Numbered from the stretch's first letter, positions 1-39,739 are shown. The stretch: DNA of 39,739 nucleotides from Flavobacteriales bacterium (GCA_022763165.1 JALEGO010000631.1:1-39739); one strand, 5' to 3'. The notes: generated from the sequence alone by a model not told the origin. A program made the numbers and translations.

Positions 1-24
1 GATCTCCGGATTTCACAAAGTAGG

Positions 25-50
25 GAGATTCTGAAATAAATTCAGAATGA
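25..50. repeat. Short intergenic palindrome
   Basis: An 8-bp perfect stem (ATTCTGAA at 28-35, TTCAGAAT at 41-48) flanks a 5-base loop. It lies just past the amylase stop codon. No T-run follows on either strand, so it is a poor intrinsic terminator. From memory, near-identical ATTCTGAA/TTCAGAAT palindromes recur between genes in many Bacteroidota genomes. I cannot verify the copy number here. Confidence 0.4.
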
Positions 51-82
51 TAACAATCAGGCTTTTGGGACAGCTTTTCTTC

Positions 83-2371
83 TTAAAGCTTCACAAGCTT
101 TTTGAAAACATTTACTTTATCACCTGAAAGACGTATAAAGTAATTCCCTGGATCTAGGTTTTGAAGATCAATTTCCCCTTGAAGTGTTGTTTGCATCTCC
201 ATGATCAATTGTCCTGTTACATCTAGAATTTCAGCATTTACTTTTGATGAAATGGGAGCCGCCAAAAAAATTCGATCATACGTTGGATTTGGGTAAAGCT
301 TTACCTCAACATCTTGTGCAGCGTCTTTGGTATGTACAGGCACGTTATTTCCTAAGGCTTGCTTTGGTGCCTTGTAAGTCACTTTTACCCATACCTTCTG
401 ACCAGAGTTATTAATACTAGCGTTCCTAATCTTGATTTTATAATTGGCAGCTACCGTAACGTTGTAATTTAGAACCAAATGGCCCACACCCGTAATTGAA
501 TCTAGACTGACATCATTATCATCAAGGATCAACAACTTAATCGATTGAGTGCTATCAGCTGGGTATAAATCAATCTGAACTAGCCCTGTATCAGAATGAA
601 CTTTTCCCACATACCTGTAATCCAAACTGTTGGTGGGTAATGCACCACCCTGTTGTAAGGACCAGGGATGAGAGTCCCCTAAATCATTGGCCATTTCCCA
701 TTCTTGAGTTGTAAGTTTTGGATTCGGATTGAACCCACCTGTAATTCCCGCTGGTCCCCAAATAGAATAACCTCTTCTCATATTGCTTCCATCACATGGA
801 GGAGTATGTATTTCTACCCAACCTGAATTATTGACATAAATATCATTTGAATTGGCTCCTGAATAATCATGAAGCTGTGTTCCTGGGGCAAAGTCAGTTT
901 GAATCCAGGCATTTTGCCAAGTGCTCCAATTATCATTTGCACTGATTATGGCTTTCCCAGATCTCTCAATGATAAGATGATCTGGATCTTGATGTCTTAC
1001 TTTGTAGGCTCCATTTTTGAAATTAAGCTTTTGATGACACCAAATAATATTGGCCAAGGCATCCCGGATAGGTAGATCTGTATGATTTGTTGGCCAATGA
1101 GAGTACCTATTTCCATTTGACAAATTGAAAAGATCCTCCATAAAAATCATAGGAGATCCATCAACCGCAAATGCAATCGCATGGGCTGCTTCGGATCTGG
1201 GATCAAAAGGATCTATATGTGGCGCCAGTTCATCCCCGGTATTCCATCCAATATAATTGCCATTTGCATCAAATTGCGGTCTAAAAGTATCGTGATTATT
1301 TACAAAAGCTACAGTTCTTTGCCTGTTGCCCTGCTGCAAGTTTGGAATGTTTCCGATATCATAGAAACCCGAGCCTTGTGTCATTCCATACAATCCATCC
1401 CTAAGCCCAAAATCAAACGTTCCAGCTCTATTCTGGACAGCACTCACCCAATTGTCTAGATCACTTCCTCCACCGACATATTCTCCAACCGCATACATTT
1501 GAGTACCTCCAGATGCAAATCCCGCATTATTCTGGGCATTCCATAGAAGATCTTCTACTACATAAGTCGGGAAGTGTTTAACAGCATCAAAACGATAACC
1601 ATCTACTCCAGTTTGTTTTTTGAACCAAACAAACCAATTTCGTGCCTCATCCAGCATGTAATTTTGATTTTGATTTGGGTTATAGCAATTCACGCAAGAG
1701 CTTTGGCCATAGGCATTGGATTCATAAGAAACATCTGGGCCCCAATAAACACTGTTCAGATCATTGCTGCAGCATGCATTGAATTGATTAGGATAGAAGT
1801 TTTGCCAATTCTTTGGCCACCTTCCTTTTCGGTTCAGGTAATGAAAAGCACTAGTGCTATCCGCTGGACTATCAAATGACACATATCTGAAATTCTTATA
1901 ACCACTTGTAGTCCAATCGTTATAATTATTCAGAGCATAAAGGTCTTGTCCTCCAGCACCTGTTTGACTTCCAGCATTGTCAACATGATTTAAAACAATA
2001 TCCTGAATTACCTCAATACCATTTGCATGAAGAATTGCGATCATTTTGAGTAAATCATCTTTATTTCCAACTCTGGTTTTGGTTTCTCCTTTCTGATACT
2101 TATCGCCTAGATCATAATGATCAAATGGTGAGTAACCCACTGAATTGACACCTGTATTCTTGTATGTTGGGGGAATCCAAACAGCGTCTACTCCTAAATC
2201 TCTCAATCTCGGAGCCAAATCAGATAAGTAATTCGCCCATCCGTCTGGATAATTATTATTCCAATAATCCCACCAAAATCCTTGGAGTACGACCTTTCCG
2301 TTCCATGGGTTTTGAGCTTGGGTAAGAGAAATGAAGATTAGGCTGAATAAGATTAATATTTGTCGTTTCAT
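83..2371 (-). CDS. Secreted GH13 alpha-amylase with T9SS sorting domain
   Basis: This is an extracellular alpha-1,4-glucan hydrolase. The frame is open from 2398, but the Met at 2371 begins a good signal peptide (MKRQILILF..., cleaved after TQAQ), so I start there. Numbered from 2398, the GH13 conserved regions are DIVLNHV near 133-139, GYRFDAVKH with nucleophile Asp271, VGEYV with acid/base Glu306, and VNNHD with Asp370, so the catalytic triad is complete. The last 75 or so residues are a type-A T9SS sorting domain (LYPNPTYDRIFL ... GNYFIRL ... KKLVKL). It should therefore be exported by the Sec and T9SS routes and released or attached to the cell surface. No SusC/SusD-like or other glycoside hydrolase gene lies beside it, so it is not in an obvious polysaccharide utilisation locus. 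The roughly 230 residues between the catalytic barrel and the sorting domain include a beta-rich accessory region that I cannot assign. Confidence 0.93.
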   Translation of the reverse strand: MKRQILILFSLIFISLTQAQNPWNGKVVLQGFWWDYWNNNYPDGWANYLSDLAPRLRDLGVDAVWIPPTYKNTGVNSVGYSPFDHYDLGDKYQKGETKTRVGNKDDLLKMIAILHANGIEVIQDIVLNHVDNAGSQTGAGGQDLYALNNYNDWTTSGYKNFRYVSFDSPADSTSAFHYLNRKGRWPKNWQNFYPNQFNACCSNDLNSVYWGPDVSYESNAYGQSSCVNCYNPNQNQNYMLDEARNWFVWFKKQTGVDGYRFDAVKHFPTYVVEDLLWNAQNNAGFASGGTQMYAVGEYVGGGSDLDNWVSAVQNRAGTFDFGLRDGLYGMTQGSGFYDIGNIPNLQQGNRQRTVAFVNNHDTFRPQFDANGNYIGWNTGDELAPHIDPFDPRSEAAHAIAFAVDGSPMIFMEDLFNLSNGNRYSHWPTNHTDLPIRDALANIIWCHQKLNFKNGAYKVRHQDPDHLIIERSGKAIISANDNWSTWQNAWIQTDFAPGTQLHDYSGANSNDIYVNNSGWVEIHTPPCDGSNMRRGYSIWGPAGITGGFNPNPKLTTQEWEMANDLGDSHPWSLQQGGALPTNSLDYRYVGKVHSDTGLVQIDLYPADSTQSIKLLILDDNDVSLDSITGVGHLVLNYNVTVAANYKIKIRNASINNSGQKVWVKVTYKAPKQALGNNVPVHTKDAAQDVEVKLYPNPTYDRIFLAAPISSKVNAEILDVTGQLIMEMQTTLQGEIDLQNLDPGNYFIRLSGDKVNVFKKLVKL

Positions 2372-2482
2372 GATGAAGTATTGAAAGAAACCGTTCAAAT
2401 TTAACTACAACTCTTCAAAACATGTCACAAATAATTCATTTTTTCATGAATTATGGCTCACTTCTACAAGCTCAGTCCGAAA

Positions 2483-3739
2483 TTATTTGATCTCGCAAGT
2501 TTTAGACAATTGCGGTAAATGCGGTAAATAGTCATCAAGTTTTGCTTTTCTGTTGAAGTGCAATGGAGTCAGAATCAGTTTTTCTAATTGCACCATTTGA
2601 TCAATTTCTTTTGGGAAGTCCCAAAAAATATTGTTGGAAATGTTCAGGCTCTTCAAGCTAGGTATTTTCAAAAATCGCTTGGGAATGGCCTTGATATAAT
2701 TATGCTCCATGTTCAAGGACACCAAATGCTTAAATTTTAAAATGCTAATAGGAATATTCTCAAATCGGCAATTGGAAACATTGATGTGCTTGATTGTTTT
2801 GACATGGTCAAAACAGATTTCTGGAAGTTTGGATATGTTCGTTCCGCTAAAATCGAATGAATCACCTTTCAGGTATTGTTTTAATAAAATCTCTTGGTCG
2901 TTTTTATTTAAGTGCTTGAATAAGTAGGTAATACCTAAGCCGTATTTTTCATGAAAGAATCTTGCGATTTTCACACCATCAAAACTTGAATATCTAGTCT
3001 CTTGATCAATTCGCTTATCTAATTCTTTATCGTCCATTCTGGGAGAAAACAGACGACTCTTACCTTTTAAATAACCTCTATCATCTATTGGAATTCTATT
3101 CCACAACAATTCTTTTGCCTTAGCTATTGTGCTTTTTTCAGAAGCGCATTTATAAGCTATAAATACAATTTCAAAGAAAGACTTTGGAACGCCCCCTGAG
3201 GACAACATTTCTAGTGCAATTTTGATATTGGATTCATCAAGACTAAGAATGAGATCGTTAATTCTTTCAATGTCTAAATCGTTCTGCTTTTCGGCTTCAA
3301 CTATCCATGGCTTCTCTGTTTTGTCCAAAAACGCCATTAGATCTTGCTCACTAATAAAGGTTACCTCATGATGCTCCAAATTTTTGGTGGTTTTTGGATT
3401 AGTAGCCAGCATGACATGGGTAGTTGAGGCAGAAACCCGGTTGGACATTTTTACTCCTGCATTTTTCAATCTGTTTTTGATGTCCGTTAGCTTAAAGGTA
3501 GGTTTACCAACAATTACCAATTCTGTTTCAGATGAAATAGGATTTTCAGAAAGTGCTGGTTTACTAAATTTTTTCTTGAGATTTATAATGGCTTCATTTC
3601 TCAAAAAAAGGTGATACCCCGGAGCCTCAGACCAGTGCAAGGAAAGGGCATGAATCCATTCGTCTCTGGTAAAACCATTCCTCAACTCTTTGTTGTATGC
3701 AGCGTCCCAGTATTTACTTCTTTCTCTTTTTTTGGTCAT
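2483..3739 (-). CDS. BRCT-domain plus leucine-rich-repeat protein
   Basis: This is a 418-residue protein of unknown role with no signal peptide, so probably cytoplasmic. Residues about 72-140 resemble a BRCT domain of the NAD-ligase type: a beta strand ELVIVGK, a helix DIKNRLKNAGVK, SASTTHVMLA, and a closing VTFISEQDLMAFL. Residues about 155-290 are helical and unassigned. Residues about 295-395 hold four or so leucine-rich repeats of the LxxLxLxxNxLxxIPxxI kind (INVSNCRFENIPISI, LNMEHNYIKAIPKRF, LNISNNIFWDFPKEI). BRCT domains normally bind DNA ends or phosphopeptides, and LRRs bind proteins, so a scaffold or adaptor role is an inference. The gene stands alone, 85-110 bp from its neighbours. 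The start ATG follows an AT-rich stretch and is the only reasonable one. Confidence 0.8.
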   Translation of the reverse strand: MTKKRERSKYWDAAYNKELRNGFTRDEWIHALSLHWSEAPGYHLFLRNEAIINLKKKFSKPALSENPISSETELVIVGKPTFKLTDIKNRLKNAGVKMSNRVSASTTHVMLATNPKTTKNLEHHEVTFISEQDLMAFLDKTEKPWIVEAEKQNDLDIERINDLILSLDESNIKIALEMLSSGGVPKSFFEIVFIAYKCASEKSTIAKAKELLWNRIPIDDRGYLKGKSRLFSPRMDDKELDKRIDQETRYSSFDGVKIARFFHEKYGLGITYLFKHLNKNDQEILLKQYLKGDSFDFSGTNISKLPEICFDHVKTIKHINVSNCRFENIPISILKFKHLVSLNMEHNYIKAIPKRFLKIPSLKSLNISNNIFWDFPKEIDQMVQLEKLILTPLHFNRKAKLDDYLPHLPQLSKTCEIK

Positions 3740-3852
3740 TCTATCACTGAATCGATATATTAATTCGAAACATTAAATATACCAACTCTGTGAATATTAA
3801 AAAGGCCAAACTGAAGTTGATTCTTTAAAAAAACGAAAAAAGAATGAATCTT

Positions 3853-4809
3853 TCATTCCACTGCAATAGAATCTATTACATAGCTCTGTCCAGCAAAAAC
3901 CCCTATTCCATTTTCAATATTAGAATATACCTGAACCGGTTGTGCAAAAGGGTTGTCAACTGTATTCCAATATTTATTCAAGGACTCCTTATAGAGGTAA
4001 AGCTCCTTTGAGATGGAACTTAGTATAACATAAATCATCTCCTTTTTAAAGTTTGAAGCATAGCTTGTATCATTGGAAAAGTGCCACATACTGAGATTGA
4101 TATCCAATGTAGTTTCCCTTCCATTAAAATTCAAATCTGTAAAATTCAACCCTTGATCTCCAAAATACCACCCCTTCTCAAAAACATCTTCTCCCTGAGA
4201 GTTCTGCAAATCAAAATCTGTTGTGTGCATATCAAGAATTGTCTCATAACCTAAGGTTGAATCTAAAACGATCTGATTACCTTGATCATCCCAAATACTC
4301 TCATATTGTGTATACCTAGAAATGAAAGTAATATTATAATAATTCTCATCTTCTGGATCATTCAAACCAATAGAGATGTTTTTCAAAATCTCTCCTTCAA
4401 CGGAGACCGAACCAGTATCGATCTTACTTATCTCTATGGGCGTAGGTAATGCAGCTGAAGTCTCAATCAATGGAAAACCATCTGTCTCAATCCTCAAAGT
4501 ATACCTCTCGTTTAGTTTGGGGAATGCTGTCAATGAGCGATAGATACCATTTGTGAAGTACGAAAGGTCAATTTCATTTCCTTGATCAGAAACGATTTTG
4601 ACATTTGCATTGTCCACCCAAGCATACTGTGAAGTATCAAGAAGGTGTTTGCTTTTCGATACTTGAATCGACCACAAACTATCTTGCTTGAAGACGCCAT
4701 TTACGGCTATTTTAGGCTCTGATTCTTCAACATCAATTGGTATTTCTTTTTCACAAGAAAAAAAACTGAAGCAAATAACAAAAATGGTTGCTAAACAAAC
4801 TTTTGGCAT
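3853..4809 (-). CDS. DUF4249 surface lipoprotein (second copy of the pair)
   Basis: This 318-residue lipoprotein has a short hydrophobic leader ending FFSC, with lipidated Cys19. The following residues EKEIPIDVEE are acidic, which fits the Bacteroidota lipoprotein surface-export signal. The body matches the DUF4249 pattern: an N-terminal beta region (IAVNGVF ... WSIQVSKSKHLLD), a middle DPEDENYYNITF, and the C-terminal signature PVQVYSNIENGIGVFAGQS. It is a clear paralogue of the next gene upstream (AQPVxVYSNIxNGxGVFAG in both). It is third in the operon after the TonB-dependent receptor, 71 bp behind the other DUF4249 gene. DUF4249 genes regularly follow such receptors. By analogy with SusD-like proteins they may help capture the receptor's substrate, but that is inference and the substrate is unknown. 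Confidence 0.88.
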   Translation of the reverse strand: MPKVCLATIFVICFSFFSCEKEIPIDVEESEPKIAVNGVFKQDSLWSIQVSKSKHLLDTSQYAWVDNANVKIVSDQGNEIDLSYFTNGIYRSLTAFPKLNERYTLRIETDGFPLIETSAALPTPIEISKIDTGSVSVEGEILKNISIGLNDPEDENYYNITFISRYTQYESIWDDQGNQIVLDSTLGYETILDMHTTDFDLQNSQGEDVFEKGWYFGDQGLNFTDLNFNGRETTLDINLSMWHFSNDTSYASNFKKEMIYVILSSISKELYLYKESLNKYWNTVDNPFAQPVQVYSNIENGIGVFAGQSYVIDSIAVE

Positions 4810-4880
4810 GACATCGTAAAATTACGAATACAACGTCTAATTTTAAAAAAACTTATGTCATTCCACTGAATGATGCCTGG

Positions 4881-5861
4881 CTATTTGTTTATCTTGATTG
4901 AATCTGACACTGAACTATATCCCGCAAAAACGCCCAAACCATTGTGAATATTCGAATATACCTTAACTGGCTGCGCAGTAGGATCTCCTTTCGATGATAC
5001 TTGTTTGTCAAGTGTTGTATTGTATAAAAAATAGTCCTCTGAAAGAAAATTCATCGCATAAAACAGATAAGAATCTACTAATATCCCTCCTGTATTATCC
5101 AAAAACTGGCTTACATCATCTGGGTCCATCTCGAACTCCAAGGTCACGAATTGACCATCAAAAAATTCATCGGTGAAGTAGACGCCTTTGATGGAAGGAT
5201 ACCAATTCTGGCCCTTATCAACGGAAAACCCCGAATTCAAACGGACAATGGAATTTAAATCTGGGTCATTCACATACAAAGTAGGTACAGGAATTATTCC
5301 ATATGAGGTGTCAGAAAGACCATTCTCCAGGATATCGCTAACTTCACCAAGTATGTTCAAATAATAGAAAGAAATGTTGTAATAATTATCTTCTCCGGGT
5401 GGGTCTTGAAAACTCAAGTAGACACGATAACGTTCAGTTCCATCTGAACTTACATATGTTTCTTGACGCACATCAGTTAATTTTGGTTGAACAGGCACTT
5501 TATTAGTTGCCGACATAGAATTTCCATCAGGATCTTTAACGGAGATATAATACTCCACTCCGGGTCTTGGAGTTGAAAATTTTGAATAATAGAGTCCGTT
5601 TCCTTTGTTCAAAAGTCTCTCGGACCAACCAAAACCATTACTAATAGTAACTTCAGCATCATCCATTGTTACATTATCTTCATTAGATAACACACTTTTC
5701 GTTTGACTGATTTCCACATTCCATGGATGGTCGCTACTAAAAACACTGTTGACAACGGTTCTAGGAGGAATTTTATCTCCTTCAAAATCAAGTTCTTTTT
5801 GACAAGAACAAATAAAGATGAGCGGCAGCAAAATTGATGATATGACTGAAAGTTTGTTCAT
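4881..5861 (-). CDS. DUF4249 surface lipoprotein (first copy of the pair)
   Basis: This 326-residue lipoprotein has a hydrophobic leader that ends FICSC, with lipidated Cys20. It is followed by QKELDFEGD, close to the QKDDE-like signal that sends lipoproteins to the cell surface in Capnocytophaga. Family features are a beta-rich N-terminal domain beginning RTVVNSVFSSDHPWNVEIS, the PPGEDNYYNISF segment in the middle, and the terminal PVKVYSNIHNGLGVFAGYS. The ATG lies 3 bp past the stop of the TonB-dependent receptor, so the two are very likely co-transcribed and translationally coupled. It probably acts as the receptor's surface partner. The ligand cannot be read from the sequence. Confidence 0.88.
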   Translation of the reverse strand: MNKLSVISSILLPLIFICSCQKELDFEGDKIPPRTVVNSVFSSDHPWNVEISQTKSVLSNEDNVTMDDAEVTISNGFGWSERLLNKGNGLYYSKFSTPRPGVEYYISVKDPDGNSMSATNKVPVQPKLTDVRQETYVSSDGTERYRVYLSFQDPPGEDNYYNISFYYLNILGEVSDILENGLSDTSYGIIPVPTLYVNDPDLNSIVRLNSGFSVDKGQNWYPSIKGVYFTDEFFDGQFVTLEFEMDPDDVSQFLDNTGGILVDSYLFYAMNFLSEDYFLYNTTLDKQVSSKGDPTAQPVKVYSNIHNGLGVFAGYSSVSDSIKINK

Positions 5862-5864
5862 AGT

Positions 5865-8318
5865 TTAGAATTTGAATTTGTATGAAATGAATGGTATTAT
5901 TGGGAAAAGGCTGATCTGCTTCAATACCCTTTCATCTTGATCATTATATCCAAAAAATAGGTAAAAAGGATTCTGTCTGCTGTATACATTATATACACCA
6001 ACGCTGAGCGTCTCTTCGTATTTATCGCGAATCATATTGAAATTAACTGATAAGTCCAACCTATGGTAATCGGGCATTCTATAACCATTTCTTGATTGGA
6101 TGTATTCCACTTCACTTGTGCTAAAATAATTGGTCAGTTGGGATCCAAATGGACCTGTTGTATTGGCAGCCAGATATGTGGATACAGGCAGTGTCACTGC
6201 ATTTCCTGTACCGTATACCCACACAAGGCCAAGATCCATGCTTCTCTTGAAAGTCTTTAAGTCTCCAGTGGATTTGGACTTGATAACCTTGTCTGATCGG
6301 TTCACTTGGTAAGTGAGGGCTAAACCAATATCATGTCTTCTATCAAACTTGTAGGGAAAAGTCTGACCAAAATTTACATTTTCAAATTGTCTATTAGTCC
6401 AGGACAAAGTATAACCTATCCATCCGGATAATTTACCAAACTTCTTTTGAAGAAGTATTTCTGCACCATATGAATCGCCTTGCCCGATTTCTACTTTTTC
6501 CTGCCAATCTGTGCTTTGTGTAAAAAATGAAGCTCCATCTTTATACTCAATAAGGTTGTTCATTTGTTTGTAGTACCCTTCAATGCTTAGCTCATATTCA
6601 TCATTAATTGTCTTCGCAATGCCTATAGCGATTTGATCCGCGGTCATTGGAGGAATCGTATCGGTCACAGGCACCCACAAATCAGTAGGTAAACCTATTG
6701 TGGTGTTAGTTAATAAATGAATGTATTGTGCCATTCTGGAGTAGGAAGCCTTTAAAGACAAATCTTCCGTTAGCAAATAATTCATTGCTATTCTTGGCTG
6801 AGGATTGAAATATGTGGATCCCTTTACATTGAATGCCGATAGGTGAATTCCGATATTCGTTTTCAATCGTGCTCCAATTTTTATGTCATCCTCGACAAAA
6901 AAACCCATCTCATGTGCATAAATATTGCTCGACCCAAAGGAAGTGTCAATATTAAACTGAGATTCGGTATTTGAAAACTGGCTGGTGGTCACACCGGGTT
7001 CAAAAGCATGATAGATTTCTTGGAGTCCAATCTTAATGTAATGATTAGGATTTGGAATGTAGTCAAACTGAATACTTCCCGCCACATCATTAATGCCAGA
7101 ATAATATTCATACAAAAAGTCTTCATTTTCCACTCCGGTTGGAGTTGTAACGGAAGATCGTTGTTCATTACCAATAACAAACTGGTACTTACTGTAAGTC
7201 AGGGTGGTGTTCATGAATAATTTCTTATTGATAATAGAATTCCACCTCAATGCGGTCGTGATATTCCCCCATTTTAGCTTGGAGTCTGCGATGTCCTTTC
7301 GTTCCTGACCACCAAGACCATAAGTATCTTCATATTTACTATATGCTTTATCATCACCAGTGTAAGCACTCAGATATAATCGGTTTTTATCCGAAAACTT
7401 GTGATTAATCTTGGCGTTCAAATCATAAAAAAAGTAACCGCCATCTATCTTCTCATCACCTTGATTTGCCAATCCAATAAATGGCTTAGACAAAACATCA
7501 ATATAAGTCCTTCTCCCAGAAATAATGAATGAAGTTTTATCCTTCCATATAGGTCCTTCAAGCGCAAGTTTAGATGACACTAAACCTATTGATCCGCTAC
7601 CTTTAAATTCTTTCATATTGCCCTCTTTCATCCGGATATCGAGTACAGAAGACAATCTTCCGCCATATCGGGCTGGAAAACCTCCCTTGACTAATTCCAC
7701 TGACTTAACGGCATCAGGGTTGAAAACAGAAAAGAATCCAAAAAGGTGATTTGCATTGTAAACTGGGACTCCATCTAAGAGAATAAGATTCTGATCAGGT
7801 CCTCCGCCTCTGACATAAAGCCCACTAGTCCCTTCAGAACCCGATTGCACACCAGGCAACAGTTGAACCATCTTAATAATATCCCTCTCTCCCATGAAAG
7901 TCGGCAATACTTCAATTTGTTTCATTGGTATTTTGATCGTACTCATTTGAGTATTTTCATGGATCTTCTCAGATTTGGTGGCGGAAATCTCGACTTCCTT
8001 TAAATTCATAGAGGCACCCATGGGCATATTCAACTGAACATCCTTGGTCAAGTCCACCTTCATTTTGATGGGCTGGAAACCAACAAAGGACACAATAATG
8101 CTATAACTGCCCTCAGGAAGTGTGAGACTATAAAATCCATAAATATTTGATGTTGTTCCAGTCATACTTTCTTCATCATATATATTAGCCCCAATGAGTT
8201 TCTCTCCAGATTTTGCATCCTCTATATACCCACTGATCGTATACTTCTCCTGGGTATAACCAAAGGAGATATTTAATATCATAAGTATGAGTACAAGTTT
8301 TTTTCTGAGGCCTTTCAT
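5865..8318 (-). CDS. TonB-dependent receptor with carboxypeptidase-like N-domain
   Basis: This 817-residue outer-membrane active transporter is energised by TonB-ExbBD. A signal peptide covers residues 1-22. A CarboxypepD_reg-like beta-sandwich follows at about 26-105 (ISGYIEDAKSGEKLIGANIY ... GFYSLTLPEGSY). The plug spans about 120-230 (ILLDGVPVYNANHLFGFFS, VELVKGGFPARYGGRLSSVL). A 22-strand-type barrel fills the rest and ends in the aromatic FISYKFKF. The length is normal for this receptor class, shorter than a true SusC. It heads an operon with two DUF4249 lipoproteins. No FecR/sigma pair or SusD lies nearby, and the substrate is unknown. I found no convincing TAnnTTTG box directly upstream of 8318. 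Confidence 0.93.
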   Translation of the reverse strand: MKGLRKKLVLILMILNISFGYTQEKYTISGYIEDAKSGEKLIGANIYDEESMTGTTSNIYGFYSLTLPEGSYSIIVSFVGFQPIKMKVDLTKDVQLNMPMGASMNLKEVEISATKSEKIHENTQMSTIKIPMKQIEVLPTFMGERDIIKMVQLLPGVQSGSEGTSGLYVRGGGPDQNLILLDGVPVYNANHLFGFFSVFNPDAVKSVELVKGGFPARYGGRLSSVLDIRMKEGNMKEFKGSGSIGLVSSKLALEGPIWKDKTSFIISGRRTYIDVLSKPFIGLANQGDEKIDGGYFFYDLNAKINHKFSDKNRLYLSAYTGDDKAYSKYEDTYGLGGQERKDIADSKLKWGNITTALRWNSIINKKLFMNTTLTYSKYQFVIGNEQRSSVTTPTGVENEDFLYEYYSGINDVAGSIQFDYIPNPNHYIKIGLQEIYHAFEPGVTTSQFSNTESQFNIDTSFGSSNIYAHEMGFFVEDDIKIGARLKTNIGIHLSAFNVKGSTYFNPQPRIAMNYLLTEDLSLKASYSRMAQYIHLLTNTTIGLPTDLWVPVTDTIPPMTADQIAIGIAKTINDEYELSIEGYYKQMNNLIEYKDGASFFTQSTDWQEKVEIGQGDSYGAEILLQKKFGKLSGWIGYTLSWTNRQFENVNFGQTFPYKFDRRHDIGLALTYQVNRSDKVIKSKSTGDLKTFKRSMDLGLVWVYGTGNAVTLPVSTYLAANTTGPFGSQLTNYFSTSEVEYIQSRNGYRMPDYHRLDLSVNFNMIRDKYEETLSVGVYNVYSRQNPFYLFFGYNDQDERVLKQISLFPIIPFISYKFKF

Positions 8319-8670
8319 ATTGCTGTTTTCAGAAGGTAACAGTTGAATTTGCTAAATATTGTACGTCAGGATTTTACTAAAGGTTACAACATTTTAGAAT
8401 AAGATTTTAACAACTGTTGATATAAATGAAGTACTCAATATAATTTACGAAAAATTCACGAAAAAGAGAAGATAATTTTGAATATATTAACAAAATGAAA
8501 TTTAACATACACTGAAACGTTATTCCATTTATGCCTTAATAAACCAACTAAACTTTTGATTTAATATTCAAACCCAGAATCTAATTTTACTTTTTTATTA
8601 AAAAAACCAATTATTGCTTTTTCAGGTAGAAAATTGTATTACTTTTGCACTCCGAAAAGAACATTATGTC
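8319..8670. other. 352-bp AT-rich divergent intergenic region
   Basis: This region separates the leftward receptor operon from the rightward protease gene. I see no open reading frame with coding character and no RNA fold I recognise. It holds the protease promoter at its right end and, around 8471-8478, another isolated TAATTTTG on the plus strand without a well-placed -33 TTG. Confidence 0.6.
8614..8647 (+). promoter_or_regulatory. Bacteroidota-type promoter of the C10 protease gene
   Basis: TTG at 8614-8616, 23 bp, then TACTTTTG at 8640-8647, an exact match to the TAnnTTTG -7 consensus. The expected transcript start lies near 8652-8655, leaving a short leader before the ATG at 8671. The position excludes the upstream in-frame start at 8614. 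Confidence 0.65.
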
Positions 8671-11316
8671 ATGAAAAAGTCATTAAAAGCCTTATTTCTT
8701 CTTGCACTATTAAGCATCAATTTGGTGCACGCAAGTAACGTACCAACGAGCGATGTCCTCAAAATAAGTGAGAACTATTATGCTAATGTCTCACCTACCC
8801 GAAACACTTCGTTTGTTGGGAACATTGCATTGACAATTTTTGAGAAGCAATCTCGATCAAATAACAGTCCATTGTTCCATGTTGTGAATGTAAATAATGA
8901 TGGGTTTGTGGTTGTGGCTGCTGATAATGAAGTTAAACCTATTCTGGGCTATTCAACAAATGGTCAATTCGATCCAAATAACATTCCTGTTCAATTGCAA
9001 GATTTGATCAATTCATGGCAAGAAGGTATTGAGCGTGAAATCAAAGACGCTATTCCGGCAAGCACCTATACAAGTAACCTTTGGACTCAAGCACTTCAAG
9101 GGTCCTTCTCAGGTTCTAGAAGTGGATCTGTAGCTCCTTTAACAACCACTACATGGAACCAATGGCCTCGTTATAATAAATTCTGCCCAGGAGGAGCTCC
9201 TACTGGCTGCGTTGCTACTGCCGTTGCGCAAATTATGAAATACCACAACCACCCTCCTCAAGGTTCTGGATCCCATTCTTATACACACCCTGATTACGGA
9301 ACGCTTTCTGCAAATTTCGGAGCTACGAGTTACGACTGGAGTGTTATGCCAAACAAATTGACTTCTTCGAGCTCTCAAAACGAAATAGATGAAGTAGCAA
9401 AAGTAAATTATCATATCGGTGTGAGTTTGGATATGGATTATGGACCAAATGGAAGCGCAACTTACAGCTACAAAGTAAGAAACGCCTTAAAAGATCACTT
9501 CAATTACAAAAACTCAGTTTCTTTAAAGTATCGTTACAGCTATTCTCTTTCAAGCTGGAAGAACATGCTTAAAAATGAATTGGATAACAACAGAGTTGTT
9601 TACCACTCCGGCTTTTGTCCTGATCCAGCTGCAGGACACGCCTTTGTGATTGACGGGTATGACACCAATGACATGTTTCATGTCAACTGGGGTTGGGGAG
9701 GCTCTTACAACGGTTATTTTGAAATCAATAACTTAAACCCTGGATCAACATACACATGGAATCAATCACAAAAAGCGATCATTGGCATTGAACCTATTCA
9801 AATGACACTTGATTTGAAACTTGCAGATGAAACACTTTATCATAGGGACACAACATATAATGATACAACATTGGTTTGGGATACGGTATTGTTACAATTC
9901 GACACTGTTTTAAACCCAATTACAGAGCACTTAGACACCTTTTCTTTTGACACAAGTATTGTAGACACTTTGGGATTGGTACAAGATTTTTCACTTACCA
10001 CGACAATTGGCAATTGGGGAAACATCTTTTATAACGGAAGATTTATGGCAGCAATCTGTGATTTAAATAATGTAATCATTGACACTGTTGAAATTTCTGA
10101 CACAGTGGGTATATCAGCCTACGATTACATGACCATTGTTTTTGAATCAAAGGCCAAATCATTGATGCCTGGAGATTATAAATTCTCAATCTTCTGGGAT
10201 GACAATGGCAGTTGGCAGCTAATTGACCAAGATTACTATTATAATGGAATACATTTTTACAACAATGGTGGTCAAACTGAACCTGAAGGTATATTGTCAT
10301 TTGGTTCTATTTCCATCAACCCAGACCCAATCTATGCGGATACTGCTTTTCAGGTAGAAATAATAGTCAAGAATAATCAAAACACGTCTTGGACAGGTTT
10401 GGTTTCTGCAGATTTTCACGAACTCAATGGAGACTGGTTAGATGAAATTGGGCATGTCAGCCGAACGTATCAACCATACGAAATAGATACTATCGTATTC
10501 AACGCCCCAGCTACAGATCTAGATCTTGGAGGATATCTAATAGGTATTTGGAACCAAGAACAAGGTTCAAATTGGGAAATGGTTAAAGAGGGATATTTCA
10601 AAAACAATAGGGAAGTACAAATCGTAGAAAAGGAATTTGCACTTGTACCTGATTCATACGAGGACAATAACAGCCCTCAAAATGCATATGATTTCTACAC
10701 CACTAGCTTATTCAACAACAACGCTGCGCTGATTTATACAAACAGTACTAACATTCATAATGAGCTTGATCAGGATTACTTCCGAGTAAATTTTGAGGCT
10801 GGATATACATATGAAATCACTCCAATCCTATTTGATGCTAGCGCACCAAACGCTCCAAAGGATTACACCCTTGAGGCGGTATTCTCATATGGTGTCAACA
10901 CGAACCCGACACTTCAGTATTATGATAATGAGGAGGTGGGAAGTATATCAATTGATGGAGACGGGTTTGTCTCATTTCATGTACAACCTTACTTCCAAAA
11001 TGCAATGGGAACATATAATCTTCAATTCCAAATCACAAGAACACCTAATTTCACTAATGATCTTTCAGCCGTGAACAGTTCCGAAAGTGTGAACATTTAC
11101 CCCAATCCAAATAACGGTCAATTTACCATTGCAAATATTTCCCAATGGAATTCAGCAAGTATCTTTGACGCTAATGGCAAATTGGTTTATACATTTGCCA
11201 ATCTTAAAAATGAATTGATTGAGGTGAATCTTTCAGACAAACTAAATAAAGGAATCTATTCGATCCGACTGGAATCTGAAGATAAAGTTTACAACGAAAG
11301 GTTTATCATAAAATAA
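8671..11316 (+). CDS. Secreted C10-family cysteine protease (streptopain-like), T9SS cargo
   Basis: This is an extracellular papain-fold endopeptidase of 881 residues. The frame opens at 8614, but the promoter lies inside that extension and the Met at 8671 begins a clean signal peptide (MKKSLKALFLLALLS...VHA), so 8671 is the start. Residues about 23-150 resemble the C10 propeptide (FVVVAADNEVKPILGY). The catalytic core runs from about 155 to 390, with nucleophile Cys180 in GGAPTGCVATAVAQIMKYH, His323 in AGHAFVIDGY, and the MFHVNWGWGGSYNGYF segment typical of streptopain and interpain. Beyond it come an Asp-Thr-rich linker (about 385-435), two beta domains, a possible pre-peptidase-like domain near 660-780, and a type-A T9SS sorting domain (IYPNPNNGQFTI ... 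GIYSIRL). It is monocistronic. It probably acts as a secreted digestive protease; its substrate is not evident. Confidence 0.93.
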   Translation: MKKSLKALFLLALLSINLVHASNVPTSDVLKISENYYANVSPTRNTSFVGNIALTIFEKQSRSNNSPLFHVVNVNNDGFVVVAADNEVKPILGYSTNGQFDPNNIPVQLQDLINSWQEGIEREIKDAIPASTYTSNLWTQALQGSFSGSRSGSVAPLTTTTWNQWPRYNKFCPGGAPTGCVATAVAQIMKYHNHPPQGSGSHSYTHPDYGTLSANFGATSYDWSVMPNKLTSSSSQNEIDEVAKVNYHIGVSLDMDYGPNGSATYSYKVRNALKDHFNYKNSVSLKYRYSYSLSSWKNMLKNELDNNRVVYHSGFCPDPAAGHAFVIDGYDTNDMFHVNWGWGGSYNGYFEINNLNPGSTYTWNQSQKAIIGIEPIQMTLDLKLADETLYHRDTTYNDTTLVWDTVLLQFDTVLNPITEHLDTFSFDTSIVDTLGLVQDFSLTTTIGNWGNIFYNGRFMAAICDLNNVIIDTVEISDTVGISAYDYMTIVFESKAKSLMPGDYKFSIFWDDNGSWQLIDQDYYYNGIHFYNNGGQTEPEGILSFGSISINPDPIYADTAFQVEIIVKNNQNTSWTGLVSADFHELNGDWLDEIGHVSRTYQPYEIDTIVFNAPATDLDLGGYLIGIWNQEQGSNWEMVKEGYFKNNREVQIVEKEFALVPDSYEDNNSPQNAYDFYTTSLFNNNAALIYTNSTNIHNELDQDYFRVNFEAGYTYEITPILFDASAPNAPKDYTLEAVFSYGVNTNPTLQYYDNEEVGSISIDGDGFVSFHVQPYFQNAMGTYNLQFQITRTPNFTNDLSAVNSSESVNIYPNPNNGQFTIANISQWNSASIFDANGKLVYTFANLKNELIEVNLSDKLNKGIYSIRLESEDKVYNERFIIK

Positions 11317-11345
11317 AGAGGGAATTTTTCCCTCTTTTCTTTTTC
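11315..11345 (+). terminator. Intrinsic terminator after the C10 protease gene
   Basis: A perfect stem AGAGGGAA / TTCCCTCT (11317-11324 and 11328-11335) with a TTT loop is followed directly by a T-rich tract. It begins immediately after the stop codon, with the two A bases of TAA able to extend the stem. Confidence 0.85.
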
Positions 11346-11377
11346 CATCCTAACCTAGTTTGCTGAAAGTCGATTAA

Positions 11378-12898
11378 TCAATTGACAATCTCGATTCTCC
11401 TTAAGACAGGCAACTCACCGAATTGTTCTATTTTGATAAAATATAGGCCTGAGGCAAGTTGATGATTCAACCGAGCATAATTATTTTTTAATTGTCTTTT
11501 AAACTTCAATTGACCTTGAAGATCAAAGATTTCCACTAAGCCCAATTCATGACCAGCAGTAATGTTGATGAAACCACTGCTAGGATTAGGGAAAATGTTA
11601 AACCTTTCTGAATGGTATGCGTCTATGTTTACCGTTGAACACTCTGAGCCAGCCCCTATCCACACAACTGAATCGAGAAAAGCGCAGCCTGCAGAGTCAA
11701 CAATAGTTGCGACCAAGACCGGACTACTCTGACTACCAGTATACAGAGACCAAACGGAGTCAGAGTGAGACAAAACAGTATCTGGCCACCAAGAAATTGA
11801 ATATGGGTGGCGATTGCCAATGATTTGAGTTGAAATGAAAGGCTGATTAGCTGTAGAATCGCAACCTGTCTGAACTTGGATACTAGGAGGGATAGGCGCT
11901 GGAACAAATATCGAGTCAATTTTCACACATCCATTTCCATCAGTAACGGTTAAATAATACATTATCTCTGTACAAAATCCTATAGGGTTTGAAATAGTCG
12001 CAGAGGTTAAACACCCGCTTGGAGACCAATTATAAATATAAGGGGCGACACCATTTGAAGCTGTTGGGTTTCCACCAAGGATAAAAGTACCGCCCGTACA
12101 TAGAACATCGCCAGGATCCAGTTGAACATTGCAATTGGAAATCAAAGAATCACAGTTTTGAGGAATTGGCCAATCCCAACCCACTATAGTATCTTGAATG
12201 GAAAAGCCAGAAACTGCTGAGAATTGAGCATCACAAATTGATGAGTTGAACAAAAAAGTCCAAGACCTATTAAAAAAGCAACCATTTAGACAGTCTCCCC
12301 AACCCAACTTAAAAGTTAACTGATTTCCATTGATTTGAATCTCATTATCTTCACCGAAATAAGGATTTGTGGTGCAATAAACAACTCCTGAAACCGTATC
12401 CAGCATACTTACCAATGCAGACACGTTTACCGTATCATTTAGGTCTATTACATGAAATGCTCCAGAAGCAGAAGCGAATATATTATAATTAAAAAAAGAT
12501 AAAAGACTATCCACAAAAGCATTACCACTTTGATTTCCTGCCAACAAGTTTTGAACCCATGCCTGATTCGTATCAAACTTTATCGTCAATTGGTGCAATA
12601 CAATATCAGGACGGTCGTGTATACAATATATCGCAAAGACAGAGTCTCTTTCAGGAGAAGGCAAATTATAAATGCTCGTTAAAGCATCCCAAACATGATT
12701 TTCAATCCAACTTGGTATAAAGATTGAGTCCTGAAGACCAATTTGGTTCATGTAATCTACTGAGATACTTTTGACATCAGCTTGGTAATTGGATAGTATA
12801 AAACCTGGAATGGTGCAACTTGTTTGAGCGTTAATTTCAGCCAACGAAATATTAAAAAAGATCAAAAAGATACATGGTCGAATGAGGTGAAAGTTCAT
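11378..12898 (-). CDS. Secreted SprB-repeat protein with T9SS sorting domain
   Basis: This is a 506-residue exported protein of unknown function. A signal peptide occupies residues 1-25 (cleaved after NAQ). Residues about 26-225 form a domain I do not recognise; it includes the cysteine-containing motif LGWGDCLNGCFFNRSWTF near 198-215. Residues about 258-333 are an SprB-like Ig repeat (VLCTGGTFILGGNPTASNG, then NPIGFCTEIMYYLTVTDGNG), and a weaker one follows at about 335-415. The last 75 residues are a type-A T9SS sorting domain (FNIFPNPSSGFINI ... GLYFIKI). The same SprB-like repeat recurs three times in the next gene leftward-transcribed from 15893, only 115 bp away, so the two may be related cell-surface components. 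Surface adhesion is an inference from SprB, the gliding adhesin. Confidence 0.8.
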   Translation of the reverse strand: MNFHLIRPCIFLIFFNISLAEINAQTSCTIPGFILSNYQADVKSISVDYMNQIGLQDSIFIPSWIENHVWDALTSIYNLPSPERDSVFAIYCIHDRPDIVLHQLTIKFDTNQAWVQNLLAGNQSGNAFVDSLLSFFNYNIFASASGAFHVIDLNDTVNVSALVSMLDTVSGVVYCTTNPYFGEDNEIQINGNQLTFKLGWGDCLNGCFFNRSWTFLFNSSICDAQFSAVSGFSIQDTIVGWDWPIPQNCDSLISNCNVQLDPGDVLCTGGTFILGGNPTASNGVAPYIYNWSPSGCLTSATISNPIGFCTEIMYYLTVTDGNGCVKIDSIFVPAPIPPSIQVQTGCDSTANQPFISTQIIGNRHPYSISWWPDTVLSHSDSVWSLYTGSQSSPVLVATIVDSAGCAFLDSVVWIGAGSECSTVNIDAYHSERFNIFPNPSSGFINITAGHELGLVEIFDLQGQLKFKRQLKNNYARLNHQLASGLYFIKIEQFGELPVLRRIEIVN

Positions 12899-13013
12899 AA
12901 ATGAAAATTTGCTTGTTAAGGAATTTGAATTGGCTCTAATTTATTGCAATATCTATTGTTTCTAAAATAAACTAGAGGACACTTTTAGGGTCAGCCACGA
13001 GAAATCTAATATT

Positions 13014-15893
13014 CTAATCAAGTATTTCAATCCTCTTAACAATAGGCTGATCCTTATCTTGACCTACAATTTTCAAGAAATAGATACCTGCTGGAAGCGA
13101 ACTATTCAAAACAACATTCTTGGACATCAATTGGCTTTGATACTCAATTTGACCTAGCGCATTGACAATTTCCAAACTAGTGATAAAATCACTTGACTGG
13201 ATATTGATTTGCCCTTTGCTTGGGTTGGGGTAAACCGAGATGAAAGGTTTGTTCAGTTGATCATTTTCTCCACCTTCAAGAATAATAATGCTTTTATTGT
13301 TAGTACCTACTTGTAAAGGATAGCCACTTTCATTATTTGCAGAATGCACCACTATCTCCAAGCTTAAAGTGTCTACAACAATCTCAGAAGCTCCAGTTAA
13401 GTCATCCGCTGTTACAATTTCTAAGGCTCCTATTTGACCATTTCCCGCACTCGCAATTTGATCTGTTTTGGTAATCGCTATATCAATCTTGCCTTGAGCT
13501 GTGAAATTGGTATCCACATCTATTCTTGTGGATGGAGAACCAATCCAAGAAGTAGTATAGCTCAATGTCATGTTGCTGGTGTCGACCAAATCGTTATTGT
13601 AAAGAATAGAGAAGGCCAAACCATAAATACTATCAGCCGGCAAAGTGTTCGTACCAAGATGGATGGGTATAATCAACGATTGATTTTCACCTACTGTATC
13701 AAAATTTGGCCAATCAAAAAACAATACTGGATCAGTAGCACTTGCTAAATCATCGGTTTTATTATGTGTAAGGCCATAGTTCAACAAGACTGCATTGAGA
13801 TCATTAAGATCGACCAGTCCATCCCCATTACAATCAGCATGTTTTTGATTCAAGCCGCTGAGGAATTGACCAGACCAATCTCCAGCAGCTTGTGGAAGCC
13901 AATTGACTGATGCATTAGGGCGAGTCAAACCTGCACTATTGTAAGCAACACCAATATTCAACACATCAACAATATCCGCTACACCATCAGAATTCGCATC
14001 TCCTGGCCACACGGAGTCCAAAGGAACAGTGCACACCTCAATAGAGTCGACATCAAAACAGCCATGAAGAGTATCTTGAACAGTCAAGGTATATACTATG
14101 GTATCTGAAGGACAAGAAATTGGATTTGCAATAGAATCATCATTCAAATCAATGTCTGGAGACCAAGTATAAGTAGTGTTTGGCAAAGTATTGAAGGGAC
14201 CAATCTGAACACAACCACCAATACTTACGCAAGCATCAGGTCCAGCATCAGCCTGAATATTATAACATTCAATATAAATGGAATCCACATCAACACAGCC
14301 ATTATCATCGGTTACGCTAAGAACATAAGTTGTATCACAAGCAAACCCAATTGGATTCCCAATAGTAGCGTCATTTAGCAGTGAGGCTGGAGACCATGCG
14401 AAATTATATGGGGGTGTACCTCCAATAGCTGGATTGAGCCCTCCGAGAACGAATGTTCCAGGACAAATAGTATCATCTGCGCCTGCATCAGCTTGCAGTG
14501 AGGTCGCACAGGACACGTAAATACTATCAGTTCCTGTACAGCCATTGGCATCTGTCACACTCACGGTGTACATTGTATCACAGCCGGATGTAATTGGATT
14601 TGCAGTGTTCACGTTAGTTAAGGACCATGATGGCGTCCAGAGGTAAGAGTACGGAACCACTCCACCAACAGCAGTAGGGCTTCCTCCAAGTTGTACAGTT
14701 CCACCAGAACATACATTTGGGGAACCTGCATCCACCGTAATTCCAGAAACGTGGACAAAGTAACTTTTTGACGTATGCCCAACATAAGGACAGACAGAAT
14801 CACTTACCGTTAATGTAAATGATAGAGTAGTGTCATTTGCTGGTGCAGTAAACGAAATATCTACCAAAGCAGAATTACCACTGTAGTTTACATTGAAATT
14901 GGCACCTTGTATTCCGCCATCCCAAATCACTCCTATATTATCAGGATCTGGATCGCTTACGCCAATAGTTAAATTAACCTGAGAATTGGCACAAACTGCA
15001 GTATCAACATTTGAAAAATTCGAATATGAAGTATCAACTCCAGACAAAACTGGGGAGGCATTCACACAATTAATGATAAAATACACCATATCTCTTCGAA
15101 TGAAACCAATTTTCTGCCCATTTCGGTACTCCTCCACCTCCACGGCCATATTGGATACCACCAAATTGTTTGATGTAAAGCAGACCAAACCCGTCAAGGA
15201 ATCAATGCTAAAATTACTAGCACTGTTAGCAGCGATAGGTGAGCTAGTCGAATGACCAGGTGTATAGGAAATTGGTGTGTTTAACGCTGTCAGAGATGGC
15301 ACTACTTTGTAAACTAAAGAATCTCCATCAACATCAAATGCTTTCAAGTTGAGGCAGTTTTGAACAATTCTGCAATTGATAATATCCGGATCTTGCAAAA
15401 AGCTTGGAGAGTTATTGCATATATTATTATCAATCACAACGTTCAAATATGTATTCTGAGACTGCGGATTATTAATATTTGTTATCGATGGTAGCCTACA
15501 ACAATTGGAATATTCAACCAACCAATCGTTTGAGACACCACTCAATACTATCGTATCTTTAAAAGTATTTTTAATCGTTCCTGGATATGCAGATCCCAAA
15601 TTTGAACAAACCGTGGTCACCGCTGTACATGTTTTTGTGATTTCCATGGTATCTGTAAGGTAGAGATAGACATTGTTTGAAACACCCAAGCTACTTGAAG
15701 AAACTGAAACCAGTTGGCTATCGGCCAGAAAAGTGGCAGAGCACTCCCAGTAAAGATCTAAGGTGATTTCGTACGTGTTGCTTCCTAAACACCGATAAGT
15801 CATTTCACCTCCATTGAGATGTGACGCATGAACATTGAATGATACTATTAAACAAATTGCGCTAAGAATGTGAATTAGTCTAGTCATAAACAT
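13014..15893 (-). CDS. Large T9SS surface protein: SprB repeats, EF-hand pair, cohesin-like domain
   Basis: This is a 959-residue exported protein. A signal peptide covers about 1-24; MTRL at 15887 is an equally good start. Residues about 25-280 form an N-terminal domain with a HLNGGEMTYRCLGSNTYEI opening, a motif I associate with large Bacteroidota surface proteins. Three SprB-like repeats lie at about 387-460, 467-540 and 547-620, each ending xVTDxNGCxxxDSIYV. Two dockerin-type calcium loops follow, GDANSDGVADIVD (631-643) and DCNGDGLVDLNDLN (687-700), split by a conserved RPNASVNW insert. A cohesin-like beta domain fills about 723-870, and a type-A T9SS sorting domain ends the protein (VYPNPSKGQINI ... 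GIYFLKI). The segment from the EF loops to the end is paralogous to the C-terminal half of the gene at 17490-19154. It is divergent from a helical-protein gene that starts at 16028. Confidence 0.85.
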   Translation of the reverse strand: MFMTRLIHILSAICLIVSFNVHASHLNGGEMTYRCLGSNTYEITLDLYWECSATFLADSQLVSVSSSSLGVSNNVYLYLTDTMEITKTCTAVTTVCSNLGSAYPGTIKNTFKDTIVLSGVSNDWLVEYSNCCRLPSITNINNPQSQNTYLNVVIDNNICNNSPSFLQDPDIINCRIVQNCLNLKAFDVDGDSLVYKVVPSLTALNTPISYTPGHSTSSPIAANSASNFSIDSLTGLVCFTSNNLVVSNMAVEVEEYRNGQKIGFIRRDMVYFIINCVNASPVLSGVDTSYSNFSNVDTAVCANSQVNLTIGVSDPDPDNIGVIWDGGIQGANFNVNYSGNSALVDISFTAPANDTTLSFTLTVSDSVCPYVGHTSKSYFVHVSGITVDAGSPNVCSGGTVQLGGSPTAVGGVVPYSYLWTPSWSLTNVNTANPITSGCDTMYTVSVTDANGCTGTDSIYVSCATSLQADAGADDTICPGTFVLGGLNPAIGGTPPYNFAWSPASLLNDATIGNPIGFACDTTYVLSVTDDNGCVDVDSIYIECYNIQADAGPDACVSIGGCVQIGPFNTLPNTTYTWSPDIDLNDDSIANPISCPSDTIVYTLTVQDTLHGCFDVDSIEVCTVPLDSVWPGDANSDGVADIVDVLNIGVAYNSAGLTRPNASVNWLPQAAGDWSGQFLSGLNQKHADCNGDGLVDLNDLNAVLLNYGLTHNKTDDLASATDPVLFFDWPNFDTVGENQSLIIPIHLGTNTLPADSIYGLAFSILYNNDLVDTSNMTLSYTTSWIGSPSTRIDVDTNFTAQGKIDIAITKTDQIASAGNGQIGALEIVTADDLTGASEIVVDTLSLEIVVHSANNESGYPLQVGTNNKSIIILEGGENDQLNKPFISVYPNPSKGQINIQSSDFITSLEIVNALGQIEYQSQLMSKNVVLNSSLPAGIYFLKIVGQDKDQPIVKRIEILD

Positions 15894-15912
15894 ATACTCG
15901 TTGGTTACAATA

Positions 15913-15944
15913 CAAATATTCGAAATCTATGCTTTCCAAAAAAA
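15913..15944 (-). promoter_or_regulatory. Putative promoter of the 13014-15893 gene
   Basis: Read on the minus strand: TTTTTTTG (15944-15937), 16 bp, then AATATTTG (15920-15913), one mismatch from TAnnTTTG. The same TTTTTTTG / AATATTTGTA arrangement, with 15 bp between, precedes the paralogous gene at 19154, which strengthens the call. Confidence 0.5.
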
Positions 15945-16027
15945 TACAATTACTTTAATTTGTGGGTTATTATAACTAAATTTAAATATCTAATTAATTA
16001 TTATATAGTTTTTTATACTTAAAATTT

Positions 16028-16834
16028 GTGGATCATATTATATTCGAACATATTAGAAAATTTGACAAAAAAGATTGGAAGTCTTTCAAAACATTTGTTT
16101 CATCACCTTACTTTAACAAAAACAAGAGAATCGTACAATATGTCGAATTCCTGGCTTTAAACCCAAGTTTAAATGACAAAAATGCACTTTTTCGTGCTGC
16201 ATTTCCTGAAAGAAAACATTATAACGATTCAAGTTTAAGATCCATTCACAGCGAAATCCTTCAGCTCATTCTGAAGTTTTATCAAATTGAAAAACTGAAT
16301 GACTCAGATAAAGCGACATCATTAGATATTCTTGTACAAAAGGATCAGTTTAGAACTTACCAATTGATCAAAAACCGATGGCTGAAGCGCTCCGAGAATG
16401 GACTGCAAGATGAAAAATTCTTTCGCTCAAAATTAGAAATGAGCAAGATTCACTATGAATTCTTAAGCAGGAAAGAACAAAGGAAAAGCGAGGTTCTCGA
16501 TCAGGCGTTGTTAGATGTCAACTACAACTTAGACCAGCTCTATTTAGTAGAAAAACTACAATTGCTTGCCGAAATGCAAAATAGAGGCATCTCAGAAAAT
16601 GAGTCCATTACTCTTCTTGAACTCAAGACTATTCTCAACAAACCCATCAACAGAAACAATCAATTCATCCAAATTTTCACTGAAATCCTGACACTTTTAA
16701 GCGATCACGCTGAAAAATCATTTTTTGGGGTTTACGAACTCATCAAAAAGGAAAATCAAAAATTCTCAAAAAAGGAATTAAAGGATATGTTTGAATACAT
16801 TCAAAACTTTTGTATCCGAAAAATCAATCAATGA
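16028..16834 (+). CDS. 5' part of a helical TPR-like protein interrupted by an in-frame TGA
   Basis: Residues 1-268 of a protein whose intact paralogue is encoded at 19324-20694. Shared features are FVSSPYFNKNKR versus FLKSPYLNTNNK near residue 25 and KDMFEYIQNFCIRKIN versus KNMYVFLMNFCVKQIN at the end. The reading frame is closed by TAG at 16007, and only GTG at 16028 can start it, since the next Met is near residue 138; the paralogue also uses a non-AUG start at the same aligned place. There is no signal peptide, and helix and Lys/Glu content are high, so it is likely cytoplasmic. The frame ends at TGA 16832-16834 but stays open in the same frame to 17422, and the paralogue aligns across without a gap. 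This is therefore a nonsense-mutated gene, a read-through gene or a sequencing error. I do not recognise a named family. Confidence 0.75.
   Translation: MDHIIFEHIRKFDKKDWKSFKTFVSSPYFNKNKRIVQYVEFLALNPSLNDKNALFRAAFPERKHYNDSSLRSIHSEILQLILKFYQIEKLNDSDKATSLDILVQKDQFRTYQLIKNRWLKRSENGLQDEKFFRSKLEMSKIHYEFLSRKEQRKSEVLDQALLDVNYNLDQLYLVEKLQLLAEMQNRGISENESITLLELKTILNKPINRNNQFIQIFTEILTLLSDHAEKSFFGVYELIKKENQKFSKKELKDMFEYIQNFCIRKINQ
16832..16834 (+). other. In-frame TGA dividing the helical-protein gene
   Basis: The codons read ATC AAT CAA TGA AAT GAT CAT. The paralogue has INANNTKYY at the aligned place, so the TGA aligns with an Asn codon and no bases are gained or lost. Both halves keep coding character. 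TGA serves as a normal stop elsewhere in the window (for example at 20692-20694 and 34738-34740). Confidence 0.85.
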
Positions 16835-16846
16835 AATGATCATTTT

Positions 16847-17422
16847 TTGGAAGAACTGTACAAAATCTACAAATACCAACTTGAAGAAGAAATCAACGTA
16901 GAGAATAACAAAATGAGAATTAGTGACTTTAAGAATATTGCCACATTAGGAATTAGACTTAAAGATTTAGATTGGGTAAGGCATTTTACAAACGAACATA
17001 AAGACAAACTCGACCTGAGGTATCAACAAAGTGCTGAGGCCTACAATTTGGCAAGAATCGATTTTTACAAAGAAGAATACAGCGCTGCTCGAAAAAAATT
17101 AGTCAATGTTGAATATGCAGATATTCATTATGAACTTGGAAGCAGAGCCTTACTTATAAAAATCTATTTTGAAACTACGGATTCAGAATTGATGCTACAG
17201 AACCTAAATTCATTGAAGCTTTTTGTCAGAAGATCAAGATTAATCTCCGATTATCAAAAAAGAATCTATTTAAACTTCTTGAAATGCATTCACAAAATGA
17301 ACCGACTCATTGATGGCGATAAAAGAGTCACCGAAACGCTCGACCATTTGATATATGAAGACAAAGCCATTGCAGACTATACTTGGGTTCGCAAGAAGTA
17401 TGAAGAAATAAAAAGCCTCTGA
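16847..17422 (+). CDS. 3' part of the interrupted helical TPR-like protein
   Basis: This is the continuation of the 16028 frame after the TGA, about 190 residues. It matches the C-terminal half of the paralogue at 19324-20694 throughout: ISDFKNIATLGIRLKDLDWV versus LGDFKNIATVGLRLKELDWV, then AYNLARIDFYKEEYSAARK versus SYNLARICFVRSNYKDALK, and SDYQKRIYLNFLK versus SDYQKSLYLNFLR. The helix pattern (AxNLAR..F....Y..A...L) resembles tetratricopeptide repeats, which suggests a protein-binding scaffold. If translated separately, a start would have to be at 16847 (TTG read as Met) or at ATG 16913. The good conservation on this side of the stop suggests that the break is recent or that it is read through. 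The stop codon lies inside the terminator stem. Confidence 0.7.
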   Translation: MEELYKIYKYQLEEEINVENNKMRISDFKNIATLGIRLKDLDWVRHFTNEHKDKLDLRYQQSAEAYNLARIDFYKEEYSAARKKLVNVEYADIHYELGSRALLIKIYFETTDSELMLQNLNSLKLFVRRSRLISDYQKRIYLNFLKCIHKMNRLIDGDKRVTETLDHLIYEDKAIADYTWVRKKYEEIKSL

Positions 17423-17440
17423 TTACTCAGAGGCTCTTTT
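17411..17440. terminator. Bidirectional intrinsic terminator between convergent genes
   Basis: A 9-bp perfect stem AGCCTCTGA / TCAGAGGCT (17414-17422 and 17427-17435) with a TTAC loop. It is followed by CTTTT on the plus strand and by TTTTTATTTC on the minus strand. It can end both the helical-protein gene and the convergent gene whose stop is at 17490. Confidence 0.85.
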
Positions 17441-17489
17441 AACCTATTGCTTTATTAGATTGATTTAAATCATTTAAACCAAGTAGACT

Positions 17490-19154
17490 TTATCTCTTTA
17501 CAACACGATGATGCAAAGTATTCGACCCACTACTGATCTCCAAGAAATAAAGACCCGCATCCACTTCCTCAAGATTGCAAACACCTTGATTCATATATTC
17601 TGATCTCTTTACAACCTTACCATTTAGATCCATTAAAGACCAGCTAAAAGTTTCTTGCGATGCAATATTTAGAACACCACTTGTCGGATTTGGAAAAACT
17701 TTAAAGAGCGCTTCAACATTAGAACTCAAACTAAGTGGCGCACCTTCCTGCGAAACAGTAACAGAATCAGAGACTACATTAACATCAACCACACTTTCAT
17801 CAGCGCGGATCAGCTTAACATTGGTTATGGTGAATTTTAAACTCTCATAGATATTCGTTTTACCAGCGATATCGTCTGTAGTAAAAATGTCAATCTCAGC
17901 AATTTCACCGAAACCTGATTTGTTTACTTTATCAGTTCTGGTCAAAGCTATGTCTAATTGACCATCCTGGTACAGATTCTTATCAAGAGCAATCATATCA
18001 TTGGCGTTAGAAATATTTCCCAGCCAAGAATTCCCATAACTCACAGCAACTGATGATGAATCCACCAAAGCCGGATCATAACTCAAACTGAAGGCTATTC
18101 CATACACGCTATCCGCAGGCAACACAGACTCTCCAAGTTTTACTTTTATATTTACCCAGCTATTGGTATCTACGGTATCCGGAGATGCTTCAAGAATCAA
18201 ATTCACCGCATTCTGATGAAAAGCCGGAGCATCACCTTTAAACCATGTTTTTCCATAATTCAATAAAATCGCCTGTGCATCTAAAACATTTATCGTTCCA
18301 TTACCATCGCAATCCCCATGCTTCTTGCTATAACCATTCGCAAAAGGACCATTTTGATTCCAAATTCCACTCTGCGAGTATTGGCCAACCCAATTCAAAC
18401 TCGCATTTGGTCTCGGCCAATTTTGATAACTGCTTTCCCCATAAGCAACACCTATATTCAGCAAGTCAAAAACGTTGGCCACCTTATCAACATTACAGTC
18501 TCCCGGAAACACAGAGTCATGCGGAAGTATGTGAGTAAATAAATTCAGGCAACCGTTACTATCGTATATATGATACTCATTACACCCCGGCCCTAGATAT
18601 TGTATGTAAACCGTATCGTTGGCAGATGTCACTGATTGATTGCCCTGTTGAAAACCATTACAATCTTCAACAAAAACAACATACCCAGGAGCCCCTCCTG
18701 TCAAACCCAATGTGATATCACCACCATAAGGGGTATGATATGGGTTATAGTCAATGACATCTATTGTTAGAGGGTTTGAACACCCAGAATTCCCTTGAAC
18801 TGCGAACAACACTAACACCGTGTCGATCACAAAAAACCCATTAATGGAATCCCCATAACAGTATTCATAAAATATAGAATCCAAACCCACAAAGCCAGTA
18901 GGAGGAGTATATTGAAATTCCCAAGGCGCCAAGTTCACAAGAGCACCACCCTCTGCTGTAATATTTGCACCATTGCTGGACCAAATAGAGCAGGCGGCCG
19001 CAGAGGATGTATCATCATTCAATCCAATATTTACATTTATAGGTGTATTCATTTGAGTAATGAAGTGGTCATCGCCACTCCATGTAGCATTAGCATTCTT
19101 AGCAAATAGAACTATCATTAATGCCCATACTAAAGTGAGTAATTGTTTTCTCAT
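17490..19154 (-). CDS. T9SS surface protein with Ig-like, EF-hand pair and cohesin-like domains
   Basis: This is a 554-residue exported protein. The frame is open to 19229, but the likely promoter (19204-19234) lies in that stretch and MRKQLLTLVWALMIVLF at 19154 is a clear signal peptide, so 19154 is the start. Residues about 25-120 look like an Ig/cadherin-like repeat (TPINVNIGLNDD ... QYTPPTGFVGLDSIFYEYC). Then come two dockerin-type loops, GDCNVDKVANVFD (218-230; the usual Asp/Gly positions are partly replaced) and DCDGNGTINVLDAQ (281-294), joined by the conserved RPNASLNW insert. A cohesin-like domain lies at about 315-465 (LPADSVYGIAFSLSYDPALVD) and a type-A T9SS sorting domain at 480-554. 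It is paralogous to the C-terminal half of the 13014-15893 product. It is divergent from the helical-protein gene at 19324, the same arrangement as the first copy. Confidence 0.85.
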   Translation of the reverse strand: MRKQLLTLVWALMIVLFAKNANATWSGDDHFITQMNTPINVNIGLNDDTSSAAACSIWSSNGANITAEGGALVNLAPWEFQYTPPTGFVGLDSIFYEYCYGDSINGFFVIDTVLVLFAVQGNSGCSNPLTIDVIDYNPYHTPYGGDITLGLTGGAPGYVVFVEDCNGFQQGNQSVTSANDTVYIQYLGPGCNEYHIYDSNGCLNLFTHILPHDSVFPGDCNVDKVANVFDLLNIGVAYGESSYQNWPRPNASLNWVGQYSQSGIWNQNGPFANGYSKKHGDCDGNGTINVLDAQAILLNYGKTWFKGDAPAFHQNAVNLILEASPDTVDTNSWVNIKVKLGESVLPADSVYGIAFSLSYDPALVDSSSVAVSYGNSWLGNISNANDMIALDKNLYQDGQLDIALTRTDKVNKSGFGEIAEIDIFTTDDIAGKTNIYESLKFTITNVKLIRADESVVDVNVVSDSVTVSQEGAPLSLSSNVEALFKVFPNPTSGVLNIASQETFSWSLMDLNGKVVKRSEYMNQGVCNLEEVDAGLYFLEISSGSNTLHHRVVKR

Positions 19155-19203
19155 AACTAATTTATTAAACGTTGTTTTCATTTTTTGGAAGCTTTTCACT
19201 CTA

Positions 19204-19234
19204 CAAATATTTACATACTCTAGCTGCAAAAAAA
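19204..19234 (-). promoter_or_regulatory. Putative promoter of the 17490-19154 gene
   Basis: Minus strand: TTTTTTTG (19234-19227), 15 bp, AATATTTG (19211-19204). It matches the promoter-like pair upstream of the paralogue at 15893. A transcript would start near 19197, downstream of the longest possible start codon (19229) and upstream of 19154. Confidence 0.5.
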
Positions 19235-19287
19235 TTACAAATTTTAATATATGTGTCTTAAATATTTCAAATAAAAAATCATTAATA

Positions 19288-19319
19288 TTTGAATTACAAT
19301 ATTTTATGTTCTAATTTTG
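19288..19319 (+). promoter_or_regulatory. Promoter of the second helical-protein gene
   Basis: TTTG at 19288-19291, 20 bp, then TAATTTTG at 19312-19319, an exact TAnnTTTG match. The predicted transcript start falls within a few bases of the TTG start codon at 19324, so the mRNA may be leaderless. Confidence 0.65.
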
Positions 19320-19323
19320 TATC

Positions 19324-20694
19324 TTGAAAAATTCCAATTTATATAGTTTATTATCCAGTTTCAATAAAGAAACCTGCAAAAAATTTCAAGATTTCTTAAA
19401 ATCTCCCTACCTAAACACGAATAACAAAGCCACACAATTATTCGAGCTCTATCTCAAAACACCAGAAAAGAAACTAGAAAAACCCTTCCTGCACAACAAA
19501 CTCTATCCGAATGAAGATTTTAAGGATGACAAACTACGTTTAGTCATTAGCCGTCTATACAATCTAGCTTTAGAATTCCTCAGATTAGAGGGATTCAGAC
19601 GAACAAAAACCTCTCAACATCTCCTGCTGCACGAACTAAATCTTTTAAATCAATATAAGATCTTTGACCAACAATATCGTAAAGCCAACAACACGAGTCT
19701 TCTTGAAACCCTACAACTAGAAGAAGCAAACTTCTACCTGGCAACAAAAATTAACCCAAGACAATCCACAAACAACCTACAGGAACTTAGCAACTCCATT
19801 GATGATTACTTCCTGTTTCAAAAACTTAAGTATTCCTGTGAACTGTACAACAGAAAACAAATTCTAGATAAAGAATATGACTTTTCATTTCTAGAAAACA
19901 TCTTACAATATTTACACAATCACCCCCCAAAATATCCTCCAACCTATTTATACTATCAACTTCTCAAACTCATCAGAGCGAATGAAGAACCTCAATTCTT
20001 CCTGATCAAAAAGTTACTCCAAACCCAATCCAAAGAAGTTCACAAAAAGGAATTAAAGAATATGTACGTGTTCTTGATGAACTTTTGCGTAAAACAGATC
20101 AACGCCAATAACACCAAATACTACGTTGAGCTTTTTGACATATATAAATCACTGATTAAAAATGAGATTATTATTGAAGAAGAAACCATAGGCCTGGGAG
20201 ACTTTAAAAATATAGCGACTGTTGGACTGAGACTGAAAGAACTGGACTGGGTGCAAGAATTCACAGAACAATACACATCATATTTAAATGAACAGCATCA
20301 AGAAAGCGCAAAATCTTATAACCTTGCGCGAATATGTTTTGTCAGATCAAATTATAAAGATGCTCTAAAACTGCTCCGAAACGTTGATTACAGCGATGTG
20401 TATTTTGAGTTAGGCTCCAGAGTGCTTTTGCTTAAAGTTTACTATGAACAGGAGGATATCGATCTGTTTCCCGCTCAAATGCAGTCATTGAGAACCTATT
20501 TATCCAGATCAAATGAAGTTTCCGATTATCAGAAAAGCCTTTATCTTAATTTTCTCAGATTAATAAAGAAACTGTTTCGGTTTAAAGGAGGTAATAAAAG
20601 AGGCCTAAAAGAATTTAAGGAAGAACTTAAACAAACAAGTAACGTGGTGGACCTTGAGTGGATTAAAGAGAAAGCCATGGAATTTAATTTTTGA
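19324..20694 (+). CDS. Helical TPR-like protein of unknown function (intact copy)
   Basis: This is a 456-residue protein without signal peptide or membrane segment, rich in Leu, Lys, Glu and Asn, and predicted to be almost entirely helical. An in-frame TAA at 19312 and the absence of any Met codon before about residue 248 leave TTG at 19324 as the only plausible start. Conserved with the copy at 16028-17422 are FLKSPYLNTNNK near residue 25, the FCVKQIN segment near 255, DFKNIATVGLRLKELDWVQ near 295, and TPR-like helices (SYNLARICFVRSNYKDALKLL) near 340-410. I do not recognise a named family. A TPR-type scaffold or regulator is an inference. It is divergent from a T9SS surface-protein gene with 169 bp between the start codons, as in the first copy, which suggests a functional link between the two proteins. 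Confidence 0.8.
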   Translation: MKNSNLYSLLSSFNKETCKKFQDFLKSPYLNTNNKATQLFELYLKTPEKKLEKPFLHNKLYPNEDFKDDKLRLVISRLYNLALEFLRLEGFRRTKTSQHLLLHELNLLNQYKIFDQQYRKANNTSLLETLQLEEANFYLATKINPRQSTNNLQELSNSIDDYFLFQKLKYSCELYNRKQILDKEYDFSFLENILQYLHNHPPKYPPTYLYYQLLKLIRANEEPQFFLIKKLLQTQSKEVHKKELKNMYVFLMNFCVKQINANNTKYYVELFDIYKSLIKNEIIIEEETIGLGDFKNIATVGLRLKELDWVQEFTEQYTSYLNEQHQESAKSYNLARICFVRSNYKDALKLLRNVDYSDVYFELGSRVLLLKVYYEQEDIDLFPAQMQSLRTYLSRSNEVSDYQKSLYLNFLRLIKKLFRFKGGNKRGLKEFKEELKQTSNVVDLEWIKEKAMEFNF

Positions 20695-20699
20695 AGCTA

Positions 20700-20813
20700 T
20701 TCCCGCTTTCCGCTATATCTCTGATTTAGAAAGACTATATTTTAAAAAAATCAACATCCAAGACGCGAATGCTCTTTCTAAATCAGAGGATGCCGCCTCA
20801 ATCGGGGCTAAGA
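20700..20813. ncRNA. Structured intergenic element with a 16-bp perfect inverted repeat
   Basis: The arms CTCTGATTTAGAAAGA (20719-20734) and TCTTTCTAAATCAGAG (20773-20788) are perfectly complementary around a 38-base loop. They are framed by TTCCCGCTTTCCGCTATAT on the left and GATGCCGCCTCAATCGGGGCTA on the right; CCCG and CGGG in these frames can also pair. From memory, these frames with a variable internal hairpin recur between genes in Flavobacteriia and relatives, and may correspond to a conserved RNA motif such as Flavo-1. I cannot confirm this. There is no T-run after the hairpin, so it is not a simple terminator. It lies between the helical-protein gene and glycyl-tRNA synthetase; the strand is undecided. 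Confidence 0.5.
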
Positions 20814-20871
20814 CAGTGGTTTAAGTGGAAAGAATATGAATGCTATCCACTAAAAAGTATAATTTCGCATC

Positions 20872-22434
20872 ATGGCAGAAGATCTTTTGAAAAAAATCAT
20901 TGCTCATGCCAAGGAGTATGGCTTTGTTTTTCCATCCAGTGAAATATATGACGGATTAGGTGCGGTATACGACTATGGACAGAACGGGGTAGAATTGAAA
21001 AATAACATCAAGCAGTACTGGTGGAAATCTATGGTTCAAATGCACGAAAACATTGTTGGCTTAGATTCCGCCATATTCATGCATCCAAAAATTTGGAAAG
21101 CATCTGGCCATGTTGACGCATTCAACGATCCTTTGATTGACAATAAAGACTCCAAAAAACGATATAGAGCCGATGTACTTATTGAAGATCATATTGCTAA
21201 AATCGAGGGGAAAATCAACAAGGAAGTCAATAAAGCCTCCAAAAGATTTGGAGAGTCATTTGATAAACAACAATTTATACAAACCAATGGTAGAGTGTTA
21301 GGTTATCAAGAGAAAATTGACAAGATTAATGAACAGTTCAAATCCGCTCTTGAAAATGATGATTTAGCAGGCATTAAAAATTTAATAGAGGAACTCGAAA
21401 TTGCCTGTCCAATTTCCGGCTCTCGCAATTGGACGGATGTGAGACAGTTTAACCTTATGTTCTCCACTGAACTTGGTTCCGTTTCTGATGATAGCAACAA
21501 AATATACTTGAGACCAGAGACAGCGCAAGGTATTTTTGTAAACTACATCAACGTGCAAAAGACCGGCAGAATGAAGATCCCTTTTGGCATCGCCCAAATA
21601 GGAAAAGCGTTTAGAAATGAAATTGTAGCCCGACAATTCGTTTTCAGAATGCGTGAATTCGAGCAAATGGAAATGCAATTTTTTGTAAAGCCTGGCACTC
21701 AGAAGCAATGGTATGACACCTGGAAAGAACGAAGATTGAAATGGCATCAAGCTTTGGGTTTCGGATCAGAAGCATACCGTTTTCATGACCACCTTAAGCC
21801 AGCACATTATGCAGATGCAGCTTGCGATATCGAATTTGATTTTCCAATGGGCTTCAAAGAACTCGAAGGAATCCATTCTCGAACAGATTTTGACCTGAGC
21901 AAACATGAAGAATTCTCTGGCAAGAAATTGCAATTCTTCGATCCGGAAGAAAACAAAAACTATGTCCCTTATGTTGTTGAAACTTCGATAGGTCTGGATA
22001 GAACTTTTCTAGCTGTTTTGGGCAAATCTTATCAGGAAGAAACACTTGAGGATGGATCACAAAGAGTTGTCCTTAAAATTCCTCCTTTTTTAAGTCCTAT
22101 AAAGGCAGCCATATTGCCTTTAGTCAAAAAAGACGGATTGCCTGACATTGCTCGGAAAATCATGGATGATCTAAAATTCGATTTCAATTGCTTTTACGAA
22201 GAAAAAGACGCAATTGGTAAGCGTTATCGAAGACAAGATGCTATAGGAACTCCTTTCTGCATTACTGTAGACCATGATACCACTTCAGACAATACGGTAA
22301 CGCTTAGATTTAGAGATTCTATGGAACAGGAACGCGTTTCTATTGACAGTTTGGTTCAGAGAATCAAAAAGGAAACCTCCATGACTGAAGCATTAAAAAA
22401 AGTAGAATCCAATACGGCACAAGCTTTAGTCTAG
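20872..22434 (+). CDS. glyS: Glycyl-tRNA synthetase, dimeric (alpha2) type
   Basis: It charges tRNA-Gly with glycine using ATP in the cytoplasm. At 520 residues it is the single-chain class IIc enzyme, not the alpha2beta2 type. Visible features are the N-terminal KEYGFVFPSSEIYDGLGAV (about 15-33), LRPETAQGIFVNY near 213-225, class II motif 2 FRNEIVARQFVFRMREFEQ (247-265), motif 3 ETSIGLDRTFLAVL near 370, and a C-terminal anticodon-binding domain from about 405 (IKAAILPLVKKDGLPDIA). The start is the ATG at 20872; no longer frame is supported. It is monocistronic and converges on the FadJ-like gene with only 4 bp between the two stop codons. The symbol glyQS is also used for this type. Confidence 0.96.
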   Translation: MAEDLLKKIIAHAKEYGFVFPSSEIYDGLGAVYDYGQNGVELKNNIKQYWWKSMVQMHENIVGLDSAIFMHPKIWKASGHVDAFNDPLIDNKDSKKRYRADVLIEDHIAKIEGKINKEVNKASKRFGESFDKQQFIQTNGRVLGYQEKIDKINEQFKSALENDDLAGIKNLIEELEIACPISGSRNWTDVRQFNLMFSTELGSVSDDSNKIYLRPETAQGIFVNYINVQKTGRMKIPFGIAQIGKAFRNEIVARQFVFRMREFEQMEMQFFVKPGTQKQWYDTWKERRLKWHQALGFGSEAYRFHDHLKPAHYADAACDIEFDFPMGFKELEGIHSRTDFDLSKHEEFSGKKLQFFDPEENKNYVPYVVETSIGLDRTFLAVLGKSYQEETLEDGSQRVVLKIPPFLSPIKAAILPLVKKDGLPDIARKIMDDLKFDFNCFYEEKDAIGKRYRRQDAIGTPFCITVDHDTTSDNTVTLRFRDSMEQERVSIDSLVQRIKKETSMTEALKKVESNTAQALV

Positions 22435-22438
22435 CACT

Positions 22439-24556
22439 TCAATTATAGAATCGTTTATTTTTGGCTGCCATTTCCACTAGGGACTTCGGTGGAGCGAATC
22501 GATCTCCGTATTTATCCGAAAGGATTTTAGCGTTTTCACAAAACTCTCTTACACCAATAGTATCAATGTACGAAAACACACCTCCATAGTAAGGAGGAAA
22601 GCCCCAAGCGAATATCGAACCAATATCGCCTTCTTCAGTGGTATTTAACACGCCTTCTTCCAAACACCTAACAGCTTCAAGGCATTGTATGAATAAAAAG
22701 CGTTTCTTGATTTCCTCATTAGAAACATTGTGCTTTTTAAGCGGAAAATACTCTTTCAATTTTGGCCAGAGGTACTTCCTCCCAGATTCCGGGTACTCAT
22801 AAAATCCCGCACCATTTTTCTTACCCAAGCGATCAATATCATCAACGAATTTTCTAATAATCCTTGCAGGGGCATTATCAATTGCCTCACCAAGATCTAA
22901 TTCCGTCTGATCTAAGATCTTTTTTAATAAACCTAAGTTCAACTCATCAATAATCGCCAAAGGTCCAACTGGATATCCAGCTTGAATACCTAAATTTTCA
23001 ATTAACGCTGGTGAAACACCTTCATCCAATAGATACAAAGCTTCATAGGGATAGGTTTTAAAAACCCTTGTCGTGTAAAAACCCCGGCTGTCATTGACAA
23101 CAATTGGAACCTTTTTAAGCTGCCTGATATAGTCCAAACTCTTAACCAAAGTATGCTCCGAAGTTTCACTCCCTTTGATAACCTCAACCAACTTCATTTT
23201 ATCCACCGGAGAAAAGAAGTGAATCCCAATAAAGTTCTGAGGATTAGACATACTTTTAGATAGTCCAGAAATTGGAAGAGTAGATGTATTTGAAGCCAAA
23301 ATACCCTCAGAAGTCAAAAAAGGTTCTGAGGCTCTTATTACAGCATCTTTTATTTCACGAACTTCAGGTACCGCCTCCACAATAAGATCACAACCTTCTA
23401 AATCTGAATCTTCTTGGGTGATTTTGATATTATCCAAAATAGCCTGCGCACCGCCAGCACTTAACCTTCCTTTTTTGACCTTTCGATCAAGCAACTGCTG
23501 ACTATATGATTTACCCCTTTCAAGAATCTCTTTCGAAACATCTTTTAAGACCACCTCAATACCTCTAAGGGCAGACGCATAGGCTATTCCCGCTCCCATC
23601 ATACCAGCACCCAAAACACCTACCTTTTTCACATGAGACTCGGGCACATCTGCTGGCCGATACTTACCCTTTTCAATATCATTTAAATTCCAGAATAAAC
23701 TTCTAATCATGTTATTACAAGCTGGATCCAACTTGCACTTCACAAAATAGTTCCTTTCGATAATAGTGGCTTTATCAAAAGGCAATTGCAACCCTTCATA
23801 AATAGCTGAAAGTAAGTATTTTGGAGCATTATAATTTCCTTTAGTTTTCTTAAGAATCATTCCTGACGCACCACCAAACTGCATAACATTTTTGGGGTTA
23901 TTCACTCCTCCCCCCGGAACCTTGAATCCTTTCTTATCCCATGGTTTTTGAGCATCTCCGGAGGATAACCAAACCTTGGCACGTTCAATCAAAACTTCAC
24001 TGTTCTCCGCCAACTCATCAACCAAACCCAAATCCAAGGCCTTTCTTGGACGAAATTTTTTCCCTTCTAATAAGAGCGGCAAGGAGGCTTGAATTCCAAT
24101 CATTCGAGGTAATCTTTGAGAACCTCCAGCAGCAGGAAACAACCCTAGCAGTATCTCAGGAAGTCCAACTTCTATTCTATTGTCATCGATGATAATCCGA
24201 TAATGACATGCCAAAGCCAGTTCATAACCACCCCCTAAAGCAGTACCATTAATCGCAGCAACAAAGGGTTTACCACCTGTTTCGATTCTTCTATATAGAT
24301 TCTGTAGTCGAGCTGTGGCATCATTTATAGATTCAGCATCATTCAATTTGTATAACAAATTCACGTCAGCTCCTACAACGAAATCCTTTTTCTTTGAAGT
24401 AATCACGGCACCCTTGATTTCATCATTTTTAATGACTTCATCAATCTCAGATTCCAGCGCTGAAATGGACTTATCGTTCAACATATTGAATGGGTAATTC
24501 ACCATATTGATTGAAAGCACTGCCCATCCATTTTCATCAATGATCGATTCTGTCAT
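22439..24556 (-). CDS. fadJ: FadJ-like enoyl-CoA hydratase / 3-hydroxyacyl-CoA dehydrogenase
   Basis: This is the bifunctional alpha subunit of fatty-acid beta-oxidation, which hydrates trans-2-enoyl-CoA and oxidises the 3-hydroxyacyl-CoA with NAD+. The frame extends to 24607, overlapping the thiolase, but the Met at 24556 (MTESIIDENGW) gives a normal start 2 bp after the thiolase stop; residues are numbered from it, giving 705 aa. The crotonase domain has oxyanion-hole segments (DFVVGADVN and GTALGGG) and catalytic Glu112 and Glu134. The Rossmann motif GVLGAGMMGAG lies at 313-323. The catalytic pair is His446 in FIGIHFFSP and Glu458 in LVEVIKG. The C-terminal dehydrogenase domains follow (YPVGPLAIIDELNLGL, GAGFYEY). 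It forms an operon with the thiolase gene. fadB versus fadJ cannot be separated by sequence alone. Confidence 0.93.
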   Translation of the reverse strand: MTESIIDENGWAVLSINMVNYPFNMLNDKSISALESEIDEVIKNDEIKGAVITSKKKDFVVGADVNLLYKLNDAESINDATARLQNLYRRIETGGKPFVAAINGTALGGGYELALACHYRIIIDDNRIEVGLPEILLGLFPAAGGSQRLPRMIGIQASLPLLLEGKKFRPRKALDLGLVDELAENSEVLIERAKVWLSSGDAQKPWDKKGFKVPGGGVNNPKNVMQFGGASGMILKKTKGNYNAPKYLLSAIYEGLQLPFDKATIIERNYFVKCKLDPACNNMIRSLFWNLNDIEKGKYRPADVPESHVKKVGVLGAGMMGAGIAYASALRGIEVVLKDVSKEILERGKSYSQQLLDRKVKKGRLSAGGAQAILDNIKITQEDSDLEGCDLIVEAVPEVREIKDAVIRASEPFLTSEGILASNTSTLPISGLSKSMSNPQNFIGIHFFSPVDKMKLVEVIKGSETSEHTLVKSLDYIRQLKKVPIVVNDSRGFYTTRVFKTYPYEALYLLDEGVSPALIENLGIQAGYPVGPLAIIDELNLGLLKKILDQTELDLGEAIDNAPARIIRKFVDDIDRLGKKNGAGFYEYPESGRKYLWPKLKEYFPLKKHNVSNEEIKKRFLFIQCLEAVRCLEEGVLNTTEEGDIGSIFAWGFPPYYGGVFSYIDTIGVREFCENAKILSDKYGDRFAPPKSLVEMAAKNKRFYN

Positions 24557-24558
24557 AT

Positions 24559-25764
24559 TTACACTCTTTCTATGATTGTCGCAACTCCCATACCTCCGCC
24601 AACACAAAGCGTTGCCAGCCCTGTACTTTTGTCTGTTCTTTCCATTTCATCGAGCAAGGTTCCTATAATCATACAACCTGTTGCTCCTAAAGGATGCCCC
24701 ATAGCAATAGCTCCCCCGTTAACATTCACAATTGAATGATCAACTTTCAAATCATCCATAAACCTTAGTGGCACCACGGCAAAAGCTTCATTGACTTCAA
24801 ATAAATCAATATCCGAAACGGTCATTTTTGCTTTTTTCAATGCTTTCTTTGATGCGGGAGCAGGCCCAATAAGCATAATTGTAGGTTCGGTTCCCACTAC
24901 TCCCCATGATTTAATTCTAGCCCTCGGCTTTAAGCCAAGTTTCACACCAACTTCCTGAGAGCCAAGCAAAGCTAAACTTGCTCCATCCACAATTCCTGAA
25001 GAGTTACCGGCATGATGTACATGACGAATACCTTCAATCTCAGGATACTTCAACAGTGCTATATTATCAAATCCACCAGTTACTCCCATCATTTCAAAAG
25101 ATGGGTTTAGTTTGGATAAAGTTTCTGGAGTTGTCTCGGGTCTTATTGTTTCATCTTTGATTAACACATCTAGGCCATTGATATCCTTAACTGGCACGAT
25201 AGAGTTTTGAAAACGCTTTTCTTGCCAGGCTAGAGCTGCTCTGTAATGAGATGTAGATGCGAATTGATCTAGATCAGATCTAGAATAACCATCTTTGCTG
25301 GCAATAAGATCTGCTGCAATCCCTTGAGGAACAAATTTGGTGTCCATTATGAAATCAGGATTGTAAATTGCCCCACCATCAGATCCGATCTTGACCCTGG
25401 ACATGGATTCAACACCACCAGCAATAATCAAATCTTCTTGACCAGACATAATTTGTGCCGCAGCAAAATTTATTGCTTCTAAGCCGGAACTACAGAACCT
25501 GTTAAGCGTAACTCCTGCTACAGAATGCGAATACCCAGCTGCCATTGCTGCGAGTTTGGCAATATCAGCACCTTGATCTCCGATTTGCGTCACACAGCCA
25601 ACCACAATATCCTCAACTTCTCGAGTATCAAGTTCATTTCTCTCTTCTATTGCATGAAGGAGGGTAGTTAAAAGATGAATCGGCCTAACTTCATGAAGAC
25701 TTCCATCAGGCTTACCTTTTCCACGTGGTGTTCTGACAGCATCATAAATATATGCTTCTTGCAT
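24559..25764 (-). CDS. fadI: Acetyl-CoA C-acyltransferase (3-ketoacyl-CoA thiolase)
   Basis: This enzyme cleaves 3-ketoacyl-CoA with CoA to acetyl-CoA and a shortened acyl-CoA, the last step of beta-oxidation. The 401-residue length is typical. Active-site residues are present: nucleophile Cys91 in NRFCSSGLEAINFA, His357 in NGGAIAMGHPLGATG, and Cys387 in LCVGGGMG. The substrate-binding region HHAGNSSGIVDGAS is also intact. It is the first gene of a two-gene operon with the FadJ-like subunit, as expected for the trifunctional complex. A TAACTTTG box lies just upstream of the ATG. fadA is an equally acceptable symbol. Confidence 0.94.
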   Translation of the reverse strand: MQEAYIYDAVRTPRGKGKPDGSLHEVRPIHLLTTLLHAIEERNELDTREVEDIVVGCVTQIGDQGADIAKLAAMAAGYSHSVAGVTLNRFCSSGLEAINFAAAQIMSGQEDLIIAGGVESMSRVKIGSDGGAIYNPDFIMDTKFVPQGIAADLIASKDGYSRSDLDQFASTSHYRAALAWQEKRFQNSIVPVKDINGLDVLIKDETIRPETTPETLSKLNPSFEMMGVTGGFDNIALLKYPEIEGIRHVHHAGNSSGIVDGASLALLGSQEVGVKLGLKPRARIKSWGVVGTEPTIMLIGPAPASKKALKKAKMTVSDIDLFEVNEAFAVVPLRFMDDLKVDHSIVNVNGGAIAMGHPLGATGCMIIGTLLDEMERTDKSTGLATLCVGGGMGVATIIERV

Positions 25765-25779
25765 TTACATCATTTTTGA

Positions 25780-25787
25780 CAAAGTTA
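25780..25787 (-). promoter_or_regulatory. -7 box of the beta-oxidation operon
   Basis: Minus strand TAACTTTG (25787-25780) matches TAnnTTTG exactly and lies 15 bp upstream of the thiolase ATG. No clear -33 TTG is seen at the expected distance. Confidence 0.45.
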
Positions 25788-25856
25788 AATTAACTACTCC
25801 GTCTAAAAACATTTTAAAACTTAAGTATTCTTTAAAGTCTTCCGGTGATATCAATT

Positions 25857-26283
25857 TTACAACTGTAACAGGGCACCTGAATTCCAGTTTCCCTTGAGCA
25901 ATTCTGTAAACGAATTTGAAATATTGACAACGGATTTTTCTTCCAAATCACTAAATGGCACTTGTTTGACCCGAGGTGAATCCCCACTGTGTTTAAAATC
26001 AAATATATAGCACTCTCCGCCCCCCATTCGATCCGAACCCAAATACTTTTTGGTCGTTCAGCCATTTTTGAATTTCGTAGTCGTCATTCAATTGTTTTAT
26101 TTCTTCCAATTTCCAAACGCTCAAATATTCTCCGTTTTTCAGAAACCCTTCTCCTCCATTTGAGAAGCGGAAAAATTCCAAAAAGTCTAGCGGTAAGGTT
26201 AATTCAAAATTCTCGCAAATTGAAGTAATTTCTTTCAGTTCTAAACCAGGGTGATAATGCCAACCTTCTGGAAGTGGTCTCAT
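25857..26283 (-). pseudogene. SUKH (SMI1/KNR4) family gene with a frameshift
   Basis: The first 90 or so codons (26283 down to about 26020) encode an SMI1/KNR4-type fold: LPLDFLEFFRFSNGGEGFL followed by VWKLEEIKQLNDDYEIQ and VFGFGSNGG. The frame then runs into a stop at 25999. The expected continuation, GGECYIFDFKHSGDSPRVK, lies in the frame that ends at 25857. The switch falls at a run of six G on the minus strand (26020-26025); five G would restore one frame of about 141 codons. This is a one-base insertion, a sequencing slip or, less likely, programmed frameshifting. SUKH proteins often act as immunity proteins against polymorphic toxins, but no toxin gene is nearby. Confidence 0.75.
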
Positions 26284-26341
26284 TATTGATACTTAAATGT
26301 TCTGGGACAAGGAAAGGGATCTTGACTGCGCTTCCAATGAA

Positions 26342-27703
26342 TTATTTAATCGCGATTCTCTTTGAAACAACTTCATGACCAACTTCAATCCTGGCAAAAT
26401 AAGTTCCCGAGTTTAAACCGCTTACATCTATATTATGTTTGGGGTTATAATATGCGATATCCGATTTTTCGTAAACTACTTTACCAGACAAGTCAAAAAG
26501 CTGAACTTGAATCATTCGATCTGCCTGATAGCTCCCTATGTCAAGAGTCAGCACATCACCAGTAACAGGCACAGGATACATCGTCAAGTTATCTTTTAAG
26601 CTGCTAGCCTTAGCCAAGTTAGTTTCGCTTAGCGCATGATCACCTATCTCTATAACTTCAGAAGAAGTATTTAGGCATCCATTCCCATCGATAATAGTTA
26701 GGCTTAACTCATAAGCTCCATCCTCATCATAGGAGTGATTGTAAATATTCTGATTTGCATAATTACCATCTCCAAAATCCCAAAGTCGATCAACCTCAAT
26801 CGGGGAATTGTCTTCAATATGAACCCCGTGCTCGTTTGTGGACAGTGTCATTTCTATTTTCGGAGGAGCGATCACCTTAATAGTGAACTCTTTGTTATTC
26901 AAGCAATTTTGATCATCAGAATAAGTTACGACATGCTCACCCGGACCAGCAAGCTTAGGATCAAAAATACCCTTGTGACGCTCTACAATACCCTTACCAA
27001 ACCAAATTCCACCATCTCCATCCTGAGACAGCACAATTGGATAATCGTTTGAACAAAATGACCTTTCAACCTTTATTTTCGTTGCGTTAGGTACAACACT
27101 CAAAGAAACCTCTTGGTATTCGCTAAAACAATAGTCACTATTCACCAAATACAGTTTGTACTTACCTTCATCGTATTCACCAACATCTAAAGCTTTAGAA
27201 TTCCCAAGTGGTTTTTTCAATTTTTTGTCTGCAAACCACATTACCTTCTCCGACAAATTCATTGATTCCAAATTAAGCTCATTACCCTCACACACCGTAA
27301 GCGATTCGGAGTATTTCGGCTTATCTGGACGCTCAAGTATTTCCACATATTTGAACGATGTATCACGGATTCCGGAAGAATTCGTAACCACCAATTCCAC
27401 TATATAAATTCCAGGATTGTGATAGGTATAGGTCGGATTTCTCTTGGTTGAAAACCCCAAACCATCTCCAAAGCTCCACGAGCAATTTTGGAACTTACCA
27501 ATCCTAAATTTGCTTTCTTGAACAAAAGCTACTTCCTGACCTACACATGCATTTTGAAATGTAAAATCCGCATGTAATGGTTTAGCCAAAAACTGCTGTA
27601 GCTTCAACCTAGAATGTGAAGTACTGACAGAACTTTGAGCTAAAATAGCGCCTGATAGCATGAAACAAATAAAGGACGATAATAAAAGTTGAGATCTTTG
27701 CAT
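26342..27703 (-). CDS. Secreted PKD-domain protein with T9SS sorting domain
   Basis: This 453-residue exported protein is of unknown function. A signal peptide covers 1-22 (cleaved after ILAQ). PKD domain 1 lies at about 46-123, with CSWSFGDG and NPTYTYHNPGIYIVELVV. A region at about 125-280 contains Cys-bearing Ig-like repeats resembling those of gliding-associated proteins (GGIWFGKGIV ... GEHVVTYSDDQNC). PKD domain 2 lies at about 281-354, with RLWDFGDGNY and HSYDEDGAYELSLTIID. A type-A T9SS sorting domain ends the protein (MYPVPVTGDVLTLDI ... GTYFARIEVG). PKD domains in such proteins usually mediate surface binding. The gene stands alone between the frameshifted SUKH gene and pth. Confidence 0.85.
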   Translation of the reverse strand: MQRSQLLLSSFICFMLSGAILAQSSVSTSHSRLKLQQFLAKPLHADFTFQNACVGQEVAFVQESKFRIGKFQNCSWSFGDGLGFSTKRNPTYTYHNPGIYIVELVVTNSSGIRDTSFKYVEILERPDKPKYSESLTVCEGNELNLESMNLSEKVMWFADKKLKKPLGNSKALDVGEYDEGKYKLYLVNSDYCFSEYQEVSLSVVPNATKIKVERSFCSNDYPIVLSQDGDGGIWFGKGIVERHKGIFDPKLAGPGEHVVTYSDDQNCLNNKEFTIKVIAPPKIEMTLSTNEHGVHIEDNSPIEVDRLWDFGDGNYANQNIYNHSYDEDGAYELSLTIIDGNGCLNTSSEVIEIGDHALSETNLAKASSLKDNLTMYPVPVTGDVLTLDIGSYQADRMIQVQLFDLSGKVVYEKSDIAYYNPKHNIDVSGLNSGTYFARIEVGHEVVSKRIAIK

Positions 27704-27778
27704 ATATAAAATTTGATTCTAAAAAGGCGGCAAACAAAAAGAGAAATCAAACTAATATACGCAAATAATTGAAAAAGG

Positions 27779-28342
27779 TTACTTATTGTTATGTAAACTC
27801 ATGGTTCTGGCGACACCTATGGTAACAAAACTTTGAATCATTTTGATTGTGTGATCTAATCGTTCAGACAGCTCAACAGACTCAATATTAGACCATTGAC
27901 TCAAAACGTAGTTAACTTGTTGACCTTTTGAGAAGTCATTTCCAACCCCAAATCGAATTCTAGAATAAGCTTGTGAATTAAGTGTAGCTTCGATATCCTT
28001 TAGCCCATTATGCCCACCAGCACTTCCTTTGGCGCGCATTCTAATTTTACCGAAGGGCAATGCAATATCATCTGTGATCACCAACAAGCGTTCTAATGGA
28101 ATTTTCTCTTTTTGCATCCAATAATTCACCGCTTTCCCACTCAAGTTCATATAGGTATTAGGCTTGAGCAATACCATTGTTCTACCCTTGTGTTTCAGTT
28201 GACAGATATCACCAAGTTTTTCAGTCTTGAATGATTCATCCTGATCCTTGTAAAGAGCATCAAGCACCTTAAAGCCTATATTGTGACGTGTATTTTCATA
28301 CTCGGCACCTGGATTACCAAGGCCCACAATTAGATATTTCAT
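27779..28342 (-). CDS. pth: Peptidyl-tRNA hydrolase
   Basis: It releases peptides from prematurely dissociated peptidyl-tRNAs by hydrolysing the ester bond, in the cytoplasm. The 187-residue length is standard. Active-site residues are visible: Asn10 in GLGNPG, catalytic His20 in NTRHNIGF, MNLSG at 65-69, Asp92 in ITDDIALPFG, and His111-Asn112 in SAGGHNGL. It follows rplY, the usual bacterial neighbour, with 111 bp between them, but a terminator hairpin lies in that gap, so pth may have its own promoter or be reached by read-through. Confidence 0.96.
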   Translation of the reverse strand: MKYLIVGLGNPGAEYENTRHNIGFKVLDALYKDQDESFKTEKLGDICQLKHKGRTMVLLKPNTYMNLSGKAVNYWMQKEKIPLERLLVITDDIALPFGKIRMRAKGSAGGHNGLKDIEATLNSQAYSRIRFGVGNDFSKGQQVNYVLSQWSNIESVELSERLDHTIKMIQSFVTIGVARTMSLHNNK

Positions 28343-28398
28343 GACCCTAAGCTAATAGATTGTTTTGAAAAAGATCTCATGAAGAGACTTTTTATGCA

Positions 28399-28430
28399 TA
28401 AAAAAACTGGATATTTTTCAATATCCAGTT
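28399..28430 (-). terminator. Intrinsic terminator after rplY
   Basis: An 11-bp perfect stem AACTGGATATT / AATATCCAGTT (28405-28415, 28420-28430) is followed on the minus strand by a T-run. It lies 24 bp past the rplY stop and upstream of pth. Confidence 0.85.
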
Positions 28431-28453
28431 CATACAATTTTATTTGAGATAGA

Positions 28454-29098
28454 TTACTCTGCTGCTGCCTCTGCAGGAGCTTCAGCTTTTGCTTCTCCTC
28501 CTTCAGCTGCTCCTTCAGCCTCTTCTTCTTCCTCTTCATCTTCATCGACAGCTCCTCTGGCAGTTTTAACCATCACAACTACGTTTCTTGGATCAACAGT
28601 ATATTCAAGACCTGCGAATGACAAATCTCCAATTCTTACAGCATGACCAATTCTAAGCTTTGTAATATCAATTTCGATGGCATCAGGAAAGTCCTTTGGC
28701 AAACCGATTACACCAACTTTTCTCATACTCAAGGCGAGCTTACCTCCATTTCGAACACCAATTGAATTTCCTTTCAAAACTACTGGCAAGTTTACTTGAA
28801 CTTTTCTATCATCAGCCAAAGCAAGAAAATCTACGTGCAAAGCTTTATCCGTAACAGGATGAAATTGGTAATCCGTTGCTACTGCATCATATTTAGATCC
28901 ATCTAAATCTAACGTTACTCTGTATACATTGGAAGTATATATGATCTTTCTCAATTCCAACTCTTGAATTGAAAAATGAACGTTTTCTCCGCCTGGCTGC
29001 ACCAATACGCAAGGAATTTGACCATTTCTTCGCAATTCTTTAGCACCTTTGGAATTAACTTCTTTTCTTAAACTCCCTTTTAACTCAATAGTTTTCAT
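28454..29098 (-). CDS. rplY: 50S ribosomal protein bL25 (Ctc type)
   Basis: It binds 5S rRNA in the large subunit. The 214 residues comprise the L25 domain at about 1-95 (LKGSLRKEVNSKGAKELRR, then HVDFLAL) and the TL5/Ctc C-terminal domain at about 97-180 (VQVNLPVVLKGNSIGVRNGG, then IEIDITKLRIGHAVRI). A low-complexity tail of Glu/Asp and then Ala/Glu/Gly occupies about 184-214. Such tails are common in Bacteroidota bL25. The gene lies 10 bp behind prs, an arrangement widely conserved in bacteria, and the two are probably co-transcribed. Confidence 0.95.
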   Translation of the reverse strand: MKTIELKGSLRKEVNSKGAKELRRNGQIPCVLVQPGGENVHFSIQELELRKIIYTSNVYRVTLDLDGSKYDAVATDYQFHPVTDKALHVDFLALADDRKVQVNLPVVLKGNSIGVRNGGKLALSMRKVGVIGLPKDFPDAIEIDITKLRIGHAVRIGDLSFAGLEYTVDPRNVVVMVKTARGAVDEDEEEEEEAEGAAEGGEAKAEAPAEAAAE

Positions 29099-29108
29099 AA
29101 TTCTTGCC

Positions 29109-30041
29109 TTAAACTATAAAATGTGAACTTATAGATTCGTAATTAATAACTTTTTCCATCACATTAGCGAACAAATCAGCAACGGAAATCACTTTTATCT
29201 TTGGATTTTCTTCCTTTAAAGGAATGGTGTCTGTGACAACCAGTTCCGTAATGTCGGAATTTTTAATTCTTTCATGGGCAGGACCTGAAAGTACTGCATG
29301 TGTGCAAATAGCACGAACACTTTCGGCCCCCATTGATATCATCAAATCTGAAGCCTTTGTCAAAGTACCAGCGGTATCGACAATATCATCAATCAATACA
29401 ACATTCTTACCCGCTACATCACCAATCACAGTCATGTCAGATACCTCGTTAGCTTTCTTTCTTTGTTTATAACAAATGGCCATCTCAGCGTCTAAAAACT
29501 TTGCATATGCATTAGCCCTTTTAGTACCACCAGTGTCTGGAGCACCAATAACTAAATTTGGTAGTAGAAGACTTTTAACGTACGGAATAAATATGGAAGA
29601 TGCATATAAGTGATCCACAGGCACCTCAAAAAAGCCCTGAATTTGATCAGCATGTAAATCCATAGTCATTATTCTCGTCACACCAGCTGCGGAAAGCAAA
29701 TTAGCAACTAGTTTCGCACCTATTGCCACTCTTGGCTTGTCCTTACGGTCCTGACGTGCAAACCCAAAATAAGGTATTACCGCTGTTATTTTTCTAGCAC
29801 TGGCTCGCTTAGCAGCATCTACCATTAATAATAGCTCCATCAAATTGTCAGTTGGAGCGAATGTCGACTGAACAATGAAAACATCAGCACCACGCACGGT
29901 CTCTTCAAACGAAGCTTGAAATTCACCATCGCTGAATTCCAAAATTGTTACATCACCCAGATTACCGCCAAATGCGACAGCTATGGAATGTGCCAATCCC
30001 TTGCTTGCTCTACCTGCGAATATTTTAACTTGTGAAGACAA
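29109..30041 (-). CDS. prs: Ribose-phosphate pyrophosphokinase
   Basis: It makes PRPP from ribose 5-phosphate and ATP for nucleotide, His and Trp synthesis. The 310 residues carry the class I signatures: FSDGEFQASFEETVRGADVF (about 36-55), the flexible-loop region ARQDRKDKPR, the metal/ATP site MTMDLHADQIQGFF near 125-138, and the PRPP loop VVLIDDIVDTAGTLTKA near 210-226. The start is the ATG at 30041. It is first in the prs-rplY operon. A TACATTTG box about 18 bp upstream is the likely -7 element. Confidence 0.96.
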   Translation of the reverse strand: MSSQVKIFAGRASKGLAHSIAVAFGGNLGDVTILEFSDGEFQASFEETVRGADVFIVQSTFAPTDNLMELLLMVDAAKRASARKITAVIPYFGFARQDRKDKPRVAIGAKLVANLLSAAGVTRIMTMDLHADQIQGFFEVPVDHLYASSIFIPYVKSLLLPNLVIGAPDTGGTKRANAYAKFLDAEMAICYKQRKKANEVSDMTVIGDVAGKNVVLIDDIVDTAGTLTKASDLMISMGAESVRAICTHAVLSGPAHERIKNSDITELVVTDTIPLKEENPKIKVISVADLFANVMEKVINYESISSHFIV

Positions 30042-30058
30042 AACCTTAAAATGGGGTG

Positions 30059-30066
30059 CAAATGTA
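30059..30066 (-). promoter_or_regulatory. -7 box of the prs-rplY operon
   Basis: Minus strand TACATTTG (30066-30059), an exact TAnnTTTG match upstream of the prs ATG. A -33 TTG at the usual spacing is not evident. Confidence 0.5.
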
Positions 30067-30130
30067 CATAAAAAGAACCAATCATCACAGTAATTTTGTC
30101 TGATTTAGGAAATAAATCTGCTTTTACCTT

Positions 30131-30159
30131 TTTTGAATCACAATGTATGCTTAACTTTG
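30131..30159 (+). promoter_or_regulatory. Promoter of tRNA-Leu
   Basis: TTTTG at 30131-30135, 16 bp, TAACTTTG at 30152-30159. The mature tRNA begins 15 bp downstream of the -7 box, which fits a very short 5' leader. Confidence 0.6.
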
Positions 30160-30173
30160 CAAATCTTAAAAAT

Positions 30174-30255
30174 GCCCAGGTGGCGGAATTGGTAGACGCG
30201 CTGGTCTCAAACACCAGTTCCTTCGGGAGTGCCGGTTCGACCCCGGCCCTGGGTA
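30174..30255 (+). tRNA. tRNA-Leu (anticodon CAA)
   Basis: This is a class II tRNA with a long variable arm. The acceptor stem GCCCAGG (30174-30180) pairs with CCTGGGT (30248-30254), with a G-T pair at position 1-72. The D-arm contains GGTAGAC. The anticodon stem CTGGT/ACCAG encloses CTCAAAC, giving anticodon CAA. The variable arm is TTCCTTCGGGAGT, and the T-arm is GCCGG-TTCGACC-CCGGC. The 3' CCA is not encoded and must be added enzymatically. A T6 run follows within a few bases and can end transcription. Confidence 0.95.
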
Positions 30256-30260
30256 CTTTT

Positions 30261-30593
30261 TTACACTATATTCTTTTCCAATAAAGCTTTATCAATTATC
30301 TGTTCCTGATAGCCATTTATTGAGTAGCCTATAATTCTATCAAGCTCCCTTTCATAATGCTCATTTTTTAACCAGAAAATCTGACCATGTCTGGAAATTC
30401 GCTCCAATTTGATTAAATCGAACTCATCATTGATATCCACCAAATCCTCATTAATAAGAATGAGCTTCCCACTCCCAGATAATAGTTCTGGGTTTAAAGT
30501 GAATGATCTAAACACCGTTAGGTTAGAGTCCTTTGGTAATGCATCCTCGAAATGTGTAATCCTTTTTTCAAAATTGTCGATAAGAATAATCAT
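30261..30593 (-). CDS. Small hypothetical protein
   Basis: A 110-residue frame with no signal peptide or membrane helix. The opening MIILIDNFEKRITHFEDAL and later KLILINEDLVDIND show an alternating beta/alpha pattern that weakly recalls a degenerate receiver-like or Rossmann-type fold, but no phosphorylation-site pattern is complete. It follows the 30646 gene by 52 bp on the same strand and could be its operon partner. Its stop codon is only 5 bp from the end of the convergent tRNA-Leu. The function is unknown. Confidence 0.6.
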   Translation of the reverse strand: MIILIDNFEKRITHFEDALPKDSNLTVFRSFTLNPELLSGSGKLILINEDLVDINDEFDLIKLERISRHGQIFWLKNEHYERELDRIIGYSINGYQEQIIDKALLEKNIV

Positions 30594-30645
30594 TTGTAAT
30601 GTTGTTTTCTTATCGATACGAAGGACAGAAGCGGATGTTATAGGA

Positions 30646-33069
30646 CTATTTACTTAATTTCATAGGTCTAGATACTTCTTTAATGCTTAGATTCTCAAGA
30701 TACTCAAAATTAAATTGGTCTTGGATCTGCATGAAAGCAAAAGATCGCTTCTGCTCACAATTCAATTTTCGCTTTTCAATATCAGCGGCAAATCCAAAAT
30801 TAATTAGTGGAATGTTAAGATCATTCGCTCTATTTATCAATTGATAAAGTGCCTGTCGATATACACCAAGGTCCTGGTAATTATAATCCAACCCAATAAT
30901 CATTGGATTGTAAGTGCCTTCACTTTTTTGTGAGAAAACGCATCCTACAATGCTTCCACCAACCTTCAAGGTCATAACATCCCAGGTCGTGTCCTCTAAA
31001 ATGTTTTGAAAAAGGCTTTTGGGTAAATCGAAAGTATTGATCAGATAACTCTTACTTTTGACGTTAAGATATAACTTATAAAGCTTATCTAAATCTCCTT
31101 CTTTAGTCGCATTGAATTCGACCTCATATTGTTCTATGTGCTTTAAAATGTGTTTTCTAAAATGCTTCCTAGACCGATAGGTGAGGCTTTCAATGAATTC
31201 TTCGATTGATTTAAAATGAAAATTTGCCAAGTAATGACTCTCCGGCATTTCATTTTTCACATACCCATAAGCAAAGAACAACTCATCCGTAAACGAGTCC
31301 TCCGGCAAATCCCGGATAATGATATTCTTTATTTTATTTTCTGAGGCGAAACTACTCAACCTATCCAGAAAGATTTTTAACCCTTCTTTCCAACCGTTGT
31401 TATTCTTGTTTAAATAAAGATGATTCCCTTCAGTAAGTTGAGTTCCAACCATCAACGCTTCTGAAGTCAAAAAGAGAGCATCCTTTTTTCTCTTCTCTTC
31501 AATCAAAACAGACTTTTCATGCGATGCAAACATGTCATCTTTCTGAAGAGAAATGGTGCAAGGCGCGGCTAAAACAATTTCTTTTGAATCAATATCACGG
31601 ATTACAAAGTATTTCCAGCGCCATTGGTCCTGTATTTCTTTGGCTTCCGAATTAAATGATTTCTCCAACAACCTCAGTCCATCGTAGTCAAATGAACCTC
31701 GATTCCCAAACATTTGATTCCATTCTGATTTACCAATCTGCTTGCAGCTTTCAAAAGTTTCGAGCTCTAAGTTGCCAATCTTTTGAATATTTGAGGCTCT
31801 TGAATCGTTGTATTTTTTCAAATGTCTTCCAAAAGCTTTCCAAATTTTATCTACAGTATACTTTTCCTCATTAATTACTTGATGAAAAATTCTGTGCAAA
31901 ACATTCAGCATACCTTCTATATCACTTTTTGAAATATGTCTGGTAATCGTGAATCTTATTCCTGTGTTATGAATTGATACTCCTGGAAATATACCATAAT
32001 TCACGTAATACCCTTCCTGCTTCATCAATTGAATAATTCTCCATCCAATTTTAGGAAGGCTAACGCCTATGAAAAAAATTGGAGTCTTATTTTTGGCGAT
32101 TAATGGTAACCCCAACTTTTCAATTTGCTCATTGCAAAAATCAATTTTCGACTCCAGTTCATCTTGCATTTTTGAAATTTCACTCGATAGGTGAATTCTC
32201 GAACTTGCTAATATAGAACCAAGCGTTCCAGGCTGTATGGGACCTGAGGTAATCATTGTGGATGAACACCTCCGAACTTGTTCCGCTATTTTTTTATCAT
32301 GAAATACCATAACCCCACCTCCACAAGCAAAGCCCTTTGCTAAAGATGTGGCTAAAACAAGTCGCTCGCTAATTTGCCATTTGTCTAGGACATAACCTCT
32401 TCCATGTTTCCCAAAAACACTCATGCCATGCGCATCATCGGCATATATATACAAGTTTTGATACTTTTCTGTGAGAAATTGCAATTCTGCCATGGGCGCA
32501 TAGTCTCCAAACATTGAATAAACGCCATCAATCATATACCACACTCTTCTCTTATGACCAAGTTGCTTAAGTTTATCTTCTAGAGCATCTAAATCATTAT
32601 GCCTAAGGAGTTCTACATGCACATTTCTACTTTTCACAAGGTTCACAGCAGTTTGAACCGATAAATGAACTCTATGATCCATAATTACGGCATCTTCTTC
32701 TGTTACAATGGCAGGGATACTTCCAACATGAGCAAGGGTAGTGGTTGGCGCTAAAAATGTTGCACCCCCAAAAATCTTATCAAAATTTTGTTCTATTTCA
32801 TCGTAAATAGGTAAGGAGATGTAAGCTCTAGAAGCCGAAAATTGACTACCGTACTTCCGAAGTGCTTCAACTCCACCTTCTGTCAATCTAGTGTCCAACT
32901 CTAGCCCTAAGTAGCTGCAAGAACCGAAATTTAACATTTCTTGCTGTTCTATTGATATCAAATTTCCTTTCAGCGGCTGATCATCCAAATGCATGTAAAG
33001 AGCTCCTTCTTTCTTTGATGTGAGCATTACATTATCTAAGGTGTTTAAAAATGTGCTATAGTTCTTCAT
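30646..33069 (-). CDS. Fusion of alpha-oxoamine synthase and GNAT/FemAB-like acyltransferase
   Basis: An 807-residue, apparently soluble fusion. Residues about 35-415 are a fold-type I PLP enzyme of the alpha-oxoamine synthase family (BioF, KBL and serine palmitoyltransferase relatives). His135 lies in MDHRVHLS, Asp211 and His214 in YADDAHGMSVFGKHGRG, and the Schiff-base Lys245 in SLAKGFACGGG. Such enzymes condense an amino acid with an acyl-CoA or acyl-ACP and release CO2. Residues about 425-807 resemble a GNAT-superfamily, FemAB-like acyltransferase (SLTYRSRKHFRKHILKHIE near 670-690; GLDYNYQDLGVYRQALYQL near 750). A plausible inference is synthesis of an N-acylated amino-ketone lipid, such as a sphingoid or sulfonolipid precursor, in one polypeptide. 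The true substrates cannot be told from the sequence. The start is the ATG at 33069, divergent from the signalling operon at 33174. Confidence 0.85.
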   Translation of the reverse strand: MKNYSTFLNTLDNVMLTSKKEGALYMHLDDQPLKGNLISIEQQEMLNFGSCSYLGLELDTRLTEGGVEALRKYGSQFSASRAYISLPIYDEIEQNFDKIFGGATFLAPTTTLAHVGSIPAIVTEEDAVIMDHRVHLSVQTAVNLVKSRNVHVELLRHNDLDALEDKLKQLGHKRRVWYMIDGVYSMFGDYAPMAELQFLTEKYQNLYIYADDAHGMSVFGKHGRGYVLDKWQISERLVLATSLAKGFACGGGVMVFHDKKIAEQVRRCSSTMITSGPIQPGTLGSILASSRIHLSSEISKMQDELESKIDFCNEQIEKLGLPLIAKNKTPIFFIGVSLPKIGWRIIQLMKQEGYYVNYGIFPGVSIHNTGIRFTITRHISKSDIEGMLNVLHRIFHQVINEEKYTVDKIWKAFGRHLKKYNDSRASNIQKIGNLELETFESCKQIGKSEWNQMFGNRGSFDYDGLRLLEKSFNSEAKEIQDQWRWKYFVIRDIDSKEIVLAAPCTISLQKDDMFASHEKSVLIEEKRKKDALFLTSEALMVGTQLTEGNHLYLNKNNNGWKEGLKIFLDRLSSFASENKIKNIIIRDLPEDSFTDELFFAYGYVKNEMPESHYLANFHFKSIEEFIESLTYRSRKHFRKHILKHIEQYEVEFNATKEGDLDKLYKLYLNVKSKSYLINTFDLPKSLFQNILEDTTWDVMTLKVGGSIVGCVFSQKSEGTYNPMIIGLDYNYQDLGVYRQALYQLINRANDLNIPLINFGFAADIEKRKLNCEQKRSFAFMQIQDQFNFEYLENLSIKEVSRPMKLSK

Positions 33070-33173
33070 AATAAGATTTTGATAAGTTTGTAAAATTACG
33101 GTTGAATTTGGGGTTGTTCATTTAGGAAAAAAACAGTGATTCTTTAAAATTTGTAAGTATAAACACCTAATGC

Positions 33174-33551
33174 ATGGAGAGCGAGTTTGCTAAGTATACT
33201 TTGGAAAAAGGAGTATTGGTTGTAACGTTTAAGCCTATAGTGGTTGACTTAAAAGCGGCAAAAGATATTGTGGCAAAGAGATTGGAGTTTTCAAATAATA
33301 AAACTCTTCCTGGGCTTGCTGATGTAAGACTTATGAAATCTTTTGAGCGAGATGCTAGAACGTACCTCCAAGGGCCCGCTGGAAAGCAAGGCCTAAATGC
33401 TGCAGCATTATTGACAGAATCTGCATTCACCACATACATCGCCAACTTTTTTTTAAAAGTGTCTTATAAAAAAGATAAAGATCTGCCCAGCATGGTATTC
33501 AACGATAAAGACAAAGCTATAGACTGGTTACAAGAATTTAGAAATGACTAG
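33174..33551 (+). CDS. STAS/SpoIIAA-like small protein
   Basis: A 125-residue cytoplasmic protein. Its pattern is beta-strand (GVLVVTFKP), helix (KAAKDIVAKRLEF), strand (LPGLADVRLM), helix (FERDARTYLQG), then LNAAALLTESAFTTYIANFFLK and a closing SMVFNDKDKAIDWLQEF. It resembles the STAS/SpoIIAA-like proteins of Bacteroidota. No clear phosphorylatable serine of the SpoIIAA type is evident. It overlaps the start of the histidine-kinase gene by 8 bp (ATGACTAG), so the two are translationally coupled. A partner or input role for the kinase is an inference from this coupling. Confidence 0.75.
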   Translation: MESEFAKYTLEKGVLVVTFKPIVVDLKAAKDIVAKRLEFSNNKTLPGLADVRLMKSFERDARTYLQGPAGKQGLNAAALLTESAFTTYIANFFLKVSYKKDKDLPSMVFNDKDKAIDWLQEFRND

Positions 33552-34740
33552 AGCAAAACAAGTAATTCCCCAATCACAAATTGACGAGATAAGTAACTTA
33601 TTGCTTGAGTATTCTACGGGGAATTATTCCTATCAAGGAAAAATATCTCCAGAATTCGATGAGATTGACAGCATAATAGAGGCAGTTAATATGCTCGGAC
33701 AGGAACTTGATGCCACCACAGTTTCACGAGATTACTTCATGAGTATTTTTAATGCATCATCAGACTTTTTTGTGGTAGTAAATGATGATGGCCAAATTGA
33801 AAATGGCAACACTTCGATATGCGATCTTTTTAAACTAGATCAGGAAGACTTCAAGGAAAAGGTGACTGTTCAAACTATGTTTAATGATGACTTTTGGACC
33901 AAGGCTCTCAATTCCCTCAAGCGAGGACAAGGGTATTCTTCCGAAACGACACTTTATGCTGATTCAAAAAAAATCCCAGTTGAGATAAGGTGTTCTGTGA
34001 TCTTAAATTCATACGATAAAGTTGATGGATACCTAATAATTGCACAAGACATAACCGAACGCAAAAATACTGAAAGACTTATTTTACGAAAGACTTTCGA
34101 AGCTCAACAATCAGAGCAAAAACGAGTCTCACAGGATCTTCACGATTCAATTGGGCAGCAATTGTCGGCATTAAACCTAATGATTTCCAACTTAAAGCAT
34201 TTTATTAATACAGACCAAAACGCAAAAGACTTATATCATACATGTCTAGAAATTCTAAAAGATACCATCCAACAACTCCGTGAAATATCATTTGATCTGA
34301 TGCCAAGCGCTTTAGAGAAAAATGGTCTTTCAATTACCATAGAGCAACTTGTAAAGAAGCTTCAAAAGCAAAAAGAGATTCAATTTATCTTCGTGAAATC
34401 CGGCACTGAAGGAAACTTAAAGGCTGAGCTGAAACAGGCCGTTTACCGGATTATTCAAGAGTTTATCAATAACAGCTTGAAACATTCTAAGGCAAATTCC
34501 GTAAGAACCGAAATACACTTCAAAAAAGATAAGATGGTGGTCTTTGCTCAAGATGATGGAGTAGGCTTTGATATCGCCAAACTTCCTGATGGAAGTGGAC
34601 TGAACAACTTCTTCTCAAGAGTAAAAGCTTTTGGCGGAAATATGAACTTAGAGAGCGCTATTAACGAAGGCACAAGACTGACCATGGAATTTGAAACCGA
34701 TAATAGTGAAAAAGGAGATGAGAATTCTTTTAGTGGATGA
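33544..34740 (+). CDS. Soluble HAMP/PAS sensor histidine kinase, NarL-type (HisKA_3)
   Basis: A 398-residue kinase with no membrane segment. Residues about 14-58 look like a HAMP-type linker (LLLEYSTGNYSYQGKISPEFDEI... quoted in part) although no transmembrane helix precedes it. A PAS domain covers about 60-175 (DYFMSIFNASSDFFVVVND ... IAQDITERK). The HisKA_3 dimerisation helix has the phospho-acceptor His200 in QDLHDSIGQQLSALN. The HATPase domain shows the N-box IIQEFINNSLKHS (303-315), the G1 box DDGVGFD (337-343) and the G2 region GSGLNNFFSRV. It presumably autophosphorylates and passes phosphate to the response regulator whose gene overlaps its 3' end by 23 bp. The signal is unknown, but it must be cytoplasmic or come through the STAS-like protein. 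Confidence 0.92.
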   Translation: MTRAKQVIPQSQIDEISNLLLEYSTGNYSYQGKISPEFDEIDSIIEAVNMLGQELDATTVSRDYFMSIFNASSDFFVVVNDDGQIENGNTSICDLFKLDQEDFKEKVTVQTMFNDDFWTKALNSLKRGQGYSSETTLYADSKKIPVEIRCSVILNSYDKVDGYLIIAQDITERKNTERLILRKTFEAQQSEQKRVSQDLHDSIGQQLSALNLMISNLKHFINTDQNAKDLYHTCLEILKDTIQQLREISFDLMPSALEKNGLSITIEQLVKKLQKQKEIQFIFVKSGTEGNLKAELKQAVYRIIQEFINNSLKHSKANSVRTEIHFKKDKMVVFAQDDGVGFDIAKLPDGSGLNNFFSRVKAFGGNMNLESAINEGTRLTMEFETDNSEKGDENSFSG

Positions 34741-35359
34741 CCACAAATTAATGAGAGACGGTATAAGATACACTTTAAATCTTCAAGATAAGATTAAAGT
34801 AAAAATCGATGAAGCTGAGGATGGGGATTATGCACTGGGCATGGTTGACCTCTTTGACTACGACATCGTATTGATGGATATCAACATGCCCGTCCTGAAT
34901 GGCATTGAAACAACCAAGAAAATAACCAAGAAGAATAAAACGTGCAAAATCATTGCACTTTCTATGCATAACGAGGATTCGCTCATCAGAAATATGATGG
35001 ATGCGGGTGCCTCTGGGTACCTTCTTAAAAATACGGGTTCTGAGGAATTGGTTAAGGCTTTACTCACTGTTTATGGAGGAAACAATTACTACAGCAACGA
35101 AGTAGCTCTAACCCTCTTAGATACAAACGGAGAAAAGAAAGCACCCAGTTCAGATAAATCCGTATTAACGAAAAGAGAAGCTGAGATTCTTAAACTAATC
35201 GCTGAGGAATGGACCAATGAAGAGATAGCTGATATGCTCCATCTTAGTAAAAGGACTGTTGATGCTCATCGTTATAATATGTTGACCAAATTAAATCTAA
35301 AAAATACCGCAGGTCTTGTCAAATATGCCATTTTCAATGGAATCCTAAACAAAGACTGA
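34718..35359 (+). CDS. NarL/LuxR-type response regulator
   Basis: A 213-residue DNA-binding regulator. The frame is open from 34691, but ATG at 34718 follows GGAG closely and begins the canonical MRILLVDDHK, so I start there. The receiver domain shows Asp7-Asp8, phosphorylation site Asp54 in IVLMDINMP, Thr/Ser position Ser82 and Lys104. The LuxR helix-turn-helix spans about 148-205 (LTKREAEILKLIAEEWTNEE, then LSKRTVDAHRYNMLTKL). It completes the operon STAS-like / kinase / regulator. Its targets are not evident; the giant adhesin gene begins 104 bp downstream. Confidence 0.94.
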   Translation: MRILLVDDHKLMRDGIRYTLNLQDKIKVKIDEAEDGDYALGMVDLFDYDIVLMDINMPVLNGIETTKKITKKNKTCKIIALSMHNEDSLIRNMMDAGASGYLLKNTGSEELVKALLTVYGGNNYYSNEVALTLLDTNGEKKAPSSDKSVLTKREAEILKLIAEEWTNEEIADMLHLSKRTVDAHRYNMLTKLNLKNTAGLVKYAIFNGILNKD

Positions 35360-35423
35360 AACTCCTACGTACGTTTAATTACTTAATTTTCGGGGCAATT
35401 AGTCCATGAGTTTTTATTTCTGC

Positions 35424-35431
35424 TATTTTTG
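35424..35431 (+). promoter_or_regulatory. -7 box upstream of the giant adhesin gene
   Basis: TATTTTTG at 35424-35431 matches TAnnTTTG and lies 31 bp before the ATG at 35463. A -33 TTG at usual spacing is not clear. Confidence 0.45.
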
Positions 35432-35462
35432 CATAGTCTGTTGAAATAAATTTTCATAAGTA

Positions 35463-38400
35463 ATGAATCGAATTTTTATTGGCATCATTTTTATGATGAC
35501 AACCTTTTCCGTAAATCTTTATTCCCAAGATTTTGATTTAGACGGAGTCCCTGACGCAATTGATGTGGACGATGATAATGATGGTTTGTGTGATTCTGTG
35601 GAACTTTCCTCTGCATTTGTCAATTATGTGAGAAACTGCGATGCTCCTGTTTCAGGAACACATCGCATAGGACCGACCCAATTTGTTTTTAACAACTACG
35701 GTCCTGGGGTTCCTATCGACAGTGGTGGCTCGGGTTCTAGCACATGTCCTGGAAGTACAGGTTGGAGGCAATTCAGATGTAGAACTGATCTTGGAGGATC
35801 GCATTACATATTATATTCTTTCCTCCCAGGCGGTGATAGTCTGAGCTTTACAACAGATATCTCTGGAACCTTATGTCACGGTTTTGAAGTGACCTTAGCC
35901 GATATCGATAGAGATGATGGCCTTTATTTTGTTGCATACTCCGGAGGCTCCATTATCTCAGCTGATAGTATCTGGAAGGGACCTGGAATCAAAGATTCTT
36001 TAAACTTTTACTGGGACACAACAGGCTCCAGTGGATCTTTTACTGATTCATTATTTCAAACACGTTGGTACTTTAACAGTGGCACCTGTGTTGACTCTAT
36101 TCAAATGAAGTTTTATTCAAATAAAACTACTTGCCAAACCAGTGTAAATAATCTTCTGAGATTTAGGAGTATGGTTCTAGATTCTGATGGAGATGGATTA
36201 TCGGATCAATTTGATACTGATGCTGATGGAGATGGATGTTATGATGTGCTAGAGGCTTTTTTAGACCCTGCTCTTGATTTGGATGGAGATGGAATTGCAG
36301 GTGATGGGATTGAAACTGTCGATGGAAGTGGGCTTCCTACTATTATGGGTGGTTCATGCCAAGCTGTCAATTCATTTACCTACAGAGATAGCAATATTAT
36401 ATCCTCAGCATGTGATACTATACTACCTGGAAATGAACTCCTTAATATTAATGAAGATAACAGTGGTTCTGTTGCAGTATTAGCGAACAATAGCGATATC
36501 AATGGAGACTCAATGTTCGTAACAGTTGTAAATCCAACAACTGCTGCAGGCGCATCAGCCGTTTTCCAAATCGCTGATAGTACTATTTTATATACTCCTG
36601 TTGGAAATTTTTGTGGGCAAGATGAAGTATACTATGAAGTTTGTGACAGTACGATTCCCGTATTGTGTATAGTAGATACCATCTTTGTGAATGTTGCTTG
36701 TGTCAATGATACTCCTACAGGTGGCAACGAGAATTCTGCAACTTTAGAGGACTTTGTATCAGGCAATGTCAATCTTCTTTCCAATAATGCTGATGTTGAC
36801 AATGACTCTTTAGTTCTTGTAATCAACCCTATTTCGCCTAACGGTGGAACGATCTCTTCTCCTTCAGCTGGTGTGATTGTATACAACCCTACTCCCAACT
36901 GGGACGGAATCGACACCATCATTTACCAAGTCTGTGATACTGTGACCCCCGCTCTATGTGTTACGGATACCTTGTTTATGACTGTTATTCCAAATAATGA
37001 TCAACCACAAATTAATAATGATAGTGCAGTAGTATCAGAAGATAATACCATCATAATCGATCCATTAATTAACGATTCAGATTCAAACGATGTTTTAGGA
37101 GGAATTGACAGTACTTCTGTGGATACTATCCCCTCTACTGGGCCATTCAACGGTATGGTTTCTATTGATCCTGTGACGGGCCAACTGACATATACACCCA
37201 ATTTAAATTTTAATGGCTTAGATAGCTTCAGAATTGAAGTTTGTGATACTGGTTATCCATTGCCTGCCTTGTGCAGAAATTCACTGGTTTATATCGAGGT
37301 CCTACCATTGCCAGACCCTCCTATGAGCGCACCAGAATATGTCACCATTGATGAGGATAGCAGCCTTACTTCATTTGATGTTTTGTCAAATAACATTGAT
37401 CCAGAAGGCGATTCTATCATTGCAGGTGCATATCCGGGAACCTCTACACAAGGTTTTCCTGTCGGTCAGAATCCTGATGGAACTTTGGACTATTCACCCC
37501 CAAGCAATTGGTATGGAATGGATACGATTGTCATAAATGTTTGCGATACAACTGGTCTTTGCAACACTGACACCGTATTCATTACGGTTACTCCTGTAAA
37601 TGATGCTCCCATTACGACTAATGATACTTTATTCATTATTCAAAGTGGTGATACTCTAAATGCGTGCGTTAGTTTTAGCGATCCTGACCTGCCTGAAGAT
37701 AGCCTTGTTTGCAATGTAATAAGTGGTCCAATTAATGGCACTTGGACAAGTACTTCCTTCGATTGCTTTTCTTATATTCCAGATTCTGGATGGATAGGAA
37801 ATGACACGATAACAAAGGTTATTTGTGACACCGCTGGACTGTGCGATACTAGTATCATTGTAATATCGTCACAATTAAATCCTATACTTCCTCCAAGCAT
37901 TTCGGATGATAGCGTTTCTATGAACGAAGATGATACGCTGTCTTACTGTTTGACGATTACTGATCCCAATCTTCCGAATGACAGTGTTTACATAAGTTCA
38001 ATCGGTAATCCAAATAATGGCATAACGGACAGTATCAGCCCATATTGCATTAACTATATCCCAAATACCAATTGGTTTGGTTTAGACACAATAATGTTTG
38101 TGGCTTGTGATACTTCTGGACAATGCGATACAGCATGGCTTATTGTAAATGTCCTGAATGTCTCAGATGCTCCTGTGAATGGAAATGAAAATATTACGAT
38201 TGATGAAGACAGTGTAATATCTTCATTAGATTTAACAATCAACAATTCAGACCCAGACGGAGATTCAATTCTTGTCAATTTGCCAATTACTTCTTCTGCG
38301 GGCTCTAACATTGTTATCAATGCAGATGGCACCATTGGTTATACACCTCCTACAAACTTCCATGGCATGGATACGGTCTGGTACATGGTTTGCGACACCA

Positions 38401-39739
38401 CCATTCCACAACAATGTGTACAAGACACTTTGTTCATTACTTTGAACCCTGTTAATGATCTTCCAATAGTTAATAATGATTCTGTTTGGGTAGATGAAGA
38501 CGGTCAGATGGTGTTTAACCCATTGACCAATGATACTGATTCAAATGACGTTCTAGGAGGAATTAATATTTCATCCTTAGATACAGTTCCTGGTTCAGGA
38601 CCATTCAATGGCAACATCTCAATTGATCCAGCAACTGGAGATATTACCTACATTCCAAATGCTAACTTTAATGGCCTAGATAGCTTCCAAGTAATAGTAT
38701 GCGATACCGGCTTTCCTCAACCACCACTATGCGATACATCTTGGACGATCATTGTGGTGAATTCTATTAATGATATTCCAGTAGCATTGAACGATACGAA
38801 TCAAGTTGACTACAATGGATCCACAACTATTGATGTTCTTAACAATGATACAGATGACGATGGAGATTCATTGAGCGTATCCATTTTTGGCAATCCTATT
38901 AATGGAACAGCCACCATTGTAAATGGCATGATTACATATAGTCCCGACTCTGGGTTCTGTGGTTGGGATGTGTTCTTATATCTTGCATGCGATGCTAGTG
39001 ATTGTGACACTGCACTTGTTTTAGTGGAAGTAGTTCCTGCAGACACCGATGGAGACGGCATCGTAGATCACATAGATGGATTCTCTGATTTTGATGGAGA
39101 CGGCCTAGCAAATTATCTTGACACTGATAGTGACAATGATGGAATCTCTGACGCCATAGAAGGTCCTGGTGATTTATCAGATATCTGCAATCAAGTTCTA
39201 GCTGACACTGATGGTGATCTCTCTCCAGACTATCTAGACAATGATAGTGATGGAGATGGTTTAGGCGATCAGTTGGAGGTTACAGATTCAATCTTAGACA
39301 CAGATGGCGATGGGCTCCTTGATTTCAGAGACCCTGACAGTGACAATGACGGCATTGGCGATTTGGCTGAATATGATGCAGATGAAAATGGTGTTGTTGA
39401 TGATTGTGATAATGATGGAACACCAGATTGGCTAGACGCTGATGAATGCACAGTTCAAGAATTAGTGATTCCGGAAGCCTTCTCACCTGATGGTGATGGG
39501 AAAAATGATCTTTTAGAATTCCCAGGCTTATCGAATTTCGAGTCTAACTCTCTTTTAATCTTTAATCGATGGGGAAATAAAGTATTTGAAGCATCGCCCT
39601 ATAACAATGATTGGGATGCGATTTCTAGTGGAAATCTCAACACCGGTTCTGGGAAGGTGCCTGCAGGAACCTATTATTATGTCTTGGATTTAGGAGATGG
39701 AAGTGATCCCAAGTCAGGATATATTTATATAAGTTATTA
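35463..39739 (+). CDS. Giant T9SS type-B adhesin with nine Ig/cadherin-like repeats (3' end cut by window)
   Basis: One uninterrupted frame of 1425 codons from ATG 35463 to the last base of the window. A signal peptide MNRIFIGIIFMMTTFSVNLYS begins the protein; a calcium-binding thrombospondin-3-like stretch (DLDGVPDAIDVDDDNDG) follows at residues 24-44. Nine repeats of about 95 residues run from about 320 to 1190, each with a VNDxP opening, a middle FNGxDSF or WxGxDT motif and a VCDT ending. More DxDxDGxxD calcium loops lie at about 1193-1330. The last 90 residues are the gliding-motility-associated type-B sorting domain (LIFNRWGNKVFEA, AGTYYYVLDL, SGYIYIS). The final two bases are TA, so the stop codon probably falls at the next base. 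It is presumably displayed on the surface by T9SS and stiffened by calcium; its ligand is unknown. Confidence 0.9.
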   Translation, partial: MNRIFIGIIFMMTTFSVNLYSQDFDLDGVPDAIDVDDDNDGLCDSVELSSAFVNYVRNCDAPVSGTHRIGPTQFVFNNYGPGVPIDSGGSGSSTCPGSTGWRQFRCRTDLGGSHYILYSFLPGGDSLSFTTDISGTLCHGFEVTLADIDRDDGLYFVAYSGGSIISADSIWKGPGIKDSLNFYWDTTGSSGSFTDSLFQTRWYFNSGTCVDSIQMKFYSNKTTCQTSVNNLLRFRSMVLDSDGDGLSDQFDTDADGDGCYDVLEAFLDPALDLDGDGIAGDGIETVDGSGLPTIMGGSCQAVNSFTYRDSNIISSACDTILPGNELLNINEDNSGSVAVLANNSDINGDSMFVTVVNPTTAAGASAVFQIADSTILYTPVGNFCGQDEVYYEVCDSTIPVLCIVDTIFVNVACVNDTPTGGNENSATLEDFVSGNVNLLSNNADVDNDSLVLVINPISPNGGTISSPSAGVIVYNPTPNWDGIDTIIYQVCDTVTPALCVTDTLFMTVIPNNDQPQINNDSAVVSEDNTIIIDPLINDSDSNDVLGGIDSTSVDTIPSTGPFNGMVSIDPVTGQLTYTPNLNFNGLDSFRIEVCDTGYPLPALCRNSLVYIEVLPLPDPPMSAPEYVTIDEDSSLTSFDVLSNNIDPEGDSIIAGAYPGTSTQGFPVGQNPDGTLDYSPPSNWYGMDTIVINVCDTTGLCNTDTVFITVTPVNDAPITTNDTLFIIQSGDTLNACVSFSDPDLPEDSLVCNVISGPINGTWTSTSFDCFSYIPDSGWIGNDTITKVICDTAGLCDTSIIVISSQLNPILPPSISDDSVSMNEDDTLSYCLTITDPNLPNDSVYISSIGNPNNGITDSISPYCINYIPNTNWFGLDTIMFVACDTSGQCDTAWLIVNVLNVSDAPVNGNENITIDEDSVISSLDLTINNSDPDGDSILVNLPITSSAGSNIVINADGTIGYTPPTNFHGMDTVWYMVCDTTIPQQCVQDTLFITLNPVNDLPIVNNDSVWVDEDGQMVFNPLTNDTDSNDVLGGINISSLDTVPGSGPFNGNISIDPATGDITYIPNANFNGLDSFQVIVCDTGFPQPPLCDTSWTIIVVNSINDIPVALNDTNQVDYNGSTTIDVLNNDTDDDGDSLSVSIFGNPINGTATIVNGMITYSPDSGFCGWDVFLYLACDASDCDTALVLVEVVPADTDGDGIVDHIDGFSDFDGDGLANYLDTDSDNDGISDAIEGPGDLSDICNQVLADTDGDLSPDYLDNDSDGDGLGDQLEVTDSILDTDGDGLLDFRDPDSDNDGIGDLAEYDADENGVVDDCDNDGTPDWLDADECTVQELVIPEAFSPDGDGKNDLLEFPGLSNFESNSLLIFNRWGNKVFEASPYNNDWDAISSGNLNTGSGKVPAGTYYYVLDLGDGSDPKSGYIYISY

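Follow-up and report, generated by a model that had tools for sequence, protein, structure and literature searches.

Helical proteins encoded divergently from T9SS surface proteins as putative private regulators in Bacteroidota

The window (i.e., the whole 39,739-nucleotide stretch of Flavobacteriales bacterium DNA that was analyzed) contains two tandem gene pairs, each consisting of a leftward gene for an exported protein (hereinafter, the partner) and a divergent, rightward gene for a member of an all-helical protein family that we label HEL. Judging from the sequences of these and related loci, HEL is probably a DNA-binding regulator private to its locus, where it would control both its own gene and that of its type IX secretion system (T9SS) surface protein. 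With less assurance, we lean toward the wider view that HEL represents an uncatalogued family of transcription factors, multiplied to as many as about 50 per genome as private regulators of single T9SS genes, each with its own recognition sequence and each acting through two sites in helical phase, by which control of the regulator would be linked to that of its target. The genes of the two pairs are as follows (positions are counted from the first nucleotide of the window).

13014 to 15893, minus strand: Partner 1, exported T9SS cargo, 959 aa
about 13050 to 13235, minus strand: T9SS tail of Partner 1
about 13293 to 14012, minus strand: dockerin-like EF-hand pair and cohesin-like region of Partner 1
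16028 to 17422, plus strand: HEL 1, helical protein gene, 464 codons including TGA, GTG start
17490 to 19154, minus strand: Partner 2, exported T9SS cargo, 554 aa
about 17493 to 17699, minus strand: T9SS tail of Partner 2
about 17757 to 18518, minus strand: dockerin-like and cohesin-like region of Partner 2
N-terminal part of Partner 2, minus strand: Big_9-like
19324 to 20694, plus strand: HEL 2, intact helical protein, 456 aa, TTG start

The first-pass annotation described a divergent pair present twice. This arrangement was confirmed at both places, but the gene at 16028 to 17422 is not open, as codon 269 of HEL 1 is an in-frame TGA (16832 to 16834). Since the reading frame resumes past the TGA and conservation is kept in both halves, either the gene has recently become a pseudogene or the assembly is wrong here. 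HEL 1 and HEL 2 are full-length paralogues, as had been stated, with about 31 to 33% identity.

Both leftward proteins have a signal-peptide-like start, and the features that they had been said to share were found in each of them, namely a pair of EF-hand-like calcium loops flanking an RPNASxNW insert, a cohesin-like region, and a T9SS sorting domain (Por_Secre_tail, above the cut-off at E values of 3e-10 and 4e-12). The name given to the cohesin-like region fared less well than the region itself, which is present in both proteins but has weak Pfam support (E = 0.014, Partner 2 only). Among 58 partners, 56 carry a C-terminal Por_Secre_tail, while Pfam matches at E values up to 0.001 were obtained for Dockerin_1 in nine and for cohesin in three; a match to the ScaH dockerin had an E value of 0.0067. 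Like dockerin- and cohesin-bearing type A cargo of the T9SS, the partners have Por_Secre_tail and dockerin-like repeats. They differ in that the dockerin-like and cohesin-like regions lie within a single protein rather than in a cellulosome, and the cohesin similarity is weak. The conserved C-terminal part of the partners is preceded by Ig, cadherin-like, PKD, or SprB repeats, an architecture seen in surface adhesins.

The genome from which the window derives has 16 matches to the PorP/SprF family over the cut-off, which indicates that a T9SS is present, and it carries 16 copies of HEL, mostly 23 to 43% identical to each other. A dockerin/cohesin-like T9SS gene is divergent from HEL in all 11 copies with a readable, identifiable 5' neighbor. 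As for the other five, the divergent open reading frame (ORF) is cut by a contig end in four and encodes 195 aa in one (contig C284). Tandem arrays of pairs occur on contigs C345, C439, C361, and C549. The dockerin/cohesin-like region was detected in 20 genes of this genome, and four partner genes (on C226, C176, and C381, and one on C648) lack a HEL gene.

The pair arrangement recurs across this genome and across the phylum much more often than chance would allow, on a larger scale than the first-pass annotation stated. Occurrence is patchy: HEL is absent from 30 close relatives and present in 16 of 396 genomes of the phylum. In GTDB genomes, it was matched at 311 places, mainly in Saprospiraceae, Chitinophagales, and Flavobacteriales. 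Many genomes hold 12 to 51 copies (e.g., 51 in G302, 48 in G428, and 39 in G337), and the cultured species Phaeodactylibacter luteus has 15. Pairing was assessed at the 80 GTDB loci, from other Bacteroidota genomes, that best matched the family of the source genome, and the fraction obtained describes this portion of HEL; with five 5' neighbors cut by contig ends set aside, 73 were readable. The partner domain is encoded in 51 of these 73 neighbors, and nine more carry a T9SS tail only. By comparison, it occurs in one neighbor on the 3' side of HEL across the 80 loci (Fisher p, about 1e-20) and in 5 of 529 background ORFs (about 1e-50). HEL homologs therefore do not lie mostly beside unrelated genes, and the proposal that the helical and exported proteins work together (in regulation, folding, or secretion) gains support from this phylum-wide pairing. 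In G428 and G302, HEL is more commonly paired with a different T9SS or exported protein, and many divergent neighbors in the distant genomes G302 and G337 have no T9SS tail.

Of regulation, folding, and secretion, the evidence favors regulation, since the DNA separating the two genes carries direct repeats that are specific to the locus and helically phased. An alignment of orthologous intergenic regions revealed ATCGTGGAAT twice, in the middle of the region and ahead of the HEL start. A systematic scan then recovered direct repeats with one site at the HEL start (site A) and the other (site B) located 63 to 66, 75 to 77, 86, or 98 to 100 bp upstream; inverted repeats near the HEL start showed no excess (3 of 122, compared with 23 direct). 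The repeat sequence differs from locus to locus, apart from a loose TTGT/TCGG look that the sites have in common and a TTTG in some of them. The putative sites in the window and the promoter boxes of the partners are as follows.

15913 to 15920, minus strand: Partner 1 -7 box, AATATTTG as read on the minus strand
15937 to 15944, minus strand: Partner 1 -33 box, TTTTTTTG as read on the minus strand
15954 to 15965, plus strand: locus 1 putative site B, TTTAATTTGTGG, just upstream of the Partner 1 -33 box, at a spacing of 66 bp from site A
16020 to 16031, plus strand: locus 1 putative site A, TAAAATTTGTGG, which overlaps the HEL 1 start codon (GTG)
19204 to 19211, minus strand: Partner 2 -7 box, AATATTTG as read on the minus strand
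19227 to 19234, minus strand: Partner 2 -33 box, TTTTTTTG as read on the minus strand
19253 to 19264, plus strand: putative site B of locus 2, GTGTCTTAAATA, 9 of 12 positions identical to site A at a spacing of 66 bp, weak alone
19319 to 19330, plus strand: locus 2 putative site A, GTATCTTGAAAA, which overlaps the HEL 2 start codon (TTG)

At locus 1, sites A and B are identical at 10 of 12 positions with a spacing of 66 bp. The upstream element that had been reported for both leftward genes, TTTTTTTG-N16/N15-AATATTTG, was confirmed, and we take it to be an ordinary Bacteroidota -33/-7 promoter. At loci with a clear repeat, the partner -33 and -7 boxes lie about 15 to 20 bp and about 41 to 50 bp, respectively, from the start of site B, both distances being nearly constant. 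They place site B near -55 of the partner (i.e., an activator-like position), and site A takes in the bases just ahead of the HEL gene or those with which it begins.

A shuffled-DNA comparison alone was judged insufficient for evaluating these repeats, so three further controls were used, namely position-matched windows of other loci, divergent regions lacking HEL, and a held-out set of loci. The strongest test cancels any generic promoter signal by setting the A zone of each locus against its own B zone and against the B zones found at matching positions in other loci. The own-locus excess was greatest at 63 to 66 bp (z = 8.6; 16 loci over the threshold compared with 0.8 expected) and recurred at 74 to 77 (z = 6.1), 52 to 55 (3.2), 84 to 87 (2.6), and 95 to 98 bp (2.8). 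Between these steps, the z values were -0.3 (68 to 71 bp), 0.3 (79 to 82), 1.2 (57 to 60), 0.8 (46 to 49), and 2.0 (89 to 92). Per-base spacing peaks near 45, 54, 65 to 66, 75, 85, 96 to 99, and 107 bp correspond to the helical repeat of DNA, the best-fitting period being 10.5 bp. The held-out loci (n = 50) gave a z value of 4.1 at 63 to 66 bp and 5.2 for the combined ladder, compared with -0.4 off phase. Repeats at 63 to 66 bp scoring at least 19 were found in 13 of 123 cases, compared with 0 of 134 scans of divergent regions lacking HEL. A repeat of such strength is detectable in about a fifth to a third of the loci.

We propose that HEL is a cytoplasmic protein whose N-terminal part resembles a helix-turn-helix and whose remainder is a TPR-like alpha-solenoid. 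Each HEL would read a short sequence that belongs to its own locus; the DNA between the two genes holds two direct copies of this sequence, sites A and B, which HEL would occupy on one face of the DNA. Bound at site A, in the start region of its own gene, HEL would be expected to repress itself; bound at site B, just upstream of the -33 box, it would control the partner promoter, and the position suggests activation. The molecules at the two sites may touch through a DNA loop, and the TPR-like body may sense a signal, dimerize, or assemble a complex.

HEL might instead be a cytoplasmic chaperone or export-targeting factor for its T9SS partner, the divergent orientation merely balancing expression. 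The strict pairing would fit such a role, as would the co-diversification of HEL with the conserved C-terminal region of the partner (Mantel r = 0.51, n = 63; r = 0.54, p = 0.025 within the source genome) and the fact that TPR-like solenoids frequently bind peptides. However, this role leaves unexplained both the locus-specific, helically phased direct repeats and the near-constant divergent orientation, and HEL also pairs with T9SS proteins that do not have the domain shared by the other partners and with other exported proteins. We therefore regard it as unlikely, if the strongest of the alternatives.

Since the repeats differ between loci, their reader must differ too, and the only locus-specific cytoplasmic product is HEL. 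The similarity of the operators tracks that of the HEL proteins (Mantel r = 0.35, p = 0.0003, n = 33 loci), also when close orthologues are left out (r = 0.24, p = 0.0008). With whole-protein identity removed, the correlation, though modest, peaks at HEL residues 61 to 90 (partial r = 0.15, p = 0.012). This segment includes a helix that is expected to enter the DNA groove, and it shows a weak resemblance to a DNA-binding helix of the OmpR/ToxR type. The peak counts as support only, because several regions were examined and shared descent is possible; the agreement of operator and HEL could also come from shared descent of the whole locus. The repeats could be true operators read by other factors (i.e., unlinked regulators or RNA), with HEL serving another role, and the lack of a curated DNA-binding domain matching HEL, whose own binding to the sites we infer, would accord with this. 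We give it slightly less weight than the chaperone role, since each locus has its own repeat, repeat similarity follows HEL similarity, and site A is anchored on the HEL start.

A generic element in the promoters or leaders of HEL genes is an improbable source of the repeats: it could account for the loose look and the TTTG noted above, but it would score equally across loci, and the position-matched windows of other loci score far below the own-locus windows. A single segmental duplication was rejected in view of the 16 divergent copies in the source genome and up to 51 elsewhere. Tandem arrays notwithstanding, we see practically no chance that the pairing is a passive trace of segmental duplications without a functional link, as copies with mostly 23 to 43% identity have kept their partners and orientation but not their 3' neighbors, and the pairing extends across the phylum.

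The AlphaFold2 model of HEL is an all-helical solenoid (pLDDT = 94.9), and the N-terminal 122 residues modeled alone gave a pLDDT of 93.5. In HEL 2, the helices of residues 1 to 95 form the predicted DNA-binding part, with residues 68 to 93 as the candidate recognition helix, followed by an alpha-solenoid/TPR-like body. No family in Pfam or NCBIfam covers HEL; the only matches, to TPR motifs, are weak, one of them being that of a single segment to consensus TPRs. None of the curated helix-turn-helix families matches HEL, and PF00486 gave no Pfam match; among 73 HEL members, neither an N-terminal HTH_3 nor LysR helix-turn-helix or substrate domains were detected, and SARP and LuxR domains were likewise not found. 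Foldseek with HEL against solved structures returned no close relative and no E value below 0.001, and sequence and fold searches of the PDB with HEL and its N-terminal part returned generic solenoids or nothing significant. The best low-rmsd match of the N-terminal part was to the ToxR/TcpP winged helix (51 columns; rmsd, 1.8; E = 8.7, not significant). In a profile comparison (hhalign) with eight OmpR-type domains of the source genome, HEL residues 18 to 67 aligned with the first helices of the winged helix (PF00486). The score of 20.7 exceeded that of the reversed profile (11.0) and of all 150 column-shuffled decoys (maximum, 18.2); hhalign gave P = 0.003 but a probability of 11%. These alignments are suggestive of, not proof of, a resemblance between the HEL N terminus and the DNA-binding winged helix of the OmpR/ToxR type; unlike that domain, the HEL model has no beta strands there, and neither match is significant database-wide.

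The proposed circuit resembles that of LysR-type regulators, which are divergent from their targets, with sites at the regulator start and upstream of the target promoter and with autorepression expected. HEL differs from them in being all-helical, 460 to 490 aa long, and devoid of a LysR domain, and its repeats are locus specific, direct, and 65 to 107 bp apart, with T9SS targets and up to 51 private copies per genome. The putative domain order (i.e., a DNA-binding N-terminal part and then a TPR-like helical body) recalls RRNPP/Rgg-PlcR and SARP/MalT-type regulators, but HEL has no HTH_3, SARP, or LuxR domain, and no sequence relation to them was detected. Bacteroides capsule loci offer another parallel, as many paralogous surface-structure loci each have their own paralogous UpxY/UpxZ regulator. 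UpxY is an antiterminator that acts on RNA polymerase, while HEL appears to act through DNA sites. No description of the HEL/partner pair was found in literature searches whose coverage included a minority of the subscription journals. What is new is thus that a putative dedicated regulator, divergent from its target, belongs to an uncatalogued protein family; its circuit and domain order resemble known systems.

If our reading is correct, it would bear on the way in which a bacterium that encodes dozens of T9SS surface proteins selects those to be displayed. It would name the missing regulators of several hundred T9SS surface protein genes, together with their operators, and would explain what a large, uncatalogued protein family does. 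The paralogous regulator/operator pairs, which number well over a hundred, would also form a natural set from which to derive a DNA recognition code.

The odd start codons of some HEL genes had also raised the idea of IF3-like AUU autoregulation, which was dropped as a general explanation, the HEL genes of other genomes starting mostly with ATG. Some of these codons are better explained by their overlap with site A.

Several genomes each harbor at least one HEL copy (the all-helical cytoplasmic protein family, not catalogued to date) that is interrupted by a single in-frame stop, which suggests that the birth and death of this family are still ongoing. The interrupted copies are as follows:

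window 16832-16834, stop codon within HEL 1 (forward strand)
G427:C291, G428:C84, G430:C163, G337:C26, and G302:C1:122983, copies in other genomes

Among the HEL genes of the window's own genome, ATG starts are rare; GTG and TTG are used, and three copies carry ATT at the aligned start position. An ATG lies near the upstream stop in 9 of the 16 HEL genes; among other ORFs the figure is 75 of 88 (p 0.013). The start codon is overlapped in several HEL genes by site A (i.e., the repeat copy located there). The start-codon cases are listed below:

window 16028 (GTG, HEL 1) and window 19324 (TTG, HEL 2)
L011:2766
L014 near 3128, L015 near 2070, and L013 near 9929

At one locus (L131:5237-12278), two HEL genes are arranged tail to tail, and a separate partner lies divergently beside each of them. 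Related HEL copies are paired with a tiny exported protein (167 to 169 aa) that consists almost entirely of a signal peptide plus a T9SS (type IX secretion) tail:

L105:5405-5914
L109:4401-4904
L118:7212-7715

In genomes G302 and G337, some HEL genes have as their divergent neighbor a protein of ~90 to 110 aa that looks like one fibronectin type III domain and shows no clear signal peptide:

L183:7704-8039
L184:10741-11073
L187:8432-8767
L190:11342-11611

The window also carries genes for the following proteins:

83-2398, alpha-amylase with a T9SS tail
8614-11316, family C10 peptidase that has a T9SS tail in addition to an inhibitor domain of the Spi type
35463-39737, large protein of cadherin/Ig repeats that bears a CHU_C tail and extends to the end of the window
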